Origin: Erinaceus europaeus
Taxonomy: Eukaryota; Chordata; Mammalia; Eulipotyphla; Erinaceidae
Length of the DNA: 64,000 nucleotides
Assembly (NCBI RefSeq): GCF_950295315.1
Contig: NC_080171.1
Span: 113,342,093 to 113,406,092, forward strand
Reading direction: 5' to 3'
Positions within the stretch are counted from its first letter, which is position 1; every line of letters begins with the position of its first letter. Positions 1 to 64,000 of this stretch are shown in pieces. The notes under the pieces are model-generated. The model was not told the DNA's origin. It searched no databases and saw nothing but the letters and a program-made list of their open reading frames with translations. The translations under genes and the position numbers were made by a program.

Positions 1-103
1 CAGACCTGCTTCACCGCTTATGAAGTGACTCCCCTATAGGTGGGGAGCCGGGGCCTCGAATCGGGATCCTTACTTTGGTCCTTGCACTTTGCTCCACGTG
101 TGA
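1..103 (-). mobile_element. Type I tRNA-derived SINE, cut by the window start
   Basis: The antisense head is visible (cctgcttcaccgcttatgaa, then tggggagccggggcctcgaa). Only the tRNA-like 5' half is present; the tail lies outside the window. Confidence 0.75.
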
Positions 104-364
104 TGAACTTCATTCCCTGGCCCACAGCCTTTCATTGCCCAGATAGAATGGATTTAAGCAATTTTTTGCTCTCCTGTTCTCACTTTGGCCAATTTAACAT
201 AAGTCCTGCCCTTTCACCACCACCCCCAACTAAGTTCCAAGTGCTACAGTGTTTTATTTCAATTGTATATTAAGTGTACAAGCCTTAATTGGGCCCTCTA
301 GTGACACTATCATCTTGCAGAGATGAAACATTGCCCTGTAAAGACCACGCCCTAGAAGTGATTT

Positions 365-668
365 TTTTTTTTTTTGCCTCCAGGGTTATTGCTGGGGCTC
401 AGTGCCTACACTACAAATCCACTGCTCTTGGAGGCCATTTTTTCCCTTTTGTTGCCCTTGTTGTTATTGCTGTTGTTATTGGATAGGACAGAGAGAAATG
501 GAGAGAGGAGAAGACAGAGAGGAGGAAATAAAGACACCTGCAGACCTGCTTCACTGCTTGTGAAGCGACCCTCCTGCAGGTGGGGATCCAGGGGCTCCAA
601 CCGGGATCCTTACACCAGTCCTTGTGCTTCACACCTTGTGCACTTAACCCACTGCGCTACCCAGCACC
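365..668 (-). mobile_element. Type I SINE, full length with 3' extension
   Basis: Antisense copy that reads through the extension (cctccagggttattgctggg), the CAA-rich tail, the body and the tRNA head. It is flanked by a 13-bp duplication, ctagaagtgattt at 352-364 and ctagaattgattt at 669-681, with one mismatch. These fix both ends and show an L1-style insertion. Confidence 0.85.
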
Positions 669-749
669 CTAGAATTGATTTCCATCAGTGAGAACAAACT
701 TCAGTATATAAACCAATCAAAGTAAATGACCTGTAAAAGATTTCTTTCT

Positions 750-1042
750 TCCTTTCTTTTTATTTTTTGCCTTCAGGGTTATTGCTGGGGCTCAGTGCCA
801 GCACTATGAATCTACCACTCCCAGTGGCTATTTTTTTCCATTTTATTGGATAGGACAGAGAGAAATTGAGAGAGGAGGGGGACACGGAGAAGGAGAGAGA
901 AAAAGAGACACTTGCAGACCTGCTTCACCGCTTGTGAAGCTTCCCCTCTGCTGATGGGGATCCAGGGGCTCAAACTCAATTTGCACAGATCCTTGCACTT
1001 AGTACTATGTGTGCTTATCTGGTTGCACCCCCCACCCCTTCC
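750..1042 (-). mobile_element. Type II/I-like SINE with 3' extension, diverged
   Basis: Antisense extension (cttcagggttattgctgggg), short body without the CAA-rich stretch, and a decayed tRNA head ending near ttatctggttgcacc. It is more diverged than its neighbour at 365-668. Confidence 0.7.
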
Positions 1043-1449
1043 CCCAAGATATCTACAGCATTGTGGGTCAGTGATGGAGGCTCTGAAAGGGGTACTTTTT
1101 GGGGTGAGCGAGGAGATCTGGTGCCATCAGATGTGTCTCCCAGTCACAGCCATCTTGAGCTGGGCTGATCACACTAAGCCTTGGGGAGAAATTGGGTGTA
1201 GGGTGGTAGGGCAGCAGGTGGAGGGAGATGGGAACCACATACTGGCTTGCCATTGGCCTCTGCATATGTGCCTAACACCTCTGCAAGCCCTTGTTTCTCC
1301 CCATCAGGGGTGATCACGGCTGATTCCTGCCTGGTAGACTCAGAAGGGCCTCAAGTAGAAGAGTGTGTGGGATGGAGGTTTTAGGATGACTGTCCTTTGA
1401 ACATCAAAAGCATCAGTTTCTAAGCTCTAAGGACTGAGTTAGAGGGAGG
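1043..1449. other. No gene or repeat recognised
   Basis: Mixed-composition sequence. Short open frames occur on both strands but none has a recognisable domain or splice context. Confidence 0.4.
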
Positions 1450-1450
1450 G

Positions 1451-1482
<32 letters not shown>

Positions 1483-1524
1483 GTGTGTGTGTGCATGTGT
1501 GTGTGTGTGCATGTGTGTGTGTGC
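1450..1524. repeat. (GT)n microsatellite, interrupted
   Basis: About 75 bases of alternating GT with a few C and A interruptions. Its antisense translation is an artefactual Thr-His repeat. Confidence 0.95.
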
Positions 1525-1599
1525 AAGAGTGGGGGAGCTTTACACTACAGAGGGGGCATGACAAGGATGTGGCACTGTGACTGAAAAAAACAGGCCTAT

Positions 1600-1748
1600 T
1601 GGGGTAGGAGACAGCTCGCCTGGTGGAGCACAGGCCATGTTTGAGACCCCCCCCCACCACCACATGGGAGCACCATGCAAAAGAGAAACTTCACTAGTGG
1701 TGAAGCAGCTGAGGTAGCTCTTCTCTCTCTCTTTCTCTCTCTCTCTTC
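1600..1748 (+). mobile_element. Type II SINE, diverged
   Basis: Weak head (gctcgcctggtggagcacag), then acttcactagtggtgaagca and a CT-rich end. No clear tail is seen before the type IV copy that follows. Confidence 0.55.
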
Positions 1749-1774
1749 AGTGGTTCTCTTTACAACTGCTTATC

Positions 1775-1905
1775 TTTTTAATATTTACTTATTCATTTTG
1801 ACCAGAGCACTACTCAGCTCTGGCTGACGATGGTGCAGGGGACTGAACCTGGGACTTTGGAGTCTCAGGCATGAGAGTCTCTTTGCATAACCATTATGCT
1901 ATCTT
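1775..1905 (-). mobile_element. Type IV SINE
   Basis: Antisense copy with ccagagcactactcagctct at the 3' side, a box-B-like gactgaacctgggac, and ataaccattatgctatctt at the 5' side. Confidence 0.75.
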
Positions 1906-2239
1906 CTCTCTCTCTTTCTCTCCACCCTTTTTCTATCTCTCATTCTCTATATGTAAAAAAAAGGGGGGGGCAATACCATTTTCTGGGAGCAGTGGGATCT
2001 TCCAGGCAAGAAGCCCTAGCAAAACTGGGTGACAAACAAAACCCGACATCTGTTTGCTGCTCAGAGACCCAGACTCTGAAAGGAGGTTTATTTATGGAGG
2101 CACTTGCCCAGTAAAACTTTGGAGTTGAAAATTCTGAAATTACTTTCTCCCTGAGTGCAAGGGAGAAACACCTTTTAAAAGTATCATTTTCATAAGAATC
2201 AAGGGGACTTTTTCTCCTGTTGCAGGACTTTTTTTTTTA

Positions 2240-2389
2240 GTGTGATTATTTTTATTGCCACCAGGATTATCAACAGAACTCAATTCCTGCACTGTTTCTC
2301 ATCCTCCTCCTCTTCCTTCTCCTCCTTCTCCTTTTATTGATAGAGACAGAGAAATCAAGAGGGAATGGGGTAGGGGGATGACTGGAGGG

Positions 2390-2420
<31 letters not shown>

Positions 2421-2545
2421 CTGCAGCCCTGCTTCACCACTTGTGAAACTTCCTCTTTGCAGGTAGGAACTGGGGGCTTGAACCTGGATCCCTGTGCATT
2501 GTAAAGTGTGTGCTCAACCTGGTGTCCCACACCGCCCTTCCCCAC
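2240..2545 (-). mobile_element. Type II SINE with 3' extension
   Basis: Antisense gccaccaggattatcaacag extension, an (AGAG)n body, the ccctgcttcaccacttgtga stem and a head ending gctcaacctggtgtcccac. The internal GA run at 2397-2418 is part of the CT-rich body. Confidence 0.75.
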
Positions 2546-2749
2546 CCTTCCCCCATTGCAGGACATTAAAGAAAATACAGTGAAGACTACCTGAGATGCG
2601 CTTTGTACTGAGGGAGTACAAGAAACAGAATTATTAACACATGTGACCCTTAATGGCTCACAAGGATGTGGCTGGTTTGGGAAAAGGAATGCAGTGTCAT
2701 TACCCTGAGTGGAGGGGAGAGATGATCTTTTATTCATTTTATTCATTTT

Positions 2750-2899
2750 TAAAAGATATTTATTTATTTATTTATTTACTTATAAAATAAAAGGCGTAAG
2801 AGGGTTAAAGAGTCACTCTGGCACATAGAATGCCAGAGATAAAACTGAACCTCATGCTCGAAGTCCAAAACTCTAACCACTGTACCACCTCCTGGGCCA
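2750..2899 (-). mobile_element. Type III SINE, diverged
   Basis: Antisense (TTTA)n tail, then gagtcactctggcacatag and ctctaaccactgtaccacct, which are the reversed type III body and head. Confidence 0.65.
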
Positions 2900-3268
2900 C
2901 AAAATGGCAGCCCTAAGGAAAGAGGAATTCTTGCTGCCTACCTTGATTTTCCTTCAACAGCCTCAGTAACAATGTGGGGTTCTCCAGAGGGGACCTCTGA
3001 GCAGAGGTGACAGCCAGTCAAGAGTCTTTCATGGACCCAAGTGATCCCCATGAATGACTCAAGGATGTAGCAGGTGGTCATCTCTGAGGGGTGTTTTCAC
3101 AGCTGGGGACACTGACAAAGAAAATCCAGCCCAACTGTGGGAGTTGGGGTACTAGACTACGCCACCCACACAGGCCCCTCTCGGCAGGAGGATTGCTTTG
3201 AGTTGGAGGCAATTGAGAATGACAGAGGCAGGAAGTCTCAGAGCCTCCATATCTGATTAAAAGCAGCG
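2900..3268. other. No gene or repeat recognised
   Basis: Sequence between a SINE and an LTR. Nothing in it could be assigned. Confidence 0.4.
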
Positions 3269-3273
3269 ACATC

Positions 3274-3740
3274 TGTGTTGGTATGCATGAGACCCCTTCT
3301 GTTTCATTTGGTTTAAATCCCCCCTGCTTAACACTATTCTATTTACATAACCACTTGATTCTATTTACATAACCGCTGTTAACAAGCACCTCCCTCCAGG
3401 GCATTGGTTCAATCCCCACTGTTTCATGATATGTTTTTGCTCCACCCCCTCTCCTTGTCACACCCTGATCCTCTCCTTGTCACACTCTGATTTTCACCAG
3501 TCACTTTTCTCTCCACCCTCTCTATGTCACATCCTGTTTCCACCCTACTTGGCAAGTATATATAAAGACAGCATTGTGAGTTTTAGAGTACCTTGAGTTT
3601 AGCTTAGCTCGTCTTAGATTGTGCTGCGTCCTGCATGAATAAAGAGATACTGCCTACAGCTCAACCATGAATCCCTGGTCATCTGTTACCTGCCCGTGAA
3701 GCCAGCCCGGTGAAAACAACATAACCCGTCGAAAACAACA
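3274..3740 (+). mobile_element. Solo LTR of an endogenous retrovirus (shared family)
   Basis: The unit starts TGTGTTGG and ends AACA. It contains a TATA box (gtatatataaag near 3556) and a polyadenylation signal (aataaagag near 3638). The sequence acatc lies at both sides (3269-3273 and 3740-3744). It shares ctatttacataac and gggcattggttcaatcccc with LTRs at 14328, 18899 and 38363, so all four are one family. No viral gene follows, so this is a recombined solo LTR. Confidence 0.8.
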
Positions 3741-3776
3741 CATCTGAGAAACAGAGGGCCTTAAACTCACCCTCTC

Positions 3777-3903
3777 TGTTTTTGTTTGTTTGTTTTACCA
3801 GAGCATTGCTCAGCTCTGGATTATGGTGGTGCAGGGGATTGAACCTGGGACTCTGGAGCATGAGAGTCTCGTTGCAAAACCATTATGCTATCTAAGCCTG
3901 CCC
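3777..3903 (-). mobile_element. Type IV SINE
   Basis: Antisense copy with a TTTG-rich tail, ccagagcattgctcagctct, gattgaacctgggactctgg and aaccattatgctatct. Confidence 0.75.
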
Positions 3904-5180
3904 CCCCGGTGTTTAATGACTGGGAAGGGGACACAGACACACACAAATTCATTTCACATGTCACCATATATCTACCTTCCCTAGTTCACAGTCTTTCCCT
4001 CCATCTAGTTGCTTCTCTAGGAGTCCACTGCTCTTTTTGAAGATGCCAGCATGCTGCCAGGCTGTAACCATTCCTCTGAGGCACTCCCAGCTAGAGCCAC
4101 ATGTGTTAATGAGCCCTGCTTTGCTCTTGTTGCCCCATTTCTCATCCCATACCTTTGCAGGCACCAACTAGCAGGCGTAGCATGGTCAGGAGACAAAATT
4201 CTCTTCTCCTCTACAGGATGATGTGGATAAAGTGTCCCCTGTCCCCAAACCTCATCGGACAACGGGGATTTATGGTACAGAGGGAAGAACAAAGAAACCA
4301 TGAGGAGAGAAGGTGACTTGCAGAGAATGCAGGAGGGGTCCACCTGGTGGGGCCGCTCCACTGGACTGAGTCAAGCTGGGGAGTCACCAGTGCCCACCAG
4401 GACCCATGCAACCTGGAGTCACTGAGGAGAAGGCGGTGGGCGGTGGGGGTGGGCTTGGGTGTGAATGGGGTGTTTGTGGCACAACTGCACGGATACACCC
4501 AGTCTGGCCTGGGTAGCGGCTCTTGTGCCCAGAGCAGAGGCTGCTCACACACACCTTGTTCTCTGAGTTATCAGAGCACTTTGTGAGTCCTTCCTCCAGG
4601 AAGGCTTGTTAGGTGAGGACACACACTGGGGAGGGGCCAGCAAAGATGATTTGTCCTGAGAGTGACATTTCGCTAGAATGCTCATGTGTATTCATAAGCA
4701 CATCTGAATTCTGGAAACTAGAAAATTGAGTGCAGAGCTCAGCTTTCAGTATGTGGAATGCAAGAACCCTGTTCTGTTCATTCAAGCTTTTTTTTTTTTT
4801 TTTTTTTTATCGCTGCTGTAAGATTTTCAAAATGAAGGGATCACATTCTGCCATAGATCAAGGCATGATTCCAAGGAAACTTGTTTGCAGCCAACAAAGG
4901 AAAACAATGAAGCAATAGCATTGCTAGAGAAGCCATTTAACTGGCAGTCAGCACTGCTTTATGTGACATCTGGGATTTAGTGCAGGATAATGCAGGAGAG
5001 TGCAGGATGCCTCCGTGTGACATCGGAAGGGTACAAAGTTGCAAAGGCAGGTTGGGCAGGAAGGCAAGTTTGGGAGGGTGTGACATTCTGTCAGGTGAGA
5101 GAGGGTCCTTGATGAGGCCTTTAGATAAGCTGGCGACAATATAGCTCACTTGGGTACTGTGCTGTGAGATTTAAGGTCCC
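3904..5180. other. No gene or repeat recognised
   Basis: About 1.3 kb of probably old or unique sequence. A poly(T) run at 4788-4809 interrupts it. Several 60-110-codon open frames on both strands overlap each other and show no domain. Confidence 0.4.
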
Positions 5181-5319
5181 TGCTTTTTTTTTTTTTTAAG
5201 CCTGACTTTTTCCAAATTTGGGATGCAGGTGTTGGGGGGGAGAGGAAACCTGGTCCCTGACCTCTCCCTGAGGTCTGACTCTTGCCTAAACTGCCTGGGG
5301 AGTAAAAAGGACAGGGACA

Positions 5320-5472
5320 AGGGGGGTGTGGCTCAGCAGCGAAGCACATGTTGCATGTGGCAGACCCTGGGGTTCGAGCCCCAACACCACAGCAGACTAA
5401 GGAACATGGCGCCAGGGAAACTCCACGAATGACAGAGCAGTGCTTTGTGCTCTCTCTCTCTCTCTCTTTGCA
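5320..5472 (+). mobile_element. Type V unit with tRNA-Ala-like head
   Basis: The head reads ggctcagcagcgaagcac (box A-like) and ggggttcgagcccc (box B-like, with a T-arm stem). The sequence gttgcatg lies where an alanine tRNA would carry a TGC anticodon. A CT-rich run follows instead of a mature tRNA 3' end, and the acceptor stem is imperfect. A SINE or tRNA-derived retrosequence fits better than a working tRNA gene. Confidence 0.55.
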
Positions 5473-5610
5473 GATTGTTATTATTCTTCAGATCACTTTA
5501 TTGGGGGCAGTCATGATTTATAAGACAGCAGTTGTCCCGTAAGTACAGTTTCTTTCTTTTTTTTTTTTTTTAGAGAAGATAGCACTGTCCTTGTGCAATT
5601 CTTTTTTTCT

Positions 5611-5868
5611 TTTAATATCTATTTATTTATTCCCTTTTGTTGCCCATGTTGTTTTATTATTGTTATTGACGTCGTCATTGTTAGATAGGACAGAGAGAAA
5701 TAGAGAGAGGAGGGGAAGACAGAGAGCGGAGAGAAAGACAGACACCTGCAGACCTGCTTCACCGCCTGGGAAGCGACTCCCCTGCAGGTGGGGAGCCGGG
5801 GGCTCGAACCAGCATACTTGTGCTTTGTGCCACTTGTGCTTAACCTGCTGCGCTACCGCCTGACTCCC
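5611..5868 (-). mobile_element. Type I SINE
   Basis: Antisense copy running from the ATTT-rich tail through ttcccttttgttgcccatgt to the head end ctaccgcctgactccc. Confidence 0.85.
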
Positions 5869-5960
5869 GTGACTGTGGTTTCTTATAGCCTGTGATTAAG
5901 TGTCTGCACAGCCTCCTCATCACCAGCTCTCTTTTCTCTCTCATTAAAAAAAAAAAAAAG

Positions 5961-6105
5961 AAGGGCAGGGGTAGACAGCATAATGGTTATGCAAAGTGAT
6001 TCTCATCCCTGAGGCTCCAAAGTCCCAGGTTTAATCCCTCCCCTCCACCACCACCATAAACCAGAGCTAAGCAGTTCTCTGGTTAAAAAAAAAAAAAAAA
6101 AGAAG
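5961..6105 (+). mobile_element. Type IV SINE
   Basis: Sense copy: gtagacagcataatggttat, then gaggctccaaagtcccaggt, then ccagagctaagcagttctct and a poly(A) tail. Confidence 0.8.
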
Positions 6106-6164
6106 AAATAGAAAAAAAAAAGGTTGAGTAGAGGAAGTAACCCAGAGGTACTTTATTTTCACTT

Positions 6165-6267
6165 TTTATTTTATTTATTTATTCCCTTTTGAGAGCCGGG
6201 GACTCGAACTTGGATCGTATGCAGGTCCTTGCTCTTTGCTTGACCCACTGCGCTGCTGCCCGACTCC
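6165..6267 (-). mobile_element. Type I SINE with internal deletion
   Basis: The antisense tail ttatttattcccttttg joins directly to the head agagccggggactcgaac. The pyrimidine body and the stem-loop around caggtctgcaggtgtctg are missing, about 150 bases compared with the copy at 5611. Confidence 0.8.
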
Positions 6268-6427
6268 CTCTGAGGTACTTTAGATCCCGAGTTCTGTCTA
6301 AGCACTTCATTTCAAAAAGGAAGAAAATAAAGCAAGTGCCTCAGAGTGTTATGATTGCACTTCATAACAAATAAAGGCAAACTTGGCAATGACATCGGGT
6401 GTGAGTACTTATAACAGATCTTCCATG

Positions 6428-6560
6428 TGTAGCTGAGCCAGGTGCTGGCATATCTGGTTCAGTGCACGTATTCATGCACAAGGGCCCAGGTTCAAGCCCC
6501 TGGCCCCCAGCTACAGAGGGAAAGGGTACCTGGCTCCAGGTTGCTCGAAAGCACAGCTTC
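6428..6560 (+). mobile_element. Type II SINE head, diverged
   Basis: Sense head (ccaggtgctggcatatctgg, then cccaggttcaagcccctggc) without a recognisable body or tail. Confidence 0.5.
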
Positions 6561-6817
6561 ATATGCAAACCCAACACTCAGCTCCACGCCACCTCCTCTG
6601 TCCTCTTTCACACTGGGGTCACTGACACCCTGTCCTGTTCTCCTGGGGTCAGGTAGCAGGTATGACTAGGGGCCCTTACGGGAGCAGAGGACACAGGCTT
6701 CAGGTGGGGAGAGGGAAACCTCCTAGGAGACAGACAGCTCAGAGTAAGCACGACTGGTCATTCTTGCCCATTCCGCCCTGGTGCACACCCACTGGGTTAA
6801 AAGTGTTTTTCTGGAAG

Positions 6818-7100
6818 CCAAGTAATGGCACACCTGGTAGAGCATACAAGGTACTATGTGCAAGGGCCTGAGTTCAAACCCCCAGCCCCCACCTGCATGG
6901 GAAAAGCTTCAAGAGTGGTGGAGCAATGCTGTAGCTGTCTCCTCTCCCTCTTTCTCTTCTCCTTCCTGTCTCTCTCTCTCTCCCTCTCTCAAAGAGGAAA
7001 GAAGAGAAGAGGAGAAGAAAAGAAAAAGAAATGCCCTCAGGGACAGTGGAGCTGTGGTGGACGCACTAAACCCTAGTGACAACCCTGTTGGAAAAAAACC
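6818..7100 (+). mobile_element. Type II SINE with 3' extension
   Basis: Sense head (atggcacacctggtagagca), body with gcttcaagagtggtggagca, a CT-rich run, an AG-rich run, then the extension gccctcagggacagtggag to ccctagtgacaaccctgttgg and a short A-tail. Confidence 0.7.
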
Positions 7101-7107
7101 AGAAAGG

Positions 7108-7412
7108 AACATACCGGGTTAGGCTCACATAGTGCAAAGCCTAAGGGTCGATCCCTGCTCCCTGCTTGCATGGAGGTCGTTTCGTAAATGGTGAAGCAGG
7201 TCTGCAGGTGTTTTTATCTCCCCCTCTCTGTCTTCCTCTTCTCTCTAGATTTCTCTCTGTCCTATCCCACGGCGACAATAGCAACAACAACAGTAACAGC
7301 AACACTACCACCACCAACAACAATGGAAAAAATACGGCCACCAGGAACAGTGGATTGGTAGTGCAGGCACCAAGCCCCAGCAATAACCCTGGAAGCAAAG
7401 AAAAAAAAAAAA
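7108..7412 (+). mobile_element. Type I SINE with 3' extension
   Basis: Sense copy with a decayed head, gtgaagcaggtctgcaggtg, the CAA-rich stretch, ggccaccaggaacagtggat and the end caataaccctgg, then an A-tail. Confidence 0.8.
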
Positions 7413-7455
7413 TTTTTTTCTAACATATTTTAGAGAAGTAATAAGGTCATATTCT

Positions 7456-7752
7456 TTTTTTTTAAATTTTTTAAAATATTTATTTTATTTATTTATTCCC
7501 TTTTGTTGCCCTTGTTGTTTTATTGTTGTAGTTATTATTGTTGTTGTCGTTGTTGGATAGGACAGAGAGAAATGGAGAGAGGAGCGGAAGACAGAGAGGA
7601 GGAGAGAAAGACAGACACCTGCAGACCTGCTTCACCGCCTGTGAAGTGACTCCCCTGCAGGTGGGGAGCCGGGGTTCGAACCGGGATCCTTATGCTGGTC
7701 CTTGTGCTTTGCGCCACCTGCGCTTAACCCGCTGCACTACAGCCTGACTCCC
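7456..7752 (-). mobile_element. Type I SINE, young, exact boundaries
   Basis: Antisense copy flanked by a perfect 16-bp duplication, aataaggtcatattct, at 7440-7455 and 7753-7768. The perfect duplication and near-consensus head suggest a recent insertion. Confidence 0.9.
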
Positions 7753-7909
7753 AATAAGGTCATATTCTGTGTTAAAAAACTCTGGCAGGGACTGGGCAGA
7801 TCAGAAATACTGAAAGTTTGTGCAATGAGGTAAAGATTCATAGCTAGTGAGACAGAGCAAGAATGAAAGAGACCTAAGGTCCAACAAGCTCTTGGCTTTG
7901 AGTGTGATC

Positions 7910-8631
7910 TGTGTTAAGTGCTTTGCTTCAGACTGTACCCATTACAAACTGAGACAAACTGAGGCCGATGCAAGAAATAGAGGAAGATGAGGTATTTATT
8001 CACACAAGCACATAGAATAGCCATTATCACAAACTTACACATGTATAGACACAGAACAGACACAGAAGCTGACACACACACAGGGACCTCAGGGGCCTGA
8101 GCCCTCCCCCCCCCCAAGCCGGAGTGCCAATAGTGGCCCCCTTGTTTGGGAAAGAGACCCAGATGCTGGGAGCTCGTCTCTTTTTAAAGGGAACAGGAGT
8201 GGGGGGGGGCTTCAAGGGGGTTACATGAATACCTTTCTATAGCTATCTTCATTCCAAAAATCATTTGCGGCACCGGGGAGCTAGGGTTACATGACATCGG
8301 GAAGCAAGCGTTTTTCTTACAGAAGCAGAGAGAATGTGGGTTAGTGATAACAAAAGGAAGTTTCAACATATCTTTGACCATAAAACCTTGACATTCTGGT
8401 CTGGGGATGCAAAGGGGAAATTCCACTATCTTATTCTCTATAAGTTGCTTTTCATCTCTAAAATCACCTAGATTTCTATATGAGGGATTCCTAATTGAAT
8501 CAACTTGGGGGGCTTGCTCCTTCACAATCTGGATTACTGAGGGTCTGTGTTAGGAGGAGTCCCTTCCAGGCAGATGGAGGAGTGACTTCCCCCCGGGATA
8601 AAGCTGACACAGAGGCAGGCAACTCAACACA
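7910..8631 (-). mobile_element. Solo LTR, antisense, about 720 bp
   Basis: On the minus strand the unit begins TGTGTTGAGTTGCC and ends AACACA, so its ends form the inverted pair TGTGTT/AACACA. It has a TATA-like tttaaaaaga and an AATAAA signal (plus-strand tttatt near 7995). No duplication is obvious, so it is old or rearranged. The 113-codon antisense frame at 8184-8525 lies inside it and is not a gene. Confidence 0.65.
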
Positions 8632-8704
8632 TTAATAGTATGTGCGTGTATGTAGCTGTGTAGACAGTCATCAAATAACTCTGGGCCACATCATTGCAAT
8701 ACTT

Positions 8705-8765
8705 TTCTGTTTGGTTTGTTTTAGATAGAGAGGGTGAGGCAGAGAAGGCACAGGGTAGGTGGGAG

Positions 8766-8804
<39 letters not shown>

Positions 8805-8890
8805 AGTCACAGTACCAAAGCTTCCTTTAAAGCAGTGGGATTTGGTCTTGAAAACATGCACATGGCAAAGCAGCACATTATCCAAGTGAG
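8705..8890 (-). mobile_element. Type II SINE, diverged, with (GA)n
   Basis: Antisense remnant. A pure GA run at 8768-8802 represents the expanded CT-rich body, followed by a head-like catggcaaagcagcacatta. Confidence 0.55.
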
Positions 8891-8892
8891 TT

Positions 8893-9010
8893 ATTTTATT
8901 TATTTATTTATTTATTTTTAAGATTTGCTTATTAGAAAGATAGGAGGAGAAAGAGAAAGAACCAGATATCACTCTGGTACATGTGCTTCCAGGGATCGAC
9001 TTGGTCCTCT
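8893..9010 (-). mobile_element. Type III SINE, head missing
   Basis: Antisense (TTTA)n tail, agaaagataggaggagaaag and cactctggtacatgtgct. The tRNA head that should follow is absent, so the element is 5' truncated or broken. Confidence 0.65.
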
Positions 9011-9119
9011 TCGACCAAGTGCGCAGCTTTGAGAGGGGTGCACATGGAACACCCACCAGATCAGCTGAATCAACCCTGGCGATCAATGGGGTGACAGATG
9101 CCGTAGCCAGATCGCCCTC

Positions 9120-10030
9120 ACATCCCATTTTACTTCATTTTGTGTCTCTCCACAAATACACTTGTTTGGAGCTTCAAGAGGAATCTTGCCTAACACAGGG
9201 CCTTTCAGTTCAGGGAAGAAGTTTTTCTATCATTTGATATTTCAAAGCATTTATATTAGTGAGATACTTCTGACTCATGGCTGTCACTGTTTTCACTCAC
9301 CATGTCAGACATTCATAATGTGGAGTAATCATGAGAAAGTGATCTGGATGCTCGAAATATCTTGAGCTAGAATAGTATGTATCCGTCCTGATTAAGGAAA
9401 GCTAACGTTTTATATTCCGAGCCAGCCAGAACATGTAAACTATGCAGTTTTATGAATGTAAATTCTGAAAAATATGTTGCTCTGTAAAAAGAGAGAAAGC
9501 GTTACTTGTCACGGCTGCTTAATTGCTGGAATTCATGTCTTGGGCATCTCATGTACAAAGTAACGTTCTATGAATCACATAAACACACAAGGGATTAAAC
9601 CAAGAGATGCCAGTAAGTAGAGAAGGCTAAATTCGAGTTCCTTGGCCAGTGCTGTATGTAGTGTCTCAGCTTGTAAATTACTGCCACGGTGATAACCTCT
9701 GGATCCAGTTACCACGCTATCTGATGCAATTAATATTGAAGGTGACAAGACTCTCGACTGAAGCCAGAATCTGTCATCAAACTAATTATGAGAGTGTGCT
9801 GTAATTGTGAAAATGGGGAGGTTGGCATGTGGACAAAAGTTTTTCAGAGCATGCAGGCAGGCAGAAAGAAGGCTTACAGTTATCAAGCATATCCTGTTTG
9901 AGGCTTTGCTGACAACTCTTTCCCCAAGAGCCTTATGGGGCTGGGGATGGTTAGCCTGGGTTCTGAAGTATCCTACATCTTGTAGGTTTCTCTCCCTTAC
10001 AATGAACATCTTCTTTGTTAAGGACTCTGT
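9120..10030. other. Repeat-free stretch, possible conserved non-coding DNA
   Basis: About 900 bases without any recognisable SINE, LINE, LTR or simple repeat, unlike its surroundings. It holds homeodomain-type cores such as taattgctgg, ctaattatga and caattaat. No reading frame is convincing. Calling it conserved is inference only. Confidence 0.35.
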
Positions 10031-10289
10031 TACACTGCAGGTAGCAATGCAAACTGGCACAGCCCCTCTGTATGGGGAAAATCCTTAAACAAATAAAAAT
10101 GGAATCACCTTATGATCCAGCAATACCGCTCTTGGGCATTTACCCAAAGGACACACAAACATTAGTTAGAAGGGACTTACACATGCCTGTGTCCATAGCT
10201 GCTTTACTCACAATAGCCGAAGAGCAGAAGCAGCCTAAAAGCTTATGGACAGAAGACTGGCTAAAGAAGCTATGAGATATAAACTCCAT

Positions 10290-10449
10290 GGCTGGGAGAC
10301 AGCATAATAGTTCTGCAAAAGACTCTTATGCCTGAGGCTCTGAAGTCCCAGGTTCAATCCTCAGCACCACCATAAGCCACAACTGAGCTGTGCTCTCCAT
10401 CTCTCTCCATCTGTCATTAAGATAAATAAAACTTATATTAAAAAATAAA
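10290..10449 (+). mobile_element. Type IV SINE nested in L1
   Basis: Sense copy: gggagacagcataatagttc, tgaagtcccaggttcaatcc, gccacaactgagctgtgctc and an AATAAA-rich tail. Flanks gagatataaactc and gagattatactct look like a worn duplication. Confidence 0.8.
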
Positions 10450-10505
10450 GAGATTATACTCTATGCAATACTACTTTGCAATCAAAAAGGATAATATTGT
10501 TTCTT

Positions 10506-10719
10506 TAAAAAATTTTTTTATTATCTTTATTTATTGGATAGAGACAGTCAGAAATTGAGCAGAAGGGACAGACAGAGAGGGAAAGAGACAGAAAGACACC
10601 TGCAGCCCTGCTTTTCCACTCACAAAGCTTTCCCCCTACAGGTGGGGACCGGGGGCTTGAACCTGGACCTTGCACATTGCAACATGTGCGCTCAACCAGG
10701 TGCGCCACCACCCAGTCCT
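10506..10719 (-). mobile_element. Type II SINE nested in L1, exact boundaries
   Basis: Antisense copy with a perfect 16-bp duplication, gataatattgtttctt, at 10490-10505 and 10720-10735. The host L1 reads through cleanly once it is removed. Confidence 0.9.
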
Positions 10720-11084
10720 GATAATATTGTTTCTTCTGGGACAAAATGAATGGAACCAGAGGTGATTATGTTTAGTGACATAAGCAAAGCAATGAAAGAC
10801 CAGATAGTTTCACTCACATGTAGGTTCTAAAGATCTGATACAGGTGAACTTTCAAAAGAAAAAAAAAAAGTAAACAAACTGTTTCTACAACTTTGTGAGG
10901 ACTCTGGTGATTGATTGTCTTTGGGAGGTGGAAGGGTGGGGGGCACAGAACTCTGGTGGTGGGTGTAGTGTGAAACTGTACCCAGGGAGCTTACAACCTT
11001 GTTACCTACTACTAATCATGAGGAAAAAAATTTTTACTATAGTTTCTTTTAATTTTTTCTTTAATTTTTTAATTGATTCTTATT

Positions 11085-11325
11085 TATTTATTTTTTTATT
11101 TTATTATTTATTTCTTTATTGGGGATTAATGTTTTACATTCAACAGTAAATACAATAGTTTGTACATGCATAACATTCCCCAGTTTCCCATATAACAATA
11201 CAACCCCCACTAGGTCCTCTGTCATCCTTCTTGGACCTGTATTCTCCCCACCCACCCACCCCCACGAGTCTTTTACTTTGGTGTGATATGCCAATTCCAT
11301 TTCAGGTTCTACTTGTGTTTTTCAG
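11085..11325 (-). mobile_element. L1 3' UTR, subfamily A
   Basis: Antisense 3' end: ttggggattaatgttttaca, then catataacaatacaacc and ggtgtgatatgccaattcc. The same sequence occurs at 38784, 45409, 50444 and (decayed) 54432. Confidence 0.75.
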
Positions 11326-11345
11326 TTTCTTTTAATTTTAATGGT

Positions 11346-11359
11346 ATATATATATATAT

Positions 11360-11401
<42 letters not shown>

Positions 11402-11515
11402 GTACCAGAGCTTTGCTCAGATCTAGGTTATGGTAGTTCAGGGTATTGTAACTGGAATTTTGAAGCCTCAGGTATGAAGGTTTTCTTTATATAACCATTA
11501 TACTTCCCCACCCTC
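11346..11515 (-). mobile_element. (TA)n(GA)n tract with a decayed type IV SINE
   Basis: A TA run, then a GA run (11361-11395), precede an antisense type IV unit (taccagagctttgctcagat to ataaccattatacttcccc). The microsatellite sits at its tail side. Confidence 0.65.
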
Positions 11516-11597
11516 TTTCTTGTCTTGTCAATGATCAGGTCCTGAAGGGATTTGAAAATGAGGCATAAACTGAGTTGGGGACGGTATTAGGGGGAAT

Positions 11598-12014
11598 TGA
11601 CTATTTCCCCGACATTTAAAAGTTCGTCACACATAATCTCAACAAAGAATTGAGGAGAGAGCATGACTTTCAAGAATTTTAAACTTTATTTGGGAAAACT
11701 GAGGACATTTATATGTTAGGCCGAGAGAGAGGAGAGGAGCCCCCTTACCCCATGGGTGCTCATCTAGGCAGAGACTGAGAAGAATATAGAAAGAAAGAGA
11801 AGCCCCTCAGAGCTCACATGTTGATGGGGTGCTCACCCAGGGCCAAGAAAACGTGGAAAAACAGCTGACTGACAGGGTGACCTAGGCAGAGAGAAGGAGT
11901 CCATGCCCATAGATCTCGCTTAGAACACACAAGCTCCGCCTCCACCTTTCCAAGCCACACCTGTCACCACTCCCATTTCCTGGGCAGTGCCCTCTAGATT
12001 CCTGTCCCTCAACA
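11598..12014 (-). mobile_element. Solo LTR candidate, antisense
   Basis: On the minus strand it starts TGTTGAGGGACAGG and ends near ATAGTCA, with a TATA box (catataaatg) and AATAAAG about 35 bases later. That promoter-to-polyadenylation spacing is typical of an LTR. No clear duplication is seen. It does not match the family at 3274. Confidence 0.6.
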
Positions 12015-12745
12015 GTACAAGAGAACAAGGCTGTTTGACTTACAGGACCCCCCTACCCCCTACTCCCCAGGATTCATCCTCCCTGCCAGATGCTCAGGCC
12101 CTCACAGGTCTGGAGACATGGCCAAACCACTCTCTCTCCTTAGAATGAATGAAAACGCACTTTCATTGTATGTGAGGGAGATGGGGGGGGGGTGTGGATC
12201 GGGGAGAACCCTAGCTTATCTTTCTTCTGTGATTTGTGCCCTAGAGTTCTCCCTTCTGTGACCTGGGCTTCTTTTTATACTGTGGATGAGGGCTCCGTTT
12301 TCATCCAACTACCTTGACACTTATCTTGGCAAGAAGGCTCCTGAGTTATTCCGGAAGGCTGACTCACAATGGCTCTGTGGGTTGCTTTTAAGTGTTGTTT
12401 CCTCTTCAACGTCATATGCACCCCCACCACACACACTCTGTGTCAGTCCACAATGCACATTTAGCTCAGAGCCTTTCGATTTATTTCCTTGTTTAATTTG
12501 ATAGCCTGTCAAGAGTTTAATGTAAAATAAATCAATTTTTATTAGAGAACCTTAGACTGAAATCCGTATCATCTTCTTCTGCAGCATTCACCTGTGTTTA
12601 GTTTCTTCTGTCTAATGATCCTTTTGGGTAGGTGGGGGGGGTCAAATAGTTTTTAAACATTTCTCGCTTTTCATTATCTCTCAAGATTTTTGTTGTTGTT
12701 GGTGGTGTTATTGTAGTTGTAACTGAACAACTGATACACATTTAC
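12015..12745. other. No gene or repeat recognised
   Basis: AT-rich, mostly unique-looking sequence with a G9 run near 12186. Confidence 0.4.
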
Positions 12746-12759
12746 ATGGCATCACTAAC

Positions 12760-13025
12760 ACCTAAACCTGCCATCACCTGGGTCCTCGTGCACTGTAATA
12801 TTTGCTCAACCAGGTGCGCCACCACCTGCTCTCCCCCAGTTTTTTATTTCAGGTAGAGACAGAAAGGGAGAGAACAACAGAGAGGAGGAAAGCTCTCACA
12901 GCACTGCTCCACTGTCTGTGAATTACCGGGCAAGGTGCTTTGTGGCACCGGGGACTTGGCCCAGAAGCAGGTGCATCGTGTAATGGGCATTCTTCTGGCT
13001 GAACTGTCTCCTGGTCATTCGGTCC
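12760..13025 (-). mobile_element. Two adjacent type II SINE remnants
   Basis: An antisense head (cactgtaatatttgctcaac, caggtgcgccaccacctgct) is followed by a second antisense body and head (aggtagagacagaaagggag; gcactgctccactgtctgtg). The boundary lies near 12840. Confidence 0.6.
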
Positions 13026-13335
13026 CTCCAAAAACTATAGCTGGCTTTAGTGAAGGCTGTTATATTAACTACCTTGGCATATTACCCATTGCTGCCTAAC
13101 AAATGACCAAATCACCAAATCTTGATGACCGCATACTGCACCTTTATGCTGTCTTCACATCTCTGGGTCAGACATCTGCATCATTCGCAGGGTGTGAGCA
13201 GGGAATCTGCACAAAAGCCATGCACGGCACCTGGGGTGCAGGAAAACAGAGTTTATTGGCACCGACCCAATAAACTAGCTCATGCTAATAAATTAGCTCA
13301 TGCTACATGTTCTGGGCCCCGAATCTCAGCAGTTT

Positions 13336-13461
13336 CTTTATTTTATTTTATTTTCTCTTCTCTTTTTTTCTTTTCTCTTTTCTTTTCTCTTCTCTTCTTT
13401 TCTTTCTTCCTTCCTTCCTTCTTCCTTCCTTTCTTCCTTTCTTTATTTCTTTTTTTTTTTT
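13336..13461. repeat. Polypyrimidine tract (TTTTC/TTCC)n
   Basis: About 125 bases of almost pure T and C on the plus strand. Phe/Ser-rich open frames here are translations of this tract. Confidence 0.9.
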
Positions 13462-14150
13462 AATAGTAAAGTAGTCCACAAAGAAAGATTGGCAAATGAT
13501 TCAGTTGGGTATGCAAGGACCATGAGATGGACAGAGGCGTTAAAGGCTTAATGCTTTCAGGGCCATAAAACACCAGAAGATGGAGGGTGATAGATGTCCT
13601 GAAAACCTGCTGCAAATATTTGCAATTATTTTTCTACACTACTTCAAGGGAGCCAGGGCTTCTGTCCTGCACGCTACTGCTGTGCTCTTCCCCTGGCTCT
13701 TCCCACCTCAGAGAAGCTTCACGTTGGTGAAGATCCTCAGACACTCCCCATAGTTTAAGGGGAGGCCAGAGCAAAGAAGGTCCTTTAGGGGGAAGAGGAA
13801 TCTTACTCTGACCCAGCAACATCATCACCTCCACTATTTGTTCACTAGGAGCAAGTCGGCAGGTGCAGACTGAGGTAGAGAAAGTCCCACAGGACTGAGC
13901 ACTCAGGTGAATGTTCTGCTGTCTGTTGCTTGACCCAGAGTGTGACTTCTTTCTCCCGTGAGGCTTCCTTCTCAGAGGAAAACTGAATTGTTTATAGGAT
14001 TTATTTAAAAATCTTGAAGTCCACGGTGGCAAGAGAAAAAAAACAACGTGGATTCTGTCAAAGGTAGAGCAGGAACAAAACTAGCAGAGAGATTAGATCC
14101 TCTGGGAGAATCCTTGGGTCAACTGTCAGAGCACAAGAAAGAGGATGTAC
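13462..14150. other. No gene or repeat recognised
   Basis: Contains a 132-codon antisense open frame (13634-14032) without a recognisable domain or promoter; probably chance. Confidence 0.4.
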
Positions 14151-14155
14151 ACATG

Positions 14156-14311
14156 GTGGTCTGGGAGGTGGCGCAGTGGATAAAGCATTGGACTTTCAAG
14201 CATGAGGTTCTGAGTTCAATCCCCAGCTACACATGTACCAGAGTGATGTCTAGTTTTCCTCTCTCTCTCCTCCTATTTTTCTCATTAATAAATAAAAAAA
14301 AAAATCAAAGA
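14156..14311 (+). mobile_element. Type III SINE
   Basis: Sense copy: gaggtggcgcagtggataaa, gcatgaggttctgagttcaa, acatgtaccagagtgatgtc, a CT-rich run and an AATAAA tail. It ends just before an LTR. Confidence 0.85.
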
Positions 14312-14327
14312 AAAAAATGGGCAGATA

Positions 14328-14696
14328 TGTCGGGTTGCGTCTTGGGGGAGAGAACTCGACAGGAGCCAACCTGGGCTGCTGCTTACTCAGCGACGCGGGA
14401 GAGGAACCAGGAACTCGTGACTGAGTGGGAACGCAATTTCTTTATTGATCAGAGAAAACGCATTTATATCTTTTGAAACGGAAGTGGCAGATTGGAAAAG
14501 GAAATGGCTAAGAGAAGGGGTGAAGAGAAAAAAAGAGCTTGAAGGTAGCAAGCTTCCAGAGCAGCTGTTTCGAAGGTTCTAACCAGTGGGGATTAAACCA
14601 ATACCCTGCAGGCAAGGTGGGTCTCAGGCAACACAATGATTATGTAAATAGACCACAGCGTTAAGCAATGCAGGGGACCAGGCATAATGACCAACA
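14328..14696 (-). mobile_element. Solo LTR, antisense, 6-bp duplication
   Basis: Minus strand TGTTGG...CCGACA, flanked by cagata at 14322-14327 and 14697-14702. It contains gatataaatgcg (TATA) and caataaagaa (polyadenylation). It shares ctatttacataatc and gtattggtttaatcccc with the LTRs at 3274, 18899 and 38363. A 6-bp duplication is usual for class II (beta-like) retroviruses. Confidence 0.85.
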
Positions 14697-14739
14697 CAGA
14701 TAGATGATAGATAGATAGACAATTATAGAAATAATCAAC

Positions 14740-14880
14740 AAATATCTGTGACCTTGGGAAAACCACTGCAGTTTCCGAGGGAATATGGACACAGAACTCT
14801 GGTGGTGGGAGCAGTGTGGAATTGCATCCCTGTTATTTTGTCATTTTGCAAATCACTAATAAAAATAAACGGAAAGAAAA
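14740..14880 (+). mobile_element. L1 3' UTR fragment
   Basis: Sense acacagaactctggtggtgg, then aaatcactaataaaaataaa. This is the common L1 3' terminus. Confidence 0.7.
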
Positions 14881-14887
14881 ATCAATA

Positions 14888-15160
14888 GAGGGTCTGGATT
14901 CTAGCTCACCCCATGGAGCTCACACATCACTATGCTCAATGGTACAGGCTGAAACCCCCAGCTCCCACCTGTGAGGAAGGGAGTGTCACACAAGCAGCAG
15001 AGCAGCGCTGCAGATGTCTCTGTTCTCCGTCTCCCTCTCTCTTCCTCTCTGTTTCTCATTCTCTGTGCTAAACAAGAAAAAGAAAAAAGGCCACTAGGAG
15101 TGATGGGGTCATTCAGGCACTGAGCCCCAATGATAAGCCTGGTGGGAAAAATAAAATAAA
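14888..15160 (+). mobile_element. Type II SINE with 3' extension
   Basis: Sense head gctcaccccatggagctcac, a CT-rich body, then ggccactaggagtgatgggg and the end ccaatgataagcctggtggg with an A-rich tail. Confidence 0.7.
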
Positions 15161-15205
15161 AGTTATTCTACATTGTGATCATTTGGAAGCAACCAGCAGA
15201 ATGAT

Positions 15206-15275
15206 TCACTGACAGAGCTGACAAGTGTGCCTGAGCCTCAGTGCTACATCTACCAGGATGGTGCTGTAGCTTTAA

Positions 15276-15307
<32 letters not shown>

Positions 15308-15357
15308 AACTCTTTCTCCACCTCACATGAAATAAATAAAATAAATCTCTCTTTAAA
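15206..15357 (+). mobile_element. Type V tRNA-like SINE, diverged
   Basis: Weak tRNA-like start (cactgacagagctgacaagt), a TCTG-rich body and an (AATAA)n tail. The family assignment is loose. Confidence 0.45.
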
Positions 15358-15481
15358 AAGATATATGTATGGGTTAGAGCGAGAGAACTAGAGTATCCGT
15401 GTGGCATGCGATACTGGAGTTTGAGCTCATAGCCTCACACCCGACAGTTCAGTGCTTTATCTACTAGGCCACATCCCAGTC
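15358..15481 (-). mobile_element. Type III SINE remnant
   Basis: Antisense remnant ending cagtgctttatctactaggc, which is the reversed type III head. Confidence 0.55.
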
Positions 15482-15519
15482 ACTATAATAAATCTTAAAC
15501 AAAGAAAATTCACTGAAGA

Positions 15520-15683
15520 AATCCGGGAGGTTGCACAGTGGATAAAGCATTGGACTCTCAAGCATGAGGTCCTGAGTTCAATCCCCAGCAGCACATGTGC
15601 CAGAGTGGTGTCTGGTTTTTTGTTGTTGTTGTTGTTTTTTCTCTCTCTCCTCCTATCTTCCTCACAAATAAATAATTTTTAAA
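15520..15683 (+). mobile_element. Type III SINE
   Basis: Sense copy with ggataaagcattggactctc, tgagttcaatccccagcagc and acatgtgccagagtggtgtc. A (TTG)5 run sits in the body, followed by the AAATAAATAA tail. Confidence 0.85.
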
Positions 15684-15696
15684 AATACACTGGAGG

Positions 15697-16107
15697 TGCT
15701 CAACAATTTGTCTGGCTTCGTATGTTAACTCTCTTTTCAGTCACCAGGTTCCAGATGTCATCAGGATGCCGGCCAGGCTTCCCTGGACTGAAGAACCCCA
15801 CCAATATGTCCTGGAGCTCTGCTTCCCCAGAGACCCACCCTACTAGGGAAAGAGAGAGGCAGACTGGGAGTATGGACCGACCAGTCAACGCCCATGTTCA
15901 GTGGAAGCAATTACAGAAGCCAGACCTTCCACCTTCTGCAACCCACAATGACCCTGGGTCCATGCTCCCAGAGGGATAGAGAATGGGAAAGCTATCAGGG
16001 GAGGGGGTGGGATATGGAGATTGGGTGGTGAGAATTGTGTGGAGTTGTATCCCTTCCTACCCTATGGTTTTGTTAATTTATCCTTTCTTAAATAAAAAAG
16101 AAAAAAA
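15697..16107 (+). mobile_element. L1-derived composite, 5' truncated
   Basis: Flanked by aatacactggagg at 15684-15696 and 16108-16120, a perfect 13-bp duplication. It carries the composite-family core (caccaggttccagatgtcat; gcaattacagaagccagacc) and an L1-like 3' end (gtggagttgtatccc) with an A-rich tail. The complete version is antisense at 25032. The 85-codon frame inside it is not conserved as coding. Confidence 0.8.
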
Positions 16108-16120
16108 AATACACTGGAGG

Positions 16121-16620
16121 AAAATCTCTGCTGTAACAGTCACATAAAATTGATTTAGAAATAATATTAACAAAGAATCTATAAAAATATATGAAGAATT
16201 ACTTAAGAGACAAAACTACATTTGAATATGATGCAGGGAATGATATATTCTGTTCTGGGGTCAAAATGAAAAAACAAAAAATGTCAGTTCTCCTTAAATT
16301 AATTTATACTTGTATATATTTCAATATACTTTACAAACAAAAAGAAAATCCAGGTCTCAGTGTAAATCATAAGCCCTGGGCTTTGCTCACCCGTGATTTC
16401 ACCCCACGAGGAGCTGCAGATCTGTGGATGGTTAAGTGGTGGTAGATTTCTTAAAATACTCAAGTTCATCACCACCTTGAAGGGAATTAGTGGCAATTAG
16501 ACCTGCCATTAGATCGTGTTTTCTAATGTATAACTAAAGAAGTACATATATATATATATATCACTATTCCACAAATCCTGTTTTAAAATTGGATTCCAAT
16601 GTAATTGCTTCCCTTCATGA
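16121..16620. other. No gene or repeat recognised
   Basis: AT-rich stretch with a short (TA)n at 16547-16561. Confidence 0.4.
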
Positions 16621-16637
16621 TTCTAAATACTTTCTTT

Positions 16638-16990
16638 TTTTTTTTTTTTTCCTCCAGGGTTATTGCTGGGCTCGGTGCCTGCACCATGAATCCACCGCTC
16701 CTGGAGGCCATTTTTCCCCCCTTTTGTTGCCCTTGTTGTTGTAGCCTCGTTGTGGTTATTATTATTACCATTGTTGATGTTGTTCGTTGTTGGATAGGAC
16801 AGAGAGAAATGGAGACAGGAGGGGAAGACAGAGAGGGCGAGAGAAAGACAGACACCTGCAGACCTGCTCCACCGCCTGTGAAGCGACTCCCTTGCAAGTG
16901 GGGAGCCAGGGGCTCTAACCGAGATCCTTACGCCGGTCTTTGCGCTTTGCGCCACGTGTGTTCAACCCACTGCGCCACCGCCGTACCCCC
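16638..16990 (-). mobile_element. Type I SINE, full length, young
   Basis: Antisense 353-bp copy with a perfect 12-bp duplication, aatactttcttt, at 16626-16637 and 16991-17002. It has the complete head, body, CAA-rich stretch and extension. It shares a diagnostic caacgaggctac (sense) with the copy at 52211. Confidence 0.9.
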
Positions 16991-17251
16991 AATACTTTCT
17001 TTATTCATTAAAACATTATTCTGAGAGGGGCACTGTGGTACTTCCCCAGCTGCTAGAACAACGCCTTCTGTCCCCCCAGCTCTCTCAGGTGACTGTGCTG
17101 AGACCATGGCATGATGGTGTCTGATCACACCTGGGAATCCTGGCTACTCCCAGGAGTCCCACACAAACAGCATAGTGTGAGCATTAATAAAGCCTTTCAA
17201 GGGAGACAAGGCAGAAATTCCATGCCACAGTCTCTCTGCCTTTGTGAACTA

Positions 17252-17448
17252 CTCTTTTTTTTTTTCTTTCTTGTTAAAATTTTTGATTTATTGGATGGAG
17301 ACAGTCAGAAATTGAGAGGGAAGGGGGAAGAGGAGAGGGAGAGACACCTGCAGCACTGCTTCACCACTCAAAAAGCTTCCCCCTGCTCGAACCTAGGTTC
17401 TTGTGGACTGGAACATGGACGGTCAATCAGGTGTGCCACCACCCGGCC
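17252..17448 (-). mobile_element. Type II SINE
   Basis: Antisense body (ggagacagtcagaaattgag), gcactgcttcaccactcaaa and a head ending caggtgtgccaccacccggc. Flanks share actactc. Confidence 0.8.
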
Positions 17449-17560
17449 CCAGGACTACTCATTTTTTCTTGAGACCAGATGTCAGCTGTGAAAAGAAGCC
17501 CAGGTTACATAGACAAGCTATATGCCAGTTCTCTCAGTGACAGTCCCAACTGTGAGAAAA

Positions 17561-17690
17561 ACACACACACACACACACACACACACATACCAGAGCACTG
17601 CTCAGTTCTATCTTGGGTGGTGTCAGGGATTGAACTTGGAACTTCTGGGGCCTCAGATATACATATCCTCTGCTCTAACACAATGAGTAA
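17561..17690 (-). mobile_element. (CA)n followed by a type IV SINE
   Basis: A CA run (17561-17588) lies at the tail side of an antisense type IV unit (accagagcactgctcagttc, ggattgaacttggaacttct). Confidence 0.65.
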
Positions 17691-17791
17691 ACTCCCTGAA
17701 AGCTCCAGGTTCCAGCTTTTGAATTCCAGTGAGATTAGGGACTCACTTCTTCAAGATCCAAGTAAGCAATTATTACAAAGGCATTAAAATG

Positions 17792-17898
17792 AGGGGCCAG
17801 GTGATGGCGGACCTGGTTGAACACATACATTACAGTGTGTAAGGATGCAGGTTCAAGCTCCTGGTCCCTACCTTCTGGGAAGGCTTCACAAGCAGTGA

Positions 17899-17900
<2 letters not shown>
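17792..17900 (+). mobile_element. Type II SINE, head and stem only
   Basis: Sense ggggccaggtgatggcggac to gcttcacaagcagtgaaaca, then a long TA repeat instead of the CT body. Confidence 0.75.
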
Positions 17901-17975
<75 letters not shown>

Positions 17976-17993
17976 GCTTGTTTATAATATATA

Positions 17994-18041
<48 letters not shown>
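17901..18041. repeat. (TA)n-(TG)n-(TA)n-(GA)n compound microsatellite
   Basis: TA from about 17901 to 17976, GT at 17994-18008, TA to about 18026, then GA. The long AT alternation could extrude a cruciform; this is inference from composition. Confidence 0.9.
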
Positions 18042-18224
18042 CACTAAAGGTGGTAATATGAGATTGCTATGACTGTGTGTAAATGCTCAAGGCCCATCCT
18101 CATCGGACCTGGAAGCTCACAGAGTAGGAGTCACTGTTCTCAAGGTACCTTTGCCCTAGTCCTGCAGCCACAGTGCACTAGAGCTATCTTCTTGGCAGGA
18201 TACATGCCCAGCACAGTGTCTCTT

Positions 18225-19635
18225 CAACAGTGAGGTAAACAAAACCAAAAATAAACCATTGTGACTACATCAAACTGCAAAGTTTTTGCACAGCAAATGG
18301 AACTATCACCAAAACAGAATGACACACTACAGAATGGAGGATCGTATATGACATACACCAGATAAAGGACTATTAACCAAAACACATGAAGAGCTCCTTA
18401 AATTCAGCAATAAGAAAACTAAAATCCCATTAAATAGTGGGGAGAGGACACAGACACTCTTCCCCTAGGAAGAAATCCAAAGGGCTAACACGCATAGGAA
18501 AAAAATGTTTGCAGTCACTGATTTTTTTTCCAGAGAAATGCAGATAAAGACAATGTGATACCACTTAACACCTGTGAGAATGTCCCACATTAAAAAGGAC
18601 AGAAACATGTATTGGAGAGAATGTTCAAGAAAAAGAATCCTTCTACACTGCTGGTGGGAATGTAAATTAGACCAATCCTTGTGAAAAACAGTATGGAGAT
18701 TTCTCATAACACAAGAAATGGACCTACCTTATGATCCAGAAATTTTCTCCCTGGAATTTGTCCAGAACATACAAACAAAAAAGTATATGAAGAAATTAAT
18801 GTATACCTATGTTTATTACAGCACAATTCATAATAACTAGAACATGGATGGAACATAGATGTCCAACGACAGATAACTGACTAAGAAAACCGTGGTATTG
18901 TCGGTCTGCTTCTAATTCTGCTTCTAAGACCCCTTCTGTTTTGATCATCATGTTAGGTTCTCTTGCATTGCTTAACACTGTAGTCTATTTACATAATCAC
19001 TGCTTTACCTGAGACCTGCCCTGCCTACAGGGCATTGGTTTAATCCCCACTGGTTAGATGCAAGCTTGATACGTGGGCTTTTTCCTTCTCCCCACCCCCT
19101 ATGTACTTCCTCTTCCTGACACTTCCGCCTCAGGAGATATACAGGACAGGATTTTCTAATGAATGGAGATTTGATTGACTGCACTGCATCCCCGCTTATC
19201 AATAAAGATTGAACTGTGTCCCAGCTCAGCCATGAGTCCCTGGTTGTCTGTCTCCTGCCCGTGAAGCTAGCCCAGCAGCTTGGTATCATACACAATGGAA
19301 TACTACTCCACTGTTAAAAGTGATGCCTTCAATTCTTTTATCCCATCTTGGATGAACTTCAAAGGAGTTATGTAAAGTGAGAGAAGTTAAAAGGAGAAGG
19401 GCCAGTACTAGATGATTTCACTTAGAGGTGGAACTTAAGAAATAAGGACAGAAAGGGGAAACACAAGGGGAAACTTAAACTAGCACCAAAGCAAAGGGCT
19501 CTGGCAGAGGAGAGGAAGGGAGAAGGTAGAGAGAGTGTTGGGATCCTAGTGCACAATGGCAGAAACGGACATAAGTTGTGGGTGAGAGTGTTTTGCAGGC
19601 ACCTATTGTGAGGGAGATAAGCAATTATACTCGGG
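18225..19635 (+). mobile_element. L1 3' end (ORF2 terminus and 3' UTR), split by an LTR
   Basis: Terminal ORF2 is recognisable: gactacatcaaactgcaaag, then ctgctggtgggaatgtaaat and atacacaatggaatactac. Frameshifts and stops abound. The LTR at 18899-19280 sits exactly between the halves of the conserved gtggtat/atacacaatgg segment. Confidence 0.8.
18899..19280 (+). mobile_element. Solo LTR inserted in L1, 6-bp duplication
   Basis: Starts TGTCGGTCTG, flanked by tggtat at 18893-18898 and 19281-19286. It has AATAAAG near 19201 and the family signature agtctatttacataatc. Its 3' end (cagcagct) departs slightly from the usual CA. Confidence 0.85.
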
Positions 19636-19882
19636 CTCAGGCAGTATCGCACTAGGTTAAGAGCAGATAGTAAGTACCAAGCGCAAGGACCCACCCAAGG
19701 ATCCTGGTTGCTGCCCCCAGCTCCCCACCTGCAGGGGGGTTGCTTCGAAAGCGGTGAAGCAGGTCTGCAGGTGTCTCTCTGGCTCTCTCCCTCCTCTCTT
19801 GATTTCTCTCTGTCCTAGCCAATAAAATAAGTGACCTCCAGGAGCAGTGAATTCATATTGCCTGCACCAAGCCCCTGGAGGC

Positions 19883-19886
<4 letters not shown>
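19636..19886 (+). mobile_element. Type I SINE with 3' extension
   Basis: Sense copy with a decayed head, gtgaagcaggtctgcaggtg, and a shortened tail running into ctccaggagcagtgaattca and gcaccaagcccctggaggca. The CAA-rich stretch is missing. Confidence 0.8.

Positions 19887-19940
<54 letters not shown>
19886..19940. repeat. (CA)27 microsatellite at a SINE tail
   Basis: Uninterrupted CA run that replaces the A-tail of the preceding SINE, followed by a short (GGAA)n. Confidence 0.95.
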
Positions 19941-19941
<1 letters not shown>

Positions 19942-19959
19942 GAATGAAAGGAAGGAAGG

Positions 19960-20318
19960 AAGGAATTGTACTCATGTGTCAACAACTGTCCTGTCAACTA
20001 CTATCTCCTCAAGATGATTTGGGAAAAACAATAAAGAGCACAGTGGCTCACACTGAATCTTGCGTCAAGGCCTGCTCTCTCATGACAGGGACAGACCTAA
20101 CAGCTGTGGGAGGCGAGCTGCACCTTCCATGACCGAATGGCTGAATGCCAAGCAGCTATAGAAGGTGTCTGTTTTCATACATAACTTTGCCAAAGTTTAA
20201 GTATTTTATTTCTTTCTTAGGAATTGGTTCCATTTGTGGTTATTCTCACCAAGCCTGGGTTAGCTCTATCATTCAGGTTAGCTTTTTAGAGTGTTCTCAT
20301 TCCACAAGAAAAACTTTG
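19960..20318. other. No gene or repeat recognised
   Basis: Unassigned sequence between two SINEs. Confidence 0.4.
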
Positions 20319-20330
20319 TGCTTTACTTTT

Positions 20331-20605
20331 TAAAATATTTATTTATTTATTTATTTATTTATTCCCTTTTGTTGCCCTTGTTTTATTGTTGTTATTGATG
20401 TCGTTGTTGTATAGGACAGAGAGAAATGGAGAGAGGAGGGGAAGACAGAGAGGGGGAGAGAAAGACAGACACCTGCAGACCCGCTTCACCACCTGTGAAG
20501 TGACTCCCCTGCAGGTGGGGAACCGGGCCTCAAACCAGGATCCTTACACTGGTCCTTGCGCTTTGCACCACCTGCACTTAACCCGCTGCCCTACCACCCG
20601 ACTCC
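20331..20605 (-). mobile_element. Type I SINE, exact boundaries
   Basis: Antisense copy with duplication tgctttactttt at 20319-20330 and 20606-20617. It has an (ATTT)n tail and a complete head. Confidence 0.9.
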
Positions 20606-20619
20606 TGCTTTACTTTTTT

Positions 20620-21057
20620 TTTTTTTGGTAGAATAATAAAAAGAAACTGACTAATAACAGCTTGACCTGAATACATGGGACAGACTCAGAATACTTTACA
20701 TTTTAAAGCAAATCTAAACAGGTTCCCACTGGAATTCTCCAGCCTGCGAGAAGCAGTGATTTATCTAATGTCACTGATTAAAACCTGGCTTCCAAAACGT
20801 TTCCATGTGAGACAGACGCTTGGCCTCCAAGTCTGGAAGGCTGCATTTCTGCACCACTAACCGGTGTGCGATGACCTCAGCCTTTCATGTGCCCGGAAAG
20901 GTAGCAGAACCGGCATCCACAGCCTCCCAGCCTCTGGACCTCTCTGCCTCTGGTTTCCTGAGTCTCGTGAATCCAGCCTGCCTACTCCAGTTTCATGAGG
21001 TTGCTAGAAGCCAGGAGCCCCATTTGGGCAAAAATGCAGAAGCAGTCATTAAGAAAG
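20620..21057. other. Repeat-free stretch, no gene recognised
   Basis: Unique-looking sequence without a transposon signature. Confidence 0.4.
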
Positions 21058-21142
21058 CAGATGGAAAGAAAGAAGAAAGGAAGGAAGGAAGGGAGGAAGG
21101 AAGGGAGGAAGGGAGGGAGGGAGGGAGAGAGAGAGAAAAAAA
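21058..21142. repeat. (GGAA/GGGA)n purine tract
   Basis: About 85 bases of pure purine with tetranucleotide periodicity. Confidence 0.95.
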
Positions 21143-21990
21143 GATCTTTCCTGAATTCCAACCCCAACATGCATTTCTAATGCCCTGAAGTAACACAGTA
21201 GTAGCCTTTGGATAGGAACGTGTCAGCAGTTAGGCAGCAAAAGAGCCATTTTCCAGTCTGTGTGGTCTGTGCTGCCAGAAGCCGAGTGGGTACAGGGTTA
21301 CTCTGGTAACTCCGGAAACAAGAGTAAGTGGTTCAAGATGTGCATTTGTGTGTGCAGAGAAGAACACATACAGATTCCCTCGGAGGAGGTGGATTCTTAC
21401 CACCAGCTGTGTTGTAACCATACCTGGCCCCTTAACCTTGGCTTCTCATTTTCCTATGCCGAGATCCTTCACACACAAGCATCTGAGGATCTGGGACAGT
21501 GAAGCCCGTCTGTTTGACAGTCTACTACACTGTCCAACACTGGGGTGCTGGGCCACCACCCACAGTTCACATTCCTCTCTTTACTCTGCTTGAACTCCCC
21601 TGAGGAGATCTGACTGCACCCGTTGGTTCATAGTGTTACCCACTTTCTCTCTCTGGGGCCCACTTCCTGGGTCTTAGGTAGTGTTGTGACATGCTGGAAC
21701 GTTCTCCCGCTCTGGCACAAAAGAAAGCGCCTGCAGTTCACGGAGAGACACAGGAGCACATCCCCAGAGACACAGCCAGCATCCCCCTGTGTCCTCTTCT
21801 CTGCCTTTGCACTGAGCTGAGAAGCAACATTATTTCCAGTTGTAGGCAGGGCATGTCAGTCCAATGGTCTGTTGCTTGCATTTGCCTGAGAACTCTCTTG
21901 TGGCTTGCCAATCTCATTTAACAGGGCTTCCATGCACTCATTCTCACACTCTACATATACCACAAACCATTGCTTTATCTGCCATTACAA
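21143..21990. other. No gene or repeat recognised
   Basis: About 850 bases. Several 60-80-codon frames overlap in different registers, none with a domain. Confidence 0.4.
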
Positions 21991-22005
21991 TCTATTATAA
22001 TTTTT

Positions 22006-22145
22006 TAAAGATTTTATTTATTTATGAGAAAGATAGGAGGAGAAAGAACCAGACATCACTCTGGTACATGTGCTGCTGGGGATTGAACTCAGGACCTTAT
22101 GCTTGAGAGTCCAATGCTTTATCCACTGCGCCACCTCCTGGATCA
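22006..22145 (-). mobile_element. Type III SINE, exact boundaries
   Basis: Antisense near-consensus copy with a perfect 14-bp duplication, ctattataattttt, at 21992-22005 and 22146-22159. Confidence 0.9.
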
Positions 22146-22209
22146 CTATTATAATTTTTCCTAGGTAAATATTTTACTAGAATCCTCTATTCTACTCCTC
22201 CTCCTCCCT

Positions 22210-22327
22210 CTTTTTACTAAATCACTACTCATCGCTGGCTTATAGTGCTGCTGGGGACTGAACCCGGGACTTCAAAGCCTCAGTCATGAGAATCCTTTCT
22301 ATTACCATTATGTTATCTCCCCAGCCC
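22210..22327 (-). mobile_element. Type IV SINE, diverged
   Basis: Antisense aaatcactactcatcgctgg, gactgaacccgggacttcaa, taccattatgttatctcccc. Confidence 0.7.
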
Positions 22328-22938
22328 TAGAATCTACTTCTTTGATGCTTCCACAGTCCTCATCTATGTTATCTTAAGCCTAATGGACCTGAGCAATTCA
22401 TACACTAACACACTTATCTAGGACCACACCATGGAGACTTTGCTAACTGTCTTTGTGGCTAGAGGGTGATCTAAGCTAAGCCTGGCCCAAGGAGAGGAAT
22501 AATTGGAGTTAGAGCAGCCAGGAGAGATGTGGCTACTTAACTGCATGTGAAAAGGACATCCCAGCCGGGACCTGAGCACTGTAGGAAATGGTGGACCATA
22601 TGAAGCCCCTGCTGACCCTGCCCAGAATGCTTATAGGACAGCTAACCTGGGGGGGGAATTTGCGATGCTATCTGAGCTCATGGTTTGGGAAACTGGAAGA
22701 TGCAGATTCTAAGGGACAAATGAAGGTCTGTGAAAGAGAAGCAGAAGCTTGGGCCTCCCTCCTGGCTCTGCCCACACTCGGAAAGACAATCCATTCCCTT
22801 TTGTAGGAATAGAAATTTCCCTTCTTGCTTTCCAGGCTCTTTGATGGGTATAATTAAATCACCATAAAACAGATTTGCAGGAGGAAAATACATTTAATTT
22901 TGTACACCAAGGGGCCCTATAAAAGAAAGAGACACATA
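22328..22938. other. No gene or repeat recognised
   Basis: Unassigned sequence; short frames only. Confidence 0.4.
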
Positions 22939-23216
22939 GGGGGGCCAGGCGGTGGTTAAGCGCCTGGTTAAGCACTCACATTATAGTTTTCAAGGGCCCA
23001 GGTTCAAGCCCCCAGTCCCCACCTGCAGGAGGAAAGTTTCACAAGTTGTGAAGCAGGGCTGCAGGGGTCTCTCTGTCTCTCTCCCTCTCTAGCTCCTCCT
23101 CTATCTTCCCCTCCCTTCTCAATTTCTCTCTGTCTCTATTCAATGATAAATAAATAAAATTATTTAAAAAGGAAGGAAGAAAGAAAGGGAAGGAGGGAAG
23201 GAGGGAGGGAGGGAAA
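22939..23216 (+). mobile_element. Type II SINE with (GAAG)n tail
   Basis: Sense head gggggccaggcggtggttaa, full body, an AATAAATAAAA tail, then an expanded purine tail at 23171-23216. The flanks share aaagagacaca (about 22930 and 23214). Confidence 0.85.
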
Positions 23217-23219
23217 GAG

Positions 23220-23844
23220 ACACAAAGCCAGTCTAGCAATTGAAGTTTAAATGCTACACCCTGAGCCAAGGAGAAGGGGGCAAAGTCTGGGACTTCAAAA
23301 GAGAGGAAGATAATTCACAGGAAAATGGGAAAAACAATGTTTGATTAACAAATGTTTGTCTGCCACCCAAATCAATCTCTGGCAATCATTCACTTCTTGA
23401 TAGAGGCCCTCATTGAAATTCTTCCAGGCAATTAAAGGAGAGGCTTTTTAAACTTTCCCTGAGTCTGCTGGCTATAATCCAATGTCAAAAAAAAATAATA
23501 ATAATCTACATGCCTTCAGTAAACATGATCCCGTATCTCCACATTTTGGGAGAGCAGTGTTCTGGTCTACCCTTATAGTGTCCTACCTATTCCTTTGACT
23601 GCCTACTCGTTTCCTTCTCCTCTTCCTCCTCTCCCTCCTCCTTCTCTTCCTCCTCCTTCTTTTCTTCACAACCAAGAGTTCTAAACATTTGGTCCCTGGA
23701 TAAGACAAAAGACTGCATTCCTTTAACACCCCATTCCTGAAATAGAGAAAGCACACTAAGGCATAAGGATCTGGCTTTAAAGTTGATGGGTTTAAAGGAA
23801 TGACAAACTATTATCATCTAACACAAGTCACAAGAAAGAAAGAC
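23220..23844. other. Mostly unassigned, with a CCT-rich tract
   Basis: Contains a (CTTCCTC)-like pyrimidine tract at 23611-23666 and otherwise unique-looking sequence. Confidence 0.4.
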
Positions 23845-24021
23845 ATGCCTTTTATTTTTCATTTTACTCAACACAACAGAGAAATTGAGAGAGGAGGGGG
23901 AGAGAGACACCTGCAGACCCGCTCCAGCACTTGTGAGGCGTTTGCCCTGCAGGTGGGGAGCAGGGACCTCAAACCTGGATCCTTGCGCTTAGTACTTAAC
24001 TGATTGCACTACTGCCTGCCC
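23845..24021 (-). mobile_element. Type I/II SINE without the CAA tail
   Basis: Antisense gagaaattgagagaggaggg, cctgcagacccgctccagca, and head with cctcaaacctggatccttgc. Confidence 0.75.
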
Positions 24022-24053
24022 AGGAAGAAATGCGTTTTCCATGGCTGCTCCTT

Positions 24054-24055
<2 letters not shown>

Positions 24056-24092
<37 letters not shown>

Positions 24093-24100
24093 ACACACAC
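24056..24100. repeat. (CA)n microsatellite
   Basis: CA run with one T interruption. Confidence 0.95.
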
Positions 24101-24429
24101 AATGCATATACACAGAACACAGAAACCACTGCAGGGAAATGTGGATGAGACAGCGCTTACCTGACAGTAGGTGATGCATCTCAGCTCATTCATTCCCCTT
24201 CTCTTCTCACCCATTTTCTTTTGTCATTTCTGTGAGAGCTGGTGGTTGTTAATCTACTAAACCAATTCAGGGTGAATGAATGGTTGTGCCCCACAGACTT
24301 AAAAAACATTGTCTGATTATCCTTATTATTCACCCTCGGAGGGGAACAAAGTACCTCACGTTTTTCCCCAAAGGGAGAAAACAGGCTGACTGCCAAGGTG
24401 AGCATGACTGTTTGTCTGGAATTCATTTC

Positions 24430-24700
24430 TGTTTCTTTTTCTTTCTCCTGGGTTATCACTAGGGCACTACAAACCCACTGTTCCTGGGGGCTAGTTTTTT
24501 CCGTTTTGTTGGATAGGACAGAGAAATTGAGAGAGGAGGGGTAGATAGAGAGGAGAGAGAAAGACACCTGCAGACCTGCTTTACCAACTGTGAAGGGATC
24601 CCCCTGCAGGTGGGGAGCTAGGGGCTCAAACCCGGGTCCTTGCACGGGTCCTTGAACTTAGTTTCTGTGTGCGTTTAACTGGGTGCGCCACTGCCTGGAT
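24430..24700 (-). mobile_element. Type I/II SINE with 3' extension
   Basis: Antisense extension (tcctgggttatcactagggc), body and head ending gggtgcgccactgcctgg. Flanks ggaattcatttct and gcaattcatttct are a near-perfect duplication. Confidence 0.8.
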
Positions 24701-24715
24701 CTGCAATTCATTTCT

Positions 24716-25018
24716 CCACACAGAAGTTCAAACTGGCTGGCCTTTTGCCTGGCTATGAGTTCACAGCCTCTGTCAGTCTAGTTGCACAGGCTTCCTCGGG
24801 AGACCAAGAATTTACAGAATTATGTTTCTAACTTGGCAGAGTTGAAGAACAGTCCTGGCCATGAGCCCTCAGCCTGGGAATGTATAATCACCAATGTTGT
24901 GGACATTTAATTTTAATATTACCTTCCTTGGAAACTTTGTATGGGCTTAACTGTGTTCCTCCTAAAGCCAGGTCTTTGTTTCCTGACCCCTAGGACCTTA
25001 GAATGCCACTTTATTTAG
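24716..25018. other. No gene or repeat recognised
   Basis: Unassigned sequence between a SINE and the L1 composite. Confidence 0.4.
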
Positions 25019-25031
25019 AGGTAGGGTCTTT

Positions 25032-25612
25032 TTATTTTTTTAATAAAATGAAAATATTAACAAAACCATAGAATAAGAGGAGTACAAATCCATACAATTC
25101 CCACCCCCAGAGCTCCACATCCAATACCTTCCCTTGATAGCTTTCCTCTGGGAGCACGGACCCAGGATCATTCATTATGGGGTGCAGAAGGTGGAAGGTC
25201 TGGTTTCTGTAATTGCTTCCCCGTTGAGCATGGGCATTGACAGGTCCATCCATACTCTCAGCCTGTCTCTCTCTTTCCTTAATGGGGCAGGGCTCTGGGG
25301 AGGTGGGGCTCCAGGACACATTGGTGGGGTTGTCTGCCCAGGGAAGTCCAGTTGGCATCATGGTAGCATCTGGAACCTGGTAGACAGCTCCTCGGCTCAG
25401 GGTCTGGAATATACGTATCCTTTCTGTAACCTGCTCCAGCTTATATGCAATCTGCTGCTCTCCTCCTTGGTCTCCTTGACTCCTGCTGTGTGTTCTCTCA
25501 ACCACTGACCTGCAAATCCTGCCCTCACTCTATATTCCCAGCGCTTAAGCCACTACTTTGTAGAGAGAAAGTCGGGAGTTATAGTCACACTGCCATCTTG
25601 GCTCTGCCCCTC
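25032..25612 (-). mobile_element. Complete L1-derived composite element, 581 bp
   Basis: Flanked by a perfect 13-bp duplication, aggtagggtcttt, at 25019-25031 and 25613-25625. On the minus strand it begins gaggggcagagccaagatgg. The core CAAGATGGC is the YY1-type motif found at the 5' end of many mammalian L1s. It ends with an L1-like 3' UTR (gggggtgggaattgtatgg) and A-rich tail. No ORF1 or ORF2 lies between. It therefore looks like an L1 5' end joined to an L1 3' end: a short, non-autonomous unit. Related copies are at 15697, 26640, 34923, 46605 and 50870. The 157-codon antisense frame here is not an L1 protein. Confidence 0.75.
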
Positions 25613-25709
25613 AGGTAGGGTCTTTAAAGAGGTGTTTAAATTAAAATGAGATCATTGGGGTAGGTCATAATCCAACAAGACTGGTGTTTTTGTTACCAGA
25701 GGAGATTAG

Positions 25710-25711
<2 letters not shown>

Positions 25712-25762
<51 letters not shown>
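25712..25762. repeat. (CA)n microsatellite
   Basis: Pure CA run of about 25 units. Confidence 0.95.
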
Positions 25763-25763
<1 letters not shown>

Positions 25764-25794
25764 ATGTAAGGCCATAGGGAGAAGAAAGTGTTAC

Positions 25795-25930
25795 ATACTA
25801 AGGAGAGAGGCATCAAGAAAAAAATAAATTAAATAACATTGAAAAGAAGGAAGGAAGGCAGAGAAAGAAAGAGAAAAAAAGAAAGGAAGGAATAAATAAA
25901 TTAGGAAAGAAACAAAGAAAAAAAAAAGCA
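25795..25930. repeat. A/G-rich tract
   Basis: Loose (GAAA/GGAA)n sequence; no SINE head can be attached to it. Confidence 0.7.
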
Positions 25931-26624
25931 TCAGACTTCCAGTCACCAGGACTATGAAAGGGTATTGTTTAAGCCACGTGGGCTGTAGTGCTTGTGCAGT
26001 CAAAACCTTCCCCAGGATTTTCCAAGAACTTAGAAATTCTTCGCTCTCCCTCTTTTCAGGCAGAGATGGCCTGATGTCCTCTCCTAGTTGCTTGATCCAC
26101 ACCCAGACGCTCATGGAAGCAGCTCTGTGATGTTACTTCTCACCTACTTGGAGTCCTGCCATCACTTTTGCTCCCTGCTCCCCCTCATGTTACTCCTGTC
26201 TGACACCCCTCTGCCCAGCTAGTCATCTCTTGCTCTGCTCCAGCCCACCAGTCTTTTGTTAAAGTCATGACCGCAACTCCATGGAGTGGCTGCTTCCCAT
26301 ATGTGGAAAGACTTCCAACATGCCCATCCTGACTGCTGGCTGACATCCTCACTGCTTATTTCTCTGAGGACGAGTAATCCAGAAGAGAGCTCCAAGTTCC
26401 CACGTCCAGAGAACAACGTAACCTCTCACTCTCTTGGGCCGCATCACCAGTTACCAAGTTTTCTCTTTTGGTACCTTCTGTGCTGCCAGTCAGGGTGTCT
26501 CCTCTTGTACGTGCCAGGTCTGAACTCTCATCCAACAGTCACAGTCGTCCATCCCCTCCCTCCCCACCAGTTGCTGGCTTCCTCCTTGCCGCAGGAAGCA
26601 TGCCACATCACCTATTTGGACACC
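25931..26624. other. No gene or repeat recognised
   Basis: Pyrimidine-rich, C-rich sequence; possibly an old repeat that I cannot name. Confidence 0.35.
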
Positions 26625-26639
26625 CTTGCCATCATTCCT

Positions 26640-27239
26640 TTTTAAAATTATTATTAATAATTTAATATTGATTTACAAAATTACATGTCAACAATGGTAT
26701 TTATTTCACACCATTCCCACCACCAGAGTTCTGAATCTTCAGGTCTCCCCACTGCCATCCACCACAGTTCCCCTAAGGTTGTAGACATGGGCCAACCATC
26801 ATCTCTACAACTGTTTACATTTGTACATAATTGCCCCCTTTCTCTCCCAGGCCCAGTCCTATCTTCCCCTCCAAGCCACTCATGACACCATTACTACCTC
26901 CAGATGTCCCTCTCCTTTTCCTCCTCTCTCTCCAGTTGCTGATGGAGCTGGGGTTCAGAGCCCTCTTATCTTCTTCCTCCTATCACTTCTTCCCCACTGG
27001 GAGTCTGGATCAAGGTTGTTTTGGGGGAGAAGAATGTAGGAGTTCTGGCTTCTGTAATTGCTTCTCCACTGAACATGGACGTTGGCAGGTGGATCCATAC
27101 CCCCAGCCTGTTTCTGTCTTCCCCTAGTTGGGCAGGGCTCTGGAGAGGTGAGGTTCTAGGACACTCCGGTGAGGTTGTCTACCCAGAGAAGTCAGGCTGG
27201 AATCATGGTAGCATCTGCAACTTGGTGTCTGGAATGTGT
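26640..27239 (-). mobile_element. L1-derived composite, variant with longer 3' end
   Basis: Flanked by a perfect 15-bp duplication, cttgccatcattcct, at 26625-26639 and 27240-27254. On the minus strand it starts inside the composite core (ttccagacaccaagttgcag) and shares gcaattacagaagccaga with the other copies. It then has about 300 bases of different 3' sequence ending in the older L1 terminus (agaactctggtggtgggaat). Confidence 0.75.
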
Positions 27240-27254
27240 CTTGCCATCATTCCT

Positions 27255-28065
27255 ACCTGGCTTTCACCCACTGATCATTCATATTCACCAGTCAGTCCCT
27301 ATGGTCAAGTTCCTCCTCTGTACTGACCATCAGAACTCTTTCCTCTTGGCCTGTGGACACCCTCATTCTTGGTCCTCTTTATCCTGTCCAGTCTCTATCA
27401 GGTACTCTGGGACTCAATGTCTACTGTTCTCCACCTTCTCTTGTCCCTAGGTGAGCTCGTTTGAGGCTCCCTACCTCCTTGTGACCACCCACACTTTTTA
27501 GTCAGATGCCTCTCTGCTTCAGTTCATAGCAGTGCTCTCACTATCTGGCCAGCTGATACATGCCCCAAACCTAACTTTCCCAAAAAGCAAGTCCAGGTCT
27601 TTGATGTCACCCTGCCAGACACCTTGAAATGGCCTACACAGGCTCCTCATACTCAGCGGATGTCTTCTCCATCTTTCCAGAAGCTGAACAACAAATATTG
27701 GAGTTTCCTCTTCCTCAGAACACCCACCTCCACCCCCAACTGCATCAGAAAGTCTCACTCTCTCCACCTTCAAATACACTGGAATTCTGGACCTGACTCC
27801 CCAACCTACCAAGCCACCACTTATTCCCAGCCACTGTGTGCACTTTGCTCACTGCCAGCCCTGAGAGTGGCCATAAGCACTCATGTCCGATGTCTTCAGT
27901 CTCAAATCTGTGCCGTGAAGTTGTTGCCTCATCATCAGAAGGAAAGCCCCTGGGAGCAGCCCTGCTGACTGGTTGCTGTTTCTCCATGTTCAGAGATATG
28001 CTTGGCATGTCAATAGGTGTTTTTTTTTTCAAAAAAAATAAATAAAGTAAGTAAGCTCTGATTCC
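27255..28065. other. No gene recognised; possibly an old repeat
   Basis: C/T-rich stretch with 95-114-codon frames on both strands. They overlap, lack domains and begin in sequence resembling worn LINE DNA, so I do not call them genes. Confidence 0.35.
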
Positions 28066-28073
28066 ACCCTTCT

Positions 28074-28361
28074 TCTTTTTTAAAAATATTTATTTATTCC
28101 CTTTTGTTACCCTTGTTGTTTTATTGTTGTAGTTATTATTGTTGTTTTGATGCTCTTGTTGTTGGATAGGACAGAGAGAAATGGAGAGAGGAGGGGAAGA
28201 CAGAGAGAGGGAGAGAAAGACAGACACCTGCAGACCTGCTTCACCGCCTGTGAAGTGACTCCCCTGCAAGTGGGGAGCCGGGGGCTCGAACCAGGATCCT
28301 TACGCTGGTCCTTGCGCTTGGCGCCACCTGCGCTTAACCCGCTGCACTACCGCCGGCTCCC
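28074..28361 (-). mobile_element. Type I SINE
   Basis: Antisense, near consensus, ending gcactaccgccggctccc. The flanks share cccttcttcttttttaaa with a 1-base difference. Confidence 0.85.
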
Positions 28362-28372
28362 CCTTCCTTCTT

Positions 28373-28498
28373 TTTTAAAGTATCTTTCTTTGATAGACAA
28401 CCAGAAGTAGAAAGGGAAGGGGGAGATAGAGGAGAAAGAGAGACTCCAACAGCACAGCTTTACCACTTACAAAGCTTTCCTCCTGCAAGTGGGGACCC
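28373..28498 (-). mobile_element. Type II SINE, head missing
   Basis: Antisense agacaaccagaagtagaaag to gcaagtggggaccc. The tRNA head is lost. Confidence 0.65.
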
Positions 28499-28924
28499 AT
28501 CCTTCCTTCCTGATCTGTGATCTGCAAAGCCTAAACAGATTTTGATTGGTTTCTTTGTTACACAACAACAGCGACGATTACGATAATAACCATCAGCTTG
28601 CTGACCCATGTCCTCGGCCCTGGTCTGAAAGCCTTGGTCTCCCTTTCAGCTTCTCACTCCTAAGGATGGGTTCATTTAGCTGCACATATTTTCTGGTTTG
28701 ACATTTAAGCTTCCATATTCTTTCTTTTTTTTTCCTGATTAATTTTCCTTTCTTGCATTTTTACGTATTAAGAGAAGGAAATAGTATCTGGAGGATTCCA
28801 TGCCCATCTTAACCAATGGTTTCTATCCTAGCTGATGCAATTAGTCATACGTAAAATACAATCAGATGAGACAAATTAAGTGAAAGTATTCAGTGAACCA
28901 TACAAGCTCAGATAAATGTTGGCG
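28499..28924. other. Repeat-free stretch, no gene recognised
   Basis: AT-rich sequence with gatgcaattagtcatacg and other homeodomain-like cores. No transposon signature. Confidence 0.35.
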
Positions 28925-29188
28925 TTATTGTGGTAGCGCAGCGGGTTAAGTGCATGTGGCACTAAGTGCAGGGACTGGTGTAAGGATCCTAGTTCGAGCC
29001 CTGACTCCTCACCTGCAGGGGAGTCGCTTCAGGCAGTGAAGCAGGTCTGCAGGTGTCTTTCGCCCTCTCTGTCTTCCTCTCCTCTTTCCATTTCTCTCTG
29101 TCCTATCCAACAACAACAATAATAACTGCAACAATAAAACAACAAGGGCAACAAAAGGAAATAAATAAATAAGTAAATATTTTTTTAA
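28925..29188 (+). mobile_element. Type I SINE
   Basis: Sense copy: ggtagcgcagcgggttaagt, cctagttcgagccctgactc, gcaggtctgcaggtgtcttt, CAA-rich stretch and an (AAAT)n tail. Confidence 0.9.
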
Positions 29189-29309
29189 AATAGAGAACCA
29201 AATAATTCTTTTCTAAGTTTTCCCATCTCCCATGCTGTTTGTTTTTACAGTGGCTCTCTGCTTTGTCTGTAGCTAGGAGATCTCTAAAAAAAAGAAATCT
29301 CATTCTGAT

Positions 29310-29398
29310 GGGTGGGGGGGATAGATAGCATATTTGGTTATGCAAAGAGACTCGAATGCCTAAGGACTGAAAATATAAAAAGGGTTAAAAAAAAAAGA
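29310..29398 (+). mobile_element. Type IV SINE, 3' part degraded
   Basis: Sense gatagatagcatatttggtt, tatgcaaagagactcgaatg, then a degraded, A-rich end. Confidence 0.65.
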
Positions 29399-29399
29399 C

Positions 29400-29831
29400 T
29401 GTGTAGAAGGACTGAGTGTGGTCCAAGGTTTGAGATGGTGCAGGTGCTTATTAGAGTGGTGCAGGCTGGCCTTCACCAGGTGAGCAAGTGATAACAAAGC
29501 AGAGACCATGAAGGTCAGGCTGAACTTTCTTGAGTGGACAGCAGATAAGTAAAGTTGAAAGTCTAAGAAATGTTTTATAGAATGTGCCTAATTATGTCTA
29601 TAGCTAATTGCCGTGTGCTGCTTTGTGTTTCTTGCCTGCTGGCTGACAATAACTGCTTTTGTAACCCTGTTTGCTTTTGCATTTGCAGAAAAGGTATATA
29701 GACTGAAACTAAACTCAATTCAGGGCCCAGAGATTCTCAGAGCTGATCTGAACTCCTGGCCCACACATAAGAACTCTTTCTTCACCCACACTGGCTCCAG
29801 GCATCTGGATTATTAATAGATTACCGTAACA
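29400..29831 (+). mobile_element. LTR-like element
   Basis: TGTGTAG...GTAACA ends, with a TATA-like ggtatatagac near 29692 in the right place for a U3/R border. There is no canonical AATAAA, no duplication and no second copy in the window, so this remains a candidate. Confidence 0.4.
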
Positions 29832-30160
29832 GTCAGGAGAAGCCTTTTAGAGACGCATCAGCTCATGGCTCTTTCAATCCACTGTAGATAAGTCCTGGAG
29901 AACACTGCAAGATTCCCATCAGTTGCCTGCGGTCCCCAGTTCATGTTGATCAAATGCAAGTGACATCAGGGCCTCCTTTCAAGGTCTCTATTATGGACTT
30001 GAATGACGTCTTCAGTAGCGTTGCTTTTCAAGAAAGCTGCTTGCTAGCAGCTCATCATAAATGTATATACAGAAATGGTGCTGAACTCTCTTGAGGGCAT
30101 AAATCCACAGGGAACCAGTATATGATTGGACACATGATACATTTTTGAATGATAATCACT
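29832..30160. other. No gene or repeat recognised
   Basis: Unassigned, unique-looking sequence. Confidence 0.4.
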
Positions 30161-30162
30161 GC

Positions 30163-30280
30163 TTGCCAGTGAGATGACTCAGCACATAGAATGCAGAACT
30201 CGCATGTATGAGGCTGCAGCTTTGATCCCTAGCACTAAATATGCCACCCTCACTTCCACAGAATAAATAATTTTATCTTA
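30163..30280 (+). mobile_element. Type V tRNA-like SINE
   Basis: Sense gtgagatgactcagcacata (box A-like), ctttgatccctagcac (box B-like) and an AATAAATAA tail. Confidence 0.55.
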
Positions 30281-30283
30281 TTT

Positions 30284-30548
30284 AACTGCCACCAGGGTTA
30301 TTGCTAAGGCTCAGGGCCAGCACTTGAATCCACTGCTCCTGGTAGCCATTTATTTATTTTTTGGATGGGACAAAGAGAATTTGAGAGGGAAGGGGGAAAC
30401 AGAGAGGGAGAAAGAAAGAGAGACCTGCAGGCCTGCTTCACCACTCATAAAGCTTCCCCTCTGCAGGTCGAGAGCAAGGACTCAAACCCAGGTTATTGAA
30501 CATGGTAATGTTTGTACACTTAACCAAGCACACCATCACCTCACCCCT
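30284..30548 (-). mobile_element. Type II SINE with 3' extension
   Basis: Antisense gccaccagggttattgctaa, body, gcctgcttcaccactcataa and a head with cacttaaccaagcacacca. Confidence 0.8.
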
Positions 30549-30838
30549 AAACTTTATTATTTTAGGTTTCACACAGTTTCACACTTAAGTGTGTGTATGT
30601 TCAACTCACTGGGTCTGCCACCAAACTACCTGTGCCCCTGACTTCTCATAACCACTATAATCCTTTTTGGCAAAAACTATGAGACATTTTGGTAGGTTGT
30701 TTTTTTTTTTTTTTGCTGGTGCATTTATTTTAATTATCTAAACATAGAATGAAACTTCTTTTATTTCTTTACTTATAAACTTAGCATTATCACCTCCAAA
30801 TCCACTCACTTTGTTTTAAGCAGTACAATATCATCTTT
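30549..30838. other. Unassigned, with a poly(T) run
   Basis: Contains a T16 run at 30699-30714. Nothing else recognised. Confidence 0.4.
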
Positions 30839-30839
30839 T

Positions 30840-30996
30840 TAAAAAAAAATTTTTTTTTTATTTATTAGTGAGAAAGATAGGGGGAGAGAGAGAAAGAACC
30901 AGACATCACTCTGGTACATGTGCTGCTGGGGATTGAACTCAGGACCTCATGCTTGAGAGTCCAATGCTTTGTCCACTGCACCACCTCTTGGACCAC
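30840..30996 (-). mobile_element. Type III SINE, near consensus
   Basis: Antisense copy from a T-rich tail through cactctggtacatgtgctgc to ccaatgctttgtccactgca. Confidence 0.85.
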
Positions 30997-31090
30997 TCTT
31001 TTTTTTAAAGGTAGAGTAGTAGTCTGCGATGGACCGCTACAGTGGAAGAGCATCAGGAAGGATCAGGGAACTCTAAAGGCTACCACCAGG

Positions 31091-31500
31091 TGGGTCAGGA
31101 GTCGGCGCAGGGGAGAATAGAATACACCACACTCTTTTGGAGGGTGAATCTGAACGCAATTTTTATTTAGCAAGTGAGAGTTTATATATCCTTCAGTCTT
31201 ACATAAACAATATCTGGAACAAAGCTCATTTCTTGATTAGATGGCCTTGCAGTTTTACACAGAAATGTCGTACTTCATGGGGTGATGCATTTCTGAGTAA
31301 TAGGCTTAGCAGATAGTATTTTACCTACAGTTTGAACATATTTCATAAGAGGAGGTGAGTAAGTATTATTAAGAATTTTTCATAAAACTTTATGTATTTG
31401 ATGACCCATAACTTCGTCCACCTCATTTCCTGTTCATCTGTATCTAATCTGGGAACAGGGGCTGTTCATCCCCGATTACATGGCATCATTACCATGTACA
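31091..31500 (-). mobile_element. Solo LTR, antisense
   Basis: On the minus strand: TGTACATGG at the start, gatatataaactc (TATA), gctaaataaaaattgcg (polyadenylation region) and CTGACCCA at the end. Its start coincides with the target of the Vingi insertion at 31505. It lacks the motif set of the 3274 family. Confidence 0.6.
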
Positions 31501-31504
31501 TAAT

Positions 31505-32129
31505 TCTTCTTCTAGCGTTTGCCCTTCTTCCGTAGCCAGTCAACAGCATCAGGTTGAGCCTGATGTAAAGTTTCGAGACCTCCTTTGAATCTGGAGAGGT
31601 GGCAGTCGTTGACTATGTGGGTCATAGTCTGTCTGGAGCCGCAGGGGCAGTTCGGGTCGTCTCTGGCTCCCCAGCGATGGAACATAGCAGCGCACCGGCC
31701 ATGGCCTGTTCGATAGCGATTGAGGAGGGCCCAATCATAACGTGCTAGGTCAAAGCCGGGTTGATGCTTGCAGGGGTCTGTGATGAGGTGTTTGTTCTTG
31801 ACCTCAGCTGACTGCCAACTCTGTTTCCAAGAGTCTGGAACAGAGAAGTTCAGTGTAGGCGTAGGGGACCAGATTGGGTGACGAGACGTCAAGCATTGGA
31901 CAGGGTGGGCGAAGATATCCGCGTATATTGGCAGGTCCGGTCGAGCGTAGACGTGGGAAATGAACTTAGATGATGCCACATCCCGACGAATATCTGGCGG
32001 GGCGATGTTGCTAAGAACTGGCAGCCATGGAACCGGGGTGGAACGGATGGTTCCAGAAATTATCCTCATGGAGGAGTATAATTTGGAATCGACCAAGTGG
32101 ACATGGGGGCTACGGAACCATACTGGGGC
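31505..32129 (-). mobile_element. Vingi-clade LINE, 5' truncated, exact boundaries
   Basis: A 625-bp insertion flanked by a perfect 10-bp duplication, tgtacataat, at 31495-31504 and 32130-32139. On the minus strand it ends aaacgctagaagaag, so the tail is GAA repeats, not poly(A). Only the last third of the LINE is present. Severe 5' truncation plus a duplication is the mark of target-primed reverse transcription. Confidence 0.9.
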
Positions 32130-32147
32130 TGTACATAATGAAAACAA
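31512..32147 (-). pseudogene. C-terminal fragment of Vingi-like reverse transcriptase protein
   Basis: 211-codon frame. The first six codons (MFSLCT) come from flanking DNA beyond the insertion boundary at 32129; the other 205 are the C-terminus of the LINE protein. It retains the Cys motif CPCGSRQTMTHIVNDC (C-x-C-x7-H-x4-C) and ends LRKKGKR. It differs from the copy at 60975 by about 8 residues in 205, so both inserted recently. The reverse transcriptase motifs and endonuclease are absent, so it cannot act by itself. Confidence 0.85.
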
Positions 32148-32309
32148 TAATCAGAGTTTCCAATTTACATCTGCTCAGGATGCCAAGACCCACTCCCAGA
32201 ATTCTTCTTCTTCAAAGAGAGTTTTCCTGGGTGCTGACCCTGTCAGACCCATCGTTCTATATTTGAGTGGGGTGTGGCAGTAGTCCACTGAGTGGACCCC
32301 ATATCTAGC

Positions 32310-32470
32310 TGTGTGTCAGTGGGCATTTAGATGGCTTCTATATTGTGGTTATTTTAAAGAGCAAAGCTATGAACAGAGGTGCACATATCTTTTCAAGAGT
32401 TTTCATGTCCTTTGGATACATGTCTGGGAGTGGTATTGCTGAATCACAAGGTGTTCCATTTAAAATAAAA
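32310..32470 (-). mobile_element. Old L1 ORF2 fragment
   Basis: Antisense gagcaaagctatgaacagag, then ctgggagtggtattgctgaa. This is the worn end of L1 ORF2, older than the L1s at 10034 and 18225. Confidence 0.6.
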
Positions 32471-34265
32471 GATTATCGTTGAAATCACGACATAAACCTT
32501 ATGTTCCTAGGCAGAACCTGTCACTGTCCAAGCTATTCTCTTCCCCTCTCCAGGTGGAGAAATACTGCTTTGGTGTCACCCAGGGAAAGTTATAGATTTC
32601 AGGTTAAGCACCACAGGTGGAGAAATACTGACCTGGGTGCATTACCTGCCAGGGACCCCAAACCTCTGTGTCACCTGCACACTAAACCTGCCTTCTCTAG
32701 ACAGCAGGTGGCTTTCTTTATTTGGGAGGTGCTCACAGGATAGGTGGGAAAGCCAGAGAGGGGTTGCAGATAGGGGAGCAAGCAGAGAGGGGTTTTATGA
32801 GGAGTCCTTGCTCATGGAGCCTGGAGCTGGTTTCTGGCAGGAACCTACCCAAGAGGGGAGGGGAGAGAAGCAGCAGTCTTCTACAACAGAACTCCACCCT
32901 CATCCTTGGTTCGACTCTCAGGGTAAAATGCTTCAATTTCACACAGACTAAAGGTCTTCTTGGTTACACAGGATACTCCCAGCCAGCTGGAGAGGATCAG
33001 GACAAGGGGATGGGAGCATCTATGAGAGGTGCTATAGGCCTCTTCTCAGAATATATTTCACACACACACACACTACAAGGAAAAGTTTATTGTATGAAAA
33101 CTCATGGTTAGGGGATGAGAAATCAATTTGTGATGGAGTAAGATGCTATCTTAATGCTATAAACAGGTCTTGGTGGAAGAAAATAAGTCCCCAAAGAACT
33201 GGGTTTGGACTTATGGGAGGGGACAGCCAAAGACTGAGGAACTAGGTAAAACCTAACACCATCCTTGCCATGTGCATCACCCAGGTTCAAGCTAGGCCCC
33301 CAAGACATTGAAGTAGCTTTAATGCTGTGGTCTTTTTAATCCCCCCTCCCGCCACCGCGCCTTTCTGCTTCTATCTAAAAAGCAGCACCAACCAACCACT
33401 TTTAACACCAGCAGTTGTTATGTGAGTCTGGAAATAACAATGACAGTTCAGAGTCTCAGGTCCCCATCCCTTTCCTGATGGCCCTGTCACTTCTTAGGGA
33501 GGGAAAGGTATTTGAGACCCACTAGGGACTTAGAACTAAAAGGACAGACAGTGGTCATATGAAGGAGAGATTCCTAGCCTTCTTGCCCTCTGCCATCTTC
33601 ATAAATTTGAAAAATGGCCCTTACTGGGAGAAGAAGACCTGATCTGATTGAAGAGCACTTCACTTTGAGATTGCTCAAGAGAGACGGAACTTGCCCTTCC
33701 TGCCTGGTGTGCGACATCTGTTGCACCAGACAGCACCAGGGGTTTTGCCCTATCTCAGTGGCAAGTCTGAAGTCCTTGCCATCATGAAACAGTGATGAGG
33801 AGAGACAGTAATTTGAGGTTATAGGAAACAACTGAGACTCTGCTCCTGATAAAGTCACACAGTAGAACTGATGCTGCTGTGGTGTGTGACACCCACTCCC
33901 AGTAGAAGGAAATCTAACTGTAATTTGAATTCAGTGAAAACAAACATTTTATTTTTACCCATGTAATTGATTCCCTGACTTTTGCCATAGACCCTTCAGC
34001 TCATGTCGAAGTGTTGTCGGATGGGAGTCCTGGTTGGTTCATTCTAAGAGATGATTGGGAGCAGAGTCTTGGGGAGTGAGAGAAAGTACACCTCAAACCT
34101 ATGTGCAGCTTCTTGTCAGAGTCCAGAAATAATTCAGGGGCAAAATACCAGTAAGTGACAGACAGCATTCTAGGGGAGGGAAGGAAGAGATAAAGGTGAG
34201 AAAACACACTTAGAGAGAGGGCGGGCAGATCTGGGTATGGATTATGACGGTCGGATTGATTGAAA
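32471..34265. other. No gene or repeat recognised, 1.8 kb
   Basis: Longest SINE-poor stretch so far. A short direct repeat (ccaggtggagaaatactg near 32550, acaggtggagaaatactg near 32612) occurs. Frames of 60-129 codons on both strands lack domains. Confidence 0.4.
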
Positions 34266-34271
34266 AAGACA

Positions 34272-34495
34272 GGGAGGGGACCCAGATGGTGGTGCACTTA
34301 GTTAAGCACACACACTATAGTGTGTGAGGACCCAGGTTCAAGCTTCTGGTTCTCATCTGCAGGGGGAAAGCTTCACAAGTGGTGATGCAGGGCTGTGGGT
34401 ATCTTTCTGTCTCTCTCACTCTCTCCCTCCTCTCCTCTCAATTTCTCTCTGTCTCTACCCAATAATAAATAAATAAAAATAAATTTTTTAAAAAT
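34272..34495 (+). mobile_element. Type II SINE
   Basis: Sense gatggtggtgcacttagtta, acccaggttcaagcttctgg, the CT-rich body and an AATAAATAAATA tail. Confidence 0.85.
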
Positions 34496-34528
34496 CAACT
34501 TTTTAAAAAAAAAGCTGGGGGAAAGCTA

Positions 34529-34532
<4 letters not shown>

Positions 34533-34575
<43 letters not shown>
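34533..34575. repeat. (TA)n microsatellite
   Basis: Pure TA run of about 21 units. Confidence 0.95.
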
Positions 34576-34578
<3 letters not shown>

Positions 34579-34920
34579 TGAAAGGGAATATATTGGAAAG
34601 AAGGCGAGAAAAATACTAAAAAAGGATAAAGTGAAGGGACAGACACAGAGATGTGTGTAGATTCTAGGGTGAACAGCAGGTTACCCTATTCAAGAGGGCC
34701 AGACTATATAGATTCTGTCTGGGTGAGGAAGGGTTTTCTTGGGAAAGGTGGGATAGTTACTATTCATTAGAGGGCTGGAGTAGGAGAGGACTTCCTAGAA
34801 AAGGTGGAGTTTTATTGAAATATGGGGCCCTCCTACTTTGCGTCTTTATATATCCCTTTAGGAACTCTCGTAGTATCAGATGCATGGTGGGACACCTCCT
34901 AAGCGGTACAGAGAGATTAT
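34576..34920. other. No gene or repeat recognised
   Basis: Unassigned. It has an ATATATAG and other TATA-like words but no LTR ends. Confidence 0.35.
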
Positions 34921-34922
34921 TT

Positions 34923-35302
34923 TTTATCTTTTTATTTACTTACTTGTTTATAAAATGGAAGTATTGACAAGACCATAGGATAAGAGGGGTCCAATTCCAC
35001 ACAGTTCCCACTACCAGAGTTCTGGATCCCATCCTCCCTCCATTTAAAGCTTTTCTATTCTTTATCCAGGAGCATGGACCCAGGATCATTGTGGGGTGCA
35101 GAAGGTGGAAGATCTGGCTTCTGTAATTGTTTCTCCACTGAACATGGGCGTTGGCAGGTGGATTCATAATTCCAGCCTGTCTCTCTCTTTTTCTCTAGTG
35201 GGGCAGGGCTCTGGAGAGGTGGGGCTCCAGGACACATTGGTGGGATCATCTGACCAGGGAAGTCAGGTTGACATCATTATAGCATCTGCAACTTGGTGGT
35301 GA
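34923..35302 (-). mobile_element. L1-derived composite, 5' truncated
   Basis: Antisense copy of the 25032 family: ccacacagttcccactacca, the core gcaattacagaagccaga (sense) and a truncation near gcatctgcaacttggtgg. The flanks share an agagatt word. Confidence 0.75.
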
Positions 35303-36430
35303 CATGGAGAGATTTTATTACAAAGATGGCATAATGTAACTCAGAGTTGAGTAGGAGACATTGCAGGCACCATCTTGGATCCATTTGGTATCCTCCAACT
35401 CTGGGATCTTAGGGAAGTGGCTAGCCTTGCATTCGACAACCTCTTCTGGTTTAGCACTGATATGGTAGTGAAGATGGGGCCTCCCTCCTAAACTAATCTA
35501 GTCCACCCCAGAAATGGCATACAAACACATCCATCAGTGGCACCTTTCTGCCAGTTGTCCTTGGTTGGGGAAAGTCACCCCAGTGCAGGAACACCCTGTA
35601 GAGTTTCTCTGAAGACACAGTTCTCTCTCCATATCCCACTGGCTCTCTCATTGTCTAACAGAGTTGGACTGGATCACCCCTGCATTTCCCATGTGTCTCT
35701 AGCCCTGGTTAAACAGGTCCATGCCAGGGACTAGGGAACACTAACTCACTATGCATTGTGGGAGGAAGAAGCAGCTCTCCAGTTAAACCCAGAAGATAGG
35801 AAACAGCTGGCAGGGACAGCATGGGGCACAGAGCTTGGCCTCACAGGCACAGATGCGTGTATAATCAAAAATCCCAAAACAGTGGGAAATGCTCTTTTCT
35901 CAAGGAGCACAAGATCCCAGTGGGTGGGGACAGAGTTTGGCTACATGCATGTTGTGTGGAGGGGCCCAGGTAGGTTTTGCCTTCTGGGGACAGAGGAGGC
36001 CCCCCCCCCCAAAAAAAAAAAAGAAACAGCAGAGCATTCACAGGTTGATGGTAAAAGGATGGGTCATCATTTGGTGAAGTTCAGTACAGCACACTCACCA
36101 CTGTAAGAGAGGGCTCAAGGCAGGAGTCAAATTTCTAGCAAAGTCTGAATAAGCCCATGAAGGGAGATAATGGAGAACAGATTGAAAATTGAGCTGAAAC
36201 GCACCAGAGGTCAAGGTTCAAGCAACATTCTGGAGCAGGAATAAAGAGCCTGTTTCTTGGGTCTGATTTTCACAGGCCTGAGCTATGCAAGCAGACAAAT
36301 ATTTGTGGCTTTCCTCCAGCTGCGGAGAGACTGTTCAGAGAGCCTGGGGAGAAATATTCTGCATAGCAGCCTGCCTGTAGCCCTCACCTACCCATTGTTC
36401 ACCCTGGCTCTCCAGGTCTACAACTTCCTA
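35303..36430. other. No gene or repeat recognised, 1.1 kb
   Basis: Includes a C9/A11 run near 36000. Open frames of up to 116 codons have no domain. Confidence 0.4.
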
Positions 36431-36439
36431 TAAAAATCT

Positions 36440-36700
36440 GTGGTGTGGTGCAAAGCACAAGGACTGGCAGAAGGATCCCAGTTCCAGCCCCCAGTTCCCC
36501 CCCTGCAGGGGAGTCACTTCATAGGTGGTGAAGCAGGTCTGCAGGTGTCTGTCTTTCTTTTCCCCTCTCTGTCTTCCCCTCCTCTCTCCATTTCTCTCTG
36601 TCCTATCCAACAATGATGACATCATCAACAACAACAATAAAAAACTACAACAGTAAAACAAGGGCAACAAAATGGAATAAATAAAAAATTTTTTAAAATA
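36440..36700 (+). mobile_element. Type I SINE, head truncated
   Basis: Sense copy lacking the first part of the tRNA head; it has ggtgaagcaggtctgcaggt, CAA-rich stretch and an AAATAAA tail. Confidence 0.85.
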
Positions 36701-36771
36701 AGGAAAGAAAGAAAAAGAAAGGAAGGAAGGAAGAAATAAAGATAGATAGATAGATAGATAGATAGAAAGAA

Positions 36772-36833
<62 letters not shown>
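36701..36833. repeat. (GGAA)n-(GATA)n-(GAAA)n at a SINE tail
   Basis: GATA at 36741-36765, then GAAA to about 36833. It grew from the A-rich tail of the preceding SINE. Confidence 0.95.
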
Positions 36834-36834
<1 letters not shown>

Positions 36835-36839
36835 GCATG

Positions 36840-38362
36840 AGTGGACCTTGGCACAGGCACTGAGGGACCTGGGAGTTGTCAGCTGACGACTCACCTCCCA
36901 GCTCTGCTGAGTCTGCAGCTGTGTCTACCAGGAAACATGGGGATGCCATCCTCCGACTTTGGCCAAGATGGGAGAAGCCTAGTGTGACCAATTCCTGGAC
37001 ATTCTGTTACCTTGTTCCTGCTCTGTTCTCAGGCTGCACAACTCCATTGTGCTACCTATTCTAGAATGCAAGTTTTTACAGACTGATGTTTCTAAAACTC
37101 AGACACTGGCACCAGTCAGGAGGCGCATCCAAGACCACCCCTGCCCCACCCCCTTCCCATTCCCTACCTGGAACAAGATTCTGAACTGAGCATCAGGCTT
37201 CTCTCACTTTTATAGGGGTTTGGGGGGGGCTTTGAGGAGGGGACCTTCAACGTTGGACGACTTGGGCTCATGTCCCAGGCCTCTGAGGACCCTTTGACAT
37301 GATTGTTACAATTGCATGTGTTGCATCCTTCCAAGCAATGTGGTCATCACCTGGTTCAAACTCTCTAAGAGCTTTGTTCCTCCCCCTCCCCCTCTCCCCC
37401 AGCTGAGGTCCTTTGCCACATTCTTTCACCTGTGTGTGAGTCTATCCTCAACGTGGGACCCTCTGCTGCCTGCTTTCCTTCCCATAGTTTATCAATTCAA
37501 AAACCATGAAGCACTTGTAATTCTTAAAATATACTGGTTGTTTTGTGGTTTCATATTACCATACATGTGGCATCTTCCAGAATGTTCTCCCCAAGAAGCC
37601 TGCTTGCACCAGCTGGCTCTCTCATTTCTATCTTTCAGCATCCCCCCATCCCCCCAGACAGAACTACATCTGCAAAGCTCTGATTAACCCCCTGCAGTGA
37701 AATTCTTCCCCCTGGTAAGACCTTGTCACTCTCCACATAGATCTGTCTCTCCATCACTGCTTTACATGTCCTTCTGCAGTTGATTCTTTTCCATTTAAAA
37801 CTTTCCCACTGAGACTGTTTTTGTTTGTTTGTTTGTATTATTTGGTTTTGTTTACTCTCGAGTCTCAGGGCCCTGCTGACTACATAGCTGCTCTCAATGA
37901 ACAGGTGTAGGATAAATGCCTCTTTCCAGAGGGTATTAATAATCTTCTTCTTTGGAGTTCCCAGATTACTTTCTTAAAATCAGCATAACATAATGTAAGG
38001 GTGTGAGTGCTCTAGGTGTGCAAGTTCACTTCTCTTAGGTTGTGTGTCCTCATACCATTCCCACCGCCGAAGTGCCAATGCCACGCTCTACTGCCCTGCC
38101 CTGCCCTGCCCTGCCCTGCCCTGCCCTGCCCTGCCCTGCCCTTTGGTGGTCTCAGTTCTGCATCAGATTATTTCATTGTATTGCTTCCACCAGCCTTTGT
38201 GATGCTCACTTGAGTGCAGGTTCTCTGTAGGCGGGCCAGCTCTCTGGTTTAGTGTTGCGCCCTCCTCAGGGCCTGCATGGGCATGGCCAGGGATGGTCCC
38301 TGAACAGGGCTTCTCACACAGCTTTGCAAAAGGTACGACAGAGGTATCTCTGAGCTTCTCCC
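36840..38362. other. No gene recognised, 1.5 kb
   Basis: SINE-free stretch between a microsatellite and an LTR. Only the pentanucleotide array at 38091 is recognisable. Frames up to 123 codons lack domains. Confidence 0.4.
38091..38142. repeat. (CTGCC)10 pentanucleotide array
   Basis: Ten perfect CTGCC units, probably variable in length between individuals. Confidence 0.95.
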
Positions 38363-38727
38363 TGTGTTGGTCTGCTTCTAAATTCTGCTTCTAAGATCCC
38401 TTCTGTTTCATTGGTTTAATCCCCCCTGCTTAACACTGTATTCTATTTACATAACACTGTTAGCTAAGCAACGCCCTGCCTCCAGGGCACTGGTTTAATC
38501 CTCATTGTTTTGCATGCTTTTTCCTTCTCCCCACCCCCTATCCTACATACATCCTCTTCGGGCCTGACTCTTCTGCCTCCGGAGGCATAAAAGACAGAGC
38601 TTTCTAATGAAGAGAGATTAGATTGTCGAACTGCATCCCCACTCGTCAATAAAGATTGAACTGCTTCCCAGCTCAGCCATGAGTCCCTGGTCGTCTGTCT
38701 CCCGCCCACGAAGCTAGTCCGGCAAAA
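38363..38727 (+). mobile_element. 5' LTR of a truncated provirus
   Basis: Starts TGTGTTGG, contains gcataaaagac (TATA region), caataaagattg (polyadenylation) and the family words ctatttacataac and gcactggtttaatcc. It ends ccggcaaaa immediately before a primer binding site, so unlike the three other family copies it was a 5' LTR. The interior is lost after about 35 bases. Confidence 0.8.
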
Positions 38728-38746
38728 TGGCACCCTGAACAGGGAC
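38728..38746 (+). promoter_or_regulatory. Retroviral primer binding site, lysine tRNA type
   Basis: The sequence tggcaccctgaacagggac differs from the tRNA-Lys3-complementary site by one substitution and one inserted base. It directly follows the LTR. This supports a class II (beta-like) origin. After it, a CT run and L1 3' UTR begin, so no viral gene remains. Confidence 0.75.
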
Positions 38747-38757
38747 TGGCATCCCTG

Positions 38758-38783
<26 letters not shown>

Positions 38784-38788
<5 letters not shown>

Positions 38789-38995
38789 CCTGAAATGGAA
38801 TTGGCATATTGCACCAAAATAAAAGACTCTGGGGTGGGTGGGTGGGGAGAATACAGATCCAAGAAGGATTCAGAGGACCTAGTGGGGGTTGTATTGTTAT
38901 ATGGGAAACTGGGGAATGTTATGCATGTAGAAACTATTGTACTTACTGTTGAATGTAAAACATTAATTCCCCAATTAAAAAAAAAGAAAGAAAAA
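38784..38995 (+). mobile_element. L1 3' UTR, subfamily A
   Basis: Sense gaaacctgaaatggaattgg to aaaacattaattccccaatt and a poly(A)-rich tail. A CT run (38758-38783) separates it from the LTR remnant. Confidence 0.8.
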
Positions 38996-39515
38996 AAAAA
39001 GACAAACAAAAAAAAATTGTATAATTGAGTATTTACCATGGGCAATACTGTATGCTTCCTGTCTGTCAACTTATTTTATCCTTCTATTCTTCTTGTGTGG
39101 AGCCAACACAAAGAACTCTACAAAGTATTAGTGAGGAAAGGAAAAGAGAAAAAAATAAATAAGAAATATTAACATCTATTAAGGAGATACTCAGCATTAT
39201 TCTAACCACTGGCTACCATCTATTCTCAAATTTTCACAACCATCTTGTGAAATGGATACTCTTCACATCTGTGAGAGTGGAGACACAGAGAGGTTTGATG
39301 TCACTCTAAGATGACAAAATAAGGAATTTTATGGCCTGGGTTTGAACTTAAATCATGTAGCTAAGAAATCGCTGTGCTCTTAGACATCATGTTGGCTCTA
39401 AGATGGAAATTCATGTCCTCTTTTTTGGATGTGAAACCTATTATTTGTAAATTTAGCAATAAAATATTTAAATAAAAGTTTCTTAGGAAAAACTTGGTTA
39501 AAGTTTGAAAAAAAA
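38996..39515. other. No gene or repeat recognised
   Basis: AT-rich unassigned sequence. Confidence 0.4.
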
Positions 39516-39529
39516 AAAAAGTAGATAGG

Positions 39530-39727
39530 ATGGCCCAGGAGATAGCACAGTGGTAGAATTCTGGACTTTCAAGCATGAGGTCCAGAGTTCAATCCCTAGT
39601 ATCACATGTGCCAGAGTGATACACTGGTTTCCTCTCTTTCTCTCTCCCTCTCCCTCTATACCTCCCCTCCTCTCTCTGAATAAGTAAAATCAATCTTAAA
39701 GAGAGAGAGAGAGGGGAAAAAAAAAAA
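39530..39727 (+). mobile_element. Type III SINE
   Basis: Sense ggagatagcacagtggtaga, gagttcaatccctagtatca, acatgtgccagagtgataca, a long CT body and an A-tail. Confidence 0.8.
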
Positions 39728-39746
39728 CCTTGGAAATTATCGCACT

Positions 39747-39789
39747 GTCTACGGCCATACCACCCTGAACACACTTGATCTCGTCTGAT
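39747..39789 (+). pseudogene. 5S rRNA retropseudogene fragment, tailless
   Basis: Starts at the first base of 5S rRNA (gtctacggccataccaccct) and follows it for about 44 positions, to gatctcgtctgatc. Four transitions in positions 25-30, two of them in CpGs, mark decay. The flanks ttggaaattat(c/t)gcac are a 17-base duplication (39729-39745 and 39790-39806, one mismatch). There is no A-tail and the 3' two thirds of 5S are missing, including the rest of the internal promoter, so it is not a working gene. Confidence 0.85.
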
Positions 39790-39806
39790 CTTGGAAATTA
39801 TTGCAC

Positions 39807-39995
39807 CAAAGCATGGGACTCTGAGGAAGGAGGGCATGGGTGGGGTATGGGGTGTGGGACTGGGTTTGGTTACGATGTGGAAAATGAGCTAAACTCAAGG
39901 TGAGGGGGTTTTGCAGACACCTATCACAGAAGGAAAAGAAACTGCATCCATGTGTCAATAACTGTATTGTAATTATTCATTCCCCCCCCAAAAAA
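39807..39995 (+). mobile_element. L1 3' UTR-like sequence
   Basis: Sense caaagcatgggactctgagg and ttttgcagacacctatcaca resemble the L1 3' UTR at about 19480-19600 (caaagcaaagggctctgg; ttttgcaggcacctattgtg). The 5S fragment landed at its start. Confidence 0.55.
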
Positions 39996-40800
39996 AAGTA
40001 AAAAGAAAAAAGGAATTGACCCGAAAAAGGTGAATGAGTTCTATAGTTTTCAATAGTTATTATAAAACTCTAATAATTAGAATGGCACTGATGTCACTGA
40101 ATCAGTGGAACAAGATAAAGAGGTCTAGGATCACAGAGAACTGTGGATTACTTCATTACACTCTATCAAACAACTGTTTATCAAGCAAGGGAGGATTTCA
40201 CATCACCCAACTCTGATATGATTACTTCCCATGTTTGCTTGTAACAATAGATTCTCTATGTAGCTGTCAACCATAGGGTGACCTTTTTCTTTCTTTCTCC
40301 TTCTCCCTCTTTTGCTCCCATGTTTTACATCAAACTGGATCCCAAACGTTTTACTCTTTAAATGACCAAGATGAAAGAAAACACACAAGGGGCAAAGATG
40401 AAAAACACATAGTCCTTACTTGAGCAAAGACTTGCATTGGCTTTTGAAGAAGAGGAAAACAAAAAAGCAGGTGCTCTACTGACACCAGGAGGTAGACAGT
40501 GTCAAGTCTGCCATTCCTGTCTTGGGATAGATTACATACATATGACTGGGGCAAACAAGTAAGGAGGAAGTGGCATTTGGATATGGTTGACTGGTAGACT
40601 TCTTAGGGCATGAGCAGATTTACAAAGAGTTGCTTGTTAGGCTTCACCTTGCTCCAGTGAGCAGGGTCTTACTTGTGAAGCTCATCACTTCAAAATAGAT
40701 GCCAGTGGGGCCATGTTTTCAGCTCCTTGACTCCACTGGAGGTTTTTAGGACAAAGGGCATCAGTGCATGAAGGCAGGCACCCTGGACTAGCTGTTATCA
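39996..40800. other. No gene or repeat recognised
   Basis: About 800 bases of unique-looking sequence; only short frames. Confidence 0.4.
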
Positions 40801-40809
40801 GCACAGACC

Positions 40810-41020
40810 CAGCTCCCCACCTGCAGGGGAGTCGCTTCACAAGTGGTGAAGCAGGTCTGCAGGTGTCTATCTTTCTCTCCCCTTCTCTGTCTTCCCCTCC
40901 TCTCTCCATTTCTCTCTGTCCTATCCAACAACAACATCAATAACTACAACAACAATAAAAAAAAAGGGCAACAACAACAACAATGATAAACAAGGGCAAC
41001 AAAATGGAAAAATAAAAAAT
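40810..41020 (+). mobile_element. Type I SINE, head truncated
   Basis: Sense copy starting at agctccccacctgcaggg. It has a duplicated CAA/AAGGGCAAC tail segment, then an A-rich end. Confidence 0.85.
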
Positions 41021-41420
41021 ACTAAGTAAATAAATAATGCTAACATATATATGGAAACATAAGGATATTCACAGCAGCACCATCCTGCAAATACCATGTG
41101 GTGAAGTTCCTGAAGACTAAATAGTCATCTCTTGGTTGGGCAATGCTTGGATAAATGGTGCAGTAAACTTTTCCTGAATAGAATGCAACCCTTGGAAGGA
41201 ATCCTGGAGTTTTATAGCATGAGTCATGAAAGCATTTCTAAACTATACATGAAAGAAACAAGATAAAAAAATATTTTGTGTGTGAAATATTAATCCTTTT
41301 AGGCAAAATGAAAAAAAAATAGAAACACTTAAAAATGATTTTAGGAGCTTGCATGTACATATGAAGAAGGAAGTGCGTTTAAAGAACCCCCCACTCCTGA
41401 ATGGGCAATACTAGGAAATT
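41021..41420. other. No gene recognised; possibly an old repeat
   Basis: The A-rich sequence with aatggtgcagtaaacttttc is reminiscent of worn L1 but cannot be placed. Confidence 0.35.
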
Positions 41421-41421
41421 T

Positions 41422-41535
41422 GTGGGACTGGAAAGATAGCACAGTGGATATGTGAAAGACTTCCATGCCTGAGGCTCTGAGGTTCCCAGGTTCAAGCCCC
41501 AGCACTATGTGTTAAGCCAGAACTGAACAGAGCTA
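41422..41535 (+). mobile_element. Type IV SINE, diverged
   Basis: Sense gaaagatagcacagtggata, gaggttcccaggttcaagcc, gccagaactgaacagagct. Confidence 0.65.
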
Positions 41536-41994
41536 TAAGGAAGAAAAAGAAGAAAGGGGGAAGGAGGAAGGAAAAGGAAACAAAGGGGAAATGTATTTAT
41601 GATAGGAATAACTTTTTACAAAACAAAAGATTGTGTATATCTGTCTAGATCAATAAGTGATACTGGGAACTTATATGTTAGTGTGGAAAACTGATGTCCT
41701 GGGACCAATTTCCAAGTGAGCAGGTGTGGAGGCTTCCCCACACCAACAAATAATCATCAGATGCCAACACAGTGCCTGAGGATTCAATTGCATTCAACTT
41801 AGTTTGACCCTATCTACCCACAGATAACATCAGATTCCACAAAGGAAGGGCTCCATCTCCCCAGACCAATCTCTAGTTTCAGTACCAGTAATTTTATTAT
41901 TTTTTTTCAGCTATGCTCAGATTCACAGATCCCTAGACCAAGAAACAGAAATGTGCCACCACCACAGAAATCTCCTCCTACCACCCTTCTTTTT
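41536..41994. other. No gene or repeat recognised
   Basis: Unassigned, with short A/G-rich runs at its start. Confidence 0.4.
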
Positions 41995-42165
41995 TTTTAA
42001 GTCTTTTAAAAGATATTTTAATTTTAATTTATTTATTCGTTAAAGACAGAAATTGAAAGGAAGAAGAGACAGACACACCTGCAGCACTGTTTTACCTCTG
42101 TGACCTGCCCCCCTGCAGGTGGGGACCAGGGGCTTGAACCCAGATCCTTGATGCTTGAGCTCTGT
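41995..42165 (-). mobile_element. Type II SINE, head degraded
   Basis: Antisense aaagacagaaattgaaagga, cctgcagcactgttttacct and ggcttgaacccagatccttg. Confidence 0.75.
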
Positions 42166-42482
42166 ATTTGCAGTTTCACTTACTCAACTCAATTTCATTC
42201 GTAGCTCCCAAAATAATACACCCAAGGTTTTCATGATCATTTGCAAACAAGTGCAGAATAGTAACCAAGAGCAGTCTCTTGGTTTATATATTCCCAGCTC
42301 TACAGGAACAACTGGAGTTTTCTTATAAGCAGCACCATCATCGCCATGACCGACAATAATCCAAGCCAAGAATAAAATCAGCATGTATTGTAATCATTAA
42401 TAAAGCATGCATGTGTTCTTGAAGTCACAAACAGAGCCATTAATCTTGGTGAAACAAAGACACATATAACATACTTCGGGGC
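42166..42482. other. No gene or repeat recognised
   Basis: Unassigned sequence before the LTR candidate. A 66-codon antisense frame (42184-42384) begins MLILFLAWIIVG; it has no other support. Confidence 0.35.
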
Positions 42483-42704
42483 TGTTAGAATCAGTGCTCT
42501 GACACTTACTTCCTGCTAGTTAGATATTAAACGAAGGCATTCTTTTGCTAGGATCTAACAAACCCACTGTGTGATGATCGATATAAACCTCTCAGACTGG
42601 AGAGCCATTCACCTTCTCTGGTGCCCAGACCCCTGCATGTGAGTTGCCCACAATAAATTTCTGTCTTGGGCTCAAGAATGGGCCTGCTTCTTTCTTGAGA
42701 CTCA
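42483..42704 (+). mobile_element. LTR candidate, short
   Basis: Begins TGTTAGAATCAG, has gatataaacc (TATA) near 42579 and cacaataaattt (polyadenylation) near 42650, and ends near GAGACTCA. The following ttggaggggggattattc could be a worn primer site. No duplication was found. Confidence 0.5.
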
Positions 42705-42930
42705 AATTACCTTGGAGGGGGGATTATTCATTCTCATGGTTGAATACCTCCCGGTGAGATTGAGCAAGGGCAGAGTTCTTTTTGTCATCTGGATTATGCC
42801 CTTTTTTTTTTTTTTTGTTTTTTTGTTTGTTTTGTTCAGCTGTTTAAATTGTTCCAATAGTTAGCAATAGTATTTACTATCTCAGGGTTCCTGGAGATTT
42901 TACAGAACAAAACTATTGCAAATAACAAGC

Positions 42931-42976
42931 GTTGGGGCCAGGTGGTGACCCACCGATTAAGCACACACAGTATGAA
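42931..42976 (+). mobile_element. Type II SINE head, 3' truncated and tailless
   Basis: 46 bases of type II head (ggggccaggtggtgacccac to cacacacagtatg) stop abruptly without body or A-tail. They lie between gcaaataacaagc (42918-42930) and gcaagtaacaagc (42977-42989), a 13-base duplication with one mismatch. Confidence 0.8.
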
Positions 42977-43717
42977 GCAAGTAACAAGCCTCTGTGTAAC
43001 TAACTGTAGGACTTTTGCTTCCCTTCTTTGCCTTTTGATCTGGTTCTAACTTCTTACATTACTGTAATATTAGTAGTGGAGTGGACACACTAGTCTTGTT
43101 CCCAATCACAGGGGAATCTTCAGTCTTCACCTCCACATACATGTTAGCTGCAAACTGTTTGTAGGCTTATACATCAAATTGAAGAAGTTTCCTTCTAATC
43201 CTTGTTTTCTAAGAGTTTATAGTATGAATGAATGTTTTTTTATGCATTTTTTGTATCAATAGATAAGATCACGTGAAATTTCTCCTTTATTCTGCTGATG
43301 AAATAGAGTTACACTGACTTTTTTTTAAAAAAAAAAATATGGAGCTAAACCTTTGTCCTGAGAAGAAACCTTATTTGATCTTGGTGTGTGATTCTTTTCA
43401 TATATTGATGAATTCTATTTTCACTAATACTTTTAGAGGATTTCTGTACATGAGGAATATAGTTTCTTTTATGTCTAGTATGTCTGCTTTCGGTGTCCAT
43501 TTTATGGATCGTTCTGCTGTGATCATTCTTACATATGTCTTTTGGTGACTATCTAAGTGTATGCCTGTTAGAATTATTGAGTCATAGAGTATTTGTAGAT
43601 TCAGATTAGCAACTGTTCTGAATGCTTTTCCAAAAGGATTTTTTTTTTAGTTTTTTTTTTTAATTTTCTTTTTTTTTTTATTGGAGAATGAATGTTTTAC
43701 ATTCAACAGTAAGTACA

Positions 43718-45393
43718 GACGATTCGACTTCCGGAGGCGGAGCTACGAGCAGCAGATTGCTTTCTCTCCTCTCCTCTCCTCTCCCGGATCAACTAGGAAT
43801 ACCAAAGGAGACCACCCGGACCGAAACAAGACAGGACTAGAATGACCACAGGAACCCAGTAAATCACCCGTGAGTACAAACACGCGTGGCTGGTGACAGA
43901 GAGGAGAGAGGGGCCTAAGGAGAGATTAAGTGACTGCTAACAGTTCAACAGTTTATCAGTGGAAACACCACCTCCAGTCTGCTCCACCAACAAGGGGACA
44001 GCTGAAGGGAGGAAAGGACTCCCCAGAGACTCACCAAGTACAACTCTGAGTCTCCATTGCTACTACCCTCAGAATCTGGAGCAGCAACAGGGAGGGACAC
44101 CAGGGCACAGAGATCTAACCGGGAAACTCAGGAGAAGACCTATACCTCGGTGGCATAGCTGAAGGGCTGTGAAAGTCTCTTTGCATAACCACTGGATTAT
44201 CTCTGCCACACCCTGCTTTATCTCTTGGTCAGGAGTCATTGATTAAGCCAAGAAGCCTATTGATAGTTTAAAAGCCCTCAGGCTACCATAGCCTACAGGG
44301 GAAAAAAAAAAAAGGCTTTTACACCACTGAACTCCAACTCAGGGATTGAAAAAACTGTTAACTTATATAAAATGGTTAAAACAACAAGAAAAAATAATGG
44401 AGACTCGAACCAGAACAAGAGTCCAGCTAAAAGTCCTCCAGAGGGCGAAGCACAAAACAACGAGTTCAACATCCAAACATTAGCTAAGGAAATAATAACA
44501 GGAGTGAGTAAAGAATTTGAAAAAATTGTAATCAGAACTGCAGGAACAACAAATGAGAATATGGAAGAAAATTCTAATAATCTCATGGTTATTAGAGAGC
44601 TGAAAGCTGAAATTGCTGAGCTAAGAAGGCAACTAGCTGAACAAGCTAAAACAGTATCAGAGCAGGGCAACAAAATAGATGAACTCCAGAAAGCAGTAGA
44701 GGGCAGAGAGAATAGAATCAATGAGGCTGAAGACAGAATTAGCAAGATTGAGGATGAATTAGAGACAACTAAAAAAGAAGTAAGAGATCTCAAAAAGAGA
44801 TTAAGAGATGCTGAAAACAACAACAGAGTCCTATGGGATGACTTCAAAAGAAACAATATACACATTATTGGCTTACCAGAGGAAGAAAGAGAAGGGGAGG
44901 AAGAAAGCGTTCTCCAGGCCATAATAGCTGAAAATTTCTCTAGTCTAGACAACACCAAAGACATAAAGATTCAAGAAACCCAGAGGGTCCCAAACAGAAT
45001 TAACCCAGACCTAAAGACACCAAGACATGTCATACTTAGATTGGAAAGGAATAAGGATAAAGAAAGGATCCTCAAGGCTGCAAGAGAAAAACAAAGAGTC
45101 ACCTACAAAGGAAAACCCATAAGATTAGCAGCAGACTTCTCCATACAAACACTACAGGCCAGAAGAGAATGGCAAGATATCTGTCGAGTGCTCAATGAGA
45201 AAGGCTTTCAGCCAAGAATACTATATCCTGCTAGATTGTCATTCAGACTAGATGGAAGCATCAAAACCTTCTCAGACAAGCAACAGTTGAAGGAAGCAAC
45301 CATCACCAAGCCTGCCTTGAAAGAAGTTCTGAAAGGTTTCCTATAAACAACCAGACCACCACAAATAGAACATATATCAAAACACTCTAAAAC
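43718..45393 (+). mobile_element. Half-L1: L1 5' UTR plus intact ORF1, no ORF2
   Basis: A 1,676-bp insertion bounded by a perfect 15-bp duplication, tcaacagtaagtaca, at 43703-43717 and 45394-45408. It holds about 650 bases of 5' UTR (starting gacgattcgacttccggagg), ORF1, and only 47 bases after the ORF1 stop, ending actctaaaac. Endonuclease and reverse transcriptase are wholly absent, as in HAL1 (half-L1) elements. The almost missing A-tail suggests premature 3' processing or internal priming of an L1 RNA. It must have been mobilised by another L1. Confidence 0.85.
44372..45346 (+). CDS. L1 ORF1 protein (RNA-binding chaperone), intact
   Basis: 324 codons without a stop or frameshift; mammalian L1 ORF1p is usually about 340. 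Order: basic, disordered N-terminus (MVKTTRKNN); heptad-rich coiled coil at about residues 70-150, expected to trimerise; RRM-like domain from about 160 (NNIHIIGLPEEE, then PRHVILRLERNKDKERILKA); C-terminal domain from about 250 (QARREWQDICRVL, FQPRILYPARLSF, IKTFSDKQQLKEA). The family coats L1 RNA in cytoplasmic particles and acts as a nucleic-acid chaperone. The start ATG follows cttatataaa and is the first in frame. Expression would depend on the 5' UTR promoter lying directly upstream. No ORF2 follows. Confidence 0.95.
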   Translation: MVKTTRKNNGDSNQNKSPAKSPPEGEAQNNEFNIQTLAKEIITGVSKEFEKIVIRTAGTTNENMEENSNNLMVIRELKAEIAELRRQLAEQAKTVSEQGNKIDELQKAVEGRENRINEAEDRISKIEDELETTKKEVRDLKKRLRDAENNNRVLWDDFKRNNIHIIGLPEEEREGEEESVLQAIIAENFSSLDNTKDIKIQETQRVPNRINPDLKTPRHVILRLERNKDKERILKAAREKQRVTYKGKPIRLAADFSIQTLQARREWQDICRVLNEKGFQPRILYPARLSFRLDGSIKTFSDKQQLKEATITKPALKEVLKGFL

Positions 45394-46604
45394 TCAACAG
45401 TAAGTACAATAGTTTGTACATGTATAATATTCCCCAGTTTCCCATATAACAATACAACCTCCACTAGGTCCTCTGAATTCTTCTTGGACCTGTACTCTCC
45501 CCACCCACCCACCCCAGAGTCTTTTACTTTGGTGCGATACGCCAATTCCAGTTCAGGTTCTACTTATGTTTTCTTTCTGATCTTGTTTTTCAACTTCGAC
45601 CTGAGAGTGAGATCATCCCATATTCATCCTTCTGTTTCTGACTTATTTCACTTAACATGAATTTTTCAAGGTCCTTCCAAGATCAGCTGAAAACGGTGAA
45701 GTCACCATTTTTTACAGCTGAGTAGTATTCCATTGTGTATATATACCACAACTTGCTCAGCCACTCATCTGTTGTTGGACACCTGGGTTGCTTCCAGGTT
45801 TTGGCTTAAAAGGATTTTTTATAATCAACAGCCACTCCTCTGAGCAGTATGTAAAAATTCAGTTGTTTTACAGACTCATTAATACTTGGAGTATATGTGT
45901 TTTTGTTGGTACTTTTAGCCATTCTACTAGATGGCAGACCATCATGCTTTTAAATTGGTTTTTCTTGAGCTTAGACATTTTTCATATACTAATTTGAACT
46001 GTACCTTTTTGTAATATGTCTTTTCAAACCATTAACCCATTTTCCTATTGATTTTCTATATTTTTTCTTAACTGTTTGCAGATTTTCTCTGTATATTCCG
46101 GATACGAGTATTTCACTGGAAATAACTATTTCCTGCTGTTCTGTGCTTGTCTCTCCACTCCTGTGATTATGTACTCTGGAGGCCAGAAGTCCATAATTTT
46201 AATATTATCAAATATACTAACCCAGTGTGACTTTTCTGATATCTTCTGTTAAACTTATGGCTCTCTAGCTGGCCTATGTTATCGCTTGTTCCTGAAAACC
46301 CTCTGAGGATACTGGTGATTGTTACAGTTTTCTTTCTCCTTTGAAGCCTCTATAGTCTTTGTTTCTTTCATTCTTGTCCACACAAATTAGCCTTTAGTTT
46401 CTTTATAACCAAACAATTGCTGTACCCAATGGGGCTGTGAGAGAATGCTTTTTGAATAGCCATAAAATACAAACATACTTTTATTGTCCCAGTATGATAA
46501 AATAGACTGGTTTATATGAGTGGGTCTTATGAGTGTTTTAACAGGACTGATCTGTATGTTTCCACAGTCTCTTGCATCAGGGGTTGCTAGGGACCAGTTC
46601 TTTC

Positions 46605-46768
46605 ATTTTTATTTTATTAGTGATTTAAAAATGACTGATAAAATTGTGGGATAAGAGGAGTACAATTCCACAAAGTTCCCCTCACCAGAGTTCCATGTCC
46701 CATCTCTTCCATTGGAAGCTTCCCTATTTTTTAACCCTCTGGGAGTATGGACCATAATTCTTCCTTGC
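46605..46768 (-). mobile_element. L1-derived composite, 3' part
   Basis: Antisense gataagaggagtacaattcc, cacaaagttcccctcaccag and ctctgggagtatggacc match the 3' part of the 25032 family. Confidence 0.7.
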
Positions 46769-46770
46769 AA

Positions 46771-46833
46771 TTGGGTTATTGTTGGGGCTCAGTGCCTACA
46801 CCACAAATCCACTGCTCCTGGAGGCCATTTTTC
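46771..46833 (-). mobile_element. Type I/II SINE 3' extension only
   Basis: Antisense ttattgttggggctcagtgc to ctcctggaggccattttt: a 60-base, heavily 5'-truncated SINE. Confidence 0.65.
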
Positions 46834-46839
46834 ATAAAC

Positions 46840-47075
46840 AGAAGTTGAGAAAGAAGAACAGAAAGGGAAACTTAAAGCAGAATCTGAGTTTGGAGTATGG
46901 CACCAAAGTAAAAATCTGTGGGAGGAGGGTGAGGGTAGATGTCCAGCTTACCAGGGCGGGATGGGGGAGGGGGGAACGGGACACAGACTTTTGGTGGTGG
47001 GAATGATGTTGATGTACACTCCTATTAACGTGTAGTCTCATAAATCACTATTTAATTAATATGAGAGGGGAAAAT
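46840..47075 (+). mobile_element. L1 3' UTR
   Basis: Sense gagtatggcaccaaagtaaa, gacacagacttttggtggtg and cataaatcactatttaatt. This is the older 3' UTR type. Confidence 0.65.
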
Positions 47076-47221
47076 TGATTGAATGTCTCAAACTTTTTGA
47101 TGCTCAGAGTATATGTTCCTTCAATATAAGCTCTTAAGACTTCAAATTGCCCTTTTCCATGAGTGTTTATGCAACAGGTTCTTAGATGAAAATCCTTTAG
47201 TGTCAGAAAAACCAGACAGGG

Positions 47222-47511
47222 GTCAGGCTGTAGCGCAGTGGGTTAAGCTTACATGGTGTGAAGTGTAAGAATCCCAGTTCGAGCCCCCGGCTTCACCTAC
47301 AGGGGAGTCGCTTCACACGCTGTGAAGCAGGTCTGCAGGTGTCTATCTTTCTCTCCCCCCTCTCTGTTTTCCCCTTCTCTCTCCATTTCTCTCTGTCCTA
47401 TTCAACAACAACTACAGCAATGGCAACAATAATAATAACCACAACAATGATAAAAACAAGGGTAACAAAAAAGGAAAATAAATAAATATTTTTAAAAATA
47501 AAAAAAAAAAA
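47222..47511 (+). mobile_element. Type I SINE
   Basis: Sense ggctgtagcgcagtgggtta, cccagttcgagcccccggct, CAA-rich stretch and a long A-tail. Confidence 0.9.
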
Positions 47512-47950
47512 ACAGGAAAAGGTCAGAAGGCAGTGAGGGATAGCATATGCACACAGGACCGAGTCTGTAATGCGCGCTCAGTGACAATTCTGTCTTCCTG
47601 AACTTTGTTCATATTACAACACATACTCTAATGACCCAAATATATTTGCCACCCTTTCTTGTTCTTTATTCCAGAGTTAGGACATCCGGGACATGTTTGC
47701 TCTCCTATGATTAGCCAGGTCCCAGAGATAGTAGATAACTAGCCCAAAAGTACACTTTTTAAATATGGACTCACCTACTTGGGAGCCACACTGCCATCTC
47801 CTTCTTTAGATTTCCCTTTTATCCTGTTCCCCCTGCCTTTATCACCTAAGGAAATAAACACAATGTAAATTTGACTAGATACAGACTCCTACAAAATTAT
47901 CAGCCTGAGAAGTATTCATTATAACATAAAGGATGTTATGGGCAGTATGG
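47512..47950. other. No gene or repeat recognised
   Basis: Unassigned sequence. Confidence 0.4.
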
Positions 47951-47959
47951 GAAATTTCT

Positions 47960-48120
47960 TTTTTAATTTTTTTTTTTTTTGTAGACAGAAATTGAGAGGA
48001 GATGGGAGCTGGGTGGTGGTGCACCTGGTTAAATGCACAGAAACTGAGAGAAGAGGGGGAATCTGAAGGGGAGTAAGAAAGACACCTACAGCCCTGCTTC
48101 AACACTTGGGAGAAATTCAC
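47960..48120 (-). mobile_element. Type II SINE, interrupted
   Basis: Antisense T-rich tail, agacagaaattgagaggag, then a 34-base sense intruder, then gaaactgagagaagaggggg to ccctgcttcaacacttggg. The head is lost. Confidence 0.7.
48003..48036 (+). mobile_element. Type II SINE head fragment, tailless, in an antisense SINE
   Basis: Sense gctgggtggtggtgcacctg and then ttaaatgc; 34 bases only. It lies between acagaaattgagaggaga (47985-48002) and acagaaactgagagaaga (48037-48054), 16 of 18 identical. No body or A-tail. Confidence 0.65.
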
Positions 48121-49036
48121 TTATGAAGGCAAACTATGTATGTATGCCCTCATATGTAGACTTCCAAACCAATATTAAAACTGGAAAAAACATTCATTCC
48201 TGAGCATGCCAGACTTTTTCCCTAAGTTGGCTTTCAGTTTCCTTATTTCATATAAAAGTTTCAATTCCTTTAGTAGTTTTATAAATGTTATTCTTATTAT
48301 AGCCAGATGGGAGTTCTAGGTCTCTCTGGTAAACATCTGAGACTACAGAGGTGATTTTAATATTATGTCTGGCTAATCTCAGGTGGATTTCATAACTCTG
48401 CTGTTTTTTTTTCTTGAATATATAAAGTAATGAAGTAGGATAGACCTTGTTATATGTTGCAATGTCAAAATTTTAAAACTTTCCTCTAAAAGTTAATGAA
48501 TATTTTTAATAGTCAAAGTCTTTAGAAATTAAAAATTCAGTATCAGAAAACTGCTATATTTTACTGTCGACATTAATCCCCCACAATAAGAAGAAAAATG
48601 AAGGGGAAAAAAGGTTTTTTTTCTCTTTCTATAAACTGGTCACCTGATACACAGCGTGTCAGCAAGCCAAGATGCAAGAAAAGTCTCCACAAAGCTTGTC
48701 TGGCTTTCAAAGAAAATGCCACATCTGTCACGATTTCAAGTAATTGGCAAGACCAGGATGGAGTTCTAGTTATGTGGAGACAAAAGTTTCTAAACTCAGT
48801 TCTTAACATCTAGGTTGTCTCTGCAATACCCATGTAAAAAATCCTGGAATATTTGCTTCCTAGGAGATGTCAGAAAGGCCGAACCACCAGGCTAAGAAGC
48901 AGACCTGCAGCCTAGATAAAGAGATCTGAAGGGGTCTCCGTTTCCCTCCCCAGCTCGCCCAGAGGGTGGGCTCATAGCAGGACTAGCTGTTTCTCATTTC
49001 CTCTGATACTTTATTAAGTCATAGCTAGTTTTGGGT
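48121..49036. other. No gene or repeat recognised
   Basis: About 900 bases, AT-rich. At 48573-48813 both strands are open for about 71-78 codons; no domain or splice site supports an exon. Confidence 0.4.
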
Positions 49037-49320
49037 AAAAAATTAAATTTTTTATTACCACCAGAGATGATTATTGATGGGGTTTGGGGTCTGAACAGTG
49101 ACTCTACCACTCCTTGTGGCCTTTCCCCTCCGTTCATTTTTAAAAATAATTTTTATTATCTTTATTTATTTATTGGGTAGAGACAGCCAGAAATTGAGAG
49201 GGAAGGGGATGATAGAGAGACAGAGAGACACCTGCAGCCCTGCTTTCACCACATTCAAAGCTCTCTCCCTGCAGGTGGGGAGAGGAGGCTTGAACCTGGG
49301 TCCTTGTGCACTGTGTGCCC
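49037..49320 (-). mobile_element. Type II SINE with separated 3' extension
   Basis: Antisense extension (attaccaccagagatgatta) followed by a second tail and body (attattggg... then gagacagccagaaattgaga) and a head with gaggcttgaacctgggtcct. These may be two overlapping copies. Confidence 0.7.
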
Positions 49321-49329
49321 CCCTCCCCT

Positions 49330-49816
49330 CTTGCTTTTTTATTTGATAGGACAGAGAGAAACTGAGAGGGGAAAAGAAGATGGAAGGGCAGGTGGTGGCA
49401 CACCCTGTTATGTGCACATGTTATTAAGCACAAGGACCTGTGCAAGGATCCGGTTCAAGCCCCACCCCTACCTGCAGGGAGGACGCTTTACAAGCAGCAA
49501 AGCAGGTCTGCAGGTGTCTTTCTCTCTCCCACTCTATCTTCCCTTTCCCTCTCAATTTCTCTCTGTCAAATCCAATAAAATGAAAAAGTTGTCCACCAAA
49601 GGCAGCAGATTCATAGTGCTGGCACCGAGCCCCAGTGATAGCACTGGAAGCAAAAAGAAAGAAGTAAAGAAAAGAAAAAAGAGGGAGAAAGACAGAGAAA
49701 CACCTGCAGCCCTGCTCTATCACTTGTAAAGCTTCCTGTCTGCAGATGGTGATCTTGGAGCCTGGGCTATTGCAAGGACCATGAGCATTCCACCAGGTAT
49801 GCCACCAACCAGGCCC
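49330..49816 (-). mobile_element. Type II SINE split by another SINE
   Basis: Antisense tail side ataggacagagagaaactga at 49340-49383 and the rest, gagaaacacctgcagccctg to ccaccaggtatgccaccaac, at 49680-49816. The sense SINE lies between. Confidence 0.7.
49384..49662 (+). mobile_element. Type I/II SINE nested in an antisense SINE
   Basis: Sense gggcaggtggtggcacaccc, gatccggttcaagccccacc, gcaggtctgcaggtgtcttt and the extension end gagccccagtgatagcactg. Flanked by AAAGAA-rich words. Confidence 0.8.
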
Positions 49817-50440
49817 TAGAAATTACAGAGCAAGAAGGCAGACTTAATTAGTATCATCACTGATTTCAGCTCTCCCTACCCCACCCCCCCCCCAAAAAAA
49901 AGAGGAAACTGTAGAGGTTTCCTGCTAAGGTTCTTTCTCAAATGCCATGTTGACCTCCTAAAGGCTCCATGAAGATTTCTGTTGATTAAGCAGACAGACT
50001 TTCCTTTTTCTCTGCATCAAGGGCATGACTTCTTAGCACCTCAGCACCTCTTGAGGAACTGATCACAATATACTCCTGTTCTTATATTTCTCAACTCCCT
50101 AAACACCACTAAAAATAATTACTCAAGACTTTGTGTGCCTTTTGGCAAAGTCTGTAGTATCTATTCTTGTCAGATTAAATAGTGTATGCTGAGTTCTTTC
50201 TTATTACTATTGCTTTATGGTGTACAGCAACACATGCAATAAGAGAACAGTGGTGTTGAGAAGCTTCAAATTGCACAGGTTTTGATTTAAATATTATCTT
50301 TTGTTGCAATGTTTCATTTCCAAGGAAATAAAAGAATGCTGATTATTTTATAATGAAAAGATGGTTTTCTCTCTCAAATTCTCATGAGGCAAGTAAGACT
50401 TTATGGTGACAAGCACTGCCACTAAATTAAAAGATAATTC
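49817..50440. other. No gene or repeat recognised
   Basis: Unassigned; a C10A8 junction near 49885. Confidence 0.4.
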
Positions 50441-50443
50441 TCG

Positions 50444-50520
50444 TTATGCATGTACAAACTATTGTATTTACTGTTGAATGTAAAACATTAATTCCCCAAT
50501 AAAGAAATAAATTTTAAAAA
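50444..50520 (+). mobile_element. L1 3' UTR terminus, subfamily A
   Basis: Sense ttatgcatgtacaaactatt to attccccaataaagaaat; the last 70 bases of an L1 only. Confidence 0.75.
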
Positions 50521-50564
50521 AAAGATGATTCTTCATACTTAGTTATAAAGACTTTGCATTCTTT

Positions 50565-50767
50565 TTTAAATTTTATTATTGGATAAAGACAGAGAGAAAT
50601 TGAGAGGAGAAGGAGGAGATAGAGAGGGAGAGAGACAGAGAATCACCTGCAGCCCTGTGTCACCTTTTGTGAAGCTTTCCCCCTGCAGGTGGGGACCAGA
50701 GACTTGAACCTGTGTCCTTGCAAACTGTACTGTGTACATTTAACCAGGTATGCCACCACCTGACCCA
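50565..50767 (-). mobile_element. Type II SINE
   Basis: Antisense copy flanked by ctttgcatt words (50555 and 50770). The head ends taaccaggtatgccaccac. Confidence 0.85.
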
Positions 50768-50784
50768 ACTTTGCATTTTTTTTG

Positions 50785-50866
50785 AATTATTTTTTTATTT
50801 GAATATTTTTTTCTTATCTGATAGAACAAAGAGAAGTTGAGAAGGGAGAGGATGTCAACAGACGAC
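50785..50866 (-). mobile_element. SINE tail and body fragment
   Basis: Antisense attatttttttatttgaata, ctgatagaacaaagagaagt; truncated where the L1 composite begins. Confidence 0.5.
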
Positions 50867-50869
50867 AGA

Positions 50870-51175
50870 TACATACATAAAACTGCAGAACCCTGCCCCT
50901 CTAGGGAAAGAGAGAGACTGGCTGGGAGTATGGATGGGCATGCCAACGCCCATGTTCAGCGGGGAAGCAATTACAGAAGCCAGACCTTCCACCTTCTGCA
51001 CCCCACAATGACCCTGGGTCCATACTCCTGGAGGGATTAAAAAAAAAAAAAAAGGAAAGCTACCAAGGGAGGGAATGGGATACGGAGTTCTGGTGGTGGG
51101 AATTGTGTGAAGTTGTACCCCTCTTATCCTATGGTCTTGTCAATGTTTCCATTTTATAAATAAAAATAAAAATAA
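50870..51175 (+). mobile_element. L1-derived composite, 5' truncated
   Basis: Sense ctagggaaagagagagactg, gcaattacagaagccagacc, ggagttctggtggtgggaat and an AAATAAAAATAA tail. A poly(A) interruption lies at 51039-51054. Confidence 0.8.
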
Positions 51176-51440
51176 GGGAGTCGGGCGGTAGCGCAGCAGA
51201 TTAAATGCACATGGCGCAAAGCACAAGGACTGGTGCAAGGATCCCAGTTTGAGCCCTTGGCTCCCCACCTGCAGGTGAAGCAAGTCTGCAGGTGTCTGTC
51301 TTTCTCTCCCCCTCTGTCTTCACCTCCTCTCTCCATTTCTTTCTGTCCTATCCAACAATGATGACATCAACAACAATAATAACTACAACAATAAAACAAT
51401 AAGAGCAACAAAAGGGAATAAATATTTTTAATAATAATAA
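51176..51440 (+). mobile_element. Type I SINE with a small deletion
   Basis: Sense near-consensus head (gggagtcgggcggtagcgca). About 20 bases (ggagtcgcttcacaggcgg) are missing between cacctgcagg and tgaagca, which removes half of the conserved stem. Confidence 0.9.
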
Positions 51441-52196
51441 TACTTTGTATTGATGAAAAAATTTTTGAAAATATCTAAAGAGACACCGGGCTGTGTAAAT
51501 GACCCACAAGGTCGCACTCCAGTCTGCACACAGGAGCAACTTGTGCTAAGACCCACTGCCTCTTTCGGGATTCTGCCACACACTACACCCCCCACCCCTA
51601 CCCCAGGCCTGCCTCCTTCTTCCCCTGGAGCTTCTGGGGGGGGGGGGGGCTGGGCAGATTGCCACACCTGGTTGCTTCGATGCTTGAGTCATAGTGCTAT
51701 TCCTTACACATCCCATTCTTTGGCCATCTCGGAGACCCACCCACCCCAAACTGGCCATCCCTGTCAGTTCCCCACCCCCTAGGTAAATGAAACTTGCTCT
51801 AGAAATTCCTGAGACCCCTCCAGCTGATACACATTCTCCTGCCTTCCTCTGTGCTCAGCCAGAAGGAAGGAGCTGAGGGTGGGTGTGAGAATGGGGAGCC
51901 TGCCATGGGCAGAGCAGACATTGGCTATAGAACTACAGCCCCAGCGATGGCCTAAAAGGGTATCATGGACGGGCTTTGTTGTAGCTGCCTGGTGGCCCCT
52001 ATCTCCCTTCCTGCCCCCACTCTGCTTTCCATTTGCCTTCTCCTTTGGGTGAGTCTTGAGCTTTGCCAAGAACTAGCGGGCCTCCCATAAGACAGTCAGA
52101 CAGGGCCATCCATGTGCCGTGGAACTGGCCCTCTCCTGGGATCTACTCCCTATGATTACTACAAATAGGGGCAGGAGGGTTCGGATTAGCTCAGAA
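51441..52196. other. No gene or repeat recognised
   Basis: Includes a G13 run near 51638. Frames of up to 110 codons on both strands lack domains. Confidence 0.4.
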
Positions 52197-52210
52197 AAGA
52201 ATGGTTCCTG

Positions 52211-52583
52211 GGCGTCGGGCGGTGGCGCAGCGGGTTAAGCGTACATGGCGCTAAGCGCAGGGACCGGCGTAAGACTCCCGGTTCGAGCCCCCGGCTCCCC
52301 ACCTGCAGGGGAGTCGCTTCACAGGCGGTGAAGCAGGTCTGCAGGTGTCTATCTTTCTCTCCCCCCCTCTCTCTGTCTTCCCCTCCTTTCTCCATTTCTC
52401 TCTGTCCTATCCAACAACAAAGCAACATCAACAATGGCAATAATAACCGCAACGAGGCTACAACAACAAGGGCAACAAAAGGGGGAAAAATGGCCTCCAG
52501 GAGCGGTGGATTCATGGTGCAGGCACCGAGCCCAACAATAACCCTGGAGGGAAAAAAAAAAGAAGAAGAAGAAAAAGAAGAAG
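52211..52583 (+). mobile_element. Type I SINE, full length, young
   Basis: Sense copy with complete head (ggcgtcgggcggtggcgcag), body, CAA-rich stretch with caacgaggctac, extension and a GAA-rich A-tail. Duplication aagaatg(g/t)ttcctg at 52197-52210 and 52584-52597. With 16638 it defines one subfamily. Confidence 0.9.
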
Positions 52584-52619
52584 AAGAATGTTTCCTGATG
52601 CCCTGGCTCCTGCAAGGGC

Positions 52620-53033
52620 TCTGAGGTGAGGTTTCCGGTTCCCGAGGCGTACCGGGCACCCCGCCAGTTGCCGCCAAGCTCCTGAGCTATGCCAGGTGCT
52701 GCTGGGGCTCACCCCGAGCAGCGACAACCAGGAACCAGGTCAGGGTTCCGTCCCTCCAGGAGCTTCTCTGACATACTGTCAATGCCTCTCACCCGCTACT
52801 GGTGGTGAGAGCATCACGACTGCACTTGTTTGGGTTGCATTGGATCGACCTTCTGGTGGTGCATCCCGTGAGTACCCATTCATTGGGGAAACTGACGATC
52901 CTTCCTAGCCCACTGAATCCACATGGATCCCAGTCACTTTCAAAGCCAGCAACAAGCAGCTCCTGCCAGCTTTCAACCTGCCGCTGTTGACTGGCTACGG
53001 AAGAAGGGCAAACGCTAGAAGAAGAAGAACAGT
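52620..53033 (+). mobile_element. Probable Vingi-derived non-autonomous element
   Basis: The last 50-60 bases (from about 52971: aacctgccgctgttgactgg, then cggaagaagggcaaacgc) match the 3' end of the LINE at 60963, including the stop codon and GAA tail. The preceding 350 bases (starting near aggtgaggtttccggttccc) are GC-rich and unlike the LINE's 3' half. Hedgehog Vingi is known to have internally deleted derivatives, which would give this shape: 5' UTR joined to the 3' tail. The 5' boundary and TSD are not resolved. Confidence 0.7.
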
Positions 53034-53194
53034 GTGCCTGAACACAGAAGGCCCGCCCGTCCCATTTGTCCATCCTGGGCCCGCTGTCATCCCCACGGAC
53101 AGTGTCTGAGGTGGCTTTGTCTCTTTTCTTCCCACTGTGAAGAGGGGTGTTCAGTGAAAACCTTGTTCCAAAAATTCATCCTATTATTTTTGGG

Positions 53195-53322
53195 TTTTTT
53201 TTTCCAGAGCACTGCACAGCTCTGGTTTATGGTGGTGTTGCGGGTTGAACCTGAGACCTATACTGCCTCAGGCACCAAAGGCTTTTTCCATAACCATTAT
53301 GCTTTTCTCCATGGCCCCCTTC
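53195..53322 (-). mobile_element. Type IV SINE
   Basis: Antisense ccagagcactgcacagctct, gttgaacctgagacctatac, ataaccattatgcttttctc. Confidence 0.75.
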
Positions 53323-53506
53323 CAGAACTTTTAACTTTGAAAATATACACTTGACTAAGTGCAAGAACTAAATTTCAGCTAGATTTGGCCTTTTCAAATA
53401 GTACAAAGATAATTTCTTTCCTTCTTTCCATAGTAACCAGGGTCATTCTGACTTAAGTCAGTGAATTCTGCATCTCCAAAGCAAATAAAACAAGAACACT
53501 GAGGGG

Positions 53507-53690
53507 GAAAGGATGGAGCATAGCTCACTCAGTAGAGCACATGCCTTCCTGTGCAGGAGTCCCTGAGTTCAAGCCTCGACACCATACGAATGGCTGTGGG
53601 CAGCTCTGTCGATGGCAGAATGGCATTGTGGTTTCTATCCTCTTTCTGTGTGCCTATCTGTCTTCTCTCTCTCTATCTACAGAATGAAGA
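53507..53690 (+). mobile_element. Type V tRNA-like SINE
   Basis: Sense gcatagctcactcagtagag (box A), ctgagttcaagcctcgacac (box B), a unique middle and a CT-rich end. It resembles the unit at 5320 in the head only. Confidence 0.6.
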
Positions 53691-53695
53691 ATTCA

Positions 53696-53872
53696 GGCTC
53701 AGGTGGTGGCTTACTCTGTAGAGAGCACATCACCATGTGCAAGGACCTGGGTTCAAGCCTTTAGCCCCCACCCACAGATGGGAAGCCTCACAAATACTGG
53801 AGCAGTGCTGCAGGTATCTCTCGTCTTCTCAAACTCTCTTTCTCCCTTCCTCTCCCTCTCTTTAAAAAAAGG
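53696..53872 (+). mobile_element. Type II SINE
   Basis: Sense ggctcaggtggtggcttact, gacctgggttcaagccttta, a CT-rich body and a short A-tail that abuts the next SINE. Confidence 0.75.
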
Positions 53873-54130
53873 GGGGGAGTCAGGCGGTAGCGCAGCAGGT
53901 TAAGCACATGGTGCGAAGCACAAGGACCGGCATCATGATCCCAGCTCAAGCCCCTGGCTCCCCACCTGCAGGGGAGTCGCTTCACAAGTGATGAAGCAGG
54001 TCTGCAGGTGTCTGTCTTTCTCTCCCTCCTCTGTCTTCCCCTCCTCTCTCCATTTCTCTCTGTCCCATCCAACAGTGACAACAACAATAACAACAACTAC
54101 AACAATAAAACAAGAGCAACAAAAAAGGAA

Positions 54131-54165
<35 letters not shown>

Positions 54166-54228
54166 GGCTGCTGGGAACAGTGGAGTTGTGCAAGCACCAA
54201 GCCCCAGCAATAATCTTAGTAATAAGAG
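53873..54228 (+). mobile_element. Type I SINE with (TAAA)n and 3' extension
   Basis: Sense head gagtcaggcggtagcgcagc, body, CAA-rich stretch, (AAAT)9 at 54129-54165, then extension ggctgctgggaacagtggag to ccagcaataatcttagtaat. The tetranucleotide array sits inside the element between core and extension. Confidence 0.85.
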
Positions 54229-54238
54229 GACAAAAAGA

Positions 54239-54420
54239 GGGGCTGGGTGTTCGCATGCTGAGCATATGTGTTATGATGCACAAGGACCCAATTTGAGCCC
54301 TAGTCCCCACCTGTAGGAGAGAAGCTTCTCGAGCACTGAAGCACGGCTGCAAGTGTCTCTCTATCTCCACGTCCGTCTCAGCTTCTCTCTGTCTCTATCG
54401 AATAAATAAATATTAAAAAT
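54239..54420 (+). mobile_element. Type II SINE, diverged
   Basis: Sense ggggctgggtgttcgcatgc, a weak box B (caatttgagccctagtcccc) and an AATAAATAAATA tail. Confidence 0.7.
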
Positions 54421-54431
54421 ATTTTTAAATG

Positions 54432-54545
54432 TTTCTTTATTGGAGGGGTTAATGGTTTATAGTCATTTCTAAGTTTTCCACATAACAACCTAAACTCTCT
54501 AGGTCCTTCTTGGCCATCATGTCCTGTCATCAGGACCTGAACCAA
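54432..54545 (-). mobile_element. L1 3' UTR, subfamily A, decayed
   Basis: Antisense tttattggaggggttaatgg, ccacataacaacctaaactc, aggtccttcttggcc. Confidence 0.5.
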
Positions 54546-54931
54546 GATTTTTTATAAGGATACAAATAGATATTTGTGGATGTCTTTTGGAATAGTAAAA
54601 GTGACTTGTCCTCAGAAGTGTACTTGTCTCAGAAATCAGGCCCATCAGTGCATGTAAATGGTTATCAGGCCACAGAGAAGGAAGCATCTAGACTGTGCCA
54701 GCAGAAAAGGAAGAAGAAATGAGAAAAGAGAGAAGGGTTGGGGTGTGGGGGGAGCACCCAGCATCTGGCTCATGGGAAGACACTGAGTTTCCTCTCAGCA
54801 TCGCATTAGAAGCAATGATAATAAAATGAGACTAGGAGTCACTGCTTGTCTTCTTGACTTTAAACATCCCTTCACTCAGGGACATCCAGGTCCGTCCGCC
54901 TGGGCTCAAATTGGAGACATGAGAAACGGGC
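54546..54931. other. No gene or repeat recognised
   Basis: Unassigned sequence. Confidence 0.4.
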
Positions 54932-54941
54932 TTCATTTTCT

Positions 54942-55240
54942 TTTTTATTTATTTATTTTCCCTTTTGTTGCCCTTGTTGTTTTTTATTGTTGTAGTTATT
55001 GTTGTTGTTGTTGTTATTGATGTTGTTGTTAGATCAGAGAGAAATGGAGAGAGATGGGGGAGACGGGGGGGGGAGAGAAAGACAGACACCTGCAGACCAG
55101 CCTCACCGCCTATGAAGCGACCCCCCTGCAGGTGGGGAGCCGGGGGTGGGGGGTGGGAGGTGTGTGTGTGCTGGAACCGTGGTCCTTGCGCTTCCTGCCA
55201 CGTGCGCTTAACCCTCTGTGCTAGTGCCCGACCCCCAGAG
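54942..55240 (-). mobile_element. Type I SINE, exact boundaries
   Basis: Antisense copy with duplication ttcattttct at 54932-54941 and 55241-55250. The head carries an extra GT/GGGTG-rich insertion near 55145-55170. Confidence 0.85.
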
Positions 55241-55261
55241 TTCATTTTCTAAATTGGGGGT

Positions 55262-55348
55262 GTGGGGTGAGGGGAGTTGGGGAGGTGCTGAACCTGGAGC
55301 CTCAGGCATAAAAGTCTTTTGCAATACTATTATGTTATCTCCTCCACT
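55262..55348 (-). mobile_element. Type IV SINE, 3' part lost
   Basis: Antisense gtgctgaacctggagcctca, taaaagtcttttgcaatact, attatgttatctcctcc. Confidence 0.6.
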
Positions 55349-55537
55349 CTCCATAACATTCCTGGACGTAAATAGGCCTTTATTTCATTTATAGGAACTC
55401 ATTCACCTTATAGTGAATTTTCATTACAAATGTCACTTTAAATTACAGCCTCTCATTGAGAACCTGAGAAGATCCAGTGACTATTTTTTATCCACAGCCT
55501 GTCCTTGGTGCACTGCATCTTTAAAAAATCATAATCC

Positions 55538-55699
55538 GGGGGTTGGGTGATAGTGCAGTGGGTTAAGCGCAGGTGGTGCAAAGCACGAGGACTCTCTGTG
55601 CTCTCCCCTCCTCTCTCTGTGCTATCCAACAACGACATCAATAACTACAACAATAAAAAAACAAGGACAACAAAAAGGGAAAATAAATATTAAAAAAAG
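55538..55699 (+). mobile_element. Type I SINE with internal deletion, exact boundaries
   Basis: Sense head (gggtgatagtgcagtgggtt) to acgaggact, then directly ctctgtgctctcccctcctc and the CAA-rich tail; about 120 bases including box B and stem are missing. Duplication aaatcataatcc at 55526-55537 and 55700-55711. Confidence 0.85.
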
Positions 55700-55785
55700 A
55701 AATCATAATCCCCCTCTGTTATTTCATAATTTGTAACTCAATATTAAATCACTGATAAAAAATAAACATTAAAACAAAACAAAAC

Positions 55786-56160
55786 ATAAAAAACGTCATT
55801 TTCAGAAGACTCCACCCACTCTGACCCAGGCCGGCTCTCGGTATTAATTAGCTATCTGTTGACCTGTGACTTCTGGCCACTAAGGAGGAGCGTATCAATT
55901 ACTCATCTCCACTTAGAGCATGCAGTGTTGTCCTTTCTTTGCCAGACACTCAAAGTGCAGCCACTTTTAAAAGAAGTTAAATTTGCCAAATGGTACTTGG
56001 GGACCCAGAGTCCTTTGTAGACTTGTGCCAGCACGTCCACAGTCAGAGCACGGGACAGTGTCACTGCCTACACAGCCCCCAGGGTTCTTGTCACAGCAAC
56101 AATGGTCTCTTGTTTGTCTCTATGGTTCTGCTTGTTCCATAGTGTCACATAAGAGTCATC
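55786..56160. other. Repeat-free stretch, possible conserved non-coding DNA
   Basis: Contains gtattaattagctatctg, a homeodomain-type core, and otherwise unique-looking sequence. Conservation is not tested. Confidence 0.3.
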
Positions 56161-56161
56161 A

Positions 56162-56745
56162 TATGGCCATCAGGTGGTGGCACAGCTAGTGAAGCACACA
56201 CATCAACATGCATGAGGACCCTGGTTCAAGTCTCCAGTCCCCACCTGCAGAGACAGGATTTATAAGTGGTAGAGCAGTGCTGCAGGTATGTCTCCTTCCA
56301 TTCCTCTCTCTCTCTCCCTCTCTCGCTCTCTCTCTCCCTCTCTCCCTCTTTCTCTCCAAGAAAGAAAAGTCGGGTGGTAGTGCAGCAGGTTAAGTGCAGG
56401 TGGCGCAAAGCGTAAGGACTGGCATAAGGATTCTGGTTCGAGCCCCCAGCTCTCCACCTGCAGGGGGGTTGCTTCACAGGTGGTGAAGCAGGTCTGCAGG
56501 TGTTTATCTTCCTCTCACCCTCTCTGTCTTCCCCTCCTCGCTCTGTTTCTCTCTGTCCTATCCAAAAGCAACGACATCAATAACAAGAATAATAACTACA
56601 ACAATAGAGCAACAAGGGCAACAAAAGGGAATAAATAAATATTTAAAGAAAGAAAGAAAGAAATGAAGGAAGAGAAAAAAACGGCCACTAGAAACAGTGG
56701 AATCGTGCAGACACCAAGCACCAGTGATAACTCTGATGAGAAAAA
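56162..56745 (+). mobile_element. Type II SINE with 3' extension, split by a type I SINE
   Basis: Head and CT-rich body at 56162-56367 (ggccatcaggtggtggcaca). The extension (cggccactagaaacagtgga to ccagtgataactctgatgag) resumes at about 56686. The type I copy lies between, in the A/G-rich junction. Confidence 0.8.
56368..56660 (+). mobile_element. Type I SINE nested in a type II SINE
   Basis: Sense gtcgggtggtagtgcagcag, tctggttcgagcccccagct, CAA-rich stretch and an AAATAAATA tail, flanked by aagaaagaaa words. Confidence 0.9.
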
Positions 56746-56839
56746 AAGAAAAAAAAGAAAGAAAAAGAAATCATCATATAGTAAGTAATATTTCAAGGTT
56801 GATTTCTCTCACTGCACAAGACACCTCAGAGATTTGCCC

Positions 56840-57080
56840 GTGTTGTTACATGAATTAATATTCATTTTATTATTGCTGAATAGTGTTCCATCTTGTGGAT
56901 GGATAACACCTTGTCACTTCCCCTATTAAAAGACACCGGCAGTTCCCCATTTTTGATGATTATAAATATAGTTCCTGTGATCATTCATGTAAAAGTTTTG
57001 CTGTACACATCTATCTTCATTTCTCTTGGGTAATTACTAAGAACTAGGATTGATGGTCAGGATAGCTCCCTTTCATAGAA
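56840..57080 (-). mobile_element. Old L1 fragment
   Basis: Antisense ctgaatagtgttccatcttg, cagttccccatttttgatga and tcatttctcttgggtaatta are the worn end of L1 ORF2. Confidence 0.65.
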
Positions 57081-57604
57081 ACTACAGAAAGAAGCCTCTT
57101 CACAGAGTGTCTGTGTTTTGTGCAGCCCATCTGTTACTGTGCAGTACTTTGCACACCCCACCCTTTCCCAGATGACAGATAACTGGCTTTGTTTTTATTT
57201 ACATGTGATGAGCCCCCCCCCCCTTTCTGCTATCTTTCAGCAGTTATCTTTAAAGTTCTGGAATTTTACTACCACTACTATGATTATTTAACATTCGGTA
57301 GAAAAAATATATATATATTTAATTCAAAGACTCATTTCTTCTCATGGTGGGAAATTATAGCTTCCCCAAATGGGGAATTTAATTATCATCTTTACAGCAT
57401 TCATTTTTATGGTGGGTAATTTTCTGGATTACCTTGACTGGTCACGGGTGTCCAGATCACGTATTATATTTTGGTGTTTCTGGATAAGATGAATGTTCGT
57501 ATCAGTGGAAGAAGATAGTTCTTCCTCCCTCAGCCCACTTCCACTCCTACCCCCATGTGAATGGGTCTCAATCCTTTGAGGACTTGAATAGAGCAAAAGG
57601 TGGT
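57081..57604. other. No gene or repeat recognised
   Basis: AT-rich; may continue the old L1 but cannot be followed. Confidence 0.35.
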
Positions 57605-57619
57605 AGAAGAAAGATTTTG

Positions 57620-57883
57620 TGGGGGCCAGGCAGTGGTATACCTGGTTAAGTGCTCACATTACAATGTGCAAGAACCCGGGTTCAAGCTCCTGGTCCCCAC
57701 CTGCAGAGGGAAAGTTTTACGAGTGGTGAAGCAGGGCTGCAGGTGTCTCTCTGTTTCTCTCCCTCTCTATCACCCTCTTGATTTCTGGCTGTCTCTATCC
57801 AATAAATGTAGGAAAAAAGAAGAAGAAGGAGAAGGAGAAGGAGAAGGAGAAGGAGAAGGAGAAGGAGAAGGAGAAGGAGGAGA
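57620..57883 (+). mobile_element. Type II SINE with a (GGAGAA)n tail, exact boundaries
   Basis: Sense ggggccaggcagtggtatac through ctctatccaataaatgtagg, then a (GGAGAA) array at about 57822-57880. Perfect duplication agaagaaagattttg at 57605-57619 and 57884-57898. The hexanucleotide array therefore lies inside the insertion and replaces its A-tail. Confidence 0.9.
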
Positions 57884-57898
57884 AGAAGAAAGATTTTG

Positions 57899-58702
57899 AC
57901 TCTTCCTACCTCTCTGCTGAGCTACAGTCTGTTCTGCCCTCAGTCTACAATTTAATTACTCAGTCTCCTGGTCTCAGACCCTCAGACTCACCATGTTTTA
58001 TCAGAACCTTCCTGGGTCTCTGGCCTGCAGACACAGACTGTGGGATTTCTAGTCTCTATACCTCATCAGTCAATGGCTCATAAGTCTCCTTTATATCTCT
58101 TGTCAACAAACTGAGGCAAAACTGTAGAAAAGCTAGAATTTGTTTGGGGGAGTGTCTTAGGAATTACATTTTTCAGGGAACACAGACTCAGTATAAAAGT
58201 GGATATATTCCCCACTAGTTCTGTGGTTTTATATATTTATCAAAATAACCAGCATTTTCAAGCAGTTGTTTGAGCAGCTAGAACTAATCGTGAATAAAGT
58301 AAGAAATAATGGCCCCTTGTTTTGTCTTTCTCAACCATTACTGACATTTATAGTTCTGTGCCAGGTTTCCAGCATGTCTGTTTGTAGTCACAGTTTCTAT
58401 CTGACCTGAGCCAAGTAGAGACATGTGTAAGCTACACTTCCTTTGTGTTTCCAGTTCTCAGATAGATTCCTTTGTGGACTTATCCACTTTATCTCCTTCC
58501 TTCCATCCTTCCTATCATACACTTACTATTTATCTATCTATCTATCTATCTATCTAGTTATCTATTTCACTCTCTCTGGTTCTACCATCCGTCTACAATT
58601 TATCTATTTGTCAATCTATTTGTTATCTAGCAGATTTCACTGATTCCACTTTTCTTCAGAATTTTGACTAATATTACTTTATTCTTTACTTCTGATATTT
58701 CA
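57899..58702. other. No gene recognised; (TATC)n inside
   Basis: Contains a TATC array at 58531-58556 and otherwise unassigned sequence. Confidence 0.4.
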
Positions 58703-58893
58703 TATATATATATATATAACAGAGAGAAATTGAGAGCAGATGGAGAGATAGAAAGGGAGAAAGAAAGACACCTGCAGCACTGCTTCAACGCTCATGAAGT
58801 ACCCCCCCTGCAGGTGGGAAGCAGAGGCTCGAACCCAGGTCTTTGTGCTTGGTTACATGTGTGCTCAACCAGATGTGCCACCTCCCAGGCCTC
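58703..58893 (-). mobile_element. Type II SINE
   Basis: (TA)n, then antisense acagagagaaattgagagca, gcactgcttcaacgctcatg and head with gctcgaacccaggtctttgt. Confidence 0.8.
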
Positions 58894-59440
58894 CCCAGGC
58901 CTTATACTTATTTCTTTAAATATAAATCTCACTCAATTATTTTTTCTAAGTTATATTTCTTCATTGCCATTCTGTTCTAGAACATTTTTCAGTTTTCATT
59001 TCTAGTTTATTTAACTTCCTGCTTCCTCGACATGTCCTCTCTTTATTCATATTCTGAGACTTTTTATTACCACAATGTTTGCTTTTTTTTTTCCCCATAG
59101 TCGACTGTTCTTTTGTCATACTGGTATGTTTTAAATTGGGATGTTCTTATTCCATGACTATTGTCTTCTCCTGTATTAATGTGAACGTTTAGTGGTTTTT
59201 CTCAGGTTGTTCTAGAATTCCTGTCCTCACATGTGATGTATTTTGTGTCTATTTGAGACTGTGGTTAGCAGAAATGACAGCGATAATTATGTTATGCACA
59301 ATCTAGGAGCAGACTTGGGCCTTTGGACGCTATCTCATACCGCTGGACTTTCTCACGTTTTGTGATTCTTATGTGCGAGCTCATCTTGCGTGAGGATTCT
59401 AGTTCTCCAGTGCCCTCACAAAGTTACCTCAGCCACCAAC
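58894..59440. other. No gene or repeat recognised
   Basis: T-rich unassigned sequence, possibly old L1. Confidence 0.35.
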
Positions 59441-59452
59441 AGAGCATTTTTT

Positions 59453-59750
59453 TTCTTTTTTTTATATTTTTTTCTTTTATTTATTTATTCCCTTTTGTTG
59501 CCCTTGTTGTTTTATTGTTGTAGTTATTATTGTTGTTGTCGTCGTTGTTGGATAGGACAGAGAGAAACGGAGAGGGGAGGGGAAGACAGAGAGGGGGAGA
59601 GAAAGACAGACACCTGCAGACCTGCTTCACCGCCTGTGAAGCGACTCCCCTGCAGTTGGGGAGCCGGGGTTCGAACCGGTATCCTCATGCCGGTCCTTGT
59701 GCTTTGCGCCACCTGCGCTTAACCCGCTGCGCTACAGCCCGACTCCCCAG
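59453..59750 (-). mobile_element. Type I SINE, young, exact boundaries
   Basis: Antisense near-consensus copy with duplication cagagcatttttt at 59440-59452 and 59751-59763. It closely matches the copy at 7456. Confidence 0.9.
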
Positions 59751-59777
59751 CAGAGCATTTTTTAATGTACATAAATA

Positions 59778-59888
59778 TGAGAGGGTGGGGGAGGTCTCAT
59801 AATGGTTATGCAGAGATTCTTATGCTGGAAGCCCCCAAATCCTCCCCCATCCCAAAGTTATAGCAGAACAGTGCCCTAGTTAAAGATC
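59778..59888 (+). mobile_element. Type IV SINE, diverged
   Basis: Sense ggaggtctcataatggttat, gattcttatgctggaagccc, agcagaacagtgccctagtt. Confidence 0.55.
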
Positions 59889-59969
59889 AAAGCAAAACAG
59901 AATATGGAAGGGGGGGAGTGAAACCATGGACTTGAGTCCCAGGTTTATTAAAATTATCTTCTTTAAAAA

Positions 59970-60045
59970 AATTAATGTAACCACAACAATGTTAAATAAC
60001 AAGGGCAACAAAAGGGAAAATAAATAAATATTTTTAAAATTTTTT
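59970..60045 (+). mobile_element. Type I SINE tail only
   Basis: Sense accacaacaatgttaaataa, caagggcaacaaaagggaaa and AAATAAATA; a strongly 5'-truncated copy. Confidence 0.7.
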
Positions 60046-60061
60046 AATTAATGTATATGCA

Positions 60062-60378
60062 GGAGCTGGAGGGTGTCACACCTGGTAGAGTGTACAAATC
60101 CAAATGCATGAGGACCCAGGTTCAATTCCTTGGCCCCACCTGCAGGGAGGGGAACTTCATGAGAAGTGGAGCAGTGCTGCAAGTGTTTTTCCTTCCTCTG
60201 TCTCTCCCTATATATTTATCTCTGTATTTCTCACCTTCTGTCAAAAGAAAGATGAAAAAAATAAAACACTCTCCAGGAATAATTAAGCCATTGTGCAGGC
60301 ACTGAACCCTAGGAAAAACACTGGTGACAAAAAAAAAGAAAGAAAGAAAGGAAGGAAGGAAGGAAGGAAGGAAGGAAA
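60062..60378 (+). mobile_element. Type II SINE with 3' extension and (GGAA)n tail
   Basis: Sense ggagctggagggtgtcacac, acccaggttcaattccttgg, the extension ctccaggaataattaagcca to aaacactggtgac, then (GAAA)n and (GGAA)n to 60378. Confidence 0.8.
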
Positions 60379-60960
60379 GTAGGGAGAGCGGGAGGGATAT
60401 AGACCTAGTTTTGAAAATGTTTACACATGACTAAGTAAAAAAGAAAATGCCTCTCTCCCAGGCATTCTAGCTTCCCTTTGGCAGACTGGTACGTTTTGAA
60501 AGTGAGAAGGCACATTCATCATAAAAGATGACAAGCATAGGCACTGATGATGCCAGTTTCCAAATAAATGTCTAAATTGTTTGAGTAAATTATTGACTTT
60601 TTCATATATTTAACTTAAGATCTTCACATTTAAGAAATGTCTAAATCATTAAAATTTTCTCTTGTTTTAATTTTTTTATGAGAGGATAAAACAGAGAGGA
60701 TTAAACATGGGGTGAACTGATCAAAACTGGCAAAGTTCAAGAAATACAACTTTGACAACATGCAGCTGTATGTTAATAAAATGTGGGGCCTCTTGATTGT
60801 GAATAACAGATTTGTAGACAAGGTTCTGAGAATCTGGCTTTTGTCAGCTGCTTCAATTCAATAAACACCCTGCCTCTGCTCCCATGCGCCTACCTTCTAA
60901 CTGGCGCCTCAGCTACATGGTTCAGTCAGATGGGTCCTCCCACCTGGCTCAGAGAAAAGT
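60379..60960. other. No gene or repeat recognised
   Basis: Unassigned sequence downstream of the Vingi tail. Confidence 0.4.
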
Positions 60961-60974
60961 CGCTTCTTCTTCTT

Positions 60975-62267
60975 CTAGCGTTTGCCCTTCTTCCGTAGCC
61001 AGTCAACAGCATCAGGTTGAGCCTGATGTAAAGTTTCGAGACCTCCTTTGAATCTGGAGAGGTGGCAGTCGTTGACTATGTGGGCCATAGTCTGTCTGGA
61101 GCCGCAGGGGCAGTTCGGGTCGTCTCTGGCTCCCCAGCGATGGAACATAGCGGCACACCGGCCATGGCCTTTTCGATAGCGATTGAGGAGGGCCCAATCA
61201 TAACGTGCTAGGTCAAAGCCGGGTTGACGCTCGCAGGGGTCTGTGATGAGGTGTTTGTTCTTTACCTCAGCTGACTGCCAGCTCTGTTTCCAAGAGACTG
61301 GAACAGAGAAGTTCAGTGTAGGCGTAGGGGACCAGATTGGGTGACGAGATGTCAAGCGTTGGACAGGGTGGGTGAAGATATCCGCGTATATTGGCAGGTC
61401 CGGTCGAGCGTAGACGTGGGAAATGAACTTAGATGATGCCGCATCCCGACGAATATCTGGCGGGGCGATGTTGCTAAGAACTGGCAGCCATGGAACCGGG
61501 GTGGAACGGATGGTTCCAGAAATGATCCTCATGGAGGAATATAATTTGGAATCGACCAAGTGGACATGAGGGCTACGGAACCATACTGGGGCACAGTATT
61601 CTGCAGTGGAATAGCATAATGCCAGAGATGATGATCGTAGTGTGGAAGCGCTCGCGCCCCATGAGGAGCTGGCCAGTCTTGCAATGATGTGATTCCTCGC
61701 GCCCACCTTTGCTGCAGTTTTTATGAGATGTTTGTGAAATGACAGAGTGCGATCGAGAGTAACGCCAAGATAGACTGGCTGGGCTTCATGCCGGATTCTC
61801 GTATCGCCAAGCTGCACATTAAGCTCACGTGAGGCCGAGGCATGGTGTAGATGGAAAACAGATGATACCGTTTTAGCAGTGCTAGGAATTAGTCGCCATT
61901 TTTTATAGTAATCAGATATAAGAGACATGTCTTTTGTGAGTGTTTCCTCGAGGATGTCGAACTTTGATGCCTGAGTTGCACAGCAGATGTCATTGGCGTA
62001 GATGAACTTCCTTGAAGAAGTTTCTGGGAGGTCATTGATGTAAATATTAAATAGCGTAGGAGCCAGAACAGAGCCCTGGGGGAGGCCACTTGAGACAAGT
62101 CTCCATCTGCTAGACTTGTCACCCAGATGTACCCGGAATCTTCTGTTTTGGAGAAGAAACGATATAGTGTTGGCCACCCAATGGAGGCAGGCATCTTGAG
62201 ATCTTGACCAGGAGACCACGGTGCCAGACCGTGTCATAGGCTGCTGTGAGATCAACAAAGACAGCAC
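60975..62267 (-). pseudogene. Vingi-like reverse transcriptase, C-terminal part
   Basis: 430-codon frame. About the first 30 codons are out of register with the neighbouring frame and are not native. Then come VANTISFLLQNRRFRV, motif B (SSGLPQGSVLAPTLFNIYI, residues 59-77), motif C as YAND (90-93) instead of YADD, LGVTLDRTLSFHKHL, and the Cys motif CPCGSRQTMAHIVNDC (386-401), ending LRKKGKR. The first catalytic Asp of the YADD box is Asn here, so polymerase activity is unlikely. The enzyme class copies LINE RNA at a nicked target in the nucleus. Confidence 0.85.
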
Positions 62268-63210
62268 CCGTCTTTAAATTCTTCTGGAATCCATTTTCAA
62301 TGTAAGTTGAGAGGGCCAGGGCTTGTTCGCAGGTAGATCTTCCTGGGCGGAAACCAGCCTGGGCGGGTGATAGGAATTTCTCTGTAAGATGAGAAATACA
62401 TGATAGAAGCAGCCTCTCAAGGAGTCTGTAACACACGGAGAGGAGAGAAATTGATCTATAGCTGGCGGCCAGTGTTGGGTCTTTCTTTGGTTTCAAAACC
62501 GCTATAATCTTCACACGACGCCAAACTTTGGGCATAGACTCAGATTCCAAGATGTGGGACAGGAATGAAGCAAGCCACTTCTTTGCCACGGGGCCCAGGT
62601 TAAGAATGAGTTCTGGGGTGATGTTATCATAGCCAGCAGCTGTTCCCGGTTTAACCCTCTTCAAAGCGTCTTCCAGTTCAGACAGTGTAAAGGGAGAAAG
62701 TTTTGGAGATGGACAAGATAACCGGAAGTGGGATGACCACTCATGGGAAATTTCTCTTTTCCAGACTGGGTTGATCTTAGCACGTCCAACTTGAGTTAGG
62801 TGACTGGCCACTGAGTTTGGAGATACGGGAGGATGGGAGACGGGAGGGGGTTGGCTACCGGCACCCAGTCTGTGAAGAAGCTTCCAGGCCTTCCTACTTG
62901 AGTGGGTGAAGTTCAGACTTTCCGTGAGTTGTTGCCAGCGGGCTTGGCGTGCTGCATCCAGGGAGGCAATGAGATGGTCAGCCACATCTGGGTCACCTGA
63001 CTCATCATACTGCTTTAGTAGTTGCTCGCATTCAGTATCAAGACAAGGCGTATAGTTAGCACGTCTCCCACGAGGAATGGCTTGGGAAGCTGCTTTGAAG
63101 ATGGCATGGCGGAAGCGCCTGTAGGAATCTGGTGGGCAGGTGTGGGAACATGTTTGCGCAGGACCACGGCAGTGTGAGGTCTCACTTAGTTGAGACTGTG
63201 AGTCAATCAT
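62119..63210 (-). pseudogene. Vingi-like protein, linker and N-terminal reverse transcriptase part
   Basis: 363-codon frame. It opens in the linker between endonuclease and reverse transcriptase (YRRFRHAIFKAASQAIPRG; LNFTHSSRKAWKLLHRLG). The finger motifs follow (KPGTAAGYDNITPEL; SYRSISLLSVCYRLLERLL), then QAGFRPGRS and motif A, FVDLTAAYD (318-326). After about residue 337 it leaves the LINE frame, which continues in the 60975-62267 frame; a frameshift therefore lies near 62180-62200. The start codon shown is not native. Confidence 0.85.
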
Positions 63211-63810
63211 GGGGCATTTCTCAGTTCCTCACTTCAGTATATAATCCTGCCCCTGGAACCTTGTGGTTTGAGGACTAGATGAGAGAAGGGGTGTTTTAGG
63301 TCACAGGCATTAGCAAGTCTGAGAAGTGAGTTTATCCTATTTTGGTCTTGCTGTGTTTTTCCTAAGCAGCTCACTGGCATTTGGGGGTCACTCCAGGTGT
63401 ACAACAGAAGGTAACTACATCTTCACCCTGGGGAGAATTCAGAAAAGAACTAATACTCTAAAATGACAGTTTTATGCTGAATTAATATTTTGCAAGAGTA
63501 GTCAGTAAAGCTTATAATTAAGAACTAATCCCTTCATTTATTACGAGACCTGATAAGATATATCATTAACTACTAAATGAGTTAGGTTTGTTCCTCTTCA
63601 ATATAACCAGGTATGCCAACACAAATCCCCTGTTCCTGAAATGACACCATGAGAACACTATGAACAACGACACAAGATGAAACATGGGTTGACAGGAAGA
63701 GAAATACACAGAGCATTCCTTAAGAAGCAAGAATATAAATGACTTTTTAATCATACTGATGAATGTGACAGTCTTTAAAGATAGTTTACATTTGAGAAAC
63801 ATTAAGAAGC
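63211..63810. other. No gene or repeat recognised
   Basis: Unassigned flank of the Vingi insertion. Confidence 0.4.
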
Positions 63811-63815
63811 TCAGA

Positions 63816-64000
63816 GGGGGTCAGGCGGTGGCGCAGTAGGTTAAGCGCAAAGCGCAAGGACCGGCATAAGGATCCCGGTTCAAGTCCCCGGCTCCCCACC
63901 TGCAGGGGAGTCGCTTCCCAGGCGGTGAAGCAGGTCTGCAGGTGTCTGTCTTTCTCTCCTCCTCTCTGTCTTCCCCTCCTCTCTCCATTTCTCTCTGTCC
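63816..64000 (+). mobile_element. Type I SINE, cut by the window end
   Basis: Sense gggtcaggcggtggcgcagt, cccggttcaagtccccggct and ctctccatttctctctgtcc. Near consensus; a short deletion in the head (taagcgcaaagcgcaagg) removes the usual ggtggc. Confidence 0.9.

Follow-up and report, generated by a model that had tools for sequence, protein, structure and literature searches.

The window analysed here, a 64,000-nucleotide stretch of the genome of the hedgehog Erinaceus europaeus, contains an L1 insert of 1,676 bp (Table 1). In line with a preliminary description of this DNA, the insert includes a 5' UTR and lies between perfect copies of the 15-bp sequence TCAACAGTAAGTACA: the two copies are identical at 15/15 positions, and the bases adjoining them differ on either side, making the perfect repeat exactly 15 bp long. 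Two further elements of that description also hold. Firstly, ORF1 is intact, with 324 codons, and 47 bases separate its stop codon from the 3' junction (45393/45394). Secondly, the A-tail that had been described as nearly absent is indeed missing; the insert ends with AAAAC directly at the duplication, with neither an A-tail nor an A-run at the junction.

Table 1. Features of the L1 insert, its target-site duplication and the older L1 into which it was inserted (window positions).
Feature	Position	Strand	Basis
13-bp duplication AAAAGGATTTTTT of older host L1, left copy	43632..43644	+	
5'-truncated, antisense 3' end of the older host L1, interrupted by the insert	43645..45807	-	
5' copy of target-site duplication TCAACAGTAAGTACA	43703..43717	+	repeat comparison
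L1 insert, 5'-complete or nearly so, 3'-truncated, tailless	43718..45393	+	junctions and kin alignments
L1 5' UTR with 13 CpG; begins where other full-length copies begin, or close to it	43718..44371	+	
Intact L1 ORF1, 324 codons	44372..45346	+	reading frame, Pfam/PDB matches
Truncated ORF1-ORF2 spacer, ending 9 nt short of where kin have the ORF2 ATG	45347..45393	+	
3' copy of target-site duplication, first six bases TCAACA	45394..45408	+	
13-bp duplication AAAAGGATTTTTT of older host L1, right copy	45808..45820	+	

Several other elements were observed in the window. Two overlapping open reading frames with reverse transcriptase matches (RVT_1) lie on the minus strand at 60975–63228, and a shorter piece on the same strand (31512–32150) has a nearly identical C-terminus and no Pfam match. 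By eye, these frames do not look L1-like and may resemble the Vingi elements reported for hedgehogs. A fragment of 7SK RNA (9033–9113, minus strand; model positions 13–93) scores above the Rfam cut-off, and no target duplication was found for this tailless copy.

The element into which the L1 was inserted is itself an L1 3' end, 84–93% identical to the 3' ends of six of the seven L1 loci compared. A related L1 3' end in the window (39016–38787, minus strand) contains a single, uninterrupted, exact copy of the 15-mer, and hence constitutes an empty site. This empty paralogous site, together with the host's own 13-bp duplication, indicates that insertion occurred into an older L1, and that the 15-bp repeat genuinely arose as a target duplication. 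The window contains five matches to the 15-mer at no more than two mismatches (shuffle mean 0.20, largest 2). Two of these are the junction copies, and the remaining three, the empty site among them, are in regions of homology to the 3' end of the host L1; the 15-mer recurs because insertion was into an L1 3' end. Since assembly of young L1s is difficult, it is conceivable that an L1 was joined to the wrong flank. However, such an error would not yield a 15-bp target duplication at both junctions plus an empty paralogous site, and we regard it as scarcely credible.

The identity of the insert was established by protein and nucleotide searches. The ORF1 product matches Pfam families PF02994 (85 bits; cut-off 22.4) and PF17490 (81.9 bits; cut-off 22.2), covering the RRM and C-terminal domains, and also matches L1 ORF1p in the PDB (chain E: 1.2e-56). 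A homologue search returned 3,228 proteins; the 120 listed are 39–55% identical, and the species-named ones among them are all from mammals. No relatives outside the hedgehog genome were found in the viral and genome contigs searched, or by tblastn in plasmids and phages. Within the window's own genome (2.72 Gb, 1,172 contigs) there are many copies at 97–99% identity; here the query was the insert minus its last 13 bases, and the 40 copies scored, out of 2,472 candidates, include that of the window. With both ORF1p domains and near-identical copies that continue into the ORF2 start sequence, the insert is assigned to LINE-1 (ORF1 half).

Alignments to the 39 other scored copies begin at insert position 1–4 (14 copies), 9–16 (six copies), 38 (one copy) or 128–138 (18 copies). 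The possibility that the late-starting copies have a different 5' end was ruled out: when six of the 18 were realigned locally, all six matched the insert upstream, from position 1, 9, 28 or 34, showing that the late starts are an effect of the search alignment. In five of the six close kin used for dating, GATTCGACTTCCGG, which runs from insert position 4 onward, adjoins unrelated flanks (for the sixth, an exact-word look-up gave no match). In another full-length copy, L014, a 17-bp duplication starts at the same 5' end; for L009–L012, no duplication was detected by script. Judged from these alignments, the insert is 5'-complete or nearly so.

At the other end, all 20 of the best-scoring other copies in the hedgehog genome run past the junction point into the ORF2 start sequence. 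Reading across this point, 14 of the 20 are exactly AAAAC-TCTACAAGAATGG; beyond it, 18 have TCTACA and all 20 have TC. The same continuation is found in (i) L002–L008 (7/7; selected with a query that contained TCAACA, which most of them read), (ii) the 30 first-listed copies of the last 22 nt of the insert (30/30), and (iii) the copies of this 22-mer in which the next base is not T (24/24). In these copy sets, the continuation was read for ~70–120 nt past the junction point. Since the kin copies all continue into the ORF2 start sequence, the insert by this comparison ends within the ORF1-ORF2 spacer, a point that had been raised as a question in the preliminary description; the ORF2 ATG would follow 9 nt further on. 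Because all 20 best-scoring kin also read TC past the junction point, the true duplication is 13–15 bp long, and the insert 1,676–1,678 bp.

Some variation was seen within the L1 spacer. It occurs in at least two forms, TCAACAAGAATGG (L002, L005–L008) and TCTACAAGAATGG (L070–L089), which are perhaps subfamily markers. Additionally, two single L1 copies (L099 and L105) each carry a short tandem duplication inside the spacer, just before ORF2.

The last 22 nt of the insert have 4,551 exact copies in the hedgehog genome, and these were examined for further ends at the same position. In 24 copies the next base is not T, and all of these are ordinary L1s that differ by base changes or a small indel. 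A second pattern (next base T, followed by departure from the L1) gave 12 copies including the window's own; nine of the 11 others are L1s with small indels or changes. Two L1 copies, L107 (G000:C94:394019) and L108 (G000:C101:12401198), break off no more than 3 nt away from the same position in the spacer. No duplication was detected around either by a test that does recover the window's own, and both may be deletions or rearrangements (L108 is also without much of ORF1). By arithmetic, the two patterns together catch ~89% of random flanks and miss ~11%, with copies of a changed 22-mer falling outside the count. Within these 22-mer-based searches of the window's own genome, no second copy with both this exact end and a duplication was found. 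A search for other insertions with this end, proposed in the preliminary description, thus yields two further breaks, but neither has a detectable duplication. Two pattern searches for ORF1 ends followed by 16 A within 30 nt gave zero hits, a count with no denominator or positive control of its own; ends elsewhere in the spacer are covered solely by these A-run searches.

The preliminary description had read the locus as a HAL1-like unit, and ORF1-only anatomy with a flanking duplication speaks for a HAL1-like family or premature polyadenylation of an L1 RNA. A candidate signal for the latter, AATAGA (45364), lies 24 nt upstream of the insert's 3' end, which is a usual distance, and AATAGA can serve as a weak polyadenylation signal. 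Yet the insert lacks an A-tail, and the two A-run searches found no A-tailed ORF1-only end (again with no denominator or positive control). A family is further disfavoured by the failure to find a second copy with this end and a duplication, and by the entry of all 20 best-scoring copies into the ORF2 start sequence. We consider this pair of explanations highly improbable; on the results of these searches, the insert looks like a single L1 event, and not a member of a HAL1-like family.

Comparison with six close kin gives an approximate age. The insert has six private substitutions, three at sites where all six kin agree and three where five of the six do. (The script listed 13 private differences, seven of which were dropped as kin spacer bases past the insert end; 48 further variable columns, shared or ambiguous, were left out of the private count.) Relative to the closest copy compared, there are 10 differences in 1,673 sites. 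At a mammalian substitution rate of ~2.2e-9 per site per year, 3–6 changes in 1,676 bp correspond to roughly one to two million years, part of which possibly elapsed in the source element. The few private substitutions, the duplication and the empty paralogous site together support the earlier view of a recent insertion event, as opposed to an old deletion.

A normal, full-length L1 insertion could also have lost ORF2, the 3' UTR and the tail later, through a deletion ending exactly at the 3' copy of the duplication. TC is common to the L1 spacer and the duplication, and could have aided such an event; L107 and L108, possibly deletions or rearrangements themselves, are also interrupted here and show no detectable duplication. 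On the other hand, of several thousand possible places, the right end of the deletion would have to coincide exactly with the start of the duplication, and the young age of the insert (3–6 private substitutions) leaves little time for a second event. A later deletion is, in our estimation, quite improbable.

The open frame of ORF1 is no sign of function, because all six close kin have the same open, 324-codon ORF1, with identical start and stop points. Each of the three private changes in ORF1 is nonsynonymous (one rests on five of the six kin), as three unconstrained changes often would be; these three changes, compared across six kin, give no sign of selection on the ORF1 of this copy. The insert carries its own 5' UTR and intact ORF1 but lacks a 3' end from which it could be copied further; on the same strand, the nearest downstream AATAAA is at 47477, ~2 kb away. 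It is most likely a dead-end copy.

The lack of an A-run at the end of the insert implies that reverse transcription did not begin on poly(A). We think it probable that target-primed reverse transcription instead began inside a full-length L1 RNA, in a single retrotransposition event. The proposed steps are as follows: (i) the L1 endonuclease would nick the bottom strand near ...CTGTT(GA)/ATGT, (ii) the freed 3' end (...TACTGTTGA) would pair with UCUACA just before the ORF2 start codon, rather than with the poly(A) tail, and (iii) reverse transcription would proceed from UCUACA to the 5' end of the full-length RNA, such that ORF2, the 3' UTR and the tail would never be copied.

The target (TCAACAG) and the kin RNA (UCUACAA) agree exactly at the first 2 nt, and at 5/6 positions overall. 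Considering sites on both strands of the window, 6.5% match at the first two positions, 0.55% match at 5/6 or more, and 0.38% do both; the 6-nt span was chosen after the fact. The nick site, TC/AACA (or T/TCAACA), is a poor fit to the L1 endonuclease motif TT/AAAA, and TC/AACAGTA agrees by eye with the consensus for tailless insertions, TT/WAAAAWW (PMC5322556), at six of nine positions. In the predicted fold of the closest kin RNA (500 nt), the priming site is not unusually open (48th percentile). A perfect 6-nt match between target and RNA was initially entertained and dropped: the query itself contained TCAACA, and among the 20 best-scoring kin, 18 read TCTACA and none TCAACA.

The preliminary description had instead pointed to an RNA cut short after ORF1. 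Here the template would be a truncated, non-polyadenylated L1 RNA, cleaved in the ORF1-ORF2 spacer and joined to the nick with little or no pairing. Such a template gives the same 5'-complete, tailless structure with a duplication, and the exact target match is only 2 nt, seen at 6.5% of window sites. However, a truncated RNA does not predict any match between target and RNA past the end, and a 5/6 match with the first two positions exact is found at only 0.38% of window sites. In addition, truncated 5S and U2 intermediates were sought in PMC5322556, where the available part of the paper reports none convincing. A truncated template, as first suggested, is the main rival reading and in our view unlikely; internal priming on a full-length RNA explains the tailless end and the target-RNA match somewhat better.

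Insertions of a comparable kind have been described. The closest are the tailless retropseudogenes (Noll et al. 2015, PMC5322556, citing Schmitz et al. 2004). That work covers 2,402 human tailless retropseudogenes with duplications and argues for internal priming; tailless copies are known for many RNAs, with target-RNA matches of 2–18 nt. The hedgehog insert resembles them in its L1-type duplication, 3' truncation inside the RNA, lack of an A-tail and, possibly, a target-RNA match of a few nt by the 3' end. It differs in that L1 RNA itself served as template, with 1.7 kb copied as far as the 5' end; in addition, the exact match, at 2 nt, is among the shortest in the published range, and the nick is poor against the published consensus. 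Being 3' truncated, free of oligo(A) and flanked by a discernible target duplication, the insert most likely belongs with tailless L1-made insertions, a known kind.

HAL1 (half-L1; Bao and Jurka 2010, as summarized in PMC5322556) likewise encodes ORF1 only and is flanked by duplications, but is described as poly(A)-tailed and present in nearly 2,100 copies in human, whereas the hedgehog insert is tailless and no second copy was found. PMC5223499 mentions de novo L1 inserts without a tail, and its authors call their cause undefined. These inserts, too, were apparently not started on a poly(A) tail; they are experimental, from NER-deficient cells, and have very long duplications, whereas the present case is a natural germline copy with an ordinary duplication of 13–15 bp. 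Duplications of full-length L1s specific to human and chimpanzee peak at 14–16 bp (PMC2912911), and the same paper describes tailless tRNA copies with microhomology at their 3' junctions. According to PMC5135761, the poly(A) tail can be bypassed in retrotransposition. In the available parts of two papers, PMC13174262 and PMC12026660 (African hedgehog), nothing was found on ORF1-only or internally primed L1s, and our search of open-licence papers found no report of a 5'-complete, tailless, ORF1-only L1.

If such events recur, they would provide one route to HAL1s, although nothing here shows recurrence. In the fullest form of this idea, internal priming before the ORF2 start would repeatedly allow L1 to shed ORF2 while keeping its promoter and ORF1, and spacer-ending copies, as loci that express ORF1 and lack ORF2, would be the missing first step of HAL1 families, later capturing a downstream poly(A) signal; we consider this very unlikely. 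The locus nevertheless illustrates that finding an intact ORF1 with no ORF2 does not by itself point to a half-L1 family. If the proposed mechanism is correct, the insert is a clean, natural case in which L1 copied its own RNA starting from an internal site and left an ordinary duplication, and would mean that the A-tail is not strictly needed even for L1 RNA.
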